The notes beneath the pieces are model-generated. The model saw nothing but the letters and a program-made list of their open reading frames with translations, was not told the origin of the DNA and searched no databases. Position numbers and translations under genes: made by a program. DNA of 64,000 nucleotides from Mitsuokella multacida DSM 20544 (GTDB lineage: Bacteria; Bacillota; Negativicutes; Selenomonadales; Selenomonadaceae): assembly GCF_000155955.1 (NCBI RefSeq), contig NZ_GG697141.2, positions 248,001 through 312,000 on the forward strand, given 5' to 3'. The first letter of the stretch is position 1, and every line of letters starts with the position of its first letter. Of the stretch, positions 1 to 64,000 are shown piece by piece.

Positions 1-70
1 GATTAAAGCTGGTGAGTAAGCGCAGATTACTCAGGCCACTTTCCTTCAGTAGCCATTTGATTGTTGGCAT
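1..70 (-). CDS. 5' end of an unidentified gene running off the left edge
   Basis: Reading leftward from an ATG at position 70 there are 23 open codons starting MPTIKWLLKESGLSN. A strong purine-rich Shine-Dalgarno sequence (GAGGGAGGAG on the minus strand, 84-75) lies 4 bases before the ATG, and a well-formed minus-strand promoter lies at 144-172. The product is not recognised from so few residues. The call rests on start, ribosome site and promoter together. Confidence 0.5.
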   Translation of the reverse strand, partial: MPTIKWLLKESGLSNLRLLTSFN

Positions 71-143
71 AGAACTCCTCCCTCACAAAATGGAACCCTT
101 GCATCCCTATACTAGCAGTCCGTCCTTATCTTCGATTACCATC

Positions 144-172
144 AGTATAGGTCATGAAGCATATTCGTGCAA
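144..172 (-). promoter_or_regulatory. sigma-70-type promoter for the leftward edge gene
   Basis: On the minus strand, TTGCAC (172-167) and TATACT (149-144) are separated by exactly 17 bases. Transcription would start near 137 and give a leader of about 65 bases before the ATG at 70. Confidence 0.55.
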
Positions 173-278
173 TACCGATTTACACAGACTGTTCTACACT
201 CTCTGGACTCGTAGTGCCGGACTGATGACATTGAGATGAACAAATGATATTCGGGAGGGCGCCCCGTACTGTCCTGAC

Positions 279-307
279 TTTACAAGGCGCAAGAAGTCCG
301 ATACAAT
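279..307 (+). promoter_or_regulatory. promoter of rbgA-rnhB
   Basis: TTTACA (279-284) and TACAAT (302-307) are separated by 17 bases. The predicted start near 314 gives a leader of about 110 bases before rbgA. The 173-278 stretch between this and the divergent promoter shows no gene. Confidence 0.55.
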
Positions 308-309
308 AA

Positions 310-339
310 AGATAGCTGTACAAGTTGGTACAGCTGTCT
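310..339 (+). promoter_or_regulatory. leader hairpin upstream of rbgA
   Basis: A 12-bp inverted repeat (310-321 with 328-339, one G-T pair, 6-base loop AAGTTG) is followed by TTCTCTATTAT. It lies at the predicted 5' end of the rbgA transcript. The pyrimidine tract is poor for a terminator, so it may instead be a 5'-protective hairpin, or the terminator of something lost upstream. Confidence 0.4.
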
Positions 340-425
340 TTCTCTATTATAAGGAAACACCTCTCGGTTGATGAGAAAATGGGCTTGCCCACCATGGGGC
401 AGATTTTGGAGGAATAAGGATACAG

Positions 426-1349
426 ATGGATAAAGAAACAAGAAATGACCTGCCGGGAATCCAGTGGTTCCCTGGCCATATGAAGAAGGCGCAGCGGCTC
501 ATCGAGGAGAACCTCAAGCTCGTCGATGTTGTCATCGAGCTGCTCGATGCGCGCATCCCGGCGAGCAGTGCCAACCCGATGCTCGCCGAGATCATCAAGG
601 GCAAGCCAAGGCTCATCGCGCTCAACAAGTCGGACCTCGCGGATGCGGCGAGCACGAAGCGCTGGCTCGCGTATTTCCGCGCGCAGGGCATTCCGGCGGT
701 TGCGATTGACTCGGTCAAGGGACGCGGCATGAAGCAGCTCGTCGCGAAGGCGGAGGAACTCGCGCGTCCGAAGACGGACCGCTTCGTCAAGGCTGGCGGT
801 CGTCCGCGCGCGGCGCGCTGCATGATCCTCGGCATCCCGAATGTCGGCAAGTCGTCGCTCATAAACCGCCTGGCCGGTGCGGTCAAGGCGAAGGCGGCGG
901 ACAAGCCGGGCGTGACGCGCGCGAAGCAGTGGATCAAGATCGGCGCGGCGCTCGACCTGCTCGACACGCCGGGCATCCTCTGGCCGAAGTTCGAGGACCA
1001 GACGGTCGGCCTGAAGCTCGCGTTCACGGGCGCGATCAACGATGAAATCTACGACCGCGAGCAGGTCACGGCGCTCTTGCTCTCGGTCATGCGCCGCGAC
1101 TATCCGGAGCGCTTGCAGGAGCGATTCAAGTTCAAGGGCGAGATGCCGGAAGACGGGCTGGCGCTGCTCGAGGCCATTGGCCGCAAGCGCGGCTGCCTCG
1201 TCAAGGGCGGCGTGGTCGACCTCGAGAAGGCGCAGAACATCGTGCTGACGGAGTTCCGCAGTGGCAAGCTCGGCCTTGTCACGCTCGATGAGGTGCCGCA
1301 GGCCCCTGCAACGGAACCGGCCGGTGAAGAGCGGGGGGATGAGGCATGA
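426..1349 (+). CDS. rbgA: ribosome biogenesis GTPase RbgA (YlqF)
   Basis: 307 aa, full length for RbgA, the GTPase needed for late assembly of the 50S subunit. The GTPase motifs are circularly permuted as the family requires: NKSD (G4, 67-70) comes before GIPNVGKSS (G1, 136-144), followed by PGVTR (161-165) and DTPG (G3, 180-183). A C-terminal helical domain follows, and the tail after about residue 290 is a disordered Pro/Glu-rich stretch. A GGAGG lies about 12 bases before the ATG. The stop overlaps the start of rnhB by 4 bases (ATGA), so the two are translationally coupled. RbgA-RnhB pairing is common in Firmicutes-type genomes. Confidence 0.95.
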   Translation: MDKETRNDLPGIQWFPGHMKKAQRLIEENLKLVDVVIELLDARIPASSANPMLAEIIKGKPRLIALNKSDLADAASTKRWLAYFRAQGIPAVAIDSVKGRGMKQLVAKAEELARPKTDRFVKAGGRPRAARCMILGIPNVGKSSLINRLAGAVKAKAADKPGVTRAKQWIKIGAALDLLDTPGILWPKFEDQTVGLKLAFTGAINDEIYDREQVTALLLSVMRRDYPERLQERFKFKGEMPEDGLALLEAIGRKRGCLVKGGVVDLEKAQNIVLTEFRSGKLGLVTLDEVPQAPATEPAGEERGDEA

Positions 1350-2125
1350 AGGCTGTCGCAGACTGCACGATAAAGGAGCTCGAGGCAGCTTTGACGGCGG
1401 GCCCGGTCAGTGAGGAATTCCTCGCCGCCTGCCGCGAGGACCCGCGCAAGGCGGCGGCGCGCCTCGTGCGCCGCTATGAAAAGGCGCAGGCGGAGCATGA
1501 GCGCCTGCTGAAGCTCTACGCCTACGAGCACGCTGCTTGGGCGCGCGGCCACGAGATCGTGGCGGGCGTCGACGAGGCGGGCCGCGGCCCGCTTGCGGGG
1601 CCGGTCTCGGTGGCGGCCGTCATCCTGCCGCACGACCTCTGCCTGCCGAAGCTCAACGACTCGAAGAAGCTCTCGGCGAAGGTCCGCGAGGAGCTCTTCG
1701 ATGAGATCCAGGAGAAGGCCATCGCGGTCGGCACGGCGCTCATCGACGCGCAGACGATCGACCGCGTCAACATCTATCAGGCGACAATCAACGGCATGTA
1801 CGAGGCCATCTTCTCGCTGCAGCCTGCGCCGCAGGAGGTCCTGATTGACGCGGTGCCGCTCGACCGTCTGCCGATGCCCTCGGAGTCGATCATCAAGGGC
1901 GATGCGAAGTCCGCCTCGATTTCGGCGGCCTCGATCATCGCGAAGGTCACGCGTGACCGCCTCATGGATGAGTACGACAAGATCTACCCGGAGTACGGCT
2001 TCGCGCAGCACAAGGGCTACGGCACGGCGCAGCACATCGAGGCGCTCAAGAAGTACGGCCCGTGCCCGATTCACCGCCGCTCTTTCGAGCCCGTGCGTTC
2101 CATCGCCTACGATTTTGATGTGTGA
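1346..2125 (+). CDS. rnhB: ribonuclease HII
   Basis: 259 aa. Cleaves the RNA strand of RNA-DNA hybrids and starts removal of single ribonucleotides from DNA. The family signature GVDEAGRGPLAG is at 74-85 (first catalytic Asp and Glu), and the conserved KGDAKSASISAASIIAKV block is near residue 185. The roughly 65-residue N-terminal region before the catalytic domain matches the longer Firmicutes-type RNase HII. Its start overlaps the rbgA stop, so it is expressed with rbgA. Confidence 0.95.
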   Translation: MKAVADCTIKELEAALTAGPVSEEFLAACREDPRKAAARLVRRYEKAQAEHERLLKLYAYEHAAWARGHEIVAGVDEAGRGPLAGPVSVAAVILPHDLCLPKLNDSKKLSAKVREELFDEIQEKAIAVGTALIDAQTIDRVNIYQATINGMYEAIFSLQPAPQEVLIDAVPLDRLPMPSESIIKGDAKSASISAASIIAKVTRDRLMDEYDKIYPEYGFAQHKGYGTAQHIEALKKYGPCPIHRRSFEPVRSIAYDFDV

Positions 2126-2143
2126 CGATGGCGTCCATGAAGC

Positions 2144-2172
2144 TTGACGCATTTCCCCGCAGCCCGTATAAT
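2144..2172 (+). promoter_or_regulatory. near-consensus promoter of yraN-comM
   Basis: TTGACG (2144-2149), 17-base spacer, perfect TATAAT (2167-2172). It lies 19 bases after the rnhB stop and drives the next two genes. Confidence 0.75.
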
Positions 2173-2231
2173 AGAACTATACGAATTGTTTGATAATTAT
2201 TTTGGCAATCATAGGGAATGCGGAGAGGCTT

Positions 2232-2588
2232 ATGGACACGACGACGATTGGCCGTCAGGGCGAAGAGGCCGCGGCCGTTTTTCTAGAGCGGGCTGGTTAC
2301 GAGATTCTTGCGCGCAATTTTCGCACGCCGCGCGGAGAGATCGACATCGTGGCCAGCAAGGGGCGGATGCTGGCCTTTGTCGAGGTCAAGACGCGGCGCA
2401 CGCAGCGCTTCGGCCGGCCGGCAGCTGCTGTCGACTATCGCAAACAACAGAAGATCATCCAGTCTGCGCACTGGTTCTTGCGGCAGAGACATCTTGAAGG
2501 TTGTCTCTGTCGTTTTGATGTCATTGAAATCTATCGCGCAGGAGAGCGCTGGCAGATTGAGCATCTGCCTGGCGCCTTTGAGACATGA
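2232..2588 (+). CDS. yraN: YraN/UPF0102 family predicted nuclease
   Basis: 118 aa if started at the ATG at 2232, which has GGAGAGG 4 bases upstream; an upstream in-frame start at 2190 has no ribosome site. The fold is a Holliday-junction-resolvase/PD-(D/E)XK type. GRQGE (7-11), GEID (35-38) and EVK (51-53) are the acidic and lysine residues expected of the active site. The family's biological role is not settled. It lies 51 bases upstream of comM, and yraN-comM neighbours are common, consistent with a DNA-processing role. Confidence 0.88.
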   Translation: MDTTTIGRQGEEAAAVFLERAGYEILARNFRTPRGEIDIVASKGRMLAFVEVKTRRTQRFGRPAAAVDYRKQQKIIQSAHWFLRQRHLEGCLCRFDVIEIYRAGERWQIEHLPGAFET

Positions 2589-2639
2589 CAGATTATGTGA
2601 GAAAAGAGATGAGGAAAAAGAGGATTGGAGGGGGAGCGA

Positions 2640-4190
2640 TTGTTTGCAAGATCATTTGGCGGCACGACGATGGGCGTCGACGGTCTCATCATCGCGGTGG
2701 AAGTCGACTCGGCGGCGGGACTGCCCGCCTTTGACATTGTCGGGCTGCCCGACACAGCGGTGCGCGAGTCGAAGGAGCGCGTGCGCACGGCCATACGCAA
2801 TTCCGGCATCCAGCTGCGGCAGGAGAAGGTCACGATAAACCTCGCGCCGGCCGGCATCCGCAAGGACAGCCCGGGACTCGACCTGCCGATTGCTGTGGGC
2901 CTCTTGGCGGCCTACGGCGTCGTGCCGGCAGACTGCCTCCAGACCTCGTTCTTTGCGGCGGAACTCTCGCTCGAGGGCGAGTGCCGTCCGGTGCGCGGTA
3001 TCCTGCCGATGGTCATCGCCGCGCGCGAGAAGGGGCTGACCTCGGTCTTCGTTGCGCGCGGCAATGCCAATGAGGCGCTGCTCGTCGAGGGCGTGACAGT
3101 CTACGTGATCGACTGCCTGCACGAGGTCGTGCAGTTCTGCAACGGGCAGGAGTCACTTACGCCAGCTGTGCCGTCTATGGAAGAAGCGGCCCCGGTGCTT
3201 CGCGATGACTTTGCCGATGTGCAGGGGCAGTTCCAAGCGAAGCGAGCGCTCGAAATCGCGGCGGCGGGCGGCCACAATCTCTTGATGATTGGCGTGCCGG
3301 GGTCAGGCAAGACGATGCTAGCGCGCCGCCTGAGCTCCATCCTGCCGCGCCTCTCGCGTGAGGAGGCCCTCGAGGTCACGAAGATCTACAGCATCGCGGG
3401 CCTCCTGCCACAGGGCGGCGGCCTCGTGCAGGAGCGGCCATTCCGCAGTCCGCACCACACGACGTCGATGGTCGCGATGATCGGCGGCGGCAGCGTACCG
3501 CGGCCCGGCGAGGTCACGCTCGCGCATCACGGCGTGCTGTTCCTCGACGAGCTGCCGGAGTTCTCGAAGGCGACGCTCGAGGTCTTGCGTCAGCCGCTCG
3601 AGGACCGCGCTGTGACGATCTCGCGCATCCATGCGACGCTGACGTTCCCGTCGAGCATGATCCTGATCTGTGCGATGAATCCCTGTCCTTGCGGCTACTA
3701 TGGCGACGAGTCGGGGGGGCGCAGCTGCGAGTGCTCGCCGAGCGAGATCCGCCGCTACACGCGCAAAATCTCGGGGCCGTTGCTCGACCGCATCGACATC
3801 CACATCCGCGTGCCGCGCGTCGCTTATCAGGAGCTCGCCTCGAAGCGGCGCGCCGAGGACTCGGCGACGATACGCGGCCGCGTGGAGCGGGCAAGGCAGC
3901 GCCAGCTCGCGCGCCTGCAGCCCTACGGGCGTTTCTGCAATGCGCAGATGAACCACACGATCCTGCGGGAGACCTGCCAGCTGACGGGGGAGGCGCAGTC
4001 GCTCTTAGAGATGGCCTTCCGCCGCATGAGTCTCTCGGCCCGCTCTTACGACAGGATCATCAAGGTCGCGCGCACGATTGCCGACCTCGAGAACCCTGAG
4101 GATGGGGCGGAAGCCGCCGCAGCGCTCGGCCCTCAGCACATCGCCGAGGCCATCGGCCTGCGCAGCGATATCGGGCTGGCGGTCGAGTAG
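2640..4190 (+). CDS. comM: ComM/YifB-type AAA+ helicase (Mg-chelatase-like)
   Basis: 516 aa from a TTG start at 2640. GGAGGGGG (2627-2634) lies 5 bases before it, and the resulting MFARSFGGTT matches the usual family N-terminus; a start at 2625 would be inside the ribosome site. It has an N-terminal Lon-protease-like fold, then AAA+ Walker A GVPGSGKT (218-225) and Walker B FLDELPEF, and a Cys-rich segment (MNPCPCGYYGD and nearby C-x-C) around 345-370. ComM is a hexameric branch-migration helicase that helps integrate donor DNA during natural transformation in some bacteria. It forms an operon with yraN. Confidence 0.93.
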   Translation: MFARSFGGTTMGVDGLIIAVEVDSAAGLPAFDIVGLPDTAVRESKERVRTAIRNSGIQLRQEKVTINLAPAGIRKDSPGLDLPIAVGLLAAYGVVPADCLQTSFFAAELSLEGECRPVRGILPMVIAAREKGLTSVFVARGNANEALLVEGVTVYVIDCLHEVVQFCNGQESLTPAVPSMEEAAPVLRDDFADVQGQFQAKRALEIAAAGGHNLLMIGVPGSGKTMLARRLSSILPRLSREEALEVTKIYSIAGLLPQGGGLVQERPFRSPHHTTSMVAMIGGGSVPRPGEVTLAHHGVLFLDELPEFSKATLEVLRQPLEDRAVTISRIHATLTFPSSMILICAMNPCPCGYYGDESGGRSCECSPSEIRRYTRKISGPLLDRIDIHIRVPRVAYQELASKRRAEDSATIRGRVERARQRQLARLQPYGRFCNAQMNHTILRETCQLTGEAQSLLEMAFRRMSLSARSYDRIIKVARTIADLENPEDGAEAAAALGPQHIAEAIGLRSDIGLAVE

Positions 4191-4194
4191 TCTT

Positions 4195-4223
4195 TTGACC
4201 GCGGGATGGGGAACCCTTATAAT
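4195..4223 (+). promoter_or_regulatory. near-consensus promoter of priA
   Basis: TTGACC (4195-4200), 17-base spacer, perfect TATAAT (4218-4223), starting 5 bases after the comM stop. Confidence 0.75.
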
Positions 4224-4274
4224 AGAGAGATACAATCCAGCAGCTTAGCATTTCAGGAAGGAAGAGAAGAGTCG

Positions 4275-6692
4275 ATGAAGACAGCCGATGTTTTCGTGAA
4301 TATCCCCGTCAAGAGCATTGCGCGGGCCTATACGTACCGTGTGCCAGAGGAGCTCTCGAAGATTGAGGCGGGTTGGCGCGTCTTCGTGCCGTTCGGCAGC
4401 CGCAAGGTCGAAGGCTTCGTCGTCGAGACGCATGAGCTCGCGGCGGCGCCCGAGAACATCACGCTCAAGGACGTCATCGCGGCGGTCGACGAGGAGTGCT
4501 GGTTCTCGCCGCAGATGATCGAGATCGCGCGCTGGCTCTCGGACTTCTACCTTTGCTCGCTGGCGGAGATCATGCGGCTCTTCATGCCGGGCAAGAGCGG
4601 CCTGCGCATTACCGTGCGCTACGAGGCGGACGAGAGCCAGCCGGACCACATGATGCTTGCGATGCGGGGCTGCCGCGCCATCTACGATACGTTGCTGCGC
4701 GAGGGCCCGCAGAAGAAAGCGGAGCTCCGACGGGCCTTGCCCGAGTGGCAGGAAGAGCTCGATGACCTGCTCGCGAAGCTCTTGAAGTACCACATCGTCC
4801 GCAAGGTCTACGAGGCGCAGAAGCGCGATGCGGCACAGTACGAGAAGATCGTCGTGCTCTGCGGCGAAGTCACGCCGGGGCTGCTCGATTCGTACCGTCG
4901 CAAGAAGGCGCAGGCGCATCTTTTAGAGCTCTTGCAGCAGACGCCGGAGGTGCCGCTCGCCGCGCTCAAAGCGCAGCACGTGAGCCTCGCGACGGTCCAC
5001 AACCTCGAAGCGGCAGGCCTCGCCGAGATCCGTCAGCGCCGCGTGCTGCGCGACAGCTACCGCGATGCCAGAGCCTCAAAAGAAGAGGTCGCCTTAACGG
5101 AGGACCAGCAGCAGGTCGTCGCGCAGGTCTATCCTGCCATCGATGCGGCGCGGTATCAGGGCTTCCTCCTGAAGGGCGTCACGGGCAGTGGCAAGACGCA
5201 GGTCTACATCGAGCTCGCGGAGCGCGTGCGGGCGGCGGGCCGCCGCGTCATCGTGCTCGTGCCGGAGATCGCGCTGACGGGGCAGGTCGTCATGGCCTTC
5301 AAATCGTACTTCCCGGACGACCTCGTCGTCGTGCACAGCCGCCTGAGCCTCGCGGAGCGCAACGACGCCATCCTGCGCGTGCGCCGCAATGAGGCTGGCA
5401 TCATCATCGGCGCGCGCTCGGCGCTCTTCACGCCGGCCGACGACATCGGGCTCGTCATCCTCGACGAGGAGCAGGACATGAGCTATAAGCAGGATGAGTC
5501 GCCGCGCTACCACGCGCGCGTCGTGGCCGAGAAGATCGCGCGCGTCCACGGGGCCGTGCTGCTCCTCGGAAGTGCGACGCCGTCGCTTGAGTCGTACTTC
5601 CGCGCGGCGCAGGGGGAGCTCACGCTGCTCGTCATGCCGCGGCGCATCGGCGACATCCCGCTGCCCGTCATCCACTGCGTCGACATGCGGCAGGAGCTGC
5701 GCATGGGTAACCGTCACATCATCTCGCGCGCACTGCAGGAGCTCATCGAGAAGACGATCGCGCGGCACCAGCAGGTCATCATCATGCTCAACCGGCGCGG
5801 CTTTTCGACGTTCGTCATGTGCCGCTCCTGCGGCGAGGTCATCCGCTGCCGCCACTGCGGCCTGCCGCTCGTCTACCATCGCAACGGCCAGCTCAAGTGC
5901 CACCACTGCGATGTGCAGGAGCCCGTGCCGGACGTCTGCCCGAAGTGCGGCAGCCGCTATATCAAGTACTTCGGCTCAGGCACGGAGAAGCTCGAGCAGG
6001 AGCTCGCCGCGCTCGTGCCGTCGGCGCGCGTCATCCGCATGGACCGCGACACGACGACGACGAAATTCGCGCATCAGGAGATCCTCGAGAGCTTCCGGCG
6101 CGGCGAGTACGACATCCTGCTCGGCACGCAGATGGTCGCGAAGGGGCACGACATCCCCAACGTCACGGCCGTCGGCATCATCAGCGCGGACTCGAGCCTC
6201 AACATGCCGGACTTCCGCGCGGCGGAGCGCTGCTTCATGCTGATCACGCAGACGGCGGGCCGCGCCGGCCGCCACGAGACGCGCGGCCAGGTCGTCATCC
6301 AGACCTACAACCCGACGCACTATGCTGTGACCTGCGGCATCCGTCAGGACTACGAGGGCTTCTTCCACAAGGAGATCGCCTTGCGGCAGGAGCTCTTCTA
6401 CCCGCCCTACAGCCGCCTCGTCAAGCTGCTCTACCAGAATGCGTCGGAGGTGAAGGCAAAGGCGGAGGCGGAGGCGCTCGTCAAGTCCTTCGAACTCGCC
6501 TTCGCCGGACGCGAGGGCCATCAGGTCATCGGCCCGGCGCCCGCTGTCATCGCCTGCTTCCGCGGTATCTACCGCTTCGTCGTGCTCATCAAGACGGCGG
6601 ACCTTCCGGCCGTGCATGATTTCCTCAAGGAGCAGCAGCTCCACCTGCGCGCCGATGTCGCCATCGATATCGACCCCATCACGATGTTCTGA
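4275..6692 (+). CDS. priA: primosomal protein N' (PriA replication-restart helicase)
   Basis: 805 aa from the ATG at 4275, preceded by AGGAAGGAAGAGA; an earlier in-frame ATG at 4206 lies inside the promoter region. A 3'-to-5' superfamily 2 helicase that recognises stalled forks and reloads the replisome. Visible parts are the N-terminal DNA-binding domain, Walker A VTGSGKT near residue 302, DEEQ box, GSATPS motif, and a paired zinc-binding insertion with eight cysteines (CRSC, CRHC, CHHC, CPKC) at about 516-560. It appears monocistronic, with its own promoter and a terminator starting at the stop codon. Confidence 0.96.
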   Translation: MKTADVFVNIPVKSIARAYTYRVPEELSKIEAGWRVFVPFGSRKVEGFVVETHELAAAPENITLKDVIAAVDEECWFSPQMIEIARWLSDFYLCSLAEIMRLFMPGKSGLRITVRYEADESQPDHMMLAMRGCRAIYDTLLREGPQKKAELRRALPEWQEELDDLLAKLLKYHIVRKVYEAQKRDAAQYEKIVVLCGEVTPGLLDSYRRKKAQAHLLELLQQTPEVPLAALKAQHVSLATVHNLEAAGLAEIRQRRVLRDSYRDARASKEEVALTEDQQQVVAQVYPAIDAARYQGFLLKGVTGSGKTQVYIELAERVRAAGRRVIVLVPEIALTGQVVMAFKSYFPDDLVVVHSRLSLAERNDAILRVRRNEAGIIIGARSALFTPADDIGLVILDEEQDMSYKQDESPRYHARVVAEKIARVHGAVLLLGSATPSLESYFRAAQGELTLLVMPRRIGDIPLPVIHCVDMRQELRMGNRHIISRALQELIEKTIARHQQVIIMLNRRGFSTFVMCRSCGEVIRCRHCGLPLVYHRNGQLKCHHCDVQEPVPDVCPKCGSRYIKYFGSGTEKLEQELAALVPSARVIRMDRDTTTTKFAHQEILESFRRGEYDILLGTQMVAKGHDIPNVTAVGIISADSSLNMPDFRAAERCFMLITQTAGRAGRHETRGQVVIQTYNPTHYAVTCGIRQDYEGFFHKEIALRQELFYPPYSRLVKLLYQNASEVKAKAEAEALVKSFELAFAGREGHQVIGPAPAVIACFRGIYRFVVLIKTADLPAVHDFLKEQQLHLRADVAIDIDPITMF

Positions 6693-6721
6693 GCCGTCCG
6701 CTGCGGGCGGCTCTCTTTTTT
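6691..6721 (+). terminator. intrinsic terminator of priA
   Basis: GAGCCGTCCG (6691-6700) pairs with CGGGCGGCTC (6704-6713), one G-T pair, loop CTG, followed by TCTTTTTTT. The hairpin begins within the priA stop codon. Confidence 0.85.
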
Positions 6722-6744
6722 GCTGCCCCATAATGTGTTATAAT
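6716..6744 (+). promoter_or_regulatory. probable promoter of gatCAB
   Basis: A perfect TATAAT at 6739-6744. The only -35 with 17-base spacing is the T-tract of the preceding terminator (6716-6721), so the -35 match is poor. It is placed correctly for gatC, about 55 bases upstream of its start. Confidence 0.45.
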
Positions 6745-6801
6745 GATAAAGTGTTTTTCCGCACGAGTATGAACATGCAAATTGATTTGGATGGTGAAAA
6801 C

Positions 6802-7092
6802 ATGAAAGTAACGAAAGAAGATCTGGAGAACGTCGCTGTCCTCTCCCGCCTCTCGGTGCCGGAGGGCAAGGCAGAGACCTACATCCAGCAGATGGACTCG
6901 ATCCTGACGTATATGGACAATCTTTCCAAAGTCGATACGGAGAATGTCAAGCCGACGACGTACGCACTGCCGATGCAGAACGTCTTCCGCGAGGATGTCG
7001 TCAAGCCGTCGCTGCCGCGCGAAGCTGCGCTTGCGAATGCGCCGCTTCAGGAAGACGGCTATTTCAAGGTGCCGAAGGTACTTGAGGACTGA
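6802..7092 (+). CDS. gatC: Asp-tRNA(Asn)/Glu-tRNA(Gln) amidotransferase subunit C
   Basis: 96 aa, usual GatC length. GatC wraps around GatA and stabilises the GatA-GatB complex. The N-terminus [17 protein letters not shown] and the C-terminal segment with REDVVKPSL are typical. The ribosome site at the chosen ATG (GGTGA) is weak, and an in-frame ATG at 6775 would add nine residues. It is followed by gatA after 20 bases and by gatB, the complete heterotrimer operon. Confidence 0.93.
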
Positions 7093-7112
7093 GACTGACG
7101 GAGGGAACGATT

Positions 7113-8582
7113 GTGAGATTATATGATAAACCGGCGCATGTCCTGCACGACATGCTCGTCAACAAAGAGATCACGTCGGTCGAGCTGACGCAGGATGTGC
7201 TCAGCCGCATCGATGAGGTCGAGGGTGACGTCGAGGCGTACCTGACGGTCACGCGCGAGGAAGCGCTCGCGCAGGCAGAGGCCGTCGACAAGAAGATCGC
7301 AGCGGGTGAGGCGATTTCCTTCCTCGAGGGCATCCCGGGTGCCATCAAGGACAACATCTGCACGAAGGGCGTCAAGACGACGTGCGCCTCGAAGATCCTC
7401 GAGCACTTCGTGCCGCCGTACGATGCGACGGTCATGACGAAGATCAAGGCCGAGAATCCCGTCATCCTCGGCAAGGTCAACATGGATGAATTCGCCATGG
7501 GCGGCTCGACGGAGAACTCGGCCTACCACGTGACGCACAACCCGTGGAACCTCGACTGCGTGCCGGGCGGCTCCTCGGGCGGCAGTGCCGCAGCCGTCGC
7601 CGCTGGCACGGCCATCTGGGCGCTCGGCTCCGATACGGGCGGATCCATCCGCCAGCCGGCTTCCTTCTGCGGTGTCGTCGGCATGAAGCCGACGTATGGC
7701 CGCGTCTCGCGCTACGGCCTCGTCGCCTACGCGTCCTCGCTCGACCAGATCGGCCCGCTGACGCGCGACGTCACGGACTGCGCGAACCTGCTCAACATCA
7801 TCGCGGGCCACGATGAGATGGACTCCACGTCGAGCGCTGCAGAGGTGCCGGACTACACGAAGTCCCTCGTCGAGGACGTCAAGGGCCTCAAGATCGGCCT
7901 GCCGAAGGAGTACTTCGTCGAGGGCATGGACCCGGAGGTCGAGCAGGCCGTGCGCACGGCCATCAAGAAGTACGAAGAACTCGGCGCGGAAGTCGTCGAG
8001 ATCTCCCTGCCGCATACGGAGTATGCGATTTCCACGTACTACCTCATCGCGCCGGCTGAGGCTGCGACGAACCTCGAGCGCTACGACGGCGTCAGCTACG
8101 GCGAGCGCGTCGACGGCGAGGACCTCGTCCAGATGATGACGAACACGCGCGACGAGAAGTTCGGCGAGGAAGTCAAGCGCCGCATCATGATCGGCAACTA
8201 CGCGCTTTCCGCCGGCTACTACGACGCCTACTACCTCAAGGCACTCAAGGTCCGCACGCTCGTCCAGCAGGACTACACGGAAGCCTTCAAGAAGGTCGAT
8301 GTCATCATGGCCCCGACGGCCCCGACGCCGGCCTTCAAGATCGGCGAGATGATCGCAGACCCGCTGCAGATGTACCTGCAGGATGTCTGCACCGTCCCCT
8401 TGAATCTCGCCGGCCTGCCAGGCATCTCCATCCCGTGCGGCAAGAGCAGCAAGGGCCTGCCCATCGGCCTGCAGATCATCGGCAAGCCGCTCGCGGAGGA
8501 AACGTTGATCCGCACGGCCTACACGTATGAGCAGAGCCAGGACTACCACAAGCAGATGCCTGAGCTGGGAGGGAAACACTGA
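7113..8582 (+). CDS. gatA: Asp-tRNA(Asn)/Glu-tRNA(Gln) amidotransferase subunit A
   Basis: 489 aa, GTG start with GGAGGG 7 bases upstream. GatA releases ammonia from glutamine for amidation of mischarged tRNA. The amidase-signature catalytic triad is visible: Lys79 in GAIKD, Ser154 in PGGSSGGS, Ser178 in GSDTGGS. Its stop overlaps the gatB start by one base. Presence of GatCAB suggests that Gln-tRNA and/or Asn-tRNA is made by the indirect route. Confidence 0.97.
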
Positions 8583-10024
8583 TGAAATACGAAGCAGTCA
8601 TTGGCCTTGAGATCCACTGCGAGCTCAAGACGAAAACGAAGATCTTCTGCGGCTGCGCCACGGGCTTCGGCGCGGAGCAGAACACGCATGTCTGCCCGGT
8701 CTGCCTCGGCCTGCCGGGCGTCCTGCCGACGGTCAACAAGCGCGTCGTCGAGTTCGGCATCAAGGCCGGCCTCGCGACGAACTGCACGATCAACAAGTAC
8801 AGCAAGTTCGACCGCAAGAACTACTACTATCCGGACCTGCCGAAGAACTGGCAGACGTCCCAGTACGACCTGCCGATCGCTGAGCACGGCTGGGTCGACA
8901 TCGATGTCGATGGCGAGAAGAAGCGCATCCGCCTGACGCGCATCCACATGGAGGAGGACGCCGGCAAGCTCGTCCACTCGGGCACGACCATCAAGGACTC
9001 CGCGACGAGCAACGTCGACTACAACCGCACGGGTGTGCCACTCCTCGAGATCGTCTCGGAGCCGGACCTGCGCTCGGCAGAAGAGGCCCGCGCCTACATG
9101 GAGAAGATCAAGGCCATCATGGAGTACATCGACGTCTCGAACTGCCGCATGGAAGAAGGCAACCTGCGCGCCGACATCAACGTCTCCCTGCGCCCGGCCG
9201 GCACGGAAGAGCTCGGCACCCGCACGGAGATGAAGAACATCAACTCCTTCAAGAACCTCGAGGATGCCATCAACTACGAGATCGAGCGCCAGCAGGAAGT
9301 TCTCGAGGACGGCGGCCACATCGTCCAGGAGACGCGCACGTTCGACCCGGCCCGCGGCATCACGCTCTCGATGCGCAGCAAGGAGAATGCGCACGACTAC
9401 CGCTACATGCCGGAGCCGGACCTGCCGCCAATCGTCACGAGCGAGGAGACGATCGAGAAGTACCGTAGCGAGCTGCCGGAGCTGCCGGATGCCCGCCGCG
9501 CCCGCCTCGAGAAGGAATACGGCCTGTCGGACTACGATGCCGGCATCATCACGAGCTCGCGCGCCATGGCAGAGTATTTCGACGCCGTCGTCGCGACGGG
9601 CGCCGACCCGAAGCTCGCGGCCAACTGGATCATGGGCGACCTCGCCAAGAACCTCAATGAGGACGGCATTGATATCACGAAGTCCCCGGTCAGTGCCGAG
9701 CGCCTCGGCAAGATGATCGGTCTCATCATGAAGGATACGATCTCCGGCAAGATCGCCAAGAAGGTCTTCAAGGAGATGTGGACGAACGAGGACGACCCGG
9801 AGAAGATCGTCAAGGACAAGGGCCTCGTCCAGATCACGGATACGGGCGCCATCGAGGCGGCCGTCGACGCAGCGATTGCGGCGAACCCGAAAGCCGTCGA
9901 AGAGTACAAGGGCGGCAAGAAGAAGGCCATCGGTGCCCTCGTCGGCCAGGTCATGAAGGCCACGCGCGGCAAGGCAAACCCGCAGATGGTCAACAAGATG
10001 CTCGCCGAGAAGCTCGCCGACTAA
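8582..10024 (+). CDS. gatB: Asp-tRNA(Asn)/Glu-tRNA(Gln) amidotransferase subunit B
   Basis: 480 aa, full length. Binds the mischarged tRNA, phosphorylates the amino acid side chain and transfers ammonia to it. The N-terminal cradle begins [13 protein letters not shown] with a Cys pair-rich metal site ([14 protein letters not shown]). The C-terminal helical/YqeY-like tail contains [15 protein letters not shown]. Last gene of gatCAB, followed by a strong terminator. Confidence 0.97.
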
Positions 10025-10042
10025 AACAGGATAGACACAAGC

Positions 10043-10070
10043 AAAGCCTTCCCCTCTGGGGAAGGTTTTT
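10043..10070 (+). terminator. intrinsic terminator of gatCAB
   Basis: CCTTCCCC (10047-10054), loop TCT, GGGGAAGG (10058-10065), then TTTTT. The A-run before the stem can extend pairing with the T-run. Confidence 0.9.
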
Positions 10071-10100
10071 GACAAAGAGAAAAGAGAAAGGAGAATTCTC

Positions 10101-10766
10101 ATGCAGTACAGAGCCGCCATCTTCGACCTCGACGGCACGCTCGTCGACACGCTCGAAGATCTGGCTATCAGCGTCAATGAGATGCTCGCATCCTACGGAT
10201 TCCCGACGCATCCTTTAGACGAATACCGCTACTACCTCGGCAATGGCTCCAAGAAGCTCATCGAGCGCACGCTGCCGAAGGAGAAGGCCGCCGATGAGGC
10301 CTTCGTGCTCGAAGCGATGAAGCGCTATCAGGCCATCTATGAGCACCACCGCGACCATACGGGGCCGTTCCCGGGCATCCAGGCGATGCTCGATAAGCTC
10401 AAGGCGCAGGGCATCCCGATGGGCGTCTGCACCAACAAGCACCAGCAGGCCGCCGACGAGATCATCGGCGGCATGTTCCCTGCTGGCACGTTCACGACCG
10501 TCATGGGCGACCGCCCGGGCCTGCCCATCAAGCCGGACCCGAAGAAAGTCCTCATGATGGCCAAGGAGTACGGCGTAAGACCCGAAGAAGTCGCTTACTT
10601 TGGCGATACGAGCGTCGATATGGACACGGCCGTCAACGCCGGCTTCCTGCCCGTCGGCGTCCTCTGGGGCTTCCGACCCGAGAAGGAGCTCGTAGAGCAC
10701 GGCGCCAAGGTCATCCTCGCTAGCCCAGAGGAACTCTTTGAAAAACTGACATTTGCAAAAGGATAA
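10101..10766 (+). CDS. gph: HAD-family phosphoglycolate phosphatase-like hydrolase
   Basis: 221 aa. Nucleophile motif DLDGT at 9-13, then motif II Thr in VCTNK, motif III Lys in KPDPK, and motif IV GDTSVDMD. The helical cap between motifs I and II is the subclass C1 type seen in phosphoglycolate phosphatase (removal of 2-phosphoglycolate made during DNA repair), but pyrophosphatase PpaX and other HAD enzymes look alike, so the substrate is an inference. An AAAGGAGAA ribosome site precedes the ATG. Its stop is 5 bases before the next gene, so the two are co-transcribed. Confidence 0.82.
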   Translation: MQYRAAIFDLDGTLVDTLEDLAISVNEMLASYGFPTHPLDEYRYYLGNGSKKLIERTLPKEKAADEAFVLEAMKRYQAIYEHHRDHTGPFPGIQAMLDKLKAQGIPMGVCTNKHQQAADEIIGGMFPAGTFTTVMGDRPGLPIKPDPKKVLMMAKEYGVRPEEVAYFGDTSVDMDTAVNAGFLPVGVLWGFRPEKELVEHGAKVILASPEELFEKLTFAKG

Positions 10767-10771
10767 CCATC

Positions 10772-12145
10772 ATGAAACACAAAGTTCCCGTCGAAAAAGG
10801 AAAATCATATGAGATCGAGATCCGCACGCTCGGCACGAGCGGCGAGGGCGTAGGGCGCTACGAAGAATTTACGGTATTTGTGCCGGGTGCGCTGCCGGGC
10901 GAGTCCGTCGAGGTCGCCGTGGACGAGGTCAAGAAGACGTACGCGAGAGGCCATCTCGTCAAGGTCCTGCGCGCGAGCCGCGACCGCGTCGCGCCAATCT
11001 GCCCCATCTACGAGCAGTGCGGCGGCTGCCAGCTCCAGCACCTCGACTACATGGCTCAGCTCAAGGCCAAGCGCCAGCAGGTCATCGACGCCGTCACGCG
11101 CATTGGCGGCCAGAAGGACCTCTTCGTCGAGCCGACGCTCGGCGCGGAGAGCCCGTGGAATTACCGCAATAAGATGCAGTTCCCAATTGGCCGCTGCAAG
11201 GGCAAGACCGTCATCGGCTGCTTCGCGCAGGGCACGCACGAGATCATCGACACGCGTGACTGCCACATCCAGAAAGAGGGCAACAACGAGATCGTCAATG
11301 CCGTGCGCGATATCATCACAGAGCTGCGCATCCCCGTCTACAATGAGGACCGCCACACGGGCGTGCTGCGCCACGTCGTCGGACGCGTCGGCGAGAAGGG
11401 CGAGCTCATGGTCGTCATCGTCACGGCCACGAAGCAGCTGCCGCGCGAGAAGGAATTCGTCAAGGCCCTGCGCAAGCGCCTGCCGCACGTCGTCAGCATC
11501 CACCAGAACATCCAGACGTACCGCAACAACGTCATCATGGGCCGCGAGACGAACCTGCTCTGGGGCAAGCCGACCATCCTCGACCGCATCGGCCGCCTGA
11601 CCTTCCACATCTCGCCGCGCTCCTTCTTCCAGGTCAACACGAAGCAGGCCGAAGTCCTCTACAACAAGGCGCTGGAATTCGCGAACCTCAAGGGCGAGGA
11701 GACTGTCATCGATGCCTACTGCGGCACCGGTACGATCACGCTGTTCCTCGCGCAGAAAGCCCGTGAGGTCTACGGCATCGAGATCGTCAAGCCCGCCATC
11801 CTCGATGCGCAGAAGAATGCGCGCGACAACAATGTCCGCAACGCCGAATTTATCGTCGGCGACGCGACCGAAGTCATGCCGCGCCTCTACAAGCAGGGCG
11901 TGCGCGCCGATGTCGTCGTCGTCGACCCGCCGCGCGCCGGCTGCACCGAGACCGTCCTCAAGACCTTCGCCAACATGCAGCCCGACCGCATCGTCTACGT
12001 CTCCTGCAACCCCGCCAGCCTCGCCCGCGACCTCGCCGTCCTCGAGCAGCTCGGCTACAAAGCCAAGAAAGTCCAGCCCGTCGACATGTTCCCGATGACC
12101 TCGCACGTCGAGACGGTCGCATTGATTGAGAAAGTATCTTTGTGA
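10772..12145 (+). CDS. rlmD: 23S rRNA (uracil-5-)-methyltransferase, RlmD/RlmCD type
   Basis: 457 aa. An N-terminal TRAM RNA-binding domain (about 1-65), then four cysteines for a [4Fe-4S] cluster (C77, C83, C86, C164), then a class I SAM methyltransferase domain with DAYCGTGT as motif I, VVDPPRAG as motif IV and the catalytic Cys in YVSCNPASLARD near residue 417. In Gram-positives one RlmCD enzyme can methylate both U747 and U1939, so the exact target is open. Downstream of gph in the same unit, ended by a strong terminator. Confidence 0.9.
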   Translation: MKHKVPVEKGKSYEIEIRTLGTSGEGVGRYEEFTVFVPGALPGESVEVAVDEVKKTYARGHLVKVLRASRDRVAPICPIYEQCGGCQLQHLDYMAQLKAKRQQVIDAVTRIGGQKDLFVEPTLGAESPWNYRNKMQFPIGRCKGKTVIGCFAQGTHEIIDTRDCHIQKEGNNEIVNAVRDIITELRIPVYNEDRHTGVLRHVVGRVGEKGELMVVIVTATKQLPREKEFVKALRKRLPHVVSIHQNIQTYRNNVIMGRETNLLWGKPTILDRIGRLTFHISPRSFFQVNTKQAEVLYNKALEFANLKGEETVIDAYCGTGTITLFLAQKAREVYGIEIVKPAILDAQKNARDNNVRNAEFIVGDATEVMPRLYKQGVRADVVVVDPPRAGCTETVLKTFANMQPDRIVYVSCNPASLARDLAVLEQLGYKAKKVQPVDMFPMTSHVETVALIEKVSL

Positions 12146-12175
12146 TACTATCAAAAACTAAATCGTGTAATATGT

Positions 12176-12216
12176 AAAGGAACAAGTCCTTTTATTAGGA
12201 CTTGTTCCTTTTTATT
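12176..12216 (+). terminator. intrinsic terminator of gph-rlmD
   Basis: A perfect 15-bp inverted repeat (12176-12190 with 12197-12211, loop TTTATT) ending in a T-rich tract. The flanking A and T runs make it potentially bidirectional. It marks the border between the G+C-rich core and the A+T-rich accessory region. Confidence 0.9.
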
Positions 12217-12338
12217 GATAGTATTTATCAATATGATAGTTGATGCGAATACTTGTCATCTAAAGCAGGATATCATAGATTCACAGCGAATGTTAATACT
12301 AAGATTTGTGACAAGCATATAGAACGGTGAGGTTCAGC

Positions 12339-13535
12339 ATGGATAAGAAGTCATATGTGGTAGCAGGCGTCGTATTCATCAATGCACTGGCTTTTTTCTT
12401 GTCTGCTCCGAGTGTGGATGCAGCTCCACAGAATATCGAGGCTACGGGAGAGTACCTGATCGGTGATGGTCCTGACGAAAATATCAATACAGCAAAAGAG
12501 AGGGCACGTACTGAAGCGATGCGTACAGCAGCGGAGAAGGCTGGCGTGTATGTAGAGAGCTACTCGAAGACAAAAGGTCAGACTTTGACAGCAGATGATA
12601 TGCGTGTTGTTTCTGCTCAGGTTCTATCGATTCAAAAAGAAGAAATTTTGCCAAAGATTGCAAGTGACCAAAAACATATCATATGGATTTGCACAATTCA
12701 AGCGACCGTTGATCCAGATAATATCAATCTGGAAAAAATAATGGAAGATAAGAAAGCCGTTGAAAGAGCAGCTATACTCGAAAAAAGAATCATTGAATTA
12801 CAAAATGAAAACAATCAATTAAAAAAGCAATACTCAGACAGCCAAAAAACAATTGAGAAAGAAACACTTAAAAAGAAAATAAAAGAGAATGAAACAAGTT
12901 TCAGGAAAGTAATATTGATGCAGCCGTTTTATGGAAGTAATAGTTGGCGTTCTGGTATTGATGCGGATTCTATTCAATATGACAAAAATGCTGGCATAAT
13001 TTCTTTTACGACAAGCAGTATTAATGAAGTAAGCGGCGTGAAATGTGTATCAGGTATGAAAATTTATGTCTGCGAAAATAAGATTTTCCGGACAGGTGCA
13101 ATGGGATATTTACCAGGGCATACAGAAGGATTTGCATATAAAGGTGGAAAATCTGTTGGATTGGAACCTATTGCGCCTGAGTCGTATGCTGAAAAATATC
13201 AGAAACGTCTATATCAATATTTAGGAATTACAGATGCGCCTGTAAACAAGTCGCCAACATGGGAGTTTATATTTGGAGACAGAAGTCGGGGATACAACTA
13301 TTATATCGATATAAACAATATACGTTGTGATAAAGCAAATGGCTTTGTATACGCTTTCGGAAAAACATCTGCACCTCAATATGGTGATAGTGTAAACACA
13401 TTTTTGTTTGATGTAGAAAATATGATTGTACGTCCATTTATGGTGGAAAATGGTAAATTTTATCCAGAATCGAGACCTACCGACGCTGATATGGCTTATT
13501 TGATCTGGGCAAGAAATTATTATCATGAGCATTGA
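12339..13535 (+). CDS. secreted protein with FlgT/LPP20-like N-terminus, coiled coil and two beta-repeat units
   Basis: 398 aa from the ATG at 12339, which has GGTGAGG six bases upstream; a GTG at 12327 is possible. Residues 1-28 are a signal peptide (hydrophobic core VVAGVVFINALAFFLS, cleavage after VDA). Residues 34-130 have the pattern of the LPP20/FlgT-N fold (GEYLIGDG, then TAKERARTEAMRTAAEKAGVY). Residues 132-188 are a Lys/Glu-rich coiled coil. Two units follow (about 190-255 and 307-370), each with an aromatic start, a Tyr/Asp-rich strand and YD/CDK turns. The same unit occurs in the next gene. Its composition is much richer in A+T than the core. Function unknown; likely a cell-surface or periplasmic protein. 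Confidence 0.75.
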   Translation: MDKKSYVVAGVVFINALAFFLSAPSVDAAPQNIEATGEYLIGDGPDENINTAKERARTEAMRTAAEKAGVYVESYSKTKGQTLTADDMRVVSAQVLSIQKEEILPKIASDQKHIIWICTIQATVDPDNINLEKIMEDKKAVERAAILEKRIIELQNENNQLKKQYSDSQKTIEKETLKKKIKENETSFRKVILMQPFYGSNSWRSGIDADSIQYDKNAGIISFTTSSINEVSGVKCVSGMKIYVCENKIFRTGAMGYLPGHTEGFAYKGGKSVGLEPIAPESYAEKYQKRLYQYLGITDAPVNKSPTWEFIFGDRSRGYNYYIDINNIRCDKANGFVYAFGKTSAPQYGDSVNTFLFDVENMIVRPFMVENGKFYPESRPTDADMAYLIWARNYYHEH

Positions 13536-13559
13536 AAATTTATGGAGATGAAATGTTAG

Positions 13560-14264
13560 ATGGATAAGCTATTTAATAAAAAGGGGATATATGGAATAGT
13601 CCTCTTTCTTGTTTTGATGACATCTACCGTATTTGCCTCTGATATGGATTCTAGATGGGTCTACGTTGGAAAAGATAATAGAGATATGATGTATTATGAT
13701 AGACAGACTGCACAGTATGATCCTGATACACATACTATCACAATTTGGGAAAAAGTCATATCTGATGGAAAGCCATTATGCATAGGAGAATATCATATCT
13801 TTTTAGATCGGCGCGAGTATCAAGGAATAAAGCATGCAATCTATGATGAAAATACGGGCGAAAGAAAAATAATAAAACAAAGCCAGTATCCTATGGAGAA
13901 AATTGCGCCGGACAGTGATATAGAAAAGGCAGCCGATGATGTGTGTGATCAATATGGAATCAGTCATATGTCATCCAATGCTGAAGATCGATGGAACTGG
14001 ATTTATTCATCAGCAACGCAAACCTGTATGTATGCGAAAGATTTCATAACGATTGACAGGGGAAATAAAACTGTGGAAATCTGGGTTCGTGCAACCAATC
14101 TAAATGGTTTTACATTTCGGCCGGTTTTATATACCTGTCACATTGATGATCAGACCGTCGATTATGCTGGATACAAGGGGATTGCAAAGGGCTTAGATAT
14201 TTTCCCTGAAACTATTGAAGAAGCTGCTTGGAATAAGGCAAAAGAATTATATTTTAAGAAATGA
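13560..14264 (+). CDS. secreted protein with two tandem repeat domains, function unknown
   Basis: 234 aa. Signal peptide 1-26 ending VFA. The mature part is two copies of a beta-rich unit: residues 33-90 (RWVYVGKDNRDMMYYDRQT, then THTITIWEKV) and 144-203 (RWNWIYSSATQTCMYAKDF, then NKTVEIWVRAT), both closing with a Tyr-x-Gly. The pattern W-x-Y...MYYD...I.IW resembles surface proteins I associate with Selenomonas and Veillonella relatives, but I cannot name a family. It lies 24 bases downstream of the previous secreted gene and shares its repeat, so the two probably arose by duplication and act together. The ribosome site (GGAG, 12 bases upstream) is distant. Confidence 0.75.
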   Translation: MDKLFNKKGIYGIVLFLVLMTSTVFASDMDSRWVYVGKDNRDMMYYDRQTAQYDPDTHTITIWEKVISDGKPLCIGEYHIFLDRREYQGIKHAIYDENTGERKIIKQSQYPMEKIAPDSDIEKAADDVCDQYGISHMSSNAEDRWNWIYSSATQTCMYAKDFITIDRGNKTVEIWVRATNLNGFTFRPVLYTCHIDDQTVDYAGYKGIAKGLDIFPETIEEAAWNKAKELYFKK

Positions 14265-14394
14265 CGGAGAGAATAGGAATATGGATGTCTTTCTAGATAT
14301 CCTTGGATAATTTATTTTGAATAAAGATGGAATAATATACTTAGGTCGGAGAGATTATCTTAATTTTATGATTTTAGAGAGGACTGTATTATTA

Positions 14395-14418
14395 TGTAAT
14401 ATAAAGAATTATATTACA
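14395..14418. repeat. perfect 10-bp palindrome in an A+T-rich gap
   Basis: TGTAATATAA (14395-14404), loop AGAA, TTATATTACA (14409-14418). It sits in the 14265-14460 gap between the secreted pair and the IS4 element, where no gene is visible. There is no T-tract after it, so it is more an operator-like or replication-type palindrome than a standard terminator. Confidence 0.5.
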
Positions 14419-14460
14419 CGTTACAAGATATCTTTCCTAATTATGCTGAGGAAATAATAA

Positions 14461-16046
14461 GAGGCTCAAACTTCGCAGTTGCCAAACCGCTGATTTATCT
14501 TTAGCGGCAGCCTGCGAAATAAAAATAGCATAAGCTCGTTCCGTTTTGTATAATGAAAGTAACCAAAATCCACAACACAAACGGAGGGCTTATGCTATGA
14601 ATATTGTACCACATCACCATCACTCCTGTGAAGCAACTTCTTCCAAGATTCAGCAATTCTTTGCTGAGTTCCATGTCAGCCGGATCCTGCGGAGCTGCAA
14701 TGCCTACAAGCTGCGCGGCTTTGCGGTCATGGCCATCTTCCTCGTCGCGTTCGAGGCGGTGTTCCAGCGGCGCTCCTTCTACCAGCGGAAGAAGGATGCG
14801 CCGGATTCCATTCCGTTCGAGCGGAACACGTTCTACCGCTTCCTGAACTCCTGCGCCATCCATTGGCGCAAGTTCACGTTGCTCTTGGGTACGGCCATCA
14901 TCCAGAAGACCATCGCGCCGCTGACGAGCGAGGCACGCAGGAACGTCCTCATCATCGACGACTCGCTGTTCAGCCGCAACCGCTCCAAGAAAGTAGAGTT
15001 GCTGGCCCGCGTCTACGACCATGTCAGCGGCACGTACGTGAAGGGCTTCCGCATGCTCACGCTCGGCTGGAGCGACGGGAATACCTTCCTGCCGCTCAGC
15101 CACTGCCTGCTGTCCTCGTCGTCGAAGCAGCAGCAACTGCAGGGCGCGTTGGAAGACGTCGACCCGCGCAGCAACGGAGACAAGCAGCGCAAGCTGGCGC
15201 AGTGCAAGGCTCCAGAGGTAGTCCTGACACTGCTGCGTGAAGCGCGCGAGGCGGGTGTCTCTGCCCAGCACGTCCTGTTCGACTCGTGGTTCTGCTCACC
15301 GGCATCGCTCCACCAGATCCACGAGTTCGGCTACGACGTCATCGCGCGTGTCAAGAAAAGCGAGAAGATGCACTTCTGCTTCCAAGGCCGCATGCAGGAC
15401 GTCAAGACCATCTACCTAGGGCAGAAGAAGCGCCGTGGGCGCTCCGCGTACCTGCTTTCCGTAGAGGCAGAGGCCGTCAAGGATGGCAAGCACCTTCCGG
15501 TACGGCTGGTCTACGTCCGCAACAAGAACAAGCGCAGCGACTACCTTGTCCTGGTCTCGACGGACCTGACACTGTCCGAAGAAGAGATCATCCAGACTTA
15601 TGGCAAGCGCTGGAACATCGAGGTCTTCTTCAAGATGTGCAAGTCCTATCTGAAGCTGGGCAAAGAAACGAGATCTATCTCCTACGATGCCCTGACCGCT
15701 CACACAGCCATTGTCTTCGCGCGCTACGTGATGCTTGCGCTGGAACAACGGCGTAACACGGATGAGCGGAGCCTTGGCGAGCTCTTTTACCTGACGATAG
15801 ATGAACTGGAAGACCTGCACTATCTGGACGCTCTGGCTTCATTGCTGAGCCTGCTGATGGACTGCGCTAAGGAAGCAGAGATTCTTGACGAAGAGTAGAT
15901 TAACCGGCTGCTCAATCTGTTCGTGGCAAAACTGCCCAATCTATGGGGAAAGTGCCTGAAACAGTGTGCATGATATGACGATGATGCATGCCTGAAAACC
16001 GGATGGAGCCTTATCTCATAAGGGTTTCAGGTGTGCGAAGTTTGAG
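14461..16046 (+). mobile_element. IS4-family insertion sequence
   Basis: The 13-base sequence CTCAAACTTCGCA (14465-14477) recurs inverted at the other end (TGCGAAGTTTGAG, 16034-16046). ATAATAA occurs directly outside both ends (14454-14460 and 16047-16053) and is a candidate 7-bp target duplication if the left end begins at 14461; the left end then carries four extra bases (GAGG) before the inverted repeat. Its interior is G+C-rich, unlike the A+T-rich surroundings. One transposase gene. 16047-16183, between this element and the IS30 copy, holds no gene. Confidence 0.8.
14597..15898 (+). CDS. IS4-family DDE transposase
   Basis: 433 aa from the ATG at 14597 with GGAGGG 8 bases upstream. The DDE core can be followed: first Asp in LIIDDSLFSRNRSKK, second Asp in VLFDSWFCSP, and the Y-x2-R-x3-E-x6-K type signature in YGKRWNIEVFFKMCKSYLK. 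The protein is uninterrupted and the terminal repeats are present, so the element may be active. A TATAAT at 14549-14554 inside the element could be its -10 box. Confidence 0.9.
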   Translation: MNIVPHHHHSCEATSSKIQQFFAEFHVSRILRSCNAYKLRGFAVMAIFLVAFEAVFQRRSFYQRKKDAPDSIPFERNTFYRFLNSCAIHWRKFTLLLGTAIIQKTIAPLTSEARRNVLIIDDSLFSRNRSKKVELLARVYDHVSGTYVKGFRMLTLGWSDGNTFLPLSHCLLSSSSKQQQLQGALEDVDPRSNGDKQRKLAQCKAPEVVLTLLREAREAGVSAQHVLFDSWFCSPASLHQIHEFGYDVIARVKKSEKMHFCFQGRMQDVKTIYLGQKKRRGRSAYLLSVEAEAVKDGKHLPVRLVYVRNKNKRSDYLVLVSTDLTLSEEEIIQTYGKRWNIEVFFKMCKSYLKLGKETRSISYDALTAHTAIVFARYVMLALEQRRNTDERSLGELFYLTIDELEDLHYLDALASLLSLLMDCAKEAEILDEE

Positions 16047-16183
16047 ATAATAACAAAAACACGGAGAATATTCAATCAGATGAGTAGAGTATTCTTGCAT
16101 ATGCGGAGTTATTCTATTGCCTCTGAGCTTTAAAAATGATATAATATCCGAGTGCGGCAGGCCTTGTGTTTTATTGTCTTCAA

Positions 16184-17304
16184 TGGTGAATTGTCAAGCT
16201 AAGTGCAACACCTTTGAGAAATAGACCTCATATGGTGTTTTGTAGCCAAGGCACTTTCTGGGGCGCAGGTTCAGTTCATGGTACTTCCGTTGGATGTAAT
16301 CCTCTGGCGTATCCGTGATGTCCTTGCCCCTCGGGAAGAACTCCCGTAGAAGCCCATTGGTGTTTTCATTGGTCCCGCGCTCCCACGGATGGTGCGGAGC
16401 AGGAAAGTAGAACGTCACACGTTTCAGCTCCTTTCTGAGCTGAGCATGTTTTGAGAATTCCTTTCCTCGATCCGGCATGACCGACAAGTGCGGCTGCCCC
16501 GAGAGTGCCTCACACATCACCTTGTTGACTGCAGCAGCGGTCTTGCTCATGGCTTTTCCGCCAAGCAAGTACCGGCTCTTCCGGTCCACCAACGTGACGA
16601 GGCATGCCTTTTCCTGCTGGCCCACTACGGTATCCGCTTCCCAGTGGCCTCGGACGGAACGGTTCGCCGCGCTGGCAGGACAATCTTCGATGGTGTGCGA
16701 TATGACGAATTTGCCACGACGCTCTTCGCTGCCTTTCTTGTGACGCCGTTTCCCGTGATGCCGTAGCTTCCGAAGTACAAACTTCGCTGAAGCTCCTGGC
16801 GGGTTCAGCAGGCCCGTGTGGATAGCACGGTAGATGGTCGGGACGCTGATGAGCTGGTAGCCATGCTCCAGCTGGATCCGTCCGACAATCTCTTCTGGCG
16901 ACCAGTGGTACTCCAAGATACAGGTCTGGATGTAGGAACGCAGTGGTGCATACTCAAGGCGCTTATGCGGGCGACAGGCTTCTCTGCGCCGCTTGTAGAG
17001 CGCTTGCGCAGTCAATGGGCAGTATGACATAGGCTGGTCCGCAGGGGCCGCATTGCGGCGAAGCTCGCGCGAAATGGTCGACTTGCTCCGGTCCAGCAGA
17101 TGGGCAATCTCTGTGACGGATTTGCCCTCAGCAAGAAAAAAAGAGTATCTTTTCTCGCTCAAATGGTGTAAAATGTGTGTAGTGGCACATAGGCTCTCCT
17201 TTGCTGTAGGTAGTTCTTTTCAAACACCATTATAGCAAAGAAGTCTATGTGTCATTTTAATTTGGTTGTCTAAGAGCTGTTGCACTTAGATTGTAAATCC
17301 ATCA
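16184..17304 (-). mobile_element. IS30-family insertion sequence, copy 1 (transposase frameshifted)
   Basis: Ends were set by comparison with the second copy (25869-26987) and by imperfect terminal inverted repeats of about 26 bases sharing CTAAGTGCAACA. The two copies share their termini but differ at many single positions, so they are related insertions and not a fresh duplication. The right end lies about 20 bases from the start of the HTH gene. Confidence 0.85.
16194..17190 (-). pseudogene. IS30-family transposase, frameshifted near the N-terminus
   Basis: Start at ATG 17190 (MCHYTHFTPFEREKILFF), as in the intact copy. In this copy the run of T on the coding strand is 7 long, against 6 in copy 2 (A-run at about 17136-17142 on the plus strand). 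This shifts the frame and gives a stop after 20 codons. The remaining 320 codons, from the RSKSTISREL helix-turn-helix to the DDE catalytic domain (HWEADTVVG, LVDRKSRY, PHHPWERGTNENTNG), are open in the +1 frame. Either a dead gene, a sequencing error in a homopolymer, or a gene needing slippage on T7. Confidence 0.8.
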
Positions 17305-17323
17305 TCAAAAAGAGGTGGACACC

Positions 17324-17554
17324 GTGGAAGTCAGCTATAAAAAGCTTTGGAAATTGTTGATAGACAAGGATATGAAAAAGAAAGACTTACAGGCAGAAGC
17401 CGGAATCAGCTGGTCTTCTGTGACCAAGCTGTCGAAGGGAGAGACTGTCAGTATGGAAGTCTTAATAAAGGTCTGTAAGGCTCTTAATTGTGACATCGGG
17501 GATATTATGGAACTAATACCGACAGCAGAAGATGCAGGAGAAGTAAAGGAGTAA
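17324..17554 (+). CDS. small Cro/CI-type HTH regulator (YozG-like)
   Basis: 76 aa. Starts at the GTG at 17324, which has AGAGGTGG 5 bases upstream and yields the family-typical MEVSYKKLWKLLIDKDM; a GTG at 17315 is a less likely alternative. A single helix-turn-helix of about 60 residues (KDLQAEAGISWSSVTKLSKG, then EVLIKVCKALNCDIGDIMEL) with an acidic tail. First gene of the unit leading to the TcmP-like, radical SAM, mod and res genes (5 bases to the next), so probably the local repressor or switch. Its promoter must lie within about 20 bases or inside the IS30 end directly upstream. Confidence 0.85.
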   Translation: MEVSYKKLWKLLIDKDMKKKDLQAEAGISWSSVTKLSKGETVSMEVLIKVCKALNCDIGDIMELIPTAEDAGEVKE

Positions 17555-17559
17555 ATTAC

Positions 17560-18699
17560 ATGCCGGTTAAAAAGAGCCAGATTATTACAGAAGCCAAGCC
17601 TCATACGATAAAAAAATTTGAGCTAATAGAGATGTATATCAAAGCGTGGGCGCAGAAACTCATGCTTAATAGGCAATGCAATGGCCTTATCTTTATAGAC
17701 TGTATGTGCAACTCCGGAGTCTATAAAGATCAAAGCGGGAATATTATTTATGGAACACCAATAAGGGTGGCAAATGCCTTACTGGATGTGGCAAGGACAT
17801 ACACTGATAAACAGGTCTTCATTTATCTTAATGATTTAAATTCTGCCCGAGTTGAAGAATTGAAGAAGCATCTGCCAGATGAAGGGCAAAATTTCAAGAT
17901 TGTGACTTCCAATGAAGATGCTAAGGAACTTCTTGAAAATATAGGACCACAGTTGAATGATTCAAGCCACTACCATTATTTCTTGCTCTATGATCCTTAT
18001 GATGCGTCGATAGAATGGCGCGCCTTGCTGCCATTCTTCAGACACTGGGGTGAGGTAATGATTAACCATGCCTTGCTTGATCCGATTCGTGCTATTGGCA
18101 GTGCCAAGAGCAGTACGGCAAAAGAAAAATATGAGCATACATATTTGGAAGACTTCGAAAAACTGCTGCCGTACGGGAGTAATAAAAACGCCTATGAGAA
18201 AAGAGTAGAAGAAATCATAGATTATATGAAAGGTAATCGAAGATATTTTGTAGCATCGTTCCCTTTCTATAACCAAAAGAATTCTCTCATGTATGATCTC
18301 ATTCATTGCACAAGCAATATTGAAGGATTCAAGCTTTATAAAAGTTGTGCATGGAAGGTCTTTGGAGGCCAGTCCTCGACAAAGGGATCGAACGATGGGT
18401 ACGTTCAAATGGAACTGGATTTCTCTAGTAATGGATTTGGCGTAACGTTTCCTACGGATGATTCCTGTTACGGAATTCATGATATAGCAAAATATCTTCA
18501 GAAATCTTTTTCAGGAGAAAATAGCGTTCCTTTAGAAGAAATTTGGAGCGTATTAGATTATCATCCTATTTTCCCAACAGATGGGTTTCGTAAGGCAATC
18601 AAAAACGATTTAAAAAAATATTATGATGCCCGCATCGGAACAATCGTTGATCCAAGTTCCGGGAAAAAACAGCAGATAATATCGTTTAGGAATACGTAA
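17560..18699 (+). CDS. TcmP-like protein (three-Cys-motif partner), methyltransferase-like fold
   Basis: 379 aa. The opening (KPHTIKKFELIEMYIKAW) followed by a Rossmann-like glycine region FIDCMCNSGVY (45-55) fits the TcmP family, named because it is encoded beside radical-SAM-like three-Cys proteins; that partner is the next gene here. A second motif LLYDPYD (142-148) sits where DNA/RNA methyltransferases carry DPPY, so a class I methyltransferase-like fold is inferred. Motif I lacks the usual G-x-G, so catalysis is uncertain. About 32 bases to the next gene. The reaction is not known. Confidence 0.75.
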   Translation: MPVKKSQIITEAKPHTIKKFELIEMYIKAWAQKLMLNRQCNGLIFIDCMCNSGVYKDQSGNIIYGTPIRVANALLDVARTYTDKQVFIYLNDLNSARVEELKKHLPDEGQNFKIVTSNEDAKELLENIGPQLNDSSHYHYFLLYDPYDASIEWRALLPFFRHWGEVMINHALLDPIRAIGSAKSSTAKEKYEHTYLEDFEKLLPYGSNKNAYEKRVEEIIDYMKGNRRYFVASFPFYNQKNSLMYDLIHCTSNIEGFKLYKSCAWKVFGGQSSTKGSNDGYVQMELDFSSNGFGVTFPTDDSCYGIHDIAKYLQKSFSGENSVPLEEIWSVLDYHPIFPTDGFRKAIKNDLKKYYDARIGTIVDPSSGKKQQIISFRNT

Positions 18700-18731
18700 A
18701 GAACTAATAGACAAGTGAGGTTAAGACCATT

Positions 18732-19496
18732 TTGAAGACTATAAAAAGAAAATCCATGCTATATCAAACAGGCGTGGAATATGGAGATTACACCATGAAT
18801 CATGTGCAGGGCTGCACACATGGGTGTAAGTACCCTTGCTATGCCTATCTGATGAAGAAAAGGTTTGGACAGATTAAAAGTTATGAAGAATGGTTGCAAC
18901 CGAAACTGGTATCAAATACACTGGAGTTGTTGGATAAAGAAATTCCGCGACTTAAAGATAAAATCCAGTTTGTACAGCTTTGCTTCACGACTGATCCATT
19001 TATGTACGGATATGACGAAGTGAAAGAAATGAGCATCGCAGCGATCAAAAAGCTGAATGAGGCCGGTATTAAATGTACAACATTAACAAAGGGAATTTTG
19101 CCACCAGAACTTTCAGATCTGTCAAAGGAAAATGAGTATGGCATTACTCTGATTTCTTTAGATGAGAAATATAGAAAACACGTGGAACCGGGAGCTGCTC
19201 CATATGCAGAGCGGCTTGCTTCGCTCAAAGCACTGCACGAAGCCGGATGTAAGACTTGGGTAAGCATAGAACCCTACCCGACACCAAATATGATTGATCA
19301 AGATCTGAACGAGATTCTTGAAGCAGTTAGCTTTACAGACCGGATTATTTTCGGCCGGACGAATTACAGCAAATTTGCTAATGCTTTTGAAAACCATCGT
19401 CACTTCTACAATGAATGCGCAAAGATGGTGATCGCCTTTTGTGAAGACAAAGGAATCGCCTACCATATAAAGAGTAAAACGATAACAGAAGAATGA
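18732..19496 (+). CDS. SPL-family radical SAM protein, partner of the TcmP-like gene
   Basis: 254 aa from a TTG at 18732, about 11 bases after GTGAGG; the nearest ATG (18756) would remove conserved residues. The N-terminus GVEYGDYTMNHVQGC resembles spore-photoproduct-lyase-like radical SAM proteins. The cluster cysteines are C28, C32 and C36 (CTHGCKYPC), a C-x3-C-x3-C spacing rather than the standard C-x3-C-x2-C. Later segments (LCFTTDPF, TTLTKG, GITLIS, VSIEPYPTPN) follow the partial TIM-barrel strand pattern. No separate C-terminal substrate domain. Expected to cleave SAM reductively and act on a nucleic acid or a partner; the substrate is unknown. Followed 11 bases later by mod. Confidence 0.8.
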   Translation: MKTIKRKSMLYQTGVEYGDYTMNHVQGCTHGCKYPCYAYLMKKRFGQIKSYEEWLQPKLVSNTLELLDKEIPRLKDKIQFVQLCFTTDPFMYGYDEVKEMSIAAIKKLNEAGIKCTTLTKGILPPELSDLSKENEYGITLISLDEKYRKHVEPGAAPYAERLASLKALHEAGCKTWVSIEPYPTPNMIDQDLNEILEAVSFTDRIIFGRTNYSKFANAFENHRHFYNECAKMVIAFCEDKGIAYHIKSKTITEE

Positions 19497-19507
19497 GGTG
19501 AAGAACT

Positions 19508-21622
19508 GTGGCGCTACTACAGGATTTAATTAAACAGATCGATGATCCGGATCTCCGCGATAGAATCCTTCGCGAAGTGGACAAAATGAGTAAGCAGAAG
19601 AAGTTCGGCCTTGTATTTGAGGAACACCTTCCTGAATGTACTCCCCTCTACGACGTCAAAATCAAGAAAGGATCAAAGGTGTCACTCAAGGCTGGAAAGG
19701 TCGACGACATTTATATCGTCCGGTCCATTGACGGAGAGACAGCAACCTGTGAGCATAGGCAGGATCATAATATAGAGGAGTTTAAGATGGATGATCTTGT
19801 AGCTGTGGCGGAATTCGGAGAGCCAATTTATCCATATCTCAAGCCAGTTGATTCTGTTTGCAATGCGCCGGATTCTGATCTTTGGCACACGCTTATCGAA
19901 GCGGATAATTATCATGCGCTTCAGCTTCTGGAATATCTCTATGCCGAGAAAGTCGACTGCATTTACATAGACCCACCCTACAATACCGGCGCGCGGGACT
20001 GGAAATACAACAATGATTATGTCGACAGCTCAGATCAGTACCGTCACAGCAAATGGTTGTCATTTATGGAAAAGCGGCTGAAACTGGCAAAGAAACTTCT
20101 GAATCCGGAGAATTCTGTTCTTATTGTGACGATAGATGAGAAAGAATATGCTCATTGAAGAAATATTCCCCGAAGCTCGGATGCAGATGATAACGAGTAG
20201 AATTAATAAAAAAGCTTCAACCCGAGTCGGGCAATTTGCAAGATGCGACGAGTACATATATTTGCTTCAATTTGGAAGCATGAATATTTGCAAACTATCA
20301 TACTCTATGTTGGACGTTACAGATAATAGCAACCCAGATGCAAAGATACAAAAAACCGATACAATTTGGAACAGCATGTTGAGGCGAGGCTCTTCTGGCT
20401 CATCACGACAAGAATCACCAAAACTTTTTACCCGGTTTGGGTAGATGAAAATAAGCGGAAAATAGAATTTGTAGGAGATTCATTGCCACTTACACAAAAC
20501 CGACATGAGGTAGAAAAGAAGCTACCCCAAATAGGCCTTAGAGCAGTTTGGCCTATTAGAACTGATAATAGTGAAGGAAGATGGCAATTAGGAAGTGAAA
20601 CTTTAAAAAGATATGTGACAGAAGGGATTGCCAAACTTGGAGCATATAACAAAAAAAGAGATCAATGGGCAATTGTGTTTTTAAAGAAAAAGCAAAAAGA
20701 ACAATTAAATGACGGAATTCTTGTTTCTCGAGGGCGAGATACAGATGGATCTTTAATCTTGGAGTGGAACGATGATGAAGAGATAGACAAAGAGCCTAAG
20801 TCTATGTGGGTTCGGGATTGTCACGATGCAAGCACATATGGGACAAATCTGTTGTCAAAATTTCTGCCAAAGAGAAATTTTCCTTTTCCGAAATCACTTT
20901 ATGCTGTAGAGGATGTCTTGAAGTTTTATGTTGGCGAGAACAAAGATGCCTTGATTGTTGATTTCTTCTCCGGCTCCGGAACAACTCTCCATGCAGTCAA
21001 CCTTCTTAATGCAGAAGACGGCGGTCATCGTCGTTGCATCATGGTTACGAACAACGAGGTCTCAGAGTCTGAAGCGAAAGTCCTGACAAAGCAAGGATAC
21101 ATACCTGGCGACGGAGAATGGGAAAAGCTCGGCATCGCACGTTACGTCACATGGCCGCGCACCGTCTGCAGCATTGAAGGCCATGATGCGAATGGTAAGC
21201 CACTAAAAGGTAACTATATCGGAAGTGACATCCCAATGGCGGATGGTTTCAAGGCAAACGCAGCATATTTTAAATTGGGATTTCTCGATAAGAACGCTGT
21301 TGCGCTCGGCAGACAATTTAAGGAGCTCCTACCCGTCTTGTGGATGAAGGCAAACTGCATCGGCCCTTGCCCAAACCTGGAGAGTGATGAACTGCCCAAG
21401 ATGCTCGTGCTTTCGGAGAACAAGTTCGCTGTTTTGATCGATGAGACCTATTACTCGGAGTTTGATGCCAAGCTGACAGAGCATCCGGAAATACAGACGA
21501 TTTACATCATCACGGATTCGGAATCTGCATACCGTGAAATGATACGCTCTTATGAGGGCAAAGATTGCTACCAGCTTTACCGGGATTATCTGGATAATTT
21601 CCGCATCAACACAGGGAGGTAA
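19508..21622 (+). pseudogene. type III restriction-modification methyltransferase (Mod), broken by two frameshifts
   Basis: GTG start after GAGGTGAAG. Segment 1 (19508-20158) has the N-terminal domain and DPPYNTG (155-161) and stops after DEKEYAH. Segment 2 continues the homology in the +1 frame (about 20145-20429: LIEEIFPEARMQM, RRGSSGSSRQESPKLF). Segment 3 (about 20430-21622) carries YPVWVDENKRK and the SAM-binding DFFSGSGTT near 20960. The first break fits loss of about 14 bases between two copies of TATGCTCATT; the second fits loss of one T from the run at 20425-20429. Together the segments would make an N6-adenine methyltransferase of about 700 aa. As read, no full-length product is made. 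Confidence 0.8.
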
Positions 21623-21624
21623 CT

Positions 21625-24513
21625 ATGAAGGTAGAACTTTTCCCATTTCAGCGAAGAGCAGTGGATGCTCTTCGCTTGAATACAGCCGAGGCAATGGGCG
21701 GCTATCATAGAACGCATACACCACAGGTTGTCTCCTTTACTGCTCCTACAGGTGCTGGAAAGACGATCATTATGGCATCCCTGATCGAGGACATTTATTT
21801 CGGAGACAGCCAATTTGCTGAGCAGCAGAATGCAGTATTTGTATGGCTGTCAGATTCTCCTCAGTTGAACGAGCAATCGAAACTGAAGATAGATGCAAAG
21901 GCCGACAAGATTCGTCTCGGACAGTGTGTAACTGTTTCGGAGGAATCATTTGACCGGGAAACATTCGAGGATGGACATATCTATTTTTTGAATACCCAGA
22001 AGCTGTCGGTTTCTTCGAATCTTACAAAGCATGGAGACGGAAGAACCTATACAATCTGGGAGACCATCTCTAACACGGTAAGAGAAAAGAGCAATCGGCT
22101 CTATTTCATCATTGATGAAGCCCATCGTGGCATGCAGGGACGTGAAGCAAGCCGTGCGACAACGATCATGCAGAAATTCATCAAGGGAAGTGATTCCGAT
22201 CATATCCCACCGATGCCTGTTGTTATTGGGATGTCCGCAACGACGCAGCGGTTTAATAAGTTGGTAGAAAACACGTCCTCAACAATTCATAAAGTTGTGG
22301 TTACAGCAGATGAAGTGCGGGCCTCCGGATTACTGAAGGATCGGATCATTATCACATATCCGGAAGAAGACGCTATCAATAATGATATGGCGATTCTTCA
22401 GGCCGCTGCAGATGACTGGAAGGAAAAATGGGGACATTGGACGCAGTATTGTCAGGAACAGCATTATGCCTATGTCAATCCTGTGTTTATTATCCAAGTG
22501 TTGAATGGATCTGGGAAAAAGTTGTCAGACACGAATCTTGATGATTGCCTCAGCAAGATCGAGGAAAGAGTCGGGATACACTTTGAACCGGGACAAGTCG
22601 TTCATACTTTCGGACAGACACAGTCATCCATTACAGTTAATGGCTTGGAAGTCCGCTATGTGGAGCCATCACGCATCGCCGACGACAAGAATATACGAGT
22701 AGTTTTCTTTAAGGAAAACCTATCTACAGGCTGGGATTGCCCGAGAGCTGAAACCATGATGTCATTCCGGCATGCCAGCGATGCAACTTATATTGCACAG
22801 CTCCTCGGACGTATGGTGCGGACACCAATGCAGATGCATATTCAGGTCGATGATGTTTTAAACAATGTGCATCTGTTTTTGCCGTACTTTAATGAAAGCA
22901 CGGTAAAAGATGTGGTAGATGAGCTTCAGAACTCAGAAGGCGGAGAAATCCCGACAGATATTTATGGGGAATCTACCTCTGGACGAAAGTTTGAAACTTG
23001 GACCGTAAAGAAGCCATGCAAGAAAAAGGATAACGAAGATCCGAACCAGATGTCTTTTGAGGATTTTTTAAATCAAGATGGGACAAATTTGACGGATAGT
23101 TCGCATAATGAGGCCTCGCAGGAGCCACAGAATCTAACGACATATGCCGTTGATAATGAGAACGGGGATTCTGCCCAGCAGCCAATTGAGAACCATGAGA
23201 CGTCGAATCATTCATCTGAGAATCCAGAACATCGTGTCGAGACTCCGACAGATAGTGTCGCTTCGGAAGTACCTTCAAATGAAGAGCAAAAGGCAACCGC
23301 GAATCAAGAAGCTGAGCAAGGTGACCAGCAAGAAGAAAGCGAAGACTTGTTTGACCGCGAGGCGGTCATGAAATTCATCAATGATTCTGGTCTGTTGACT
23401 TTCGATGTAAGAACCTATCAGATTAGCAATTATCTGAAGTCCCTGTACAAACTTGCTCATCTTTTGACCATGTCGAATCTGAGACGTGAAGCAATACGAG
23501 AGGTGCAGGATGAAATTGCCGAGATGATTCACAATCATGCCTTGGCTCTTAAAGCAGGCGGTTCTTATGATGATCTTGTGCTTCAGGTCAAGCAGTTTAA
23601 GTTGGCGACACAGATATTCGATGCTTTCGGAGAAAGTGTTGACAACTATTCGGTGCATGACATGTTCACTACAACGGATACGGATTTGGAGCGCCAGTTC
23701 CGCGCGGCAGAGGCCAAGTTAGGAAATGAAGGTGTTGGCCTGTCTTATGCAAATAAGTACGGTGATCTGGGTGATCCTGCTGGATATGAGATAGAGGTCA
23801 TTCTCTTTGTTGCTGATGATGAGTGCATGAATCAGTTACACAATTATGCACAAGATAAATTTCATAGTTGGAATGATGAATATCGCAGATATATTGCGAG
23901 AATCGACTCAGAAAAAATTCGAAAACAGTACGATAGTATTGTTTCTGATGGCGACAAAGTCAGCAAGCACAATTTCAGGCTTCCAGAGACCATTCAGGTT
24001 CCACACGATATAGGTGGGAAGCCTTACCGGGATCATTTGTTTGTTAATGGCGATACTGGCGTGGCATCTTTGAAGCTCAATAGTTGGGAATCCGGTGTTA
24101 TTGAAGAGGAAGAAAAGAGACATGATTTTGTATGCTGGATTCGAAATCCTTCACGTGGCTCTTGGGCCCTTTGCATCCCTTATGATGAGGATGGCGATAC
24201 AAAACCCACATATCCAGATTTTATTATCGTACGCAAAGATCCGATATCTGAGTATGTGATTGATATTCTGGAACCGCATAATCCTGATTTTAAAGACAAC
24301 CTTGGAAAGGCTAAAGGTTTCGCAGAATATGCACGATTGAATCCGGGACTTGGAAGAATTCAGCTGATTCGCATGAGCAAAGATGCAGCTGGACACAATA
24401 AGTTCAAGAGACTGGATATGGCAAAAAGTGCTATTCGGGATAAAGTGCTGAAGGCTATGTCAATTGAAGAACTTGATCATCTGTTTGAAACAGATGGACA
24501 GTTCGATTTCTGA
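21625..24513 (+). CDS. type III restriction enzyme-like helicase-nuclease (Res)
   Basis: 962 aa, intact. Superfamily 2 helicase motifs: Walker A APTGAGKT (40-47), DEAH (164-167), SAT in GMSATTQ, and motif VI QLLGRMVRTP. The C-terminus has YPDFIIV (about 863) followed by VIDILEPH (about 880), the layout of the PD-(D/E)xK nuclease of Res subunits with a variant last motif (no visible ExK). Residues about 463-573 are a low-complexity Glu/Gln/Asn/Ser-rich insert between helicase and C-terminal parts. Its ribosome site GGGAGG overlaps the mod stop. Type III Res cuts only in complex with Mod, so with mod broken it should be inactive as a restriction enzyme unless it serves another partner. Confidence 0.88.
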   Translation: MKVELFPFQRRAVDALRLNTAEAMGGYHRTHTPQVVSFTAPTGAGKTIIMASLIEDIYFGDSQFAEQQNAVFVWLSDSPQLNEQSKLKIDAKADKIRLGQCVTVSEESFDRETFEDGHIYFLNTQKLSVSSNLTKHGDGRTYTIWETISNTVREKSNRLYFIIDEAHRGMQGREASRATTIMQKFIKGSDSDHIPPMPVVIGMSATTQRFNKLVENTSSTIHKVVVTADEVRASGLLKDRIIITYPEEDAINNDMAILQAAADDWKEKWGHWTQYCQEQHYAYVNPVFIIQVLNGSGKKLSDTNLDDCLSKIEERVGIHFEPGQVVHTFGQTQSSITVNGLEVRYVEPSRIADDKNIRVVFFKENLSTGWDCPRAETMMSFRHASDATYIAQLLGRMVRTPMQMHIQVDDVLNNVHLFLPYFNESTVKDVVDELQNSEGGEIPTDIYGESTSGRKFETWTVKKPCKKKDNEDPNQMSFEDFLNQDGTNLTDSSHNEASQEPQNLTTYAVDNENGDSAQQPIENHETSNHSSENPEHRVETPTDSVASEVPSNEEQKATANQEAEQGDQQEESEDLFDREAVMKFINDSGLLTFDVRTYQISNYLKSLYKLAHLLTMSNLRREAIREVQDEIAEMIHNHALALKAGGSYDDLVLQVKQFKLATQIFDAFGESVDNYSVHDMFTTTDTDLERQFRAAEAKLGNEGVGLSYANKYGDLGDPAGYEIEVILFVADDECMNQLHNYAQDKFHSWNDEYRRYIARIDSEKIRKQYDSIVSDGDKVSKHNFRLPETIQVPHDIGGKPYRDHLFVNGDTGVASLKLNSWESGVIEEEEKRHDFVCWIRNPSRGSWALCIPYDEDGDTKPTYPDFIIVRKDPISEYVIDILEPHNPDFKDNLGKAKGFAEYARLNPGLGRIQLIRMSKDAAGHNKFKRLDMAKSAIRDKVLKAMSIEELDHLFETDGQFDF

Positions 24514-24594
24514 TAAAACTAAGGAAAGGCATTGAGGGCTTTGTGTGATCGAATGATTGAACTCTCCAATTCTCAAACTTCATTGAATGAAAGA

Positions 24595-24714
24595 GACTAA
24601 GATACCGACCAGGCTAAATACATACAGAAGCAAGGTTGAGACCATGGCAGCATGGAATAGAGAAGCTATCGAGCAGGTTGAGACGATAGGGCTTATCCTG
24701 TTCGGTACTATAGG
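24595..24714 (+). repeat. 120-bp direct repeat, left copy, leader of the Fic gene
   Basis: Matches 25750-25868 over its whole length with scattered differences. Contains a stem-loop CTATCG (24666-24671) / CGATAG (24684-24689) with loop AGCAGGTTGAGA. The stem is also formed in the right copy (CCATCG/CGATGG), where one T-A pair has become C-G. GGTTGAGAC also occurs earlier in the repeat. A 26-codon ORF (24644-24724) exists here but is broken in the right copy. 24514-24594 holds nothing recognisable. Confidence 0.85.
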
Positions 24715-24732
24715 AATGAGGTGATGAATCAC

Positions 24733-25734
24733 ATGAGTGAATATAAACCGCCATTTCATATGACGGACAGGATTACAAATCTGGTTGCTGCTATCAGTGA
24801 ACAGATTGGCAGGATTAAGGTGCTCTCACATGGCATTTTGAATCCGCACCTTAGAAAAGAAAACAGAATAAGGACCATTCATTCGTCGCTCGCCATCGAG
24901 CAAAATTCCCTGTCCCTTGAGCAGGTTACGGCAATTCTTGACGGTAAACGAATCCTCGGAAATCCGAATGAAATCCGGGAAGTGAAGAATGCCTACGATA
25001 CCTATGAGATGATGCTTTCTCTTGACCCATATTCAGTGAAAGACTTGCTGAAGGCACATAAGATGATGATGGATGGTTTGATTTCGGAGAATGGGAAATT
25101 TCGCTCTGGCGGGGTAGGCGTATTTGATGGAGATGTAGTCGTACATATGGCTCCTCCGGCGAGATTGGTACCTGGAGAAATTCAGGATTTGTTCGACTGG
25201 TACCGATTCTCGGAGATACACCCATTGATTCGCAGTGCGATTTTCCATTACGAGTTCGAGTTTATTCATCCATTTGCAGACGGGAATGGGCGTATGGGCA
25301 GGATGTGGCATAGTCTGCTTCTGGGGAAATGGAATGAGATATTCTACTGGCTGCCGATCGAGGAACTGATTCGCTCTCGGCAGCAGGAGTACTATGGTGC
25401 GCTCGGTAAATCGGACAGACAATCTGATAGCAGTGCTTTTGTTGAGTTCTTGCTGGGGATCATTCTTGACACGCTGACAGGAACGACAGTCGTGGGCAAT
25501 GCCGATGAAAAGGCTAAAGAAACGAATCCTTCCGTACAGAAATTGCTTGATGTTCTTGGTAACGAGGAACTGTCAGCTGCTCAGATCATGGAGAGACTGG
25601 GCCTTTCCCATAGGCCGACATTTCGCAAGAATTATCTGAATTTGGCATTAGCACTAGGAGCTATAGAAATGACGATTCCCGATAAGCCTCGCAGTCGGAA
25701 TCAGAAGTATAGGAAGAAACAACTTGGTCGCTGA
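24733..25734 (+). CDS. Fic-family protein (predicted AMP transferase), class II
   Basis: 333 aa from the ATG at 24733, nine bases after GAGGTG; ATG 24724 is in frame too. The catalytic Fic loop HPFADGNGRMGR (179-190) is complete, including the His and the phosphate-binding GNGR. An N-terminal autoinhibitory helix is visible as SSLAIEQN (51-58), which keeps the Glu of the S/T-x3-E-G/N motif but has Gln in the G/N place, making it a class II (self-inhibited) Fic. Residues about 265-320 look like a winged helix (SAAQIMERLGLSHRPTFRKNYL). Such proteins usually AMPylate a target protein; the target is unknown. A hairpin (25723-25743) overlaps the stop. Flanked by 120-bp direct repeats. Confidence 0.87.
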   Translation: MSEYKPPFHMTDRITNLVAAISEQIGRIKVLSHGILNPHLRKENRIRTIHSSLAIEQNSLSLEQVTAILDGKRILGNPNEIREVKNAYDTYEMMLSLDPYSVKDLLKAHKMMMDGLISENGKFRSGGVGVFDGDVVVHMAPPARLVPGEIQDLFDWYRFSEIHPLIRSAIFHYEFEFIHPFADGNGRMGRMWHSLLLGKWNEIFYWLPIEELIRSRQQEYYGALGKSDRQSDSSAFVEFLLGIILDTLTGTTVVGNADEKAKETNPSVQKLLDVLGNEELSAAQIMERLGLSHRPTFRKNYLNLALALGAIEMTIPDKPRSRNQKYRKKQLGR

Positions 25735-25749
25735 CCGACCAAGTAAAGC

Positions 25750-25868
25750 GACTAAGATACCGACCAAGTTAAATACATACAGGAGCAAGGTTGAGACCAT
25801 GGCAGCATAGAACAGAAGCGCCATCGGGCAGGTTGAGCGATGGGACTTATCCTGTTCGGTATTATAGG
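25750..25868 (+). repeat. 120-bp direct repeat, right copy, cut off by IS30
   Basis: Aligns with 24595-24714. Similarity runs up to TATAGG and ends exactly at the first base of IS30 copy 2, where the left copy continues into the Fic ribosome site. This suggests a second leader-gene unit whose gene was displaced or lost when IS30 inserted. The stem CCATCG (25821-25826)/CGATGG (25838-25843) is preserved with one compensatory change. Confidence 0.85.
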
Positions 25869-26987
25869 TGGTGAATTGTCAAGCTAAGTGCAACACCTTT
25901 GAGAAATAGACCTCATATGGTGTTTTGTAGCCAAGGCACTTCCTAGGGCGCAGGTTCAGTTCATGGTACTTCCGTTGGATGTAATCCTCTGGTATGTCCG
26001 TGATGTCCTTGCCCTTCGGGAAGAACTCTCGCAGAAGCCCATTGGTATTCTCGTTGGTCCTGCGCTCCCACGGATGGTGCGGAGCAGGAAAATAGAACGT
26101 CACACGTTTCAGCTCCTTTCTGAGCTGAACATGTTTTGAGAATTCCTTCCCTCGATCCGGCGTGACCGACAAGTGCGGCTGCCCCGAGAGCGCCTCACAC
26201 ATCACCTTGTTGACTGCAACAGCGGTCTTGCTCATGGCCTTTCCACTAAGCAAGTACCGGCTCTTCCGGTCCACCAACGTGACGAGGCATGCCTTTCCTT
26301 GCTTGCCTACTACGGTATCCGCTTCCCAGTGGCCTCGGACGGAACGGTTCGCCGCGCTGGCAGGACGATTTTCGATGGGGTGCGATATGACGAACTTGCC
26401 ACGACGTTCTTCGCTGCCTTTCTTGTGACGCCGTTTCCCGTGATGCCGTAGCTTCCGAAGTACAAACTTCGCTGAAGCCCCTGGCGGGTTCAGCAGGCCA
26501 GAGTGAATAGCACGGTAGATGGTTGGAACGCTGACAAGCCGACAGCTATGCTCCAGTTGGATTCGTCCAACAATCTCTTCTGGCGACCAGTGGTACTTCA
26601 GGATGCAGATCTGGATGTAGGAGTGCAGGGGGGCATTCTCAAGGCGCTTATGCGGACGACAGGCTTCCCTGCGCCGCTTGTAAAGCGCTTGCGCAGTCAA
26701 CGGGCAGTACGACATAGGCTGGCCCACAGGAGCCGCATTGCGGCGAAGCTCACGAGAAATGGTCGACTTGCTCCGGTTCAGCAGATAGGCAATCTCCGTG
26801 ATGGATTTGCCCTGAGCAAGAAAAAAGAGTATCTTTTCTCGCTCAGGTGGTGTAAGATGTGTGTAGTGGCACATAGGCTCTCCTTTGCTGTAGGTAGTTC
26901 TGTTCAAACACCATTATAACAGAGAGGTCTATGTGTCATTTTATTTGGTTGTCTAGGAGCTGTTGCACTTAGATTGTAAATCCATCA
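25869..26987 (-). mobile_element. IS30-family insertion sequence, copy 2 (intact)
   Basis: Same ends as copy 1 (TGGTGAATTGTCAAGC at the left, AATCCATCA at the right) with imperfect inverted repeats around CTAAGTGCAACA. With copy 1 it brackets the HTH-to-Fic module in the same orientation. The flanks show no shared target duplication. Confidence 0.9.
25879..26874 (-). CDS. IS30-family transposase
   Basis: 331 aa from the ATG at 26874, preceded by AAAGGAGA six bases upstream. N-terminal helix-turn-helix (EREKILFFLAQGKSITEIA, RSKSTISREL), then the IS30 DDE domain: Asp in GHWEADTVVG, Asp in VTPDRGKEF, Glu in ERRTNENTNG. Note ERRTNENT here against ERGTNENT in copy 1; the usual family pattern is ERGTNENTN, so the Gly-to-Arg change beside the catalytic Glu might weaken activity. 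Otherwise complete, whereas copy 1 is frameshifted. Confidence 0.92.
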   Translation of the reverse strand: MCHYTHLTPPEREKILFFLAQGKSITEIAYLLNRSKSTISRELRRNAAPVGQPMSYCPLTAQALYKRRREACRPHKRLENAPLHSYIQICILKYHWSPEEIVGRIQLEHSCRLVSVPTIYRAIHSGLLNPPGASAKFVLRKLRHHGKRRHKKGSEERRGKFVISHPIENRPASAANRSVRGHWEADTVVGKQGKACLVTLVDRKSRYLLSGKAMSKTAVAVNKVMCEALSGQPHLSVTPDRGKEFSKHVQLRKELKRVTFYFPAPHHPWERRTNENTNGLLREFFPKGKDITDIPEDYIQRKYHELNLRPRKCLGYKTPYEVYFSKVLHLA

Positions 26988-27153
26988 TCGAAAAGAACGT
27001 TTAAAGCCTATAGGGAATATCCATGGGGCAGCTACAGAAGGGAAAATAGGAGAGCGGTCTTGGGGACAGCAAGCTGGAGCTTGTAAGTATGAGATCTCTT
27101 TTCAATTAGGGTTTCCAGATCCTAGACTCTACCCAGATGAATGGACAGAGTAA
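26988..27153 (+). pseudogene. 3' remnant of an unidentified gene truncated by IS30
   Basis: From the IS30 end an open frame of about 54 codons runs to TAA at 27151-27153 with protein-like composition (NIHGAATEGKIGERSWGQQ, then YEISFQLGFPDPRLYPDEW). It has no start of its own with a ribosome site and abuts the insertion sequence, so it looks like the tail of a gene whose front was removed. Not recognised. Confidence 0.4.
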
Positions 27154-27171
27154 GCACGTTCCTGGTATAAT
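27142..27171 (+). promoter_or_regulatory. promoter of the candidate small RNA
   Basis: TGGACA (27142-27147), 18-base spacer, perfect TATAAT (27166-27171), immediately upstream of the strong hairpin at 27179-27241. Confidence 0.55.
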
Positions 27172-27177
27172 AAAGCG

Positions 27178-27247
27178 TAGCGTTGAATGCTTCAACCGAC
27201 GCGGGAGACTAGTTCCCGTGGGATTTGAAGCATGCAGCGCTTTTTTT
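27178..27247 (+). ncRNA. candidate structured small RNA of about 70 nt with its own terminator
   Basis: A 17-bp stem (27179-27195 with 27225-27241, one wobble, one mismatch) encloses a 29-base apical region that can form a second hairpin (CGGGA with TTCCCG). It is followed by seven T (27241-27247). A promoter 7 bases upstream puts the start at the base of the stem. It could be a stand-alone RNA, a leader with attenuation for the salvage operon 180 bases downstream, or only a terminator of the remnant gene. 27248-27348 is A+T-rich with no gene. Confidence 0.5.
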
Positions 27248-27348
27248 ATGGCTCCGAACGTCATTTTTGTTATATGAGAAAGATAATCATCTAATATGAC
27301 CTAATTCGTCTTTTTGATGACGTTTTAGTAAATAATAGTAAATAATAC

Positions 27349-27377
27349 TTGATTTGTTAAGTTAATGCTTGTAAAAT
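27349..27377 (+). promoter_or_regulatory. promoter of the aldolase-mtnK-mtnA operon
   Basis: TTGATT (27349-27354), 17-base spacer, TAAAAT (27372-27377). Just upstream (27328-27347) the tandem AGTAAATAAT sequence occurs twice and might be a regulator site. No clear LacI-type palindrome was found. Confidence 0.55.
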
Positions 27378-27423
27378 ATAGATATCGGAAAACTTGAAAG
27401 ATTCATGGAAAGAGGGCGTCATT

Positions 27424-28077
27424 ATGCTGGAGACTCAGAAGCGTGAGGTGGTCCGTTATGCGCAGCAGGCAGAACGGGATGGTCTTTGCCGTCATCGATC
27501 GGGGAATTTCAGCTGCCTTGACCCGGAGACGGGGCTCATTGCCATCACGCCGACGGGCATGGACCGGAACGAGATGACGCCGGAGGATGTCGTCATCATT
27601 GACCAGCAGGGCAGGACGGTCGAGGCGCTGACCGGCAGGAAGCCGACGAGCGAGAGCATGATGCACATGGCGGTCTACCGGTCGCGGCCGGACGTGCGGG
27701 CCATCGTGCACACGCACTCGAAGACGGCGACGGCCTTTGCTGTGATGAACAAGCCCATCCCGGCCATCGTCTACGAGCTCTTCCTGCTCGGCTGCAAGAA
27801 GGGCTATATCCCTGTGGCACCGTATGGACGCCCCGGCACAAAAGCGTTGGCGGAGTCGGTGTTGGAGCCGCTCAAGATCTCGGATGTCGCGCTGATGCAG
27901 GCGCATGGCGTCATCGCTGTCGCGGAGAACCTCAAGGAGGCACTGCTCAAGGCCAGCTACGTCGAGGAGCTCGCAGAGATCTATTACAAGACACTGACCG
28001 TGCTGGGACATGAGCCGGATGTGGTTCCCGTCAAGGAGCTCGAGGGATGGCGCTATCCTGGCAGTCTGTCTCTGTGA
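27424..28077 (+). CDS. class II aldolase, probably 5-deoxyribulose-1-phosphate aldolase (DrdA/Ald2-like)
   Basis: 217 aa from the ATG at 27424 (AGAGGG 8 bases upstream). FucA/AraD-type zinc enzyme: Zn ligands H96 and H98 in VHTHS and H161 in MQAHGV, with catalytic Glu77 in PTSES. The PTSE-x3-HMAVYRSRPD block is aldolase-like rather than the dehydratase MtnB type. Being first in an operon with mtnK and mtnA and no other mtn genes, the likely reaction is cleavage of 5-deoxyribulose-1-P (or the methylthio analogue) to DHAP plus an aldehyde, the DHAP shunt. L-fuculose-P aldolase or MtnB are alternatives. Confidence 0.8.
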   Translation: MLETQKREVVRYAQQAERDGLCRHRSGNFSCLDPETGLIAITPTGMDRNEMTPEDVVIIDQQGRTVEALTGRKPTSESMMHMAVYRSRPDVRAIVHTHSKTATAFAVMNKPIPAIVYELFLLGCKKGYIPVAPYGRPGTKALAESVLEPLKISDVALMQAHGVIAVAENLKEALLKASYVEELAEIYYKTLTVLGHEPDVVPVKELEGWRYPGSLSL

Positions 28078-28173
28078 TATTCGCTGAACGTTAACTTCTT
28101 TGTTTGGCTAAGTTTAGTCGCGAAACAATGATTTGATGATTCCAGATGATTCTATTTGAGGAGGTTTTTCATC

Positions 28174-29430
28174 ATGTCGGATTACAGCAAGTATTTCCTG
28201 ATGAAGGCAGAAGATGTACCCGCGTATGTCTGCACGAAGCTGCCGGATTTCTTTGCCGATGATGCTGTCCTGACCTCTGAGGAGATCGGCGATGGCAATC
28301 TCAATTACGTCTTCCGGGTCCGTGATGCGAAGTCGGGCAAGACCATCATCGTCAAGCAGGCGGGCGTGGAGCTGCGCATCTCGAAGGACATGCACCTGTC
28401 TACCGACCGCGGCCGCATCGAGGCCAAGATCCTGTCCATCCAGGGCAAGCTGGCACCGGGGCTCGTGCCGCATGTCTACCTCTACGACGGCACGATGTGT
28501 GCCATCACGATGGAGGACATGGTCGGCCATACGATGATGCGCACGGGGCTGCTCGAACATCATATCTACCCGCATTTTGCAGAGGATATCTCGACCTTCA
28601 TGGCGCGGACACTGCTGCTCTCGACGGATATCGTCATGGACCATCAGGAGAAGAAGGAGCTCGTCAAGAGTTTCATCAACCCAGACCTCTGCGACCTGAC
28701 CGAGAACCTCGTCTACACTGAGCCCTACAACGACTGTGCTAAGCGCAACCACGTATTCCCACCGAATGCCGACTTTGTGCAGAAGGAGATCTATGGGGAC
28801 AAGGCCCTGCATCTCGAGGCAGCCAAGCTGAAATTTGAATTCATGAACAACGCGCAGTCGCTGATTCACGGCGACCTGCACACGGGCTCCATCTTCATCA
28901 ACGATACGCATACTTTTGTCTTTGACCCGGAGTTTGCCTTTTACGGCCCGATGGGCTACGACATCGGTAATATCCTGGCCAACATGTTCTTCGCCTGGTG
29001 CAATGGCGATGCGACGATTGCAGATGCGGCAGAGCGCCAGAGATTCTGCGGCTGGGTACTCCAGACCATCGAGGAGATCCTGGACAAGTTCATTGCGAAG
29101 TTCTGGGCTCTGTATCAGGAAAGGGTCACGGATGAGATGGCCAAGACAGAAGGTTTCCTCGACTATTACCTCGGCACGGTCCTCGCGGACACGGCCGGCG
29201 TCATGGGCATTGAAATGATCCGCCGCACGGTTGGCATCGCCAATGTCAAGGACATCACTTCGATTGAAGATCCGGTAAAGAGGGCCCGCGCAGAGCGCAT
29301 CATCCTGACGCTAGCGAAGACCTGCATCATGAAGCGCAGCGGCTTCCGCTGTGGCAGAGACTATCGCCGGGCCATCGAGCAGGCTATCGCGAGATTCCCG
29401 CGGCAGGGCACGGAACAGCGGGCTTCGTGA
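28174..29430 (+). CDS. mtnK: 5-methylthioribose / 5-deoxyribose kinase
   Basis: 418 aa from the ATG at 28174, nine bases after GAGGAGG. Protein-kinase-like fold typical of MtnK: nucleotide loop GDGNLNYVF (about 42-50), catalytic HGDLHTGS near 230, metal-binding [16 protein letters not shown]. Phosphorylates the ribose C1 of methylthioribose (and of 5-deoxyribose in the shunt), made from MTA or 5'-deoxyadenosine by a nucleosidase. No nucleosidase gene is in the window. Followed by mtnA after 38 bases. Confidence 0.93.
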
Positions 29431-29468
29431 TTTGCGTGCGTGATGAAGTGAAGAGAGGAGATTTTCAA

Positions 29469-30548
29469 ATGACGGAAGAGAAGAGCATCATGGACTACGA
29501 GACGGTAGCCCTCGACGATACGGAACATGCACTGGTCATCATCGATCAGACGAAGCTGCCGGGGCGCACGGAGCTCCTGCACCTGAAAACGCAGAAGGAA
29601 ATCTGGGTGGCCATCAATACGCTGGCGGTCCGCGGGGCACCGGCTATCGGCGATGCGGCGGCCATCGGCATCTACCTCGCCGCGCGGGAGATCGAGACGG
29701 ATGATTACGAGGAATTCCTGCGCCGGTTCCGGGAGGCAAAGGCGTATCTCGACTCGTCGCGCCCGACAGCAGTCAATCTTTCTTGGGCGCTCAACCGCAT
29801 GGAGCAGGTCGTCCTGCAGGCCAAGGGGAAGCCGCTCGCTGAAATCAAGCAGATGCTGCACGATGAGGCCGTCAAGATCAAGGACGAAGATATCTGGATC
29901 TGTAGCAAGATCGGTGAGTACGGCCTGACGCTCGTCAAGAAGGGCGATGGCCTGCTGACGCACTGCAATGCTGGCCAGCTGGCCACGGCCAAGTACGGCA
30001 CGGCCACAGCGCCAATGTACCTCGGGCATCAAAAGGGGTATGGCTTCCATGTGTTCTGCGACGAGACGCGGCCGCAGCTGCAGGGCGCACGGCTGACCTC
30101 TTATGAGCTCAGCGCTTCGGGGCTTGATGTGACACTGATCTGCGACAACATGGCCTCGTCCGTCATGAAGAACGGCTGGGTCCAAGCTGTATTCGTCGGC
30201 TGTGACCGCGTCGCGGCCAACGGCGATGCGGCGAACAAGATCGGCACTTCGGGCGTGGCTATCCTCGCGAAGTACTATGGCATCCCGTTCTACGTCTGTG
30301 CGCCGACTTCGACGATTGACTTCGCGACGCCGACGGGGGCAGGCATCAAGATCGAGCAGCGTCCGCCCGAGGAAGTCACGGAGATGTGGTACAAGGAGCG
30401 CATGGCACCGAAGGGAATCAAGGTCTACAATCCGGCCTTCGATGTGACGGACCACAGCCTCATCACGGCCATCGTCACGGAATACGGCATTGCCCGGGCA
30501 CCGTACGACGTTTCGTTGCAGGAAATCCGCCGGAAATGTGGAAGATGA
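29469..30548 (+). CDS. mtnA: S-methyl-5-thioribose-1-phosphate isomerase
   Basis: 359 aa from the ATG at 29469 with GAGAGGAG 8 bases upstream. Converts the aldose 1-phosphate to the ribulose 1-phosphate. Family marks: RGAPAIG (55-61), catalytic Cys166 in [10 protein letters not shown], catalytic Asp246 in [17 protein letters not shown]. It belongs to the eIF2B-like isomerase superfamily. It supplies the substrate of the aldolase two genes upstream, completing a kinase-isomerase-aldolase set. Confidence 0.95.
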
Positions 30549-30598
30549 GAAGTAACGAATCATAGAGAAGATCTGGAGAATAGGAAGGGGATGGCGGC

Positions 30599-31600
30599 AT
30601 GGTCACGTTGCAGGACATTGCTGAGCGGGCAGGCGTCTCGAAGACGGCGGTCTCGCTCGTGCTCAACGACAAGCCCGGCGTCAGCGAGGAGAAGCGCGGG
30701 GAGATCCGGCGCATTGCAGAGGCCTGTGGTTATCGTCTGCCGCACCGCAGTCCGGACAAGCCGCGGAACATCTGCTTCCTCAAGTATCAGGCAAAGGGAT
30801 ACATGGTCCGCCAGAATGGCGACTTCATCACGCGCGTCATCGACGGTGTCGAGAGCACGGCACGCCAGCACGGCTATTCACTGACCATAATGAATGTGCG
30901 GGCGGAGAATCTGGCAGCGATGATTCCTGTCATCAACGAGGCTCATGACGACGGCATCATCTTCCTCGGGACAGAGCTGGAACCGGACATGGCACCGCTG
31001 TTGCGGGAATTTGCCGCGCCGCTCGTCGTGCTCGACAATGAGATGCGCCATCTCGACCAGGATACCGTCGTCATGGACAATGAGGAGGCCGTCTACCGCG
31101 CGATGCAGTACCTCTACGACAAAGGACATCGAAAGATCGGCCACCTGACCACGACGTACGCCGTGCCGAACCTTAAGGCGAGAAGCCGTGCATTCCGTCA
31201 GGCGCTCCTGGAGCTCGGCCTGTCTGGTGATGCGGCCTTTTCGTATTGCGCGCCTGACGATGTCCGCGCCTATACGAATGCACTCGTCGAGCAGATTGAC
31301 TCAGAAAACCTGCCGACAGCCATCCTCGCCGACAACGATATCTTAGCCATCAACCTGCTGCTGGCGCTCGAGAAAATCGGCAAGCGCGTGCCGGAGGACG
31401 TCTCCGTCATCGGCATCGACGACCTGACCATCAGCGCCATGACGCGCCCCGAGCTCACGACCATCCACCTCGAGAAGAAGCGTATGGGAAGCGCCGCTGT
31501 CAAGCGCCTGCTGAGCCTTATCGCTGACCGCAGGCAGCATCCGCTCAAGATCATGACGAGCTGCTGGCTCGTCGAGCGCCATTCCGTGCAAGCCATCTGA
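30599..31600 (+). CDS. LacI/GalR-family transcriptional regulator
   Basis: 333 aa. N-terminal LacI helix-turn-helix (VTLQDIAERAGVSKTAVSLVL, 2-22) with hinge, then a periplasmic-binding-protein-like effector domain with the usual GIIFLGTE and VIGIDD segments. GGAAGGGG lies 9 bases before the ATG. It follows mtnA by 50 bases and is closed by its own terminator, so it is probably the regulator of the salvage operon, with a sugar phosphate or nucleoside as ligand; that is an inference from position. Confidence 0.88.
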   Translation: MVTLQDIAERAGVSKTAVSLVLNDKPGVSEEKRGEIRRIAEACGYRLPHRSPDKPRNICFLKYQAKGYMVRQNGDFITRVIDGVESTARQHGYSLTIMNVRAENLAAMIPVINEAHDDGIIFLGTELEPDMAPLLREFAAPLVVLDNEMRHLDQDTVVMDNEEAVYRAMQYLYDKGHRKIGHLTTTYAVPNLKARSRAFRQALLELGLSGDAAFSYCAPDDVRAYTNALVEQIDSENLPTAILADNDILAINLLLALEKIGKRVPEDVSVIGIDDLTISAMTRPELTTIHLEKKRMGSAAVKRLLSLIADRRQHPLKIMTSCWLVERHSVQAI

Positions 31601-31629
31601 CCAGCTGAACATAAAACCGTGAGAAGAAG

Positions 31630-31683
31630 CGCCTTCCTGTCATCCTTGACTGCTGATACATCGATGATGGGGAGGCGGTTTTT
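31630..31683 (+). terminator. intrinsic terminator after the lacI-type gene
   Basis: A 15-bp stem (31630-31644 with 31663-31677, three G-U wobbles, no mismatch), 18-base loop, then GTTTTT. Confidence 0.75.
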
Positions 31684-31790
31684 GGCAGATAGCGCATTGT
31701 GGCAGGAATTTGAGCTGAGAAGATCGAATTCTTCTAATAATATCGAATATATATATGAAGATAACAGTGGACGATATGGAGGTGATGGTC

Positions 31791-32126
31791 ATGGGAAAGA
31801 GATTCGGCGTGATGACGATGCTGGCGGCTCTGCTGCTGCTCGTCTTGTCGACGGTGGCGTTGGCGGCTTCGCCTATCAACAAGGATGGTTACTACAAGGG
31901 CATCCGGCTGGCGGGGAAGGTCAAGGTCGTGGAGTACAATGCGGACATCAAGGTGAAGGTTGTCAGCAGTTTCCCGGATCTGCGGGTCAAGGCGGTCGAG
32001 CATTTCCCCGATGACATCGGCGAGTGGCAGTTCGTGGACTACGGCGAGGACTTCACGATCCAGTATGTCGATAGCTTCCCAGACATCAAGATCGAGTTTG
32101 TCGAGCACTGGCCGGGCGTGGAATGA
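31791..32126 (+). CDS. small secreted protein with repeated FPD motifs
   Basis: 111 aa from the ATG at 31791, eight bases after GGAGG. Signal peptide 1-25 ending ALA. The mature part consists of beta-strand-like repeats built around V-x-x-FPD: ADIKVKVVSSFPD (51-63), LRVKAVEHFPD (64-74), FTIQYVDSFPD (88-98), IKIEFVEHWPG (99-109). The alternating hydrophobic pattern suggests a short beta-helix or sheet. I know no function. Twenty-nine bases after the end a Shine-Dalgarno-like region and the next gene, an Asp-rich membrane protein, follow. Confidence 0.75.
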   Translation: MGKRFGVMTMLAALLLLVLSTVALAASPINKDGYYKGIRLAGKVKVVEYNADIKVKVVSSFPDLRVKAVEHFPDDIGEWQFVDYGEDFTIQYVDSFPDIKIEFVEHWPGVE

Positions 32127-32183
32127 TGGACGTATCAGAAGTCGTTTGCCGGATAAGATTTTTTTAGATTCGAGGTGCTTTGT

Positions 32184-32969
32184 ATGGTCATGGGGACGGT
32201 ATTGCTGGGGCTGCTGATTGCCGGTGCAGCTGTTTTTTTGATGAATCGTCCGATGAAGACGAGACAGTCGGAGGCTGAGATGGCGGTGGAGCCGGTTGAG
32301 CCAGTCCGACCGGAGACGAAAGCCACGGCTTTTGCTGCAGGAGGGGCTGATGCGAAAGGCGGGCCGGCTCCGGTGACGAAACTGGGGCCGAATGGGGTTT
32401 CGCGGGCGGCTGGCCCTCGCCTGACGGCGGAGCAGTGCCGGGAATTGGCGCGGATCCATCGGCAGAATATGCTGAATCGCCAGCACGACAGCCGCATGTC
32501 GGCGGCTGCGGCGGTGGCCGGCGCAGTGGCTGGGGCGGCGCTGATGCGCCATCACGATGCGGAGGCCCAGCAGGCGCGCCTCGACCAGATGGCTGTGGCG
32601 CAGCGCACACAGCAGCAGTCGGATGTAGATTCGTACGATGCAGAGGATGCGGATGGCTATAGCGATTACGGCGATTACGGAGACGACTACACCGCGGATG
32701 ATGCAGATGACAGGGCCGATGGCACAGATGACTACGATGCAGATGACGATGGCTTCCATGATGATGATGTCGACTGGGACGCAGACTGGTCGGTCGACGA
32801 TGAGGAAGACCACGGGGATGACGAGCCGGACTATGATGATTACGGCAATTATGGCAATGATGACTACAGCAGCTACGGCGACTACTCGGGTGCTGACCAC
32901 GATGATGACTACGGAGATTATGGCGGCTATGGCGGTGACGATTACGGCGGCGATGACGGCGGATTTTGA
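32184..32969 (+). CDS. membrane-anchored, extremely Asp/Tyr/Gly-rich protein
   Basis: 261 aa from the ATG at 32184, six bases after GAGGTG. One N-terminal membrane segment (VLLGLLIAGAAVFLM, 6-20) and no clear cleavage site. Residues 25-95 are Ala/Pro/Glu-rich linker. Around 110-125 an Ala/Gly-rich helix (AAAAVAGAVAGAALM) could be a second hydrophobic segment. From about residue 150 to the end nearly half the residues are Asp, mixed with Tyr and Gly in DYGDYG-type units. Strongly acidic, likely disordered, possibly calcium-binding or a surface/cell-wall polymer-like tail. 32970-32999 is plain spacer before the IS605 element. Confidence 0.7.
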   Translation: MVMGTVLLGLLIAGAAVFLMNRPMKTRQSEAEMAVEPVEPVRPETKATAFAAGGADAKGGPAPVTKLGPNGVSRAAGPRLTAEQCRELARIHRQNMLNRQHDSRMSAAAAVAGAVAGAALMRHHDAEAQQARLDQMAVAQRTQQQSDVDSYDAEDADGYSDYGDYGDDYTADDADDRADGTDDYDADDDGFHDDDVDWDADWSVDDEEDHGDDEPDYDDYGNYGNDDYSSYGDYSGADHDDDYGDYGGYGGDDYGGDDGGF

Positions 32970-33049
32970 TGGACTCTGAGGCAGGATTTTGCGATTGACT
33001 CGCGAATGCAGTAAAGATACGAGAATCCTTCTAGGTTTTCAATTAAAAT

Positions 33050-33093
33050 GCGGCCAGGAATCTTCTCACTTCAGTCAGGAGAGGAATGGCCGC
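33050..33093 (-). other. left-end hairpin of the IS605-type element
   Basis: GCGGCCA (33050-33056) pairs with TGGCCGC (33087-33093). Inside, TCTTCTC can pair with GAGAGGA around an ACTTCAGTC loop that resembles the right-end hairpin. It lies just beyond the tnpA stop, so it may be both a transposase recognition hairpin and a transcription stop. Confidence 0.55.
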
Positions 33094-33101
33094 AACGGTA
33101 G

Positions 33102-33527
33102 TCACTTGGAATACTGATTCTGGATGTATTTTGCGACTACTTCCTTGCTCATGTTGCCAAGTGTGCTCATATAGTAGCTGCGTGACCAGATATGACCGCC
33201 CCAGAATTTATCATGCTTGATCTCGGGATGTTTTTTTAGGAACAGTCTGGCACTGCCGCCTTTGAGTGCCTTGACGATGTTTGTCGGCGTATACTTTGGC
33301 TTGAAGCTGATGAGCATGTGCACATGCTCTGGCATGACTTCCAGCTCTTCGACGGTCACATCGTTCAGCTGCGCGATGCGCAGCAAGATGTCCTTCATCT
33401 CCTGCACGAGCTCCGGTGTCGTGAAGGCTGGGTTCCGATACTTCGTCACCCAGATCAGATGAAAGTGGAAATTGTAGACGTATCCACGCTCATAGATTGC
33501 ATCTGGGATGCGCTCTTTCCGTTTCAT
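33102..33527 (-). CDS. tnpA: IS200/IS605 TnpA, Y1 HUH transposase
   Basis: 141 aa from the ATG at 33527, with AAGGAAGGAG about 10 bases upstream. The HUH pair is H68-V-H70 in PEHVHMLISF, and the single catalytic Tyr is probably Y134 in VVAKYIQNQ. A single-strand peel-and-paste transposase. Complete, so it could mobilise the element even though tnpB is broken. Confidence 0.92.
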   Translation of the reverse strand: MKRKERIPDAIYERGYVYNFHFHLIWVTKYRNPAFTTPELVQEMKDILLRIAQLNDVTVEELEVMPEHVHMLISFKPKYTPTNIVKALKGGSARLFLKKHPEIKHDKFWGGHIWSRSYYMSTLGNMSKEVVAKYIQNQYSK

Positions 33528-33621
33528 GTGTATCACACTCCTTCCTTTTTATTATAGCGATATATTGCTTGTTAGGCAATCTTATATGCTGTATAATAGA
33601 AGTAGGAAGGAGGCGAATAAA

Positions 33622-34892
33622 ATGGAACATAAGAAGATGGCGGAGTATGCCTATCATTACGGCCTGAAAGTCCGCATCTACCCCAGCCAGCAACAGAAAG
33701 AGATGATTCGACGCAATGCGGATGCGGCACGCTGCGTCTACAATGAACATGTCGCTGTGAACAAGGAGATCGCACGATTCGGCAGACGGAGCATCTACAT
33801 CGACTTCATCGAGAAGCGCATCGAGGCACTGCGCGAGCGAATCCGCACGGTAACAGCATTGAAAGACCGCTATCCATGGCTCCGGCATCCCGATATCGAT
33901 GCGCAGTCCATTGCCAATGCACGGCAGAACTACCAGCATGCTTGGAAGCAGTTCCGTGCCGTCCATCATGCTGGTGTGCCGAACTTCCACCAAGAAAAAC
34001 GTACCGTCGAGTCGTATCAGACGAATCCGCATTACAGCAAGGTACGGTGATTTCGCTGTTTACCAGTAACGCCCGCTTCCTCGACAAGCATCATCTGATG
34101 CTGCCCAAGCTCAAACGCATCCGCTTCCAAGGCTCGCGTAAAATACTGGACCGACTTTTTGCCATGAAGGAAGTCCGCATCGGCACGATTACCATCACGA
34201 AAGACAGCCTGCACCGCTACTTTGCGTCATTCCAACTCGGCTCCGATGAACCATTCGTGAAAGCCAGCCCGAAAACAAAGGCAGAGATTGGCATCGACCT
34301 GAACATCGAGAACTTCTATGCCGACTCGAATGGCGAGATTGTGGCCAATCCTCGTTATTACCGCAGACAGAAACGACGGCTGGCCAACGCACAGCGCAAG
34401 CTGAGCCGTCGGATTGTCCGTGCCAAGAAAGAGCATCGCCCGCTCCGTGAGGCAAAGAACGTCGAGAAACAGCGCTTGCTCGTCGCCAGGCTCACGGCAC
34501 AAGTCATGCAGCGCCGCAAAGATTTCCTGCACCGCACTTCCGCGACACTGATCAAGAACCACGATCTGGTCGCAGTAGAAGAACTGCGGAGCAAGAATCT
34601 GCTGAAGAACCATGTCCTGGCTATGAGCATCCAAGACAATGGCTGGCGGATGTTCCTTAGTATGCTGACTTATAAGGCAGCGCTGTACGGCAAGAACTTC
34701 GTCACCGTCGACCCGCGGAATACGACGCAAACCTGCCACGCTTGTGGCCATATCATGAGCGGCAAAGAGAAACTGACGCTCAAGGACCGCGAGTGGATCT
34801 GCCCGAAATGTGGGATACACCACCTTCGCGACGTGAATGCGGCCAAGAATATCCTAGCGCGAGCCAAAGCAAAGCTCGTATCCATGCATTGA
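33622..34892 (+). pseudogene. tnpB: TnpB RNA-guided nuclease, one-base frameshift
   Basis: Start ATG 33622 (GGAAGGAGG nine bases upstream). The first frame ends at TGA 34046-34048 after NPHYSKVR. Homology continues in another frame from about 34043 (TVISLFTSNARFLDKHH). Restoring one G at 34041-34042 (AAGGT to AAGGGT) gives an uninterrupted protein of about 423 aa. The second part has the RuvC-like Asp in IGIDLNIEN, Glu in AVEELRSKN, zinc finger CHACG...CPKCG, and final Asp in HLRDVNAAKN. As read, the nuclease would not be made. Confidence 0.85.
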
Positions 34893-35063
34893 TGCAAACC
34901 TATCTTGTCCGTTTGGCAACTTGCGGACGCTAATGGCTTTGGTAATTACCGGACCTCTGCTGTACCTCGCAAGACTGCGAATGCAGTAAGCCTGGCCTAT
35001 CTAAGCAAATTGAGGTATCGAAAGATTCCCTCAAGCTCGCGACTTCAGTCGCGGGTAGTTGAC
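34893..35063 (+). ncRNA. candidate omega RNA/right end of the IS605-type element
   Basis: TnpB guide RNAs are encoded at the 3' end of tnpB and run to the element's right end, with the flanking DNA as guide. This 171-base stretch is non-coding, contains several inverted repeats and ends with the CGCGACTTCAGTCGCG hairpin and GGGTAGTTGAC. The predicted guide would start at 35064 (TCTTATCAGG). Assignment is by position and family knowledge only. Confidence 0.45.
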
Positions 35064-35088
35064 TCTTATCAGGAAAGAAGAATCTGCT

Positions 35089-35550
35089 ATGTCAATCGAG
35101 AAAGTACAGGCCTTTCTGGCCGCTAAGGGGATGGCGGACCGCGTCATCACGTTTGAAACGTCGACGGCGACGGTGGAACTTGCCGCTGAGGCAGTCGGCG
35201 TGGAGCCGGGGCGCATCGCAAAGACGATGTCGTTCCTCGTGGACGGCGCGCCCTTGCTCGTCATCCTTGCCGGTGATGTGCGTGTGGACAATCACCGCTT
35301 CAAGGAGGCGTTCCACAAGAAGGGACGCATGATCCCGTTCGACCAGGTGGAAGCGTTCATCGGCCATGCACCGGGCGGCGTCTGCCCGTTCGCGATCAAG
35401 GAGGGTGTGCCGGTCTACCTCGACGAGTCGCTGCGCCGCTTTGAGACGGTCTACCCGGCGGCGGGCGATGACCACAGCGCCGTGCGCCTGACGCCAGAGG
35501 AACTCTACCGCATCATCCCGGCAGCGGGCTGGGTCGCTGTCTCGAAGTGA
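35089..35550 (+). CDS. YbaK/EbsC-family aminoacyl-tRNA deacylase
   Basis: 153 aa from the ATG at 35089; the frame is open further back to 35059, but that part lies in the IS605 end. YbaK-like trans-editing domain: KTMSFLVDG with the conserved Lys, GDVRVDNHRFKEAF, and GHAPGGVCPF, which is the substrate-pocket loop of the family. YbaK hydrolyses Cys-tRNA(Pro); paralogues act on other mischarged tRNAs. The IS605 insertion ends 25 bases upstream and has probably replaced its native promoter region. Confidence 0.88.
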   Translation: MSIEKVQAFLAAKGMADRVITFETSTATVELAAEAVGVEPGRIAKTMSFLVDGAPLLVILAGDVRVDNHRFKEAFHKKGRMIPFDQVEAFIGHAPGGVCPFAIKEGVPVYLDESLRRFETVYPAAGDDHSAVRLTPEELYRIIPAAGWVAVSK

Positions 35551-35670
35551 ATCGTTTCACTCCTATTGCATCTCTGTGCGCTTCGTGAGGAAGGACGCGA
35601 CATTTACCGAAATTTTTTCGCGGATATAGCGAATTTTGTCATGTGCTCTCTATGGTGGCGGCAGAATCTA

Positions 35671-35679
35671 TGATATAAT
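35671..35679 (+). promoter_or_regulatory. extended -10 promoter of the DAHP synthase gene
   Basis: TGATATAAT, a TG-N-TATAAT extended -10 box, without a recognisable -35 at 17 bases. It is 46 bases upstream of the ATG. 35551-35670 shows nothing else. Confidence 0.5.
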
Positions 35680-35724
35680 GGTAGGCATCACAGCGTCAGA
35701 AGCGTCAGAGAGGAGTCACTGAAT

Positions 35725-36759
35725 ATGGAAATGCAAATGGAATTCATCCGTAGGCTGCCTACGCCGCAGGAGCTCATGGAGCAGTTCCCGATAGATGACC
35801 GCGTCAAGAAAATCAAGGTGGAGCGCGATAAGGCCATCGCGAACATCATGACGGGCAAGGATAACCGCTTCCTGCTCGTCATCGGCCCGTGCTCGGCCGA
35901 CAACGAAGAGGCCGTGCTCGATTACGTGCATCGCCTCGTGCCGGTGCAGGAACAGGTCAAGGACAAGATCTTCATCGTGCCGCGCCTCTATACGAGCAAG
36001 CCGCGCACGATCGGCATCGGCTACAAGGGCATGCTGCATCAGCCGGACCCGGAGGGCAAGGAAGACATGCTCGGCGGCATCATCGCGATCCGCGAGATGA
36101 ATGCGCGCGTCGTGCGTGAGACGGGCTTCACGTGTGCAGAGGAAATCCTCTATCCGGAAATCTACCGCTATCTGTCGGACCTGCTGTCGTATGCGGCGGT
36201 CGGTGCGCGTTCGGTCGAAGACCAGTTCCACCGCATGATCGCGAGCGGCATCGGCATCCCGGTCGGCATGAAGAACCCGACGTCGGGCGACATCTCGGTC
36301 ATGCTCAACTCGATTGAGGCGGCACAGCACTCGCAGGAGTTTCTGTTCCGCGGCTGGGAAGTCCGCACGACGGGCAATCCTCTGGCCCATGCCATCCTGC
36401 GCGGCTATGTCGACAGCTTTGGCAACAGCATGCCGAACTACCACTACGAGAACCTGCGCTCGCTCTACGAGGCGTACCATAAGCGCAATCTCGCGAACCC
36501 GGCGGTCATCGTCGATGCCAATCATGCGAACTCGGGTAAGAAGTATCTCGAGCAGATCCGCATCGCGAAGGATGTCGTCAACAGCTGCAAAGTCTCGTCG
36601 GACATCCGGTCGCTCGTCAAGGGGCTCATGATCGAGAGCTATATCGAGGACGGCAACCAGAAGATCAGCGAGGGGACGTACGGCAAGTCCATCACGGATC
36701 CGTGCCTCGGTTGGGAGAAGACGCAGCAGCTCATCTTCGACTTGGCAGAATTGCTCTGA
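35725..36759 (+). CDS. aroF: 3-deoxy-7-phosphoheptulonate synthase, type I (AroF/G/H-like)
   Basis: 344 aa. First step of the shikimate pathway, joining PEP and erythrose-4-P. Type I alpha signature: LVIGPCSADN (phosphate and metal Cys), RLYTSKPRT, GMKNPTSGD, VDANHANSGKK. The N-terminal extension typical of the feedback-regulated AroFGH class is present. AGAGGAG about nine bases upstream. The convergent neighbour is a two-ACT-domain protein and they share a bidirectional terminator. The pathway's aroA lies 25 kb away at 61139. Confidence 0.94.
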   Translation: MEMQMEFIRRLPTPQELMEQFPIDDRVKKIKVERDKAIANIMTGKDNRFLLVIGPCSADNEEAVLDYVHRLVPVQEQVKDKIFIVPRLYTSKPRTIGIGYKGMLHQPDPEGKEDMLGGIIAIREMNARVVRETGFTCAEEILYPEIYRYLSDLLSYAAVGARSVEDQFHRMIASGIGIPVGMKNPTSGDISVMLNSIEAAQHSQEFLFRGWEVRTTGNPLAHAILRGYVDSFGNSMPNYHYENLRSLYEAYHKRNLANPAVIVDANHANSGKKYLEQIRIAKDVVNSCKVSSDIRSLVKGLMIESYIEDGNQKISEGTYGKSITDPCLGWEKTQQLIFDLAELL

Positions 36760-36793
36760 TCGCACTGCTTGCTGATTAAACCAATCGGAACAC

Positions 36794-36836
36794 AAAAGGA
36801 GCCTGTCACATGGAATCATGTGACAGGCTCCTTTTT
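36794..36836. terminator. bidirectional intrinsic terminator
   Basis: An 18-bp perfect inverted repeat (36794-36811 with 36818-36835, loop GGAATC), starting with an A-run and ending in a T-run. Serves the DAHP synthase gene on the plus strand and the ACT gene on the minus strand. Confidence 0.92.
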
Positions 36837-36865
36837 CGGTGCTTGAGTCAGGTGCGCAAGGCTGG

Positions 36866-37276
36866 TCAGAACTTGTCGACGAGCTTGTAGCCCTTGCCGC
36901 GCAGGAAGGTCTCGGCCTCCGGCTCGCGCGTCTTGAAGATGACGACCGGCTGGCTGGCCTGGCGGTCATAGGAGATGTAGAGGTAGTCGAGCGAGACGTT
37001 GGCCTCTTCGAGGTTCTTGAGGATCGCGTCGAGGCTGCCCGGCGTGTCGCCCATCTCGACGGCGATGACCTTGTCGATATGGCACTGGTAGCCGGCTTTC
37101 TTGAGCTCGGTGAGCGCGCGGTCCGGGTCCGTCAGCACGAGGCGGATGATGCCGAATTCAGCGCTGTCGCTGGCGAGCATGGAGTAGATGTTGATGTCCG
37201 CTGCGGCGAGCACTGCCGTCATCTTGCGCAGAGCGCCTTTCGTGTTTTCAGCGAATACAGAAACTTGATTGAGCAT
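36866..37276 (-). CDS. protein with two ACT domains
   Basis: 136 aa made of two ACT units: residues 1-65 (VSVFAENTKGALRKMTAVLAA, DINIYSML) and 70-136 (VIAVEMGDTPGSLDAILKNL, NVSLDYLYIS). Matches the small stand-alone amino-acid-binding ACT proteins of Firmicutes and Negativicutes, often near acetate-CoA ligase or aromatic genes. No enzyme domain, so probably an amino-acid sensor. AAAAAGGGGA precedes the ATG. It has its own promoter at 37366-37394 and follows gltS on the same strand. Confidence 0.88.
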   Translation of the reverse strand: MLNQVSVFAENTKGALRKMTAVLAAADINIYSMLASDSAEFGIIRLVLTDPDRALTELKKAGYQCHIDKVIAVEMGDTPGSLDAILKNLEEANVSLDYLYISYDRQASQPVVIFKTREPEAETFLRGKGYKLVDKF

Positions 37277-37365
37277 AGAGTCGTAATCCCCTTTTTGAAT
37301 GTTGAAATGAAGTGCAATGAACGGTAACCGATAGCGATTGCTGCCATCGCCATGATGCTATGACC

Positions 37366-37394
37366 ATTCTATCATACCGGGAAAGAGAACGCAA
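37366..37394 (-). promoter_or_regulatory. promoter of the ACT-domain gene
   Basis: Minus strand TTGCGT (37394-37389), 17-base spacer, TAGAAT (37371-37366). The predicted leader is about 80 bases. No obvious terminator separates gltS from it. Confidence 0.5.
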
Positions 37395-37440
37395 AGGAAT
37401 CGCAAAAAGATGGGTGTAATGTTGTTATGTTGCGGTCAGC

Positions 37441-38703
37441 TCAGGCCAGCAAGTTCAACAGGACCGTGACGATGGAGGAGTTGACGAAGTCGACGATCAG
37501 GGCACCAATCAGCGGGATGACGAAGAAGGCCGTGGGGGCGGGGCCGAAGCGCTCGACCATGACGGACATGTTGGCGATGGCGTTCGGCGTGGCGCCGAGG
37601 CCGAAACCGCAGGTGCCGGCTGCCATGACGGCGGCCTCGTAGTTGCGGCCCATGACGCGGAAGAGCAGGAACTTGACGAATAGTGCGATGAAGAGCACCT
37701 GGCTCAGCAGCATGGCCATCAGGGGGATGGCGAGGTCGGAGAGCTGCCAGAGCTTGAGGCTCATGAGTGCGCACGAGAGGAAAATCGTCAGGCCGAGGTT
37801 GCCGAGGACCTCGCTCTCGCGCTGGTAGACCTTGTAGGCGTGCGTGTAGTCGGAGACGTTGCGGATGATGGCGGCGACGAGCATGGACCCGATGTAGTTC
37901 GGGAAGACGAGGCCGAAATTGACGAAGATCTGGCTCACGACGGTGCCGAGGCCCATGGCAATCAGCAGGTGCGCAAGGGCGTTCATGAAGCGGTAGTTGT
38001 TGATGCTCTGGCCCGCGCGCTTCTCCTCATCGATGGCCTTGCGCTCGCCGTGGGCGGCCTGCTCGAGCTTCTGGAGCTCGTCGCTCGTGTTGGCAGGGTC
38101 GAGGCGCTCCTCGTCGGCGACGCTCGTCAGGCCGTAGTGGCGCACGAGAAATTCACCCATCGGGCCGCCGAGCAGGCTGCCTGAGACGAGGCCAAACGTG
38201 GCGGCGGCAAAGGCAATCGTCGTCGCATTGTCGAGGCCGACGCTTTCGAGGACTGGTCCAAAGGAACCTGAGGTACCGTGGCCGCCGATCATCGGGATGG
38301 AACCCGTCGCGAGGCCCATGAGCGGGCTCAGGTCAAAGACGTGCGCCAAGGCGATGCCGATGCCGTTCTGGCAGAGGATCAAGAGGGTGGTCAGCACGGC
38401 CATCTTGGCGACGAGCGAGCCGCCCTTGCGGATCAGGCTGATGCTGGCCGTGTAGCCGATGCTCGTGAAGAAGAGCATCATGCAGACATTCTGCATGATG
38501 GTGTCCTGCTGGTACGTCCAGATGCCGTTCGTGTAGAGGACCGCATTGAGTATCGCGAAGATGATGCCGCCGATGACCGGGGCCGGCAGGCAGTAGCGGC
38601 GCAGGAACGGGACCTTGATGCGCAGCAGCACGCCGAGATAATAGACTGCCGTGGCCGCAGCGAGCGTCTGGTAGATGTTGAGGTTGACGTTGATGGGATC
38701 CAT
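37441..38703 (-). CDS. gltS: sodium/glutamate symporter
   Basis: 420 aa, about 10-12 membrane segments in two inverted halves. Family signatures include SIPMIGGHGTSGSFGP (first half), the Gly-rich GTCGFGLGATPNAIANM (second half) and a charged central loop (about 190-235). Imports glutamate with sodium in the inner membrane. GGAAG seven bases upstream of the ATG is the nearest of three tandem ACTTCCTT-type (AAGGAAGT on the coding strand) repeats. Confidence 0.93.
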   Translation of the reverse strand: MDPINVNLNIYQTLAAATAVYYLGVLLRIKVPFLRRYCLPAPVIGGIIFAILNAVLYTNGIWTYQQDTIMQNVCMMLFFTSIGYTASISLIRKGGSLVAKMAVLTTLLILCQNGIGIALAHVFDLSPLMGLATGSIPMIGGHGTSGSFGPVLESVGLDNATTIAFAAATFGLVSGSLLGGPMGEFLVRHYGLTSVADEERLDPANTSDELQKLEQAAHGERKAIDEEKRAGQSINNYRFMNALAHLLIAMGLGTVVSQIFVNFGLVFPNYIGSMLVAAIIRNVSDYTHAYKVYQRESEVLGNLGLTIFLSCALMSLKLWQLSDLAIPLMAMLLSQVLFIALFVKFLLFRVMGRNYEAAVMAAGTCGFGLGATPNAIANMSVMVERFGPAPTAFFVIPLIGALIVDFVNSSIVTVLLNLLA

Positions 38704-38709
38704 TTGATG

Positions 38710-38736
38710 ACTTCCTTTACTTCCTTATACTTCCTT
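38710..38736 (-). repeat. three tandem Shine-Dalgarno-like repeats before gltS
   Basis: ACTTCCTT at 38710, 38719 and 38729 (AAGGAAGT on the coding strand, periods of 9 and 10 bases). Only the copy nearest the ATG is at ribosome-site distance. The rest of the gap to 38920 is A+T-rich with no gene seen. Confidence 0.6.
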
Positions 38737-38920
38737 AGTCTAGCATGTATTGCATCCATGCTACAGTGTCGGGGATTCCTGTAGACAGTTTGAATGCATT
38801 TGTTTGTAAAACTGTAACATGTGTATTATCATATCAAAAAATTATTGGAGATACAACACTTTTGTTATAGATCCTGCAAGATAATTTCTGTCCCAGACTG
38901 CGACTGGCCGTGGAAATCTA

Positions 38921-38949
38921 TTGCATTACGCGGGGAAAGCATGTATAAT
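38921..38949 (+). promoter_or_regulatory. promoter of typA
   Basis: TTGCAT (38921-38926), 17-base spacer, perfect TATAAT (38944-38949), giving a leader of about 70 bases. Confidence 0.55.
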
Positions 38950-38978
38950 GAGTAAGTAATTTTTAGGTTTGCAAATGA

Positions 38979-39005
38979 GGATACGACAGGTATCCCTTTT
39001 CTTTT
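38979..39005 (+). promoter_or_regulatory. terminator-like hairpin in the typA leader
   Basis: GGATAC (38979-38984), loop GACAG, GTATCC (38990-38995), then CTTTTCTTTTA. It lies between the predicted start of transcription and the ribosome site AGGAGG (39008-39013). The short stem makes it a weak attenuator candidate, perhaps temperature-sensitive. Confidence 0.4.
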
Positions 39006-39026
39006 ATAGGAGGCAGATTACACAGA

Positions 39027-40853
39027 ATGAGTATGACGACTAATGATAAGCTCCGCAATATCGCAATCATTGCGCACGTCGACCACGGCAAGACGACGCT
39101 GGTCGATGCCATGCTGAAGCAGAGCCATGTATTCCGCTCGAATGAGCAGGTGGCTGAGCGCGTCATGGATTCGGGCGATATCGAGCGCGAGCGCGGCATC
39201 ACGATCCTCTCGAAGAACACGGCCATCATGTACAACGGCATCAAGATCAATATCGTCGACACCCCGGGCCATGCGGACTTCGGCGGCGAGGTCGAGCGTG
39301 TCCTCAACATGGTCGACGGCGTTCTCCTGCTCGTCGATGCGTTCGAAGGCCCGATGCCGCAGACGAAGTACGTCCTGCGCAAGGCTCTCGAGCAGAAGCT
39401 CAAGCCGATCGTCGTCATCAACAAGATCGATAAGCCGAACCAGCGCGTGGACGATGTCTACGACGAAGTCCTCGAGCTCTTCATGGAACTCGATGCCGAT
39501 GACGATCAGCTCGACTTCCCGGTCATTTACGCGACGGCCCGCGACGGCATCGCGAAGTACAACATGGAAGACGAGAGCACGAACCTCGAGCCGCTGATGG
39601 AGACGATCGTCAAAGAGATCCCGGCTCCGCACGGCGACCCGGACGGCCCGCTGCAGATGATGGTCACGACGCTCGAGGCAGATGCCTTCGTCGGCCGCGT
39701 CGCTGTCGGCCGCATCAGCCGCGGCACGGCTCGCACGAACCAGAATGTCGTGCTCATTAATGGCGACCAGGAAATCCGCGCGAAGATCGGCAAGGTCTTC
39801 GTCTATCAGGGCATGCAGCGCATCGAAGTGCCGGAAGCCAAGATGGGCGAGATCGTCGCTCTGACGGGCCTCGGCGATGTCAGCATCGGCTACACGGTCG
39901 CTGACGCTGAGCAGCCGGAAGCACTGCCGGCTATCCGCATCGACGAGCCGACGCTCTCGATGACGTTCGGCGTCAACACGAGCCCGTTTGCCGGCCGCGA
40001 AGGCCAGTTCGTCACGAGCCGCCATCTGCGCGACCGCCTGTTCAAGGAAGTCGAGACGAACGTCGCGATGAAGGTCGAAGAGACGGATTCGCCGGATGTC
40101 TTCAAGGTATCGGGCCGCGGCGAGCTGCATCTGTCCATCCTCATCGAGGAGATGCGCCGCGAGGGCTACGAGCTGCAGGTCGGCAAACCGGAAGTTGTCT
40201 ACAAGACGATCAACGGCCAGCTCTGCGAGCCAATCGAGAACCTGACGGTCGAAGTGCCGCAGGAGTACATGGGCGCTGTCATGGAAGGCCTCGGCACGCG
40301 CAAGGCTGAGCTCACGAACATGACGGAGACGGCTGGCTACATGCGCCTCGAGTTCACGATCCCGGCACGCGGCCTCATCGGTTTCCGTTCCGAGCTCCTG
40401 ACGAGCACGAAGGGCAACGGCATCATGAACCACGTCTTCCACGGCTATGCACCGTACAAGGGCGACATCCCGGGCCGCACGCGCGGTTCGCTCGTCGCGT
40501 TCGAGCAGGGTGAGACGACGGGCTACGGCATCTACACGCTGCAGGATCGCGGCACGATGTTCATCGGACCGAACGAGCAGGTCTACGAAGGCATGATTGT
40601 CGGCGAGAACTCCCGCGAGAACGATATCGACATCAACCCGTGCAAGAAGAAGAACGTCTCCAACATGCGTACATCTTCTTCGGATGAGGCCATCCGCCTG
40701 ACGCCGCCGCGCATCCTCTCGCTCGAGCAGGCCATCGAGTACATCAACAGCGATGAGCTCGTCGAGGTCACGCCGGAGCACATCCGCCTGCGCAAGGCCA
40801 TCCTCGACCGCACGATCCGCGGCCGCAACGCCAAGAACGCTCGCAAGGGCTGA
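39027..40853 (+). CDS. typA: ribosome-associated translational GTPase TypA/BipA
   Basis: 608 aa. GTPase domain with [10 protein letters not shown] (16-25), switch [16 protein letters not shown] and NKID, then EF-G-like domains and the BipA-specific C-terminal domain ([28 protein letters not shown]). Acts on the ribosome, helping 50S assembly and growth under cold or other stress. A leader hairpin precedes it and an efficient terminator follows. Confidence 0.97.
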
Positions 40854-40889
40854 TTTTGTCTGCGGCATCCATAACAGATAAAATTTAAG

Positions 40890-40927
40890 AAAACCTGCTG
40901 GATATGAAAAAATCCAGCAGGTTTTTT
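40890..40927 (+). terminator. intrinsic terminator of typA
   Basis: CCTGCTGGAT pairs with ATCCAGCAGG around ATGAAAAA, with AAAA before and TTTTTT after (40922-40927). Confidence 0.92.
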
Positions 40928-40954
40928 GCATTTTCTGTCGAAATGTGTTATCAT
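40926..40954 (+). promoter_or_regulatory. promoter of sepF
   Basis: TTGCAT (40926-40931), 17-base spacer, TATCAT (40949-40954). The -35 begins in the T-run of the typA terminator. Confidence 0.5.
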
Positions 40955-41042
40955 GTCGATAGTTAAATCCAGTTTTGTACACATGTACGTGTGGATAAAT
41001 ACGTGTGGAGCAATATGAATTCAGGTGGAAGGACGAGATGTT

Positions 41043-41582
41043 ATGAGTGGTATGGAGACGATCAAAAGAAAGTTCCAGGGCCTCATTGATGTATTGATGC
41101 CGTGGGAGGACGTAGAGGTAGAGGAGCACAAGGATGCTGCTGCTGAGAAGAGCCAGCAGCAGGCCGTAGCGAAACCGGCCCGCGCTGCAGCGCAGGAGTA
41201 CAAGGTCTCGGGCGGCGACTCAATCTATGTCGAGCGCACAGAGGCGCAGGAGCCTGCGCCGTCTTTCCGCGCGCGCACGCGTGCGCAGCATCCGCAGCTG
41301 ACGGTCCATACGACGAAGATCCCGGAGCTCCGCGTGCAGATCTATGTGCCGGAGAACTTCGACCAGGTCACGGACATCGCGGACAACCTCAAGTCGGGCA
41401 AGGCTGTTGTCGTCAACTACGAGCGCGTTGCGGTCGAAGAGCAGCGTCGCATCTGCGACTTCGTCAACGGCGCCTGCTACGTCGTCAATGGCTGCGCAAA
41501 GCGCATCTCGGAGCAGATCGTGCTCTACGCGCCGGAAGGCGTCGATGTTGCCGAAGCGATGCCGGCGGCACTCAAAGACTAA
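41043..41582 (+). CDS. sepF: cell division protein SepF
   Basis: 179 aa from the ATG at 41043. The N-terminal amphipathic membrane-binding helix (METIKRKFQGLIDVLMPW) is followed by a variable, probably disordered linker (30-90). The SepF core (about 95-170) contains VQIYVPENFDQVTDIADNL, KAVVVNYERV and DFVNGACYVVNG. SepF anchors FtsZ filaments to the membrane and bends them at the septum in Gram-positive-type bacteria and Negativicutes. Stands alone here, with its own promoter and terminator. Confidence 0.93.
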   Translation: MSGMETIKRKFQGLIDVLMPWEDVEVEEHKDAAAEKSQQQAVAKPARAAAQEYKVSGGDSIYVERTEAQEPAPSFRARTRAQHPQLTVHTTKIPELRVQIYVPENFDQVTDIADNLKSGKAVVVNYERVAVEEQRRICDFVNGACYVVNGCAKRISEQIVLYAPEGVDVAEAMPAALKD

Positions 41583-41614
41583 CAATCCGTCCAGATGAAA
41601 CCATGGATTCATGC

Positions 41615-41643
41615 CAGCCTGCCTCAAGGGGCAGGCTGTTTTT
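41615..41643 (+). terminator. intrinsic terminator of sepF
   Basis: CAGCCTGCC (41615-41623), loop TCAAGG, GGCAGGCTG (41630-41638), TTTTT. Confidence 0.88.
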
Positions 41644-41700
41644 CGTTGCCAAGAGCAGCGGATTGCTGAAGCATTAGAAATCAGGAAAGAGGAATTTCAG

Positions 41701-43170
41701 ATGAACCAGAATCAGGCCGATAAGGCAAAGAAGGATGAGGTACTTGAAGGCGTGCTGCAGGAGTTTGCGAAACTCGCAGCTATCCCGCGCAAATCCGGTC
41801 ACGAGCAGGCCGTCAGCGACTTTCTGAAGTCGTACCTCAGTGAGCTCGGCTTCACGGTCACGCAGGATGAGGCGAACAACATCATCGCGGACAAGAAGGC
41901 GACGGCTGGCTTCGAGAAGGCGCCGCTGACCATCCTGCAGGGCCATATGGACATGGTCTGCGTGGCCGAGGAGGGCTATGCATACGACCCGCTCAAAGAC
42001 CCCATAAAGCTCGTGCGCACGGAAGAATTCCTCTCGGCGGAGGGGACGAGCCTCGGTGCGGATGACGGCATTGGCGTGGCGGAGGCCATCTACATCATGA
42101 AGACGGCGAAGGACCACGGCCCGCTGCGCCTCATCGTCACGACGGATGAGGAGCAGAGCATGAAGGGCGCCATCCACCTCTCGGCAGACCATCTCAAGGA
42201 TGCCTCGTTCCTGATCAATTGCGACAGCGAGAATTACGATGAGCTGACGGTCGGCAGTGCCGGCAGCGTTGACCTCGACTTCACGCGCGAGCTCAAGCGC
42301 GTGGAGCCGGAGACGTCGGCCGCCTGGAAGATCGAGGTCAAGGGCCTGCGCGGCGGCCACTCTGGCGAGCGCATCGGCGACGGCCGCGGCAATGCCATCC
42401 GCACGCTCGCGATGATCCTGACGGCGCTGCAAGCGAAAGGCGAGGTCGAGCTCGCTTCCTTTACGGGCGGCAAGGCGCGCAACGCCATCCCGAACGATGC
42501 GACGGCGGTCATCGTCACGGACATCCCGAAGGCGGACATCGAGGCGGTCATCGCGGACCAGAAGGAGCGCTTCACGCAGATGTACGGCAATGTCGAGCCG
42601 CAGATCCTCGTGCCGCTGACGAGTGTCGAGGCAGCGCAGCAGGTCCTCAAGGCGGGCGACGCCAAGCGCCTGCTGAGCCTGCTGACCATCTTGCACACGG
42701 GCGTCTACGCGATGTCGACGGTCATCCCTGGTCTCGTCGAGACGAGCGCCAACCTCGGCGTCGTCAACATGACGGCGGAAGAAGTGGAGGTCCAGTTCTT
42801 CCCGCGTTCGGCCATCGACCAGAAACTCGATGAATTCCGTCAGTACGCCGAGACGGTCGCGGAACTCACGGGCTTCACGGCACACATCGGCACGCAGTCG
42901 CCGGGCTGGAAGGAGAACAAGGAGAGCCGCCTCGCCAAGATCGTGGCGGAGACGTTTGCCGAGCAGAACGGCAAGCCGATGAAGGTCGAGACGATTCACG
43001 CCGGCCTTGAGTGCGGCTGGCACTTCCGCAAGAACCCGAAACTCGACATGGTGTCGATCGGCGTGACGACGAAGGACATCCACAGCCCGAACGAGCACCT
43101 CGTGCTCGCAACGGTCAAGCCGCAGGTCGACCTCATCGTCGCAACGCTGCACAAGATCGCCGCACTCTGA
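41701..43170 (+). CDS. pepD: aminoacyl-histidine dipeptidase (PepD, M20 family)
   Basis: 489 aa from the ATG at 41701 (AGGAAAGAGGAA upstream); the frame is open further back through the sepF terminator, which is not expected to be coding. Cytosolic two-zinc dipeptidase: metal His in QGHMDMVC, bridging Asp in GADDGIGVA, catalytic Glu pair in TTDEEQSMKGA, dimerisation domain with RGGHSGERIGDGRGNA, and the last metal-site His near the C-terminus in IGVTTKDIHSPNEH. Hydrolyses Xaa-His dipeptides. Confidence 0.94.
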   Translation: MNQNQADKAKKDEVLEGVLQEFAKLAAIPRKSGHEQAVSDFLKSYLSELGFTVTQDEANNIIADKKATAGFEKAPLTILQGHMDMVCVAEEGYAYDPLKDPIKLVRTEEFLSAEGTSLGADDGIGVAEAIYIMKTAKDHGPLRLIVTTDEEQSMKGAIHLSADHLKDASFLINCDSENYDELTVGSAGSVDLDFTRELKRVEPETSAAWKIEVKGLRGGHSGERIGDGRGNAIRTLAMILTALQAKGEVELASFTGGKARNAIPNDATAVIVTDIPKADIEAVIADQKERFTQMYGNVEPQILVPLTSVEAAQQVLKAGDAKRLLSLLTILHTGVYAMSTVIPGLVETSANLGVVNMTAEEVEVQFFPRSAIDQKLDEFRQYAETVAELTGFTAHIGTQSPGWKENKESRLAKIVAETFAEQNGKPMKVETIHAGLECGWHFRKNPKLDMVSIGVTTKDIHSPNEHLVLATVKPQVDLIVATLHKIAAL

Positions 43171-43209
43171 TTGAGTCCATCGGTCTTTGCAGGAATAACA
43201 GGAAGATAC

Positions 43210-43260
43210 GATAGAGATGCCGCATGGAGACAGCTTGTCCATGCGGCATCTCTATCTTCT
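43210..43260. terminator. long perfect hairpin between pepD and miaB
   Basis: A 19-bp perfect inverted repeat (43210-43228 with 43238-43256, loop GACAGCTTG) followed by only a short T-poor tract (TTCT). The stem is very strong; the weak T-tract leaves efficiency open. Confidence 0.7.
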
Positions 43261-43266
43261 GTATCA

Positions 43267-43295
43267 TGGACAAGTACGGCCATTTTTGATACAAT
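43267..43295 (+). promoter_or_regulatory. promoter of miaB
   Basis: TGGACA (43267-43272), 17-base spacer, TACAAT (43290-43295), about 50 bases upstream of the ATG. Confidence 0.55.
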
Positions 43296-43345
43296 AAAAC
43301 ATTGATTATGAGATAGACAGCAAAGAAAAGGACGGAACAAAACGT

Positions 43346-44680
43346 ATGAAAATGATAGATGGCAAGCTGCATCGCTATGCGTATCTCCTGGTCTATGGAT
43401 GCCAGATGAACCAGAGCGATGCGGAGCGTATGATGGGGCAGCTCCGCACGATCGGCTATGAGCGGACGGAGTCGATGGAGGAGGCCGACCTCATCCTCAT
43501 CAACACCTGCTGCGTGCGCGAGACGGCGGAGGACCGCGTCTACGGCAAGATTGGCGAGATCAAGCGCCTCAAGCGCGAGAACCCAGAGCTGATCTTCGGC
43601 ATCACGGGCTGCATGGCGCAGAAAGAGGGTGATGCGCTCATCAAGCGCGCGCCGCACATCGACTTCGTGCTCGGCACCAACAAAGTCCACGAGCTCACGC
43701 ACGTCGTGCAGGAGATCCAGGCGGAGCACGGTCACGTCGTCGACGTGCAGCTCGGCGAGACGGAGCTGCCGGACGACGTACCCGTCGCACGCGCGGGCAG
43801 CCTCTCGGCCTGGGTGCCGATCATGTACGGCTGCAACAACTTCTGCACCTACTGCATCGTGCCGTACGTGCGCGGCCGCGAGCGCAGCCGCCTGCCCGAG
43901 GACATCGTGCATGAGGTTGAGGAGGCCGTGAAGAACGGCTATGAGGAAGTCACGCTGCTCGGCCAGAATGTCAACTCCTACGGCAAGGACCACAAGCTCG
44001 CAGACTTTGCAGATCTCCTCAAGATGGTCGACAAGGTGCCGGGCATCCGCCGCGTGCGCTTCATGACCTCGCACCCGAAGGACCTCTCGGACAAGGTCAT
44101 CGCGGCCATCCGCGACGGCGAGCACCTCTGCGAGCACATCCACCTGCCGGTCCAGTACGGCAGCAACCGCATCCTCAAGGCGATGAACCGCGTCTACACG
44201 GTGGAGTCGTACCGCGACCTCGTGCGCCGCATCCGCGCGGCCATCCCGGACGTGAGCCTGACGACGGACCTCATCGTCGGCTTCCCCGGCGAGACGGATG
44301 AGGATTTCCAGCAGATGCTCGACTTCCTGCGCGAGATCCGCTACGACTCGGCCTACACCTTCATCTACTCGAAGCGGTCGGGCACACCGGCGGCGACGAT
44401 GGAGAACCAGGTCGATGAGTCCGTCAAGAAGGAGCGCCTGAATGCGCTCATGGCCGTGCAGAACGAGATCAGCCTCGCCATCAACGAGAAGCTCCTCGGC
44501 AAGACGCTGGAAATCATGGTGGAGGGCCCGAGCAAGAACGAGCCTTCCGTCTGGATGGGCCGCACGCGCACCAACAAGATCGTGCTGTTCGCACATGCGG
44601 GCGAGAAGCCGGGCGACTTCATCGACGTCCGCATCACGCACCCGCAGACCTGGGTCCTCAAGGGCGAACGAGTATCATAA
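43346..44680 (+). CDS. miaB: tRNA-2-methylthio-N6-dimethylallyladenosine synthase
   Basis: 444 aa. Methylthiotransferase domain with cluster cysteines C19, C55 and/or C56 (two adjacent Cys in NTCCVRE), and C89 (GITGCMAQ). Radical SAM CNNFCTYC with C163, C167, C170, then a C-terminal TRAM domain. Adds a methylthio group to i6A37 of tRNAs reading UNN codons. The usual Q-S-G-S motif reads QYGSN here. In relatives miaB is often next to mutS-mutL; here an IS607-type element is inserted between them. Confidence 0.96.
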   Translation: MKMIDGKLHRYAYLLVYGCQMNQSDAERMMGQLRTIGYERTESMEEADLILINTCCVRETAEDRVYGKIGEIKRLKRENPELIFGITGCMAQKEGDALIKRAPHIDFVLGTNKVHELTHVVQEIQAEHGHVVDVQLGETELPDDVPVARAGSLSAWVPIMYGCNNFCTYCIVPYVRGRERSRLPEDIVHEVEEAVKNGYEEVTLLGQNVNSYGKDHKLADFADLLKMVDKVPGIRRVRFMTSHPKDLSDKVIAAIRDGEHLCEHIHLPVQYGSNRILKAMNRVYTVESYRDLVRRIRAAIPDVSLTTDLIVGFPGETDEDFQQMLDFLREIRYDSAYTFIYSKRSGTPAATMENQVDESVKKERLNALMAVQNEISLAINEKLLGKTLEIMVEGPSKNEPSVWMGRTRTNKIVLFAHAGEKPGDFIDVRITHPQTWVLKGERVS

Positions 44681-44699
44681 AGAATAAAGAGAAATGACA

Positions 44700-44731
44700 G
44701 GCGTGCTGGCATCGTGTCAGCACGTCTTTTA
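44700..44731 (+). terminator. intrinsic terminator of miaB
   Basis: GGCGTGCTG (44700-44708) pairs with CAGCACGTC (44718-44726, one G-T), followed by TTTTAT. Confidence 0.75.
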
Positions 44732-44790
44732 TCCAGTTTACTCAGGAGCACATAACTGTTAATTAAAACATAGAATATAATAGGTATATA

Positions 44791-44799
44791 TGGTATAAT
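44791..44799 (+). promoter_or_regulatory. extended -10 promoter giving a probably leaderless tnpA message
   Basis: TGGTATAAT (TG-N-TATAAT). The ATG of the recombinase begins 7 bases after the box, where transcription should start, and no ribosome site lies before it. Confidence 0.5.
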
Positions 44800-44805
44800 A
44801 TAAGC

Positions 44806-45456
44806 ATGAATACCTATAAACCGAAAGATTTTGCCAAGATGCTCGGTGTGACGGTCCGGACGCTCCAGAAGTGGGATGTTGCGGGCAAGTTGAAAGCTTT
44901 CAGAACCCCGACGAATCGGAGGTTTTATACACAGGAGCAGTTGGATGTGTATATGGGGAACAGCACGAGAGTGCAGAATCAGAAGAAAGTGATCCTATAC
45001 GCCAGAGTGTCAACGGCAAAGCAGCGTGACGACTTGAAGAACCAAGTGTCCTTCTTGCGCGAATTTGTCAATGCGCGCGGTGTCATTGTCGACCGTGTCA
45101 TGACAGATATCGGCAGTGGCCTGAATCTCAAGCGGAAACAATGGAATGAACTCATCAAGATGGCAGAGAAAGGCAAAGTGGCCGAAATCTATATCGCACA
45201 TAAGGATCGGTTCGTCCGCTTCGGCTTTGACTGGTTCGAACGCCATCTGGCCGAGCACGGGGCAAAGATCATTGTCGTCAACAACGAGGACCTCAGTCCG
45301 GAACGCGAGATGATCCAAGACCTTATCAGCATCATCCGTATGTTTTCCATCCGTATCCATGGATTGGGGAAATACGAAGGACAGTTGAAAGGGGATGAAA
45401 CCGTTGCTCAAATCCTTCAAGACCGAACTCCGTCTCACCGAAAGCCAAACGGATAA
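44806..45456 (+). CDS. tnpA: IS607-family serine recombinase (TnpA)
   Basis: 216 aa. N-terminal MerR-like helix-turn-helix (KPKDFAKMLGVTVRTLQKWD, 6-25, with NRRFYTQEQL), then the resolvase catalytic domain with YARVSTAKQ (catalytic Ser69) and the Arg-bearing HKDRFVRFGFDWFE. DNA binding at the N-terminus and catalysis at the C-terminus is the IS607 order. The last 21 codons overlap tnpB. No upstream Shine-Dalgarno; see the extended -10 box at 44791. Confidence 0.93.
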   Translation: MNTYKPKDFAKMLGVTVRTLQKWDVAGKLKAFRTPTNRRFYTQEQLDVYMGNSTRVQNQKKVILYARVSTAKQRDDLKNQVSFLREFVNARGVIVDRVMTDIGSGLNLKRKQWNELIKMAEKGKVAEIYIAHKDRFVRFGFDWFERHLAEHGAKIIVVNNEDLSPEREMIQDLISIIRMFSIRIHGLGKYEGQLKGDETVAQILQDRTPSHRKPNG

Positions 45457-46603
45457 GGTATGTCGCTCTCTCGGTATCTGCCGCTTTCTCGCGAACCAGT
45501 ACATCGCCCGCAACATCTGGCTGTACCGCCTGTATCAGCGTGGCGTCCTCGATGAGAAACAGCGCCGTTTCGTCACCGCCAATGACTTCGATAAGTACGT
45601 CAATCACGTGCTGAAGAAAAAATTCCCTTGGATTGACCAATGCGGCTCTAAGGCGCGCAAGAAGGTCCTCGTCAATGCGGAGCAGGCGTTCAAGCGCTTC
45701 TTCAAAGGGCAGGCGCATTTCCCGCGCTTCAAGCGGAAGAATCAGCAGAATGTAAAGCTCTACTTCCCGAAGAACAACAAGGGGGACTGGACGATCTGGC
45801 GACACAAAATCCAGATCCCGACCATCGGTAGGGTACGCCTAAAGGAATTTGGCTACCTGCCGCAGGGCGTGACCATCAAGAATGGGCATGTCTCCTATGA
45901 AGCGGGCCGCTACTACGTCTCTGTCACAGCAGAGATTGATGAGATGAGCCGCTACAACAATGACCTAGAAGCATCGTACCGTCCGCAGTCGGATGGCATC
46001 GGTGTGGACCTTGGTGTCAAATCGCTTGCCATCGTCAGCGACGGCAGGATTTTTGAAAATATCAATACGTCTTCCCGAGCCAGACGGCTCGAGAAGCGGC
46101 TGAGAAGAGAGCAGAGGCGCCTCAGCCGCAAGTACGAGATGCGAAAGAGGAAAGGTGGTAGTACTGCTACTGCCTCTGCAAACATAGAGAAAAAGAAATC
46201 ATCGGTACAGAAACTGCATCAGCGGCTGGCGAATCTCCGCCGCAATCACGAGAATCAGGTCATCCACGCACTGGTGGAGCAAAAACCACGTTTCATCACG
46301 GTGGAAGACCTCAAAGTGACCGGCATGATGAAGAACCGCCATCTATCGAAGGCCGTGGCGCAGCAGCGCTTTTATTCCTTCCGTGAGAAGTTGCGGCGCA
46401 AGGCAGAGATCATCGGGATTGAATTCCGCATCGCGGACCAGTTCTACCCGAGTTCCAAGACCTGCCACGCCTGCGGGCATGTGCATAGCGGCCTGAAACT
46501 CAAAGACCGAGTCTACGTCTGCCCCGCATGTGGCTTCACGGAAGACCGCGATTTGAATGCAGCACTGAATCTGCGCGATACGAAGAACTATCGCATCGCC
46601 TGA
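45395..46603 (+). CDS. tnpB: TnpB RNA-guided nuclease (IS607-associated)
   Basis: 402 aa, uninterrupted. RuvC-like catalytic Asp205 (GIGVDLGVK), Glu304 (VEDLKV) and Asp386 (EDRDLNAAL). Zinc finger C357/C360 (CHAC) and C376/C379 (CPAC). N-terminal wedge-type RNA-binding region rich in Lys/Arg. TnpB is the Cas12 ancestor: with an RNA from the element's 3' end it cuts DNA at a short TAM plus guide match and favours element retention. GGGG directly before the ATG and the 62-base overlap with tnpA suggest translational coupling. Confidence 0.94.
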   Translation: MKPLLKSFKTELRLTESQTDKVCRSLGICRFLANQYIARNIWLYRLYQRGVLDEKQRRFVTANDFDKYVNHVLKKKFPWIDQCGSKARKKVLVNAEQAFKRFFKGQAHFPRFKRKNQQNVKLYFPKNNKGDWTIWRHKIQIPTIGRVRLKEFGYLPQGVTIKNGHVSYEAGRYYVSVTAEIDEMSRYNNDLEASYRPQSDGIGVDLGVKSLAIVSDGRIFENINTSSRARRLEKRLRREQRRLSRKYEMRKRKGGSTATASANIEKKKSSVQKLHQRLANLRRNHENQVIHALVEQKPRFITVEDLKVTGMMKNRHLSKAVAQQRFYSFREKLRRKAEIIGIEFRIADQFYPSSKTCHACGHVHSGLKLKDRVYVCPACGFTEDRDLNAALNLRDTKNYRIA

Positions 46604-46740
46604 TTCACGTTTCACATCTCGATAAATGTACCGATGGCTAGTCGGGAACAGGTCGTTGCCTTGCGAGGCAAGGAACACGGTCAACGCCTTTGGAGTGTAC
46701 AAGAACTTGTGAGTAGTCTCAGGCTTGTCTGGACAAAAGC
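46604..46740 (+). ncRNA. candidate omega RNA region of the IS607-type element
   Basis: Non-coding stretch after the TnpB stop with a hairpin TTGCCT/AGGCAA (46656-46671) and other short inverted repeats. By family knowledge the guide RNA of TnpB lies here. The end of the element, and so the guide, cannot be fixed from this sequence alone. Confidence 0.35.
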
Positions 46741-46765
46741 ATACACGATGAATAAGGAATTTTTC

Positions 46766-46793
46766 TAGACATAGATAATTTCTATGTTATGCT
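46766..46793 (+). promoter_or_regulatory. possible mutS promoter with an internal palindrome
   Basis: TAGACA (46766-46771), 16-base spacer, TATGCT (46788-46793). The perfect palindrome ACATAGA-TAATT-TCTATGT (46769-46787) fills the spacer and could be an operator. The -10 is a weak match. Confidence 0.35.
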
Positions 46794-46820
46794 ATGTTTT
46801 TAGTAGCAGGTGTAGTATTG

Positions 46821-49424
46821 ATGGAAATGACGCCGATGATGCAGCAGTATCTCGCGACGAAGGAGCAGAATCCAGGAGCAATCCTGTTCTTCCGCCTCGG
46901 CGATTTTTATGAGATGTTCTTTGAAGATGCCAAGCTCGTCTCGAAGGAGCTCGGCCTGACGCTGACGAGCCGCAGCAAGGGGCAGGATGCGCCGATGTGC
47001 GGCGTGCCGTACCATGCGGCTGAGACGTACGTCAACAAGCTCGTCAAGCGCGGCTACAAGGTGGCCATCGCCGAGCAGATTGGCGACCCGAAGGCGAAGG
47101 GGCTGACGAAGCGCGAGGTCATCAAGGTCGTGACGCCGGGCACAATCCTCTCGGAGTCTGCGCTGCAGGCGACGCAGAACAACTACATCGCACTCATCTA
47201 CGAGACGGGTGAGAAGATCGTGCTCGCGGGCGCCGACATCTCGACGGGCGAGTGCTTCTACGGCATCTACGAGGGCGGCAACCGCCTGCAGATGCTGCTC
47301 GATGAGCTCTACCGCTTGATGATGCCGGAGCTCCTGATCGTCGGCAAGCCGTCGTTTGCCAGTGCGCTCAAGGAGTTTGCCGCCCTGCGCCTGCCGCACT
47401 GCTCGTTCACGCCGATCGCGGAAGTCTCGCATCATGTCGAGGACCGCATCGTCGAGCACTTCGACGCGGCGACGCGCCCCGCGCAGTCGGAGGCGAAGGA
47501 AGCGGTGGCGACGTTGCTCGACTACCTCCACGAGACGGTCCGCACGGACCTCACGCAGCTCAACCAGCTGATGTATCTCGATGCCTCAGAGAACCTCGTC
47601 GTCGACACGTACACGCTGCGCAACCTCGAGATCACGCGCAACCTGCGCGACGGCGGCAAGAAGAATACGCTCCTAGATGTCCTCGACTTCACGGAGACGG
47701 CGATGGGCAGCCGCCTCTTGAAGAAGTGGCTCGAGTATCCTTTGCTGAGCATCGCGGGCATCACGCAGCGCCTCGACGCGGTCGGAGAGCTCGTCGGCGA
47801 CTTCTCGCTGCGCGGCGGCGTGCGCGAGGGCTGCCGCGAGATCCACGACTTCGAGCGCCTCCTGACGCGCATCGAGGTCGGCACGGCCAATGCGCGCGAC
47901 CTCATTGCGCTCAAGATCTCCTTGCGCTGCCTGCCGGGCATCCGCGAGAAGCTGCAGGGCGCGAAGTCTTCGATGCTCAAGCAGGCCGAGGCGAAGGTGG
48001 AGACCTTCGATGTTCTCGTCGACCTCTTGGAGCGCGCCATCGTCGAGGACCCGGGCATCAGCCTGCGCGAGGGCGGCATCATCAAATCGGGCTACAACGA
48101 AGAGCTCGATGAGTACCGCCGCATCTCGCACGACAGCAAGGCGATGCTGCAGGAGATCGAGGAGCGCGAGAAGGAGCAGACGGGCATCAAGGCGCTGAAG
48201 ATCGGCTACAACAAGGTATTCGGCTACTACATCGAGGTGCGCCACAGCGGCGCGGACCGCGTGCCAGACCGCTACATCCGCAAGCAGACGCTCGCGAATG
48301 CGGAGCGCTACATCACGGAGGAGCTCAAGGAGTTCGAGACGAAGATCCTCGGCGCGCAGGAGAAGATCGTCAACATCGAGTACAATCTCTTCACGGAGGT
48401 CCGCGAGACCATCAAGGCGCATCTGACGGAGATCCAGCAGACGGCGCACGAGATCGCGCTCGTCGATGTGCTCGCGAGTCTCGCGGAGGCGGCCAGCAGC
48501 TACAACTACGTGCGCCCGCAGATGCGGACGGACGGCGTCATCGACATCAAGGACGGCCGCCATCCGCTCGTGGAGCGCATCCTGACGCGCGACCTCTTCG
48601 TGCCGAACGATGCGCATCTCGACCATCAGGACTGCGAGATCATGCTGATCACGGGCCCGAACATGGCGGGCAAGTCGACGTACATGCGCCAGGTGGCACT
48701 TTTGACGCTCATGGCGCAGATCGGCAGCTTCATCCCCGCGCGCGAGGCTTCCATCTCGCCGGTCGACCGCATCTTCACGCGCATCGGCGCGAGCGATGAC
48801 CTCGTCAGCGGCCAGAGCACCTTCATGGTGGAGATGAATGAGGTCGCGCAGATCCTCAAGTACGCGACGAAGGACAGTCTCGTCATCCTCGACGAGATCG
48901 GCCGCGGTACGAGCACGTTCGACGGCATGAGCATCGCGCGCGCCGTCATCGAGCACATCGAGAAGAAGGTTCACGCCAAGACGCTGTTTGCGACACACTA
49001 CCATGAGCTCACGGACCTCGAGGACGACAAGATCAAGAACTTCTGCGTGGCCGTCAAGGAGCGCGGCAATCAGGTGGCCTTCCTGCGGCGCATCGTGCCC
49101 GGTGCGGCCGACAAGTCGTACGGCATCCACGTCGCGCGGCTCGCAGGCCTGCCGAAATCCGTCACGAGCCGCGCCGAGGAGATCCTCGCGATGCTCGAGG
49201 CAGAGGCACCGGATGCAGCGGCCGTGCCGTCTGCCAAAGCGGCGCCAGCGGCAGGCAGCGCGGCAAAAGCAGAGCCTGCCGCACCGGCTATGGGCTCGCT
49301 CTTTGCCTCGAGCCTCAGCGACACGCTGCTCTCGCTCGACGTCATGACGATGACGCCGCTCGAGGCAATGAATGCGCTCTATAAGCTGCAGGAGCAGGCA
49401 AAAGGGGAGGCGGGTAAAGCATGA
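46821..49424 (+). CDS. mutS: DNA mismatch repair protein MutS
   Basis: 867 aa from the ATG at 46821 (MEMTPMMQQYLATK); the frame is open back to 46794. Mismatch-binding F-x-E is at GDFYEMF (Phe29, Glu31). Connector, lever and clamp domains follow, then the ABC ATPase with GPNMAGKST near 611, signature SQ-type loop SGQSTFMVEM and DEIGRGTST. An Ala/Pro-rich linker precedes the short C-terminal tetramer helix. Upstream ribosome site AGGTG is weak. Its stop overlaps the mutL start by 4 bases. The IS607-type element lies immediately upstream and may have changed its expression. Confidence 0.97.
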   Translation: MEMTPMMQQYLATKEQNPGAILFFRLGDFYEMFFEDAKLVSKELGLTLTSRSKGQDAPMCGVPYHAAETYVNKLVKRGYKVAIAEQIGDPKAKGLTKREVIKVVTPGTILSESALQATQNNYIALIYETGEKIVLAGADISTGECFYGIYEGGNRLQMLLDELYRLMMPELLIVGKPSFASALKEFAALRLPHCSFTPIAEVSHHVEDRIVEHFDAATRPAQSEAKEAVATLLDYLHETVRTDLTQLNQLMYLDASENLVVDTYTLRNLEITRNLRDGGKKNTLLDVLDFTETAMGSRLLKKWLEYPLLSIAGITQRLDAVGELVGDFSLRGGVREGCREIHDFERLLTRIEVGTANARDLIALKISLRCLPGIREKLQGAKSSMLKQAEAKVETFDVLVDLLERAIVEDPGISLREGGIIKSGYNEELDEYRRISHDSKAMLQEIEEREKEQTGIKALKIGYNKVFGYYIEVRHSGADRVPDRYIRKQTLANAERYITEELKEFETKILGAQEKIVNIEYNLFTEVRETIKAHLTEIQQTAHEIALVDVLASLAEAASSYNYVRPQMRTDGVIDIKDGRHPLVERILTRDLFVPNDAHLDHQDCEIMLITGPNMAGKSTYMRQVALLTLMAQIGSFIPAREASISPVDRIFTRIGASDDLVSGQSTFMVEMNEVAQILKYATKDSLVILDEIGRGTSTFDGMSIARAVIEHIEKKVHAKTLFATHYHELTDLEDDKIKNFCVAVKERGNQVAFLRRIVPGAADKSYGIHVARLAGLPKSVTSRAEEILAMLEAEAPDAAAVPSAKAAPAAGSAAKAEPAAPAMGSLFASSLSDTLLSLDVMTMTPLEAMNALYKLQEQAKGEAGKA

Positions 49425-51388
49425 CCATCCATGTACTCGACGACAATACCATCAACAAGATCGCGGCGGGCGAGGTCGTAGAGCGGCCGGCGTCTGTCAT
49501 CAAGGAGCTCATCGAGAACGCGATGGATGCGGGGGCGACCCGCATCGAGGTGGAGATCATGGCGGGCGGCACGAGTTTCATGCGCGTGACGGACAACGGC
49601 AGGGGCATGAGCGCCGAGGATGCGCACCTCGCCATCCTGCGCCATGCGACGAGCAAGATCCGCGAGGTCGGCGACCTCAACACGATCGGCACGCTGGGCT
49701 TCCGCGGTGAGGCACTGCCGACGATCGCCTCCGTCTCGCGCTTCACGCTGCTGACGCGCCGCGAGGGCGACGACCTCGGCACGCGCGTGACCATCACGGG
49801 TGGCAGGGAGCCGGACTTCATCGAGGCGGGCTGCAATATCGGCACGACGGTCAAGGTGGAAGACCTCTTCTTCAACACGCCGGCGCGCAAGAAGTTCCTC
49901 AAGACGAATCACACAGAGGGCGCGCGCATCAATGACTTCATCGTCAAGCTCGCGCTCTCGCGCCCCGACATCGAGTTCCACTTCATCAACAACAACAAGA
50001 TGTCCGTCGTGACGCCGGGCACGGGCAACCTCTACGACACGATACAGGCCATCTACGGGGACAAGACAGCAGACTCGCTTTTAGGGCTCACGCTCGAGGA
50101 CGAGGACATCAAGATCTCCGGCTACATCACGAAGCCGTCGATGCTCAAGAGCAGCCGCGCCTGGCAGACGTATATCGTCAACTCGCGCATCATCCAGAAC
50201 CGTGCAATCGCCAAGGCCATCGACAACGCCTACAAGTCGCTGATCCCGAAGAGCGGCTTCCCGCTGGCGGTCCTCTGCATCGAGGTGCCGCAGCGCACGA
50301 TTGACGTCAACGTGCACCCACAGAAGAGCGAGCTCAAGTTCGAGGATGAGAGCCGCATCTTCAAGGCCGTCTACAAGGCTGTGCTCGACGCCATCCGGCC
50401 GGCGGGCCGGGGACTCGGCGAGGTGGCCGCCGTCGTCGAGAAGCCGGAGCAGCACGTGACGATGGAGCCCATGCAGTTCGTGCCGGCGACGGAGCCGCTC
50501 GCCGAGCCCATCATCCCGCAGTGGCCGCAGGCAGCTGCAGCGAGCCCCATAGCGGCGCAGAGCAAGCCTAAGACCATCTACGAGGCCGTGCACCGCACGG
50601 CACCGTCCGCCGCATCTTCGCTGGCCGGCTTCTCTGATACACAAGAGAGTCTGCGCCGCGAGCGCGAGGCCGCTGTTCCTCTGCACGATATCCATGCGGC
50701 TCATCCCGTGTTGGAAGGCACGGTAGCAGAGACGGCGGCAGCGCCTCTGTCATCTGCGCAAGAGACGCCGTGCGCTGAGGGAGAAAAGGGAGAGCGGCTC
50801 CAGTACGAGGGTACGGTCGTGCCAATCGGCCAGGTTGACCTGACCTACATCATCGCGCAGGACGCCAAGGGGCTCTACATCGTCGACCAGCATGCGGCGC
50901 ACGAGCGCATCCTCTTCGACAAGTTCTCGGCGATGGCGGGCGACATCCCTTCGCAGCAGCTGCTCGTCCACCAGATCCTGACGTTTGACCGCAAGGAGTC
51001 GGAGCTCGTCGAGGCGCATCAGGAGCTCTTTGCCTCGCTCGGCTTCCACATGGAGATGAGCGGCGAGCGCGAGTTCCGCCTCATCGAGGTGCCGGCCGAC
51101 GTGCCCGTCAGCGAAGCGGAGGACATCATCCGCGAGATCCTGACGAATCTCATGGACATGCACGAGACGACGGCGAAGGAGATCCGGCAGGCATGCCTCG
51201 CGACGACGGCTTGCCGCGCAGCCATCAAGGCCGGCGAGGAGCTGAGCTTCCGCCAGATGCAGATCATCCTCGACGCGCTCGCGCACACGGATTTCCCTTA
51301 CACCTGCCCGCATGGGCGCCCGACCATCCTGAAGTTCAGCAGCGAAGAGCTGGCCAAGATGTTCAAGCGCACGGGCTTTGGCTTTTGA
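49421..51388 (+). CDS. mutL: DNA mismatch repair protein MutL (endonuclease type)
   Basis: 655 aa. N-terminal GHKL ATPase: ELIENAMDAGA (Glu, Asn), DNGRGM, and GFRGEALPTIASV. A variable Ala/Pro/Glu linker (about 330-460). C-terminal endonuclease domain with DQHAAHERILFD, ACLATTACRAAIKAG and CPHGRPT, the metal-site motifs of MutL in bacteria without MutH. The last acidic position of the DQHA(x2)E(x4)E motif is Asp instead of Glu. Overlaps mutS by 4 bases. Confidence 0.96.
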   Translation: MTIHVLDDNTINKIAAGEVVERPASVIKELIENAMDAGATRIEVEIMAGGTSFMRVTDNGRGMSAEDAHLAILRHATSKIREVGDLNTIGTLGFRGEALPTIASVSRFTLLTRREGDDLGTRVTITGGREPDFIEAGCNIGTTVKVEDLFFNTPARKKFLKTNHTEGARINDFIVKLALSRPDIEFHFINNNKMSVVTPGTGNLYDTIQAIYGDKTADSLLGLTLEDEDIKISGYITKPSMLKSSRAWQTYIVNSRIIQNRAIAKAIDNAYKSLIPKSGFPLAVLCIEVPQRTIDVNVHPQKSELKFEDESRIFKAVYKAVLDAIRPAGRGLGEVAAVVEKPEQHVTMEPMQFVPATEPLAEPIIPQWPQAAAASPIAAQSKPKTIYEAVHRTAPSAASSLAGFSDTQESLRREREAAVPLHDIHAAHPVLEGTVAETAAAPLSSAQETPCAEGEKGERLQYEGTVVPIGQVDLTYIIAQDAKGLYIVDQHAAHERILFDKFSAMAGDIPSQQLLVHQILTFDRKESELVEAHQELFASLGFHMEMSGEREFRLIEVPADVPVSEAEDIIREILTNLMDMHETTAKEIRQACLATTACRAAIKAGEELSFRQMQIILDALAHTDFPYTCPHGRPTILKFSSEELAKMFKRTGFGF

Positions 51389-51424
51389 TACGATACAGAT
51401 AGGATACAGTTGGAGGATGATACG

Positions 51425-52216
51425 ATGGTTCAGGCAATCGCGACGACGGGCCGCAAGTGCAGCGAGGATGCCGTCGCCCTGGCGAAGTGGGCGGCAGAGC
51501 ATGCGGGGATTCCCTACGTGCCGCGCGCGAATCTCTCGGGCAAGGCACTGCGCGAGCGCTATGGGGTCGACTTCATCCTGGTCGCGAAGCAGGGCCTCCT
51601 GACGCTCTCGACGCCATCCGGCGACCTCTTCTTCCACCCGAACATGGCGCATCTGCGCCTCAAGAACCTGCGCTTCGGCAGCGCGGGCACGGGTGACCGC
51701 ATGGTCGAGGCCATGGACCTCTCGCGCAGCATGAGCGTGCTCGACTGCACGCTGGGCTTCGGCGCGGATGCGATCGTCGCGAGCTTTGCGGTCGGTCCGG
51801 AAGGGCGGGTCACGGGCATCGAGTCGCAGCCGCTCATCGAGACGGTCGTAGGCTACGGCCTCGCGCACTTCAAGGCGGAGAACTGGCCGATACAGGAGGC
51901 CATGCGCGGCATCCGCACGGTCTGCGCGGACGCCTTCGACTATCTGAAGGAGCAGCCGGATGATTCCGTCGACGTCGTCTACTTCGACCCGATGTTCCGC
52001 CATCCGCTGCTCGAGAGCCGCAGCCTCTCGCCGCTGCGCACGGCGGCCAACCACGAGCCGGTCTCAGAGGTGATGATCGAGGAGGCCTGCCGCGTGGCAA
52101 GGCGCCGCGTCGTCTTCAAGGAGAACGCGCGCAGTTTGGAGTTTGAGCGCCTCGGCTTCACGAAGATCATGGGCGGCCGCTATAGCAAGGTCCACTACGG
52201 CGTGCGCATCCTCTGA
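51425..52216 (+). CDS. RsmJ-like class I SAM-dependent methyltransferase
   Basis: 263 aa from the ATG at 51425, eight bases after GGAGG (an in-frame TTG at 51410 overlaps that site). SAM motif I DCTLGFGADA (107-116), acidic end of strand 2 in GIESQPL, motif IV DPMF (188-191), and C-terminal RVVFKENARSLEFERLGF. The DPMF motif and order resemble RsmJ (16S rRNA m2G1516), but the N-terminal 90 residues differ, so the substrate is uncertain. It follows mutL by 36 bases and may share its transcript. Confidence 0.78.
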   Translation: MVQAIATTGRKCSEDAVALAKWAAEHAGIPYVPRANLSGKALRERYGVDFILVAKQGLLTLSTPSGDLFFHPNMAHLRLKNLRFGSAGTGDRMVEAMDLSRSMSVLDCTLGFGADAIVASFAVGPEGRVTGIESQPLIETVVGYGLAHFKAENWPIQEAMRGIRTVCADAFDYLKEQPDDSVDVVYFDPMFRHPLLESRSLSPLRTAANHEPVSEVMIEEACRVARRRVVFKENARSLEFERLGFTKIMGGRYSKVHYGVRIL

Positions 52217-52264
52217 TGCTCGGGTGGGCAGATGCATCAAGGTGCATATGGTATACTTTTTTGC

Positions 52265-52291
52265 GACACTTCCATCTGGAAGTGTCTTTTT
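52265..52291 (+). terminator. intrinsic terminator after the methyltransferase gene
   Basis: GACACTTCC (52265-52273), loop ATCT, GGAAGTGTC (52278-52286), TTTTT. A TGGTATACT extended -10-like box lies only 8 bases upstream (52249-52257). Confidence 0.88.
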
Positions 52292-52609
52292 ACATTGATT
52301 TATGGGCGCCTTGATGATAAAATAAAAAAGAATGATTTGATCGGATAAAAACTTCATACTACCATTCCTGCGCGACGTTCATCATGACAGATGCCTTGCA
52401 TCGTGTGAGGCAGCACGGATTCTTGTCATGGTTATGGGAACGCTTTCTTAGCGCGTCTAACGCATTTAGCACGTCATCGGAGAAGAGAAGCAGGGCAGGA
52501 AGGAACGATAGGGGATTTCTATCCAGCAACCATACGCAACGTATATCAAAATAAAGATGTATCATAAATTTTGCATTTGCATTCTGCTATGAGATGCAGC
52601 AAACACTTT
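52292..52609 (+). other. 318-base gap upstream of RNase J, no gene seen
   Basis: Between the terminator and the RNase J ribosome site I see no convincing ORF, promoter with both boxes, or long hairpin. Short inverted pieces occur (GCGCGTCTAACGC near 52452). It could hold a long leader through which RNase J regulates its own message, but that is only a guess. Confidence 0.4.
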
Positions 52610-52623
52610 GGAGGTGTACTTTT

Positions 52624-54288
52624 TTGGCTAAAGGAGCACAAAAATTACAGATCATCCCTCTCGGAGGCCTGGGGGAGATCGGCAAGAATATGACCGTCAT
52701 CCGCGTGGATGATGAGATCCTCGTCATCGATGCGGGACTGATGTTCCCGGATGAAGACATGCTCGGCATCGACCTCGTCATCCCGGATATCAACTACCTC
52801 ATTGAGAACAAGGACAAGATCAAGGCCATCGTGCTGACGCACGGCCACGAGGACCACATCGGCGCGCTGCCGTACGTCCTCAAGAAGATCAACGTGCCGG
52901 TCTACGGCACGCGCCTGACGCTCGGCATCCTCGAGGGCCGTCTCAAGGAGAACGGCGTCGACTCGAGCAACCTGCACTCGGTCATGCAGGGCGACATCAT
53001 CAACGTCGGCTGCTTCAGCGTCGGCTTCATCCGCGTCAACCACTCGATCCCGGATGCCGTCGGACTCTCCATCAAGACGCCGGTCGGCATGATCGTGCAC
53101 ACGGGTGACTTCAAGCTCGACTACACGCCGATTGACGGCAAGATGACGGACTTCCGCCGCTTCTCCGACCTCGGCAACCGCGGCGTCCTCGTGCTCATGG
53201 CGGATTCGACGAATTCGGAGCGCGAGGGCCATACGCCGTCGGAGCGCACGGTCGGGGCGGCCTTTGACCGCGCCTTCCACAATGCGCGCGGCCGCATCAT
53301 CGTCGCGACGTTCTCGTCGAACGTCCACCGCATCCAGCAGGTCATCGACACGGCCGTCCGCTACAAGCGCCACGTCGCCGTGCTCGGCCGCAGCATGGTC
53401 AACGTCGTCAACATCTCTTTGGAGCTCGGCTACATCACGGCGCCTGAGGGCACGATCGTCGACATCGATGAGATCCACAACTACCGCATGGAGCAGATGG
53501 TCATCATCACGACGGGTAGCCAGGGCGAGCCGATGTCGGCACTGACGCGCATGTCGATGAGCGACCACCGCAAGGTCGGCATCGTGCCGGGCGACACGGT
53601 CATCATCTCGGCAACGCCGATCCCGGGCAATGAGAAGCTCGTCTCGAAGACGATCGACAACCTCATGAAGCTCGGTGCCAACGTCATCTACGGCCGCAAC
53701 CAGGGCATCCACGTCTCGGGCCATGCGAGCCGCGAGGAGCTCAAGCTCATGCACAACCTCGTGCGCCCGAAGTTCTTCATCCCGGTCCACGGCGAGTACC
53801 ATCACCTCGTGCAGCACGCCCGACTCGCGCGCGAGCTCGGCATGCCGAAGGAGAACATCTTCATCAGCGAGAACGGCCAGATTCTCGAGTTCACGCGTGA
53901 CAAGGGCCAGGTGGCCGGCAAGGTCACGGCCGGCATGGTCATGGTCGACGGCCTCGGCGTCGGCGATGTCGGCAATATCGTATTGCGCGACCGCCGCCAG
54001 CTCTCGCAGGACGGCATCCTGATTGTCGTCGTCACGATGAACAAGCAGACGCACCGCGTCGTCTCGGGTCCGGATATTGTCTCGCGCGGCTTCGTCTACG
54101 TGCGCGAGTCGGAGGCCCTGATGGACGAGGCCACGGCACGCGTGCAGCAGGCACTCGACCGCTGCGAAGACGAGAAGGTCAAGGAGTGGGCTGCCATCAA
54201 GTCGAATGTGCGCGATGCGCTGGGCCGCTACCTCTTCGAGAAGACGCGCCGCCGCCCGATGATCCTGCCGATCATCATGGAGGTCTGA
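52624..54288 (+). CDS. rnj: ribonuclease J
   Basis: 554 aa from a TTG at 52624 with GGAGG 9 bases upstream, giving the family-typical MAKGAQKLQIIPLGGLGEIG. Metallo-beta-lactamase nuclease: HGHEDHIG (73-80) binds two metals, further ligands in HTGDFKLD and PVHGEYHH, and a beta-CASP domain with ADSTNSEREGHTPSE and the C-terminal RNase J domain. Has 5'-to-3' exonuclease and endonuclease activity, processing rRNA and degrading mRNA in the cytoplasm. Only one RNase J is in the window, so J1/J2 identity is not assigned. Confidence 0.95.
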   Translation: MAKGAQKLQIIPLGGLGEIGKNMTVIRVDDEILVIDAGLMFPDEDMLGIDLVIPDINYLIENKDKIKAIVLTHGHEDHIGALPYVLKKINVPVYGTRLTLGILEGRLKENGVDSSNLHSVMQGDIINVGCFSVGFIRVNHSIPDAVGLSIKTPVGMIVHTGDFKLDYTPIDGKMTDFRRFSDLGNRGVLVLMADSTNSEREGHTPSERTVGAAFDRAFHNARGRIIVATFSSNVHRIQQVIDTAVRYKRHVAVLGRSMVNVVNISLELGYITAPEGTIVDIDEIHNYRMEQMVIITTGSQGEPMSALTRMSMSDHRKVGIVPGDTVIISATPIPGNEKLVSKTIDNLMKLGANVIYGRNQGIHVSGHASREELKLMHNLVRPKFFIPVHGEYHHLVQHARLARELGMPKENIFISENGQILEFTRDKGQVAGKVTAGMVMVDGLGVGDVGNIVLRDRRQLSQDGILIVVVTMNKQTHRVVSGPDIVSRGFVYVRESEALMDEATARVQQALDRCEDEKVKEWAAIKSNVRDALGRYLFEKTRRRPMILPIIMEV

Positions 54289-54309
54289 GGCCAGCACCAT
54301 ATGGAATTT

Positions 54310-54336
54310 GAGCCGGAGCATCGTCTCCGGCTTTTC
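54310..54336 (+). terminator. intrinsic terminator of rnj
   Basis: AGCCGGAG (54311-54318), 6-base loop, CTCCGGCT (54325-54332), then TTTCT. Confidence 0.75.
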
Positions 54337-54382
54337 TGCTGATTATATCGTGATTCTATCGTAAACGGGAAGGAGTGAAAGC

Positions 54383-57300
54383 ATGCCGTTTACCCATCTC
54401 CATGTCCACACGGAGTTCAGCCTGCTCGACGGTGCGAGCCGCATCAAGGAACTCATCGAGACGACGAAAGCGCTCGGCATGGACAGTATCGCCATCACCG
54501 ACCACGGCGCCATGTACGGCGTCATCGACTTCTACAAAGAGGCAAAGAAGCAGGGCGTGAAGCCCATCATCGGCTGCGAGGTCTACGTGGCCCCTGGCGC
54601 GCGCCAAGAACACCGCGAGGTCAATGGCGTCCGCTACTACCACCTGATCTTGCTCGCGGAGAACCAGACGGGCTACCGCAACCTCGTCAAGCTCGTCTCG
54701 CTGGCCAACGTTGAGGGCATGTACTATAAGCCGCGCGTCGACAAGGACCTCCTGCGCCAGTACCACGAGGGCATCATCTGCCTCTCGGCCTGCATCGCCG
54801 GCGAGATCCCGCGCGCCATCCTGCAGGACAACATGGAGCGCGCCGACGCGCTCGTGCGCGAATACCTCGAGATCTTCGGCCGCGAGAACTTCTTCCTCGA
54901 GATCCAGAACCACGGCTTGCCGGAGGAGCGCAAGGCCAACGCCGGCCTCGTCGAGCTCGCCAAGAAGTACGATGTCGGGCTCGTCGCGACGAACGACCTG
55001 CACTACGTGCACCGCGAGGACAGCGAGTTCCACGACATCCTGCTCTGCATCCAGATGAACAAGACGTTCGACGATCCTGACCGCATGCGCTTCGCGAGCG
55101 ACGACTACTACCTGAAGTCGCCGGAGGAGATGGCGGCGCTGTTTCCTGACCTGCCGGAGGCCATTGCCAATACGGAGAAGATCGCTGCGCGCTGTAAGGT
55201 CGACTTCGAGTTCGGCCACCTGCAGCTGCCGTATTACCCGATCCCAGCGCCGTATGCCGACGATGAAGCCTACCTGCGTCACCTCTGCGAGGAGAACCTG
55301 CCGCGCCGCTACGCAACGGTCACGGAGAAAATCCGCGAGCGCCTCGAGTACGAGCTCGGCATCATCCACCGCATGGGCTATGACAGCTATTTCCTCATCG
55401 TCTGGGATTTCATCAATTACTCGCGCGAGCACGGCATCGGCGTCGGCCCGGGCCGCGGCTCGGCCGCCGGCAGCATCGTCGCCTACCTGCTCGGCATCAC
55501 GAACCTCGACCCGCTGAAGTACGACCTGCTCTTCGAGCGCTTCCTCAATCCGGAGCGCGTGACGATGCCAGATATCGATGTCGACTTCGACTACATCCAG
55601 CGCGGCAAGGTCATCGACTACGTCAAGGAGCGCTACGGCTATGACCACGTCGCGCAGATCGTCACCTTCGGCACGATGGCGGCGAAGGGCGCCATCCGCG
55701 ATGTCGGGCGCGTGCTCAACCTGCCGTATGCGGAGGTGGCGGAGATCGCGAAGCTCGTGCCGAATGAGCTTAAGATCACGCTCGACAAGGCGATGCAGGA
55801 GTCGGCCGACTTCCGCAAGGCGTACGAGAGCAGTGAGGACGTCCACCGGCTCATCGACCTCGCGCGCAAGATCGAGGGTCTGCCGCGCCACTCGTCGACG
55901 CATGCCGCCGGCGTCGTGATTGCGCGCCATCCGCTGACGGACTACGTGCCGGTCTCCATCTCGGAGGGCACGCTCGTCACGGAGTACGACAAGGACCACG
56001 TCGAGGAACTCGGCCTTCTCAAGATGGACTTCCTCGGCCTGCGCACGCTGACGGTCATCAGCGACACCATCGCGAACATCGAGAAGAGCCGCCATGAGAA
56101 GGTTGACATTGACAAGATCCCGCTGACAGACGGGCTGACCTCGAAGATGCTCTGCGAGGGCAAGACGGGCGCGGTGTTCCAGATGGAGTCGGCCGGCATG
56201 ACGCAGCTCGTGCGCGACCTCGCACCCGAGAACTTCGCCGACCTCATCCCGCTCGTCGCGCTCTACCGTCCGGGCCCATTGGGCAGCGGTATGGTCGAGG
56301 ACTTCATCAAGGGGCGCCATGGGGAGAAGGAAGTCACCTACATGCACCCGCTGCTAGAGCCCATCCTCAAGGAGACGTTCGGCGTCGTGCTCTATCAGGA
56401 GCAGGTCATGCAGATCGTGCAGGTGCTCGCGGGCTTCACGCTCGGACAGGCCGACCTCTTGCGCCGCGCGATGGGCAAGAAGAAGCACGAGATCCTGATG
56501 GCGCAGAAGGAGAACTTCCTCGATGGCTGCGAGAAGAACCACATTGATGCGGGTCTTGCCAACACGATCTTCGACCTCTTGACGCACTTCGCCGACTACG
56601 GCTTCAACAAGTCGCACAGTGCGGCGTACGCGCTCGTCGCCTGGCAGACGGCCTACCTCAAGGCGCACTACCCGGCGGAGTTCATGGCGGCGATGCTCAC
56701 GAGCATCATGGACACGCCGAAGGTCTCGACCTACATCGAGCTCTGCCGCCGCATGGGCATCAAGATCCTGCCGCCGGATATCAATGCGAGCTCCGCCTAC
56801 TTCAGCGTCGACGGGGATGCCATCCGCTTCGGCCTCGCCGCCGTGCGCAATGTCGGCGAGACGGCCATCGAGAATGTCGCGCGCATCCGCGAGACGGGCG
56901 GCCCCTTCAGCTCGCTCTCGGACTTTTGCCGCCGCGTCGACATGCGCGTCGTCAACCGCCGCGTCATCGAGAGTCTCATCAAGTGCGGCGCGTTCGACTC
57001 GTTCGGCGCGAAGCGCAGCCAGCTCCTGGCTGTCCTGCCGCAGACCGTCATGGAAGCGGCCCAGCAGCAGAAGGACGCCGTGAGCGGCCAGATGGGCCTC
57101 TTCTCCGATGAGACGATTGAGGAGACGGGCATGCTGCAGCTGCCGGACATCGATGAAGTGCCGAAGGCAGAGCGGCTGCGCTGGGAGAAGGAGGCGACGG
57201 GCTTCTACATCACGGGCCATCCGCTGGACCAGTACGCGGCAAAGCTCGAGAACCTGCCGCGCATCGGCAGCCTGCAGCCGGATACCGTGCGCGACAAGCA

Positions 57301-57769
57301 GGTCGTGCGCATCGGCGGTATGCTGACGGAGGCAAAGCGCATCACGACAAAGAAGGGGGACACGATGTGCTTCGCGACGGTCGAGGACTTCACCGACTCC
57401 ATCGAGGTCACGGTCTTCCCGCGCACGTTCTACCAGAATATGAACCTGCTCGTGCCCGACACGCCTGTCGTCGTGCAGGGACACATCGACATGACGGACG
57501 AGACGGTCAAGCTCATCGCCGATTCGGTCTGGGCACTCAAGGACTACCGCTTCGCCTACTACATCGAGCTGCCGGCAGGCGGCCTGCCCGAGGCGAAGCG
57601 CACGGAGATGAAGCAGCTCATCGCCGCGCATCACGGCGACTACGCGACGTTCTTCCACTCGGGCGGTCACTGGCAGAAGGCCCGCGAGAATTTCTGGCTC
57701 GATGATGCAGCCGAGACATTTGAACAGCTTACGGCCATCGTCGGTGCGGGAAAAGTCCGGAAACGCTGA
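54383..57769 (+). CDS. dnaE: DNA polymerase III alpha subunit (DnaE)
   Basis: 1128 aa, DnaE1-size. N-terminal PHP domain (FTHLHVHTEFSLLDGA, with the metal-site His intact). Polymerase active-site region with GPGRGSAAGS near 355 and catalytic PDIDVDFDY near 396. The helix-hairpin-helix region follows, then an OB-fold near the C-terminus (about 975-1060: RIGGMLTEAKRITTKKG). Chromosome replication polymerase. The intact PHP site fits the proofreading-capable PHP seen in many bacteria. Own ribosome site AAGGAG. Confidence 0.97.
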   Translation: MPFTHLHVHTEFSLLDGASRIKELIETTKALGMDSIAITDHGAMYGVIDFYKEAKKQGVKPIIGCEVYVAPGARQEHREVNGVRYYHLILLAENQTGYRNLVKLVSLANVEGMYYKPRVDKDLLRQYHEGIICLSACIAGEIPRAILQDNMERADALVREYLEIFGRENFFLEIQNHGLPEERKANAGLVELAKKYDVGLVATNDLHYVHREDSEFHDILLCIQMNKTFDDPDRMRFASDDYYLKSPEEMAALFPDLPEAIANTEKIAARCKVDFEFGHLQLPYYPIPAPYADDEAYLRHLCEENLPRRYATVTEKIRERLEYELGIIHRMGYDSYFLIVWDFINYSREHGIGVGPGRGSAAGSIVAYLLGITNLDPLKYDLLFERFLNPERVTMPDIDVDFDYIQRGKVIDYVKERYGYDHVAQIVTFGTMAAKGAIRDVGRVLNLPYAEVAEIAKLVPNELKITLDKAMQESADFRKAYESSEDVHRLIDLARKIEGLPRHSSTHAAGVVIARHPLTDYVPVSISEGTLVTEYDKDHVEELGLLKMDFLGLRTLTVISDTIANIEKSRHEKVDIDKIPLTDGLTSKMLCEGKTGAVFQMESAGMTQLVRDLAPENFADLIPLVALYRPGPLGSGMVEDFIKGRHGEKEVTYMHPLLEPILKETFGVVLYQEQVMQIVQVLAGFTLGQADLLRRAMGKKKHEILMAQKENFLDGCEKNHIDAGLANTIFDLLTHFADYGFNKSHSAAYALVAWQTAYLKAHYPAEFMAAMLTSIMDTPKVSTYIELCRRMGIKILPPDINASSAYFSVDGDAIRFGLAAVRNVGETAIENVARIRETGGPFSSLSDFCRRVDMRVVNRRVIESLIKCGAFDSFGAKRSQLLAVLPQTVMEAAQQQKDAVSGQMGLFSDETIEETGMLQLPDIDEVPKAERLRWEKEATGFYITGHPLDQYAAKLENLPRIGSLQPDTVRDKQVVRIGGMLTEAKRITTKKGDTMCFATVEDFTDSIEVTVFPRTFYQNMNLLVPDTPVVVQGHIDMTDETVKLIADSVWALKDYRFAYYIELPAGGLPEAKRTEMKQLIAAHHGDYATFFHSGGHWQKARENFWLDDAAETFEQLTAIVGAGKVRKR

Positions 57770-57779
57770 GCGCGGCTTA

Positions 57780-57808
57780 TTGCGGGGAGCGGGAATGGAT
57801 GATAAAAT
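57780..57808 (+). promoter_or_regulatory. promoter of the dacF operon
   Basis: TTGCGG (57780-57785), 17-base spacer, TAAAAT (57803-57808), 42 bases before the ATG. A short leader has GAGGGAAA as ribosome site. Confidence 0.5.
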
Positions 57809-57850
57809 AGGGATGATTTATCCTTCTCCCCGATGTATATTTGAGGGAAA

Positions 57851-59089
57851 ATGAGGGAATACAAGGAGTTTGAATTCAGATTGAAACAGAGAAGAATCGG
57901 CCGTCTCCTGCTCGCGGGCGGGCTCGCTCTGGCATTTTTCGTGCCACAGATCGCTGCCACGCCGGTACAGGCAGAGGCCGTCTATGATATCAAGGAGATG
58001 CCGCGCCCCGATATCCCGGGACTCGTCATCAGTCCCGATGATCCATTGCAGAATCTGACGGCGCGCTCGGCTGTCGTCATCGATGCCGCATCGGGCCAGG
58101 TCATCTACGAGCGCAACAAGGACGAGCGCCGCTTCCCGGCCAGCACGACGAAGATCATGACGCTCATCCTGGCGCTCGAACATTCCAACATGGATGACAT
58201 GGTGACGGTCAGCAGCAATGCCGCCGGCACGGAGGGCTCGACGCTCTGGCTCGAGGCGGGCGAGAAGATCCGCATGGGCGACCTGCTCTACGGTATGATG
58301 ATGCACTCCGGCAATGATGCGACGGTCGCTGTCGCGGAGCACATCGCGGGCTCCGTCGACAAGTTCGCCGCGATGATGACCGCGAAGGCGCACGAGATCG
58401 GCGCCGTCAATACGAACTTCGCCAACGCCAACGGCCTGCCGCGCGAAGACCACTACACGACGGCCTACGACCTCGCGAAGATCACGGCCTACGGCTACCG
58501 CGTGCCGGGCTTCGAGCAGATTGTCAGCACGAAGGAGATTGACTTCGACTGGGTCAAGGACCCGTCGCACCATCTGCGCAACGAGAACCAGATGCTCTGG
58601 CTCTATCGCGGCGCCAACGGCGTCAAGACGGGCTACACGGATGCCGCTGGCCGCTGCCTCGTCTCGGGCGCGAAGAAGGACGGGCTGCAGCTCGTCGCCG
58701 TCGTGCTCGACTCGGTCTACATGTGGAACGACTCGATCAAGCTGCTCGACTACGGCTTCGCGCATGTTGAGCCGGACACGATTGTCAAAGAAGGCGATAC
58801 GGTGGGCTATGCTAATGTCGCAGGCGGCACGGGCCGCAAGCTGCCCCTGAAGGCCGCCGAGACGCTGACGCTCGCCAAGCTCAAGGGCGAGGGCGAAGCC
58901 TACAAGACGCGCATCGAGGCCGATGACCTGCGCGCGCCCATCAAGGAGGGCGATACTGTCGGCCGCCTCGTCGTGGAGCTCGACGGCAAAGAAGTTGCTT
59001 CGACCGACCTGCTCGCGGGAGCGGACATCACGCGCCGCTCGTTCTTCCTGACGGTCTGGAACTTCCTGCGGTCACTGGTGAAAGGATGA
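57851..59089 (+). CDS. dacF: serine-type D-Ala-D-Ala carboxypeptidase (PBP5/DacF type)
   Basis: 412 aa. Signal peptide about 1-42 (hydrophobic LLLAGGLALAFFVP). Active-site motifs of class C low-mass penicillin-binding proteins: S98-T-T-K101, SGN (153-155), and KTG near 258-260 in GVKTGYT. The C-terminal beta-sandwich PBP5_C domain is followed by a terminal amphipathic anchor helix (SFFLTVWNFLRSLVKG). Trims the stem pentapeptide of peptidoglycan outside the membrane. Four bases upstream of the pseudouridine synthase gene, so co-transcribed. Confidence 0.93.
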   Translation: MREYKEFEFRLKQRRIGRLLLAGGLALAFFVPQIAATPVQAEAVYDIKEMPRPDIPGLVISPDDPLQNLTARSAVVIDAASGQVIYERNKDERRFPASTTKIMTLILALEHSNMDDMVTVSSNAAGTEGSTLWLEAGEKIRMGDLLYGMMMHSGNDATVAVAEHIAGSVDKFAAMMTAKAHEIGAVNTNFANANGLPREDHYTTAYDLAKITAYGYRVPGFEQIVSTKEIDFDWVKDPSHHLRNENQMLWLYRGANGVKTGYTDAAGRCLVSGAKKDGLQLVAVVLDSVYMWNDSIKLLDYGFAHVEPDTIVKEGDTVGYANVAGGTGRKLPLKAAETLTLAKLKGEGEAYKTRIEADDLRAPIKEGDTVGRLVVELDGKEVASTDLLAGADITRRSFFLTVWNFLRSLVKG

Positions 59090-59093
59090 GTGC

Positions 59094-59846
59094 ATGATGC
59101 AAGAGGAACGCCTGCAGAAGATCATCAGCCAGGCCGGCATCGCCTCGCGGCGCGCGGCGGAGAAGATGATCCTGGAGGGCCGCGTCCGGGTTGACGGCCA
59201 AGTTGTGCGCGAGCTCGGCACGAAGGTCGACCCTGCGGCGCACACGATACTGGTCGACGGCAAGAAAATCGCGGGCGAGGAGCAGCACGTCTACCTGCTG
59301 CTCAACAAGCCGAAGGGGTATCTCTCGACGGCGAAGGACGACCGCGGGCGCCGCACGGTACTCGACCTGCTGCCGGAGGTCCGCGAGCGCGTCTATCCGG
59401 TCGGCCGCCTCGACAACAACACGGAGGGCCTGCTGCTCATCACGAACGACGGTGCTCTGATGAACGGCCTGCTGCACCCGCGCTTCGAGGTCGAGAAGAC
59501 GTATCATGCGGGCGTGACGGGGAAGCTGACCGAGGAAAAGCTCCAGATGCTCCGGGACGGGCTGCTGCTCGAGGACGGCATGACGGCTCCGGCGAAGGTC
59601 AGCCTGCTACCGGAGCGCGAGCCCGGTGAACGCGTGCGAGGTCTCACGCGCGCTGCGATAACGATCCACGAGGGGCGCAATCGCCAGGTCCGCCGCATGT
59701 TCGCGGCTGTCGGCTGCGATGTCAAGTCCTTGAAGCGCGTGCGCTTTGCCGGCCTGACGCTCAAGGGCGTCGCGCGCGGCCAGCACCGCGCCCTGACGGA
59801 AGAAGAAGTCAGCAGCCTCTATCGATTGGCGGGGTGTACGAGATGA
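59094..59846 (+). CDS. rluB: RluB/RsuA-family pseudouridine synthase
   Basis: 250 aa. N-terminal S4 RNA-binding domain (LQKIISQAGIASRRAAEKMI), then the catalytic domain with the Asp in GRLDNNTEGLLLITNDG and the C-terminal IHEGRNRQVRRMF. RluB makes pseudouridine 2605 in 23S rRNA; RsuA and RluE/F relatives look similar, so the exact site is inferred. Its stop overlaps the start of the next gene (ATGA). Confidence 0.9.
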   Translation: MMQEERLQKIISQAGIASRRAAEKMILEGRVRVDGQVVRELGTKVDPAAHTILVDGKKIAGEEQHVYLLLNKPKGYLSTAKDDRGRRTVLDLLPEVRERVYPVGRLDNNTEGLLLITNDGALMNGLLHPRFEVEKTYHAGVTGKLTEEKLQMLRDGLLLEDGMTAPAKVSLLPEREPGERVRGLTRAAITIHEGRNRQVRRMFAAVGCDVKSLKRVRFAGLTLKGVARGQHRALTEEEVSSLYRLAGCTR

Positions 59847-61087
59847 AACAGATTCTAGTCATAGGAGCCGGCCCGGCCGGCATGATGGCCGCCATCCGCG
59901 CGGCCGAGAACGGTGCGGAAGTCACGCTGCTCGAGAAGATGAAGCGGCCCGGCCGCAAGATGATGATCACGGGCAAGGGGCGCTGCAACATCACGAATGC
60001 GGCCGACGTCCCCGAGATCATCCGGAACATCCACGGCAACGGCGCCTTCCTCAATAGCTCGATGCGCGCCTTCGACAACCGGGATGTCATGGACTTCTTT
60101 GTCGAGCAGGGTGTGCCTGTCAAGGTCGAGCGCGGCAACCGCGTCTTTCCCGTCAGCGACAAGGCGCAGGATGTCGTCGATGCGATGGTGCACCGGCTGC
60201 ACGAGCTCGGTGTCCGCATCGAGCTCGAGATGCCCGTTACGGACATCCTGCTGCAGGAAGGCCGTGTCGCGGGCGTGCGCACGAAGTCGGGCGCGCATTA
60301 CAAGGCCGACGCCGTAATCCTCGCGGTGGGCGGCGCCTCGTACCCGGGCACGGGCTCGACGGGCGACGGCTATGCGATGGCGAAGAAGCTCAGCCACACA
60401 ATCGTGCCGCTGCAGCCCTCGCTCGTGCCGCTCGAGACAGAGGAGGAGTGGGTCAAGGATGTACAGGGCCTCTCCCTGCGCAATGTCCGCGCTACGCTGC
60501 TCGCCGATGGCGGGAAGGTGCAGGAGATGTTCGGCGAGATGATGTTCACGCACTTCGGCGTGACGGGCCCCATCATCCTATCGATGAGCCGTCAGGCTGC
60601 CAAGTGCCTCGCAGACGGGAAGTTCGTCGAGCTTGAGCTCAATCTCAAGCCGGCCCTGACGCCGGAGAAACTCGATGCGCGCGTCCAGCGCGACTTCGAG
60701 CAGTACATCCGCAAGTCGCTGAAAAACGGCCTCATGGACCTCCTGCCGCACAAGCTCATCGAGCCGGTGCTCGACTGCGCCTACCTCGACCCCGAAAAGC
60801 CGGTGCACCAAGTCACGGCGGAGGAGCGCCATCGCCTGGTCGAGACGCTGCAGCATCTGACGCTGACCATCACGAAGACGCGGCCGCTTGCGGAGGCCAT
60901 CGTGACGGCCGGCGGCGTCTCCGTGCGGGAGATCAACCCGAAGACGATGGAGTCGAAGCTCGTGCCGGGGCTCTACTTTGCCGGCGAGGTCGTCGATGTC
61001 GACGCCTACACGGGCGGCTATAACCTGCAGGCGGCGTTCTCGATGGGCAATGCGGCGGGCTGCTGGAGCGTCTGGAACGATGACTGA
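59843..61087 (+). CDS. HI0933/BaiN-family NAD(P)/FAD-dependent oxidoreductase
   Basis: 414 aa from the ATG at 59843 that overlaps the rluB stop. N-terminal FAD-binding Rossmann motif VIGAGPAGMMAAIRAAENG (7-25) with LLEKMKRPGRKMMITGKGRCN, and C-terminal GLYFAGEVVDVDAYTGGYNLQ with a second FAD site. The family includes BaiN (bile-acid flavoprotein) and YhiN, whose housekeeping role is unclear. Being between rluB and aroA in a core operon suggests housekeeping and not bile-acid metabolism. Confidence 0.88.
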   Translation: MKQILVIGAGPAGMMAAIRAAENGAEVTLLEKMKRPGRKMMITGKGRCNITNAADVPEIIRNIHGNGAFLNSSMRAFDNRDVMDFFVEQGVPVKVERGNRVFPVSDKAQDVVDAMVHRLHELGVRIELEMPVTDILLQEGRVAGVRTKSGAHYKADAVILAVGGASYPGTGSTGDGYAMAKKLSHTIVPLQPSLVPLETEEEWVKDVQGLSLRNVRATLLADGGKVQEMFGEMMFTHFGVTGPIILSMSRQAAKCLADGKFVELELNLKPALTPEKLDARVQRDFEQYIRKSLKNGLMDLLPHKLIEPVLDCAYLDPEKPVHQVTAEERHRLVETLQHLTLTITKTRPLAEAIVTAGGVSVREINPKTMESKLVPGLYFAGEVVDVDAYTGGYNLQAAFSMGNAAGCWSVWNDD

Positions 61088-61138
61088 TACATGGATTTTG
61101 CATGATACCTGATAGATGAATGGAGTGGAGGAACCTCT

Positions 61139-62443
61139 ATGGAAAATACGAAAACGATTGCCAAGGCAAGGCAGGGGCTGCACGGTACGATCGAGATCCC
61201 CGGCGACAAGTCCATCTCGCACCGCAGCGTCATGTTCTCGGCACTCGGCTCGACACCGGTGCACATCACGAACTTCCTGCACGCGCAGGACTGCCTCTCG
61301 ACAGCGGCCTGCATGAAGGCGCTAGGCGCCTCGGTCGAGTTCGAGTCGGAGACGGCGCTCGTGGTCTGCGGCCACGGTCTGCACGGTCTTAAGGAAGCCT
61401 CCACGATCATCGACGCGGGCAACTCGGGCACGACGCTGCGCCTCATGATGGGCATCCTCGCGCCGCAGCCGTTCCTGACGACCTTCACGGGCGACGCCTC
61501 GCTGCACAAGCGCCCGATGGGCCGCGTCATCAAGCCCCTCTCAGCGATGGGCGCGAAGATCTACGGGCGCGAGAACAACACGAAGCTGCCCATCACCATC
61601 GTGCCGGCAGAGAGCCGCCTGCACGGGATGGTCTACGAGAGCCCTGTCGCGAGCGCGCAGGTCAAGTCGGCCATTCTTCTGGCCGGCATGTACGCAGACG
61701 GCCCGACGACGGTCGTCGAGCCGTTCACCTCGCGCGACCACACGGAGCGCATGCTCGAGGCCTTCGGCGTCGAGACGAAGAAAGAGGGCACGGCCGTGAC
61801 GATCGAGCCGGTCGACTCCTTCCGTGCGCCGGAGGCCATCGAGGTGCCCGGCGACATCAGCTCGGCGGCTTACTGGCTCGTGGCGGGCTCCGTCGTGCCG
61901 GGCAGCAGCCTGCTCCTGAAGAATGTCGGCGTCAATCCGACGCGCACGGGCATCCTCGACGTCCTCAAGGCGATGGGCGCTTCCGTCACGCTCGAGAACG
62001 AGCGCGTGAGCGGCGGCGAGGCCGCAGCCGACATCCGCGTCGAGGCCGCGAAGCTCCATGGCACGTCGTTTGGTGCAGAGATCATGCCGCGCCTCATCGA
62101 CGAGATTCCGGTCATCGCCGTGGCGGCGCTTTTCGCCGAGGGCGACACGGTCATCACGGGTGCCGGCGAGCTGCGCGTCAAGGAGACGGACCGCCTGCAG
62201 GCCATCACAGACGAATTCAACAAGCTCGCGCCGGGCTCTGTCGAGGCGAGCGAGGACGGTCTCGTCATCCACGGCGGCACGAAGGTGCAGTGTGCCAACT
62301 GCTTCTCGTACGACGACCACCGCATGGCGATGTCGCTGGCCATCCTCGGCACGGCCGGCGAGGGCGTGGAGATTGAGCGCCCTGACTGTGTGAACATCTC
62401 GTATCCGGCGTTCTACGGTACGCTCGCCCGCCTTCAGGCATGA
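61139..62443 (+). CDS. aroA: 3-phosphoshikimate 1-carboxyvinyltransferase (EPSP synthase)
   Basis: 434 aa. Shikimate pathway step from shikimate-3-P and PEP to EPSP. PGDKSISHR (21-29) binds the substrates. GNSGTTLR (94-101) is the class II-type glyphosate-region motif. Further marks are KRPMGRV, EIPVIAVAA, RVKETDR and YDDHRMAMS. GGAGG precedes the ATG. The class assignment suggests reduced glyphosate sensitivity by family analogy only. It is upstream of cmk by 36 bases. Confidence 0.96.
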   Translation: MENTKTIAKARQGLHGTIEIPGDKSISHRSVMFSALGSTPVHITNFLHAQDCLSTAACMKALGASVEFESETALVVCGHGLHGLKEASTIIDAGNSGTTLRLMMGILAPQPFLTTFTGDASLHKRPMGRVIKPLSAMGAKIYGRENNTKLPITIVPAESRLHGMVYESPVASAQVKSAILLAGMYADGPTTVVEPFTSRDHTERMLEAFGVETKKEGTAVTIEPVDSFRAPEAIEVPGDISSAAYWLVAGSVVPGSSLLLKNVGVNPTRTGILDVLKAMGASVTLENERVSGGEAAADIRVEAAKLHGTSFGAEIMPRLIDEIPVIAVAALFAEGDTVITGAGELRVKETDRLQAITDEFNKLAPGSVEASEDGLVIHGGTKVQCANCFSYDDHRMAMSLAILGTAGEGVEIERPDCVNISYPAFYGTLARLQA

Positions 62444-62479
62444 GCTAGTACATATCAACTTGATTTGGGGGAATCTGTT

Positions 62480-63136
62480 TTGAAGAAACTCGTAGTAGCA
62501 ATCGACGGGCCGGCCGGCGCCGGCAAGAGCACGGTGGCACAGCTGGCCGCCAAAGAGCTCGGCTATACGTACATCGACACGGGCGCCATGTACCGCGCCG
62601 TCGCTTGGAAGGTCCTGCAGCAGGGCGGGGAAGTCACGGACGAGAAGATCCTCGCCGTCATCCCCGACATCGACGTGGACCTCTCGTACGAGAACGGCAA
62701 GACGACCGTGCGCGTCGACGGGCAGGATGTGACGGGCGAGATCCGCACGCCAGAGGTCAGCCACATCGTCTCGCAGGTGGCGGCACTCGGCCCCGTGCGC
62801 GAGAAGATGGTCGACCTGCAGCGCAAGATGGCAGAGCGCGGCGGCGTCCTCATGGACGGCCGCGATATCGCGACGAATGTGCTGCCGGGCGCCGACGTCA
62901 AGATCTACCTGACGGCATCCATCGCGGAGCGCGCGAACCGCCGCTACAAGGAACTGCGCGAGAAGGGGCTCGCGGTGAACCTCGCCGACATCGAGCACGA
63001 CATCGCCGCGCGCGACAAGGCCGATATGGAGCGGGAGATCTCGCCGCTCGTCCAGGCAGAGGACGCGACGCTCCTAGACACGACGGGCATGACGATCCCC
63101 GAGGTCGTCGCGCGCATCATCGGAATGTGCAGGTGA
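62480..63136 (+). CDS. cmk: cytidylate kinase
   Basis: 218 aa from a TTG at 62480, giving MKKLVVAIDGPAGAGKST; GGGGGAA lies six bases upstream, and the in-frame TTG at 62465 is inside that site. P-loop GPAGAGKST (10-18), IDTGAMYRA, DGRDIATNVLP and RARDKADMERE-type lid. Phosphorylates CMP and dCMP. Next gene plsC starts 4 bases after the stop. Confidence 0.95.
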   Translation: MKKLVVAIDGPAGAGKSTVAQLAAKELGYTYIDTGAMYRAVAWKVLQQGGEVTDEKILAVIPDIDVDLSYENGKTTVRVDGQDVTGEIRTPEVSHIVSQVAALGPVREKMVDLQRKMAERGGVLMDGRDIATNVLPGADVKIYLTASIAERANRRYKELREKGLAVNLADIEHDIAARDKADMEREISPLVQAEDATLLDTTGMTIPEVVARIIGMCR

Positions 63137-63140
63137 TACG

Positions 63141-63746
63141 ATGCTCTACACAATCCTTCGCATCATCTTTGCTATCTTCTTCCAGGTCCTGTTTCGCGCC
63201 AAGACGTACGGCAAGGAACATCTGCCCGCAGAAGGGCCGGTCATCCTCGCGGCCAACCACATGAGCAACTGGGACCCGCCGCTCCTCGCGACGTTCCTGC
63301 CGCGCCCCGTCTCGTACATGGCTAAGATCGAGCTCTTCGAGCATCCGATTTTCGGGGCGGCCATCCGCCGCTGCCACGCCTTCCCCGTGAAGCGCGGCGC
63401 GGCGGACCGCGGCGCCATCAAAGCGGCCATCAATGTGCTCAAGCAGGGCCGCGTGCTCGGCCTCTTCCCGGAGGGCACGCGCAGCAAGGACGGCAGGCTC
63501 CACAAGGCAGAGGCTGGCGTCGGCTTGCTCGCCGCGATGAGCGGCGCGCCCGTCGTGCCGGCCTGCATCGTCGGCACGGACCGCATCATGCAGCACGGCG
63601 GTTTCCTGCCGAAGCTCCGCATCATGTACGGCGAGCCGATGCACTTCACGGGCGACAAGCGCGACAAGGAGCAGCTGGCGGCCTTCTCGCAGGAAATCAT
63701 GGCACATATCGCGGCCATGCGGGAAGAAATTAAAAAAATTTCCTAA
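63141..63746 (+). CDS. plsC: 1-acyl-sn-glycerol-3-phosphate acyltransferase
   Basis: 201 aa. An N-terminal membrane helix (LRIIFAIFFQVLF) is followed by acyltransferase block I NHMSNWD (His-x4-Asp), block II region, FPEGTRSKDG (block III) and VPACIVGT (block IV). Makes phosphatidic acid at the inner face of the membrane. cmk-plsC-ispH is a conserved order in Clostridia and Negativicutes. Confidence 0.94.
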   Translation: MLYTILRIIFAIFFQVLFRAKTYGKEHLPAEGPVILAANHMSNWDPPLLATFLPRPVSYMAKIELFEHPIFGAAIRRCHAFPVKRGAADRGAIKAAINVLKQGRVLGLFPEGTRSKDGRLHKAEAGVGLLAAMSGAPVVPACIVGTDRIMQHGGFLPKLRIMYGEPMHFTGDKRDKEQLAAFSQEIMAHIAAMREEIKKIS

Positions 63747-63752
63747 AACCAT

Positions 63753-63781
63753 TTGCCTGACGCCTTGATGCATGATATACT
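63753..63781 (+). promoter_or_regulatory. promoter upstream of ispH
   Basis: TTGCCT (63753-63758), 17-base spacer, TATACT (63776-63781), giving a leader of about 60 bases that contains a small AAAAAAGCC-TTTT-GGGCGTCTTT hairpin. Confidence 0.5.
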
Positions 63782-63847
63782 AGGCTATAGATTGTAAAAA
63801 AGCCTTTTGGGCGTCTTTGCAATAATATGATTTATGGTGGTAGATGT

Positions 63848-64000
63848 ATGGAAGTCATCTTAGCAGATTATCTTGGCTTTTGCTATGGCGTCAAGCGCGC
63901 CATCAAGATTGCCAGAGAGAATGCTTCTGCTGACGGGACTGCCTGTACGCTCGGCCCCATCATCCACAACCCGCAGATGGTTGACCGGCTGCGCCGCGAA
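63848..64000 (+). CDS. ispH: 4-hydroxy-3-methylbut-2-enyl diphosphate reductase, 5' part
   Basis: First 51 codons, cut by the window edge. MEVILADYLGFCYGVKRAI contains the first cluster-binding Cys (C12) in the G-F-C-x-G-V motif of IspH, followed by TLGPIIHNPQMVDRL with the conserved His of the active site. IspH makes IPP and DMAPP in the MEP isoprenoid pathway with a [4Fe-4S] cluster. In many Clostridia and Negativicutes it is fused to ribosomal protein S1; that cannot be seen here. GGTGG is the ribosome site. Confidence 0.92.
   Translation, partial: MEVILADYLGFCYGVKRAIKIARENASADGTACTLGPIIHNPQMVDRLRRE

Follow-up and report, generated by a model that had tools for sequence, protein, structure and literature searches.

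Most of the known modules that accompany restriction systems are nucleases or toxins. That restriction loci carry extra conflict modules, and that such a module is replaceable, is a known theme (PMC3506569, PMC12707154); both the RM guardians, such as PrrC with EcoPrrI and PARIS (PMC12707154), and immunity-suicide coupling (PMC3506569) place a separate, replaceable module at a restriction locus. Among the phage-defence candidates in PADLOC, PDC-M30 and PDC-M41 combine a TcmP-like A protein with a radical SAM-like B protein; judged by the entry names, neither an HTH regulator nor a restriction partner is included, and we found no defence tests of PDC-M30 or PDC-M41 in the open-licence literature. 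In S. meliloti, a TcmP gene has been listed with the Hna defence helicase among the NolR-upregulated putative operons (PMC12445080).

Here we analysed a locus in a 64,000-nucleotide stretch of the Mitsuokella multacida DSM 20544 genome (hereafter the window), in which genes for TcmP and a radical SAM protein, the kinds paired in PDC-M30 and PDC-M41, adjoin each other between an HTH regulator and a type III restriction gene pair. The three genes HTH-TcmP-rSAM, where rSAM is the radical SAM protein, are called the cassette below. The cassette shows the restriction linkage that characterizes the PrrC- and PARIS-like RM guardians, but it carries no nuclease or known toxin domain and consists instead of a radical SAM protein paired with a methyltransferase-fold protein, beside restriction systems of every type. 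The original prediction called the module a candidate undescribed system. This is only partly right, as PADLOC already has the TcmP-rSAM pair among its candidates. We found no paper describing the cassette or its restriction link in the open-licence literature, to which the search was confined and which gives weak evidence of novelty.

Five tightly spaced, co-directional genes had been predicted at 17324-24513, and the open reading frames and the gaps of 5, 32, 11 and 2 bases between them match. All on the plus strand, they encode the HTH regulator as cassette gene 1 (17324-17554; HTH_26, 7.4e-23), TcmP (17560-18699; TIGR04474, 1.8e-30; PDC-M30A, 8.7e-17), rSAM (18732-19496; PF04055 (Radical_SAM), 1.5e-16), a broken type III Mod (19508-21622; type III methyltransferase, 1e-55 for the N part and 2e-80 for the C part) and an open type III Res (21625-24513; ResIII PF04851, 2.5e-15). 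TcmP additionally matches PDC-M41A (2.7e-12), and rSAM matches the PADLOC B models weakly (1.4e-5 and 4.4e-5). As predicted, the unit is A+T-richer than its surroundings, its G+C content being 39-48%, whereas most of the window has 52-67%, and it lies between two IS30 copies, both on the minus strand and 93% identical to each other (left, 16184-17313; right, 25869-26996). With about 10 bases between the end of the left copy and the HTH start codon, displacement of the native promoter is probable. A SoFic-like Fic gene (24721-25734, plus strand; Fic, 9.2e-22; PADLOC SoFic, 8.7e-40) lies between res and the right IS30 copy, inside the same IS30-bounded segment; we regard it as a neighbour of the five-gene unit and at most a possible member. 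A scan of the unit's region against Rfam gave zero matches.

To leave the neighbours free to vary, we searched with rSAM alone, not with the pair or with Mod, through the GTDB species genomes, viral contigs and 300 genomes from the class to which the window belongs. After removal of identical copies, 101 distinct loci remained, the window included, whose rSAM proteins have the CxxxCxxxC motif and are mostly 60-82% identical. The family is sparse, with 8 carriers in a phylum-wide set of 299 genomes, and the cassette is also found on viral contigs. In 97 of the 101 loci the gene immediately upstream of rSAM encodes a TcmP-family protein; of the four others, L063 is cut by a contig edge and in L024 gene calling failed. 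Type III Mod lies directly downstream of rSAM in 29/101 loci, a share inflated by the query, which was taken from a type III locus and whose nearest relatives (at least 78% identical) are all of type III. By our own estimate, made in the class sample, where Res relatives occur in 16 of 300 genomes, about 3 in 10,000 rSAM loci would by chance have such a neighbour at a distance of up to 6 kb; besides the window, two genomes of this sample (G020 and G007) have rSAM with a Res-relative neighbour. The original prediction had proposed counting how often mod and res directly follow TcmP-rSAM, with co-occurrence at the level of chance as the mark of an accidental grouping, and the count lies well above it. 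Moreover, the gap before Mod is 1-90 bases, or the genes overlap, in nearly all type III loci, and spacing is similar for the other system types. The HTH-TcmP-rSAM-Mod-Res grouping is thus operon-like and not accidental.

The type III pairing is one case of a broader association between the cassette and restriction. Genes of type I, II, III, IV-like or BREX systems adjoin 66 of the 101 loci; by class, we counted 31 type III, 7 type I, 23 type II, 5 other and 35 with none seen, labels that are approximate, as they combine model matches on representatives, clusters and motifs rather than a scan of every protein, and several of the 35 loci without a restriction gene in reach are cut by contig ends. 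The type I partners are found in L066, L101, L123, L027, L021, L106 and L127. HindIII-like enzymes accompany the cassette in L125 and L126, an MvaI/BcnI-like enzyme in L023, MmeI-like enzymes in L056, L065, L104, L025, L029 and L094, a nicking endonuclease with methylases in L074 and other methylases in L071-L073 and L131. The remaining partners are GmrSD-like (L119, L122, L049), McrB-like (L086), a UvrD-nuclease with a methylase (L105) and BREX (L110). ORFs with DNA-methylase motifs are densest in the 2.5 kb nearest the cassette, at 9.7 per 100 kb, and drop to 2.45 at 2.5-5 kb, 0.94 at 5-7.5 kb and 0.52 at 7.5-10 kb, this gradient within the loci serving as the control for their density; counted around the cassette, such ORFs gave 42/101 loci against 1/53. 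In four loci an AIPR/AbiU-like gene directly follows res (L034, at 15843-17591; L041; L044; L120), and a protein combining HEPN_Swt1 with a SNF2 helicase (DrmD-like) takes that place in L062, L084, L098, L109 and L137.

We then compared the DNA of the loci. In one group of close relatives the cassettes are mostly about 65-94% identical between pairs, yet are followed by unrelated systems, including MvaI/BcnI-like, nicking endonuclease with methylases, type I, HindIII-like and GmrSD-like ones. Counted from the rSAM start, pairwise homology between cassettes before different systems stops after about 745-980 bases, the rSAM stop lying at about 752, and in unrelated backbones the left border lies about 1200-1500 bases upstream of rSAM. 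Similar cassettes before unrelated systems, together with homology that ends just after rSAM, indicate that modules have been swapped. Mapped onto the rSAM tree, type III by itself requires at least 10 changes of label (4 of them already forced by the starred branches), and the full set of labels requires 33. TcmP itself is exchanged behind a conserved rSAM: the median pairwise identity is 70% for rSAM against 20% for TcmP, and close rSAM proteins can have TcmP partners that are just 16-21% identical, the figure being 16-20% for the rSAM pairs L072/L105 (76%) and L089/L108 (81%). Most of the nearest type III relatives, and a few other loci, carry a second TcmP-like gene (PDC-M41A, 3.5e-89) between TcmP and rSAM, which the window and L120 lack.

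Exchange is also seen from the restriction side. Mod-Res pairs occur without the cassette in L146-L152, with Res 46-60% identical, so restriction does not need the cassette. In a further Res group of the 835-aa type (L156-L161), most loci have an HTH gene and an ABC-3C pair (CTD11 + DUF2326, domains that were scanned in L157 alone) directly before Mod; the slot before a related Mod-Res is thus filled, as by the cassette, with an HTH gene and two further genes, whose proteins are however unrelated to those of the cassette. The cassette and Mod-Res of L098, from a Spirochaetales bin, are nearly identical to those of the Lachnospiraceae loci L084 and L109, which reflects either recent transfer or bin contamination.

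The cassette therefore recurs in a set gene order with sharp borders, and both its neighbour system and its TcmP are exchanged. Our preferred reading, to which we give an even chance, is that HTH-TcmP-rSAM is a self-contained, mobile companion defence cassette that stands as a second line beside complete restriction or restriction-like systems of any type, in the window beside a type III Mod-Res that is now broken. On this reading, TcmP and rSAM would form a two-part enzyme acting on nucleic acid, with rSAM as the constant radical engine and TcmP as the variable, substrate-holding partner or adaptor. The HTH regulator would keep expression in check; where restriction falls short, the pair would modify DNA or RNA of the phage or the host, without being part of the restriction enzyme itself. 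The association with restriction agrees with the defence or nucleic-acid setting that had been predicted, and the PADLOC candidates PDC-M30 and PDC-M41 and the S. meliloti TcmP gene listed with Hna lend further support. Three observations speak against this reading, namely the 35 loci with no restriction gene in reach, the altered motif I of the window's TcmP described below and the many Mod-Res pairs that do without the cassette.

The first of these could also mean that the cassette is an independent module that merely hitch-hikes in defence islands, functionally unconnected to restriction. PtuA, Abi_C and AbiJ near loci of unresolved class, a restriction gene that is convergent with the cassette in L021, L106 and L131, and carriage on viral contigs would all suit such a module. 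The tight co-directional spacing and the steep decay with distance, however, exceed the loose clustering usual in such islands, and we consider hitch-hiking unlikely.

What the companion cassette might do depends on its two proteins. TcmP scores well above the curated cut-off of its family (TIGR04474, 106.8 bits against 53), and its AlphaFold model (pLDDT 90.3) has RlmJ as the best PDB match in a fold search (7p9i, E 1.2e-5). The model predicts an RlmJ-like methyltransferase fold with a C-terminal helical/strand domain. The invariant residues are K19, Y26, D47, G53, D145, P146, R177 and Y245; across 54 relatives, down to 15% identity, Asp47, Gly53, Asp145 and Pro146 are invariant and position 147 is Tyr or Phe, giving an invariant DPY/F motif that lacks the second proline of DPPY. 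Motif I aligns with that of RlmJ, the 23S rRNA m6A2030 methyltransferase (YLDTHAGAGRY in RlmJ, FIDCMCNSGVY in TcmP), but TcmP differs in its DPY/F motif, its added C-terminal domain, its identity of about 10% and its non-housekeeping locus. In HHalign, motif I was the only part of TcmP aligned with E. coli RlmJ (probability 8.5%), so the link to RlmJ rests on the fold. Furthermore, motif I reads DCMCNSG in the window's TcmP subfamily, unlike the FAGxG form, which makes methyl transfer by this subfamily uncertain; the activity may have been lost. A fold search of viral structures returned only generic methyltransferases, and profiles of TcmP and rSAM found no credible match in a PDB sequence search. 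We also considered whether TcmP serves the partner system as its cognate methylase, a role that is disfavoured because the partners bring their own methylases.

The rSAM protein is full length with a TTG start at 18732, the residue at which its nearest relatives also start. It had been described as an SPL-type radical SAM protein with C-x3-C-x3-C spacing, and it indeed has CxxxCxxxC and, from its AlphaFold model (pLDDT 92.8), spore photoproduct lyase (SPL) as the best PDB match in a fold search (4fhg, E 2.8e-7). All of the 56 relatives compared retain cysteines 28, 32, 36, 84, 115 and 237. With SPL it shares the cluster region, a (T/S)DP stretch and an EP...R(L/I)..A stretch, but SPL has CxxxCxxC and an N-terminal part that rSAM lacks, and rSAM has three further invariant cysteines (C84, C115 and C237) and is mobile. 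In the profile alignment, C84 lies one residue before the position of the hydrogen-donor cysteine of SPL, the residue altered in the C140 mutants among the SPL structures. An SPL-type hydrogen-donor cysteine was accordingly rejected for rSAM, the cysteine being nearby but off by one residue. Lacking a match to the SPL family model and the CxxxCxxC motif, and with this offset, rSAM falls outside the SPL family; the family model itself, PF20903, has no match in the window's own genome.

These likenesses bear on the proposal that TcmP-rSAM is not an effector but a companion that repairs or pre-modifies host nucleic acid and so limits damage. The closest solved fold of rSAM belongs to a DNA repair enzyme, with the cluster region and the TDP stretch aligned and the invariant C84 a single residue from the donor position. 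Identity is nevertheless just 25% over 161 columns, the offset of C84 remains, and the SPL-like group includes many enzymes without a known substrate; together with the diversity of TcmP, which suggests conflict rather than housekeeping repair, this makes a repair role quite improbable.

Attachment to every restriction type would be explained if the cassette stripped or altered protective modifications of phage DNA so that any restriction enzyme could cut, and radical SAM chemistry on bases is plausible; carriage on viral contigs is then left unexplained, and we hold this to be very unlikely. Known type I and II enzymes of the partner kinds recognise their own sites. It can therefore hardly be that, as the original prediction suggested, TcmP and rSAM add a DNA or RNA modification recognised by the adjacent nuclease, even with nucleic-acid-type folds in both proteins and modification-dependent GmrSD- or McrB-like partners in some loci, as similar cassettes precede HindIII-like, MvaI/BcnI-like, type I, type III and BREX systems and adjoin MmeI-like ones, several with a methylase of their own.

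Within the preferred reading of a companion cassette, a bolder version is possible though somewhat doubtful: TcmP-rSAM may be a new kind of nucleic-acid-editing enzyme, in which a constant radical SAM engine uses interchangeable methyltransferase-fold adaptors. Such an enzyme would accompany restriction systems universally as a mobile partner and, during phage infection, would introduce or take away a modification on a base or on RNA. If true, a radical SAM and methyltransferase-fold pair beside all restriction types would represent new chemistry in bacterial immunity, and the widespread, uncharacterised TcmP-radical SAM pairs, some on viral contigs, would gain a testable role. A natural experiment is already at hand in the series of similar cassettes swapped onto different restriction systems.

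In the window itself, the restriction half is probably no longer functional. The predicted type III Mod-Res pair holds for families, order and spacing, as in type III RM systems, but not for mod as one open frame, and type III is just one among several cassette partners. Two frame shifts, at about 20152 and 20421, break mod: compared with an intact relative, it follows frame 1 to about 20155, another frame over about 20151-20420 and frame 1 again from about 20426. Stops lie between the segments, while HTH, TcmP, rSAM and res are all open. The N part retains the DPPY motif, and mod is whole in relatives such as L034 (Faecalicatena), L041 (Blautia) and the viral-contig locus L120, whose gene order is exactly that of the window. 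A phase-variable mod was considered and set aside, since neither frame break shows a simple repeat in the sequence. Type III enzymes require Mod for site recognition, and with mod broken the type III restriction part in the window is probably dead. Res has the helicase motifs TGAGKT and DEAHR and a C-terminal nuclease-like stretch, YPDF...DILEPH (24201-24290), conserved across the family, in which the lysine usual for ExK is missing.

One locus contains an in-frame ORF that joins an RRXRR (IsrB-like) protein to rSAM (L143:8421-10190; G473:C5:234420-236189). We rejected a true fusion, as the same genome encodes the RRXRR part a second time, by itself and 100% identical; a search for HEARO RNA found none, and the ORF is probably a recent transposon insertion reading through.

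Finally, the regulator is a small Cro/CI-type HTH protein with its in-family start at GTG 17324, a longer GTG frame running from 17315, and a homologue 79-90% identical takes the same position in many relatives. In many loci a gene for a protein of roughly 650 aa that weakly matches IrrE/ImmA-type peptidases (cluster c4; for example L034:5647-7587) is divergent from HTH and may act as a regulator of the cassette. The HTH protein also matches the VanU model, below that model's cut-off. In L047, L048 and L050, the cassette is followed by genes for a response regulator, a histidine kinase and a D-Ala-D-Ala ligase, which resemble a cluster of the glycopeptide-resistance type.
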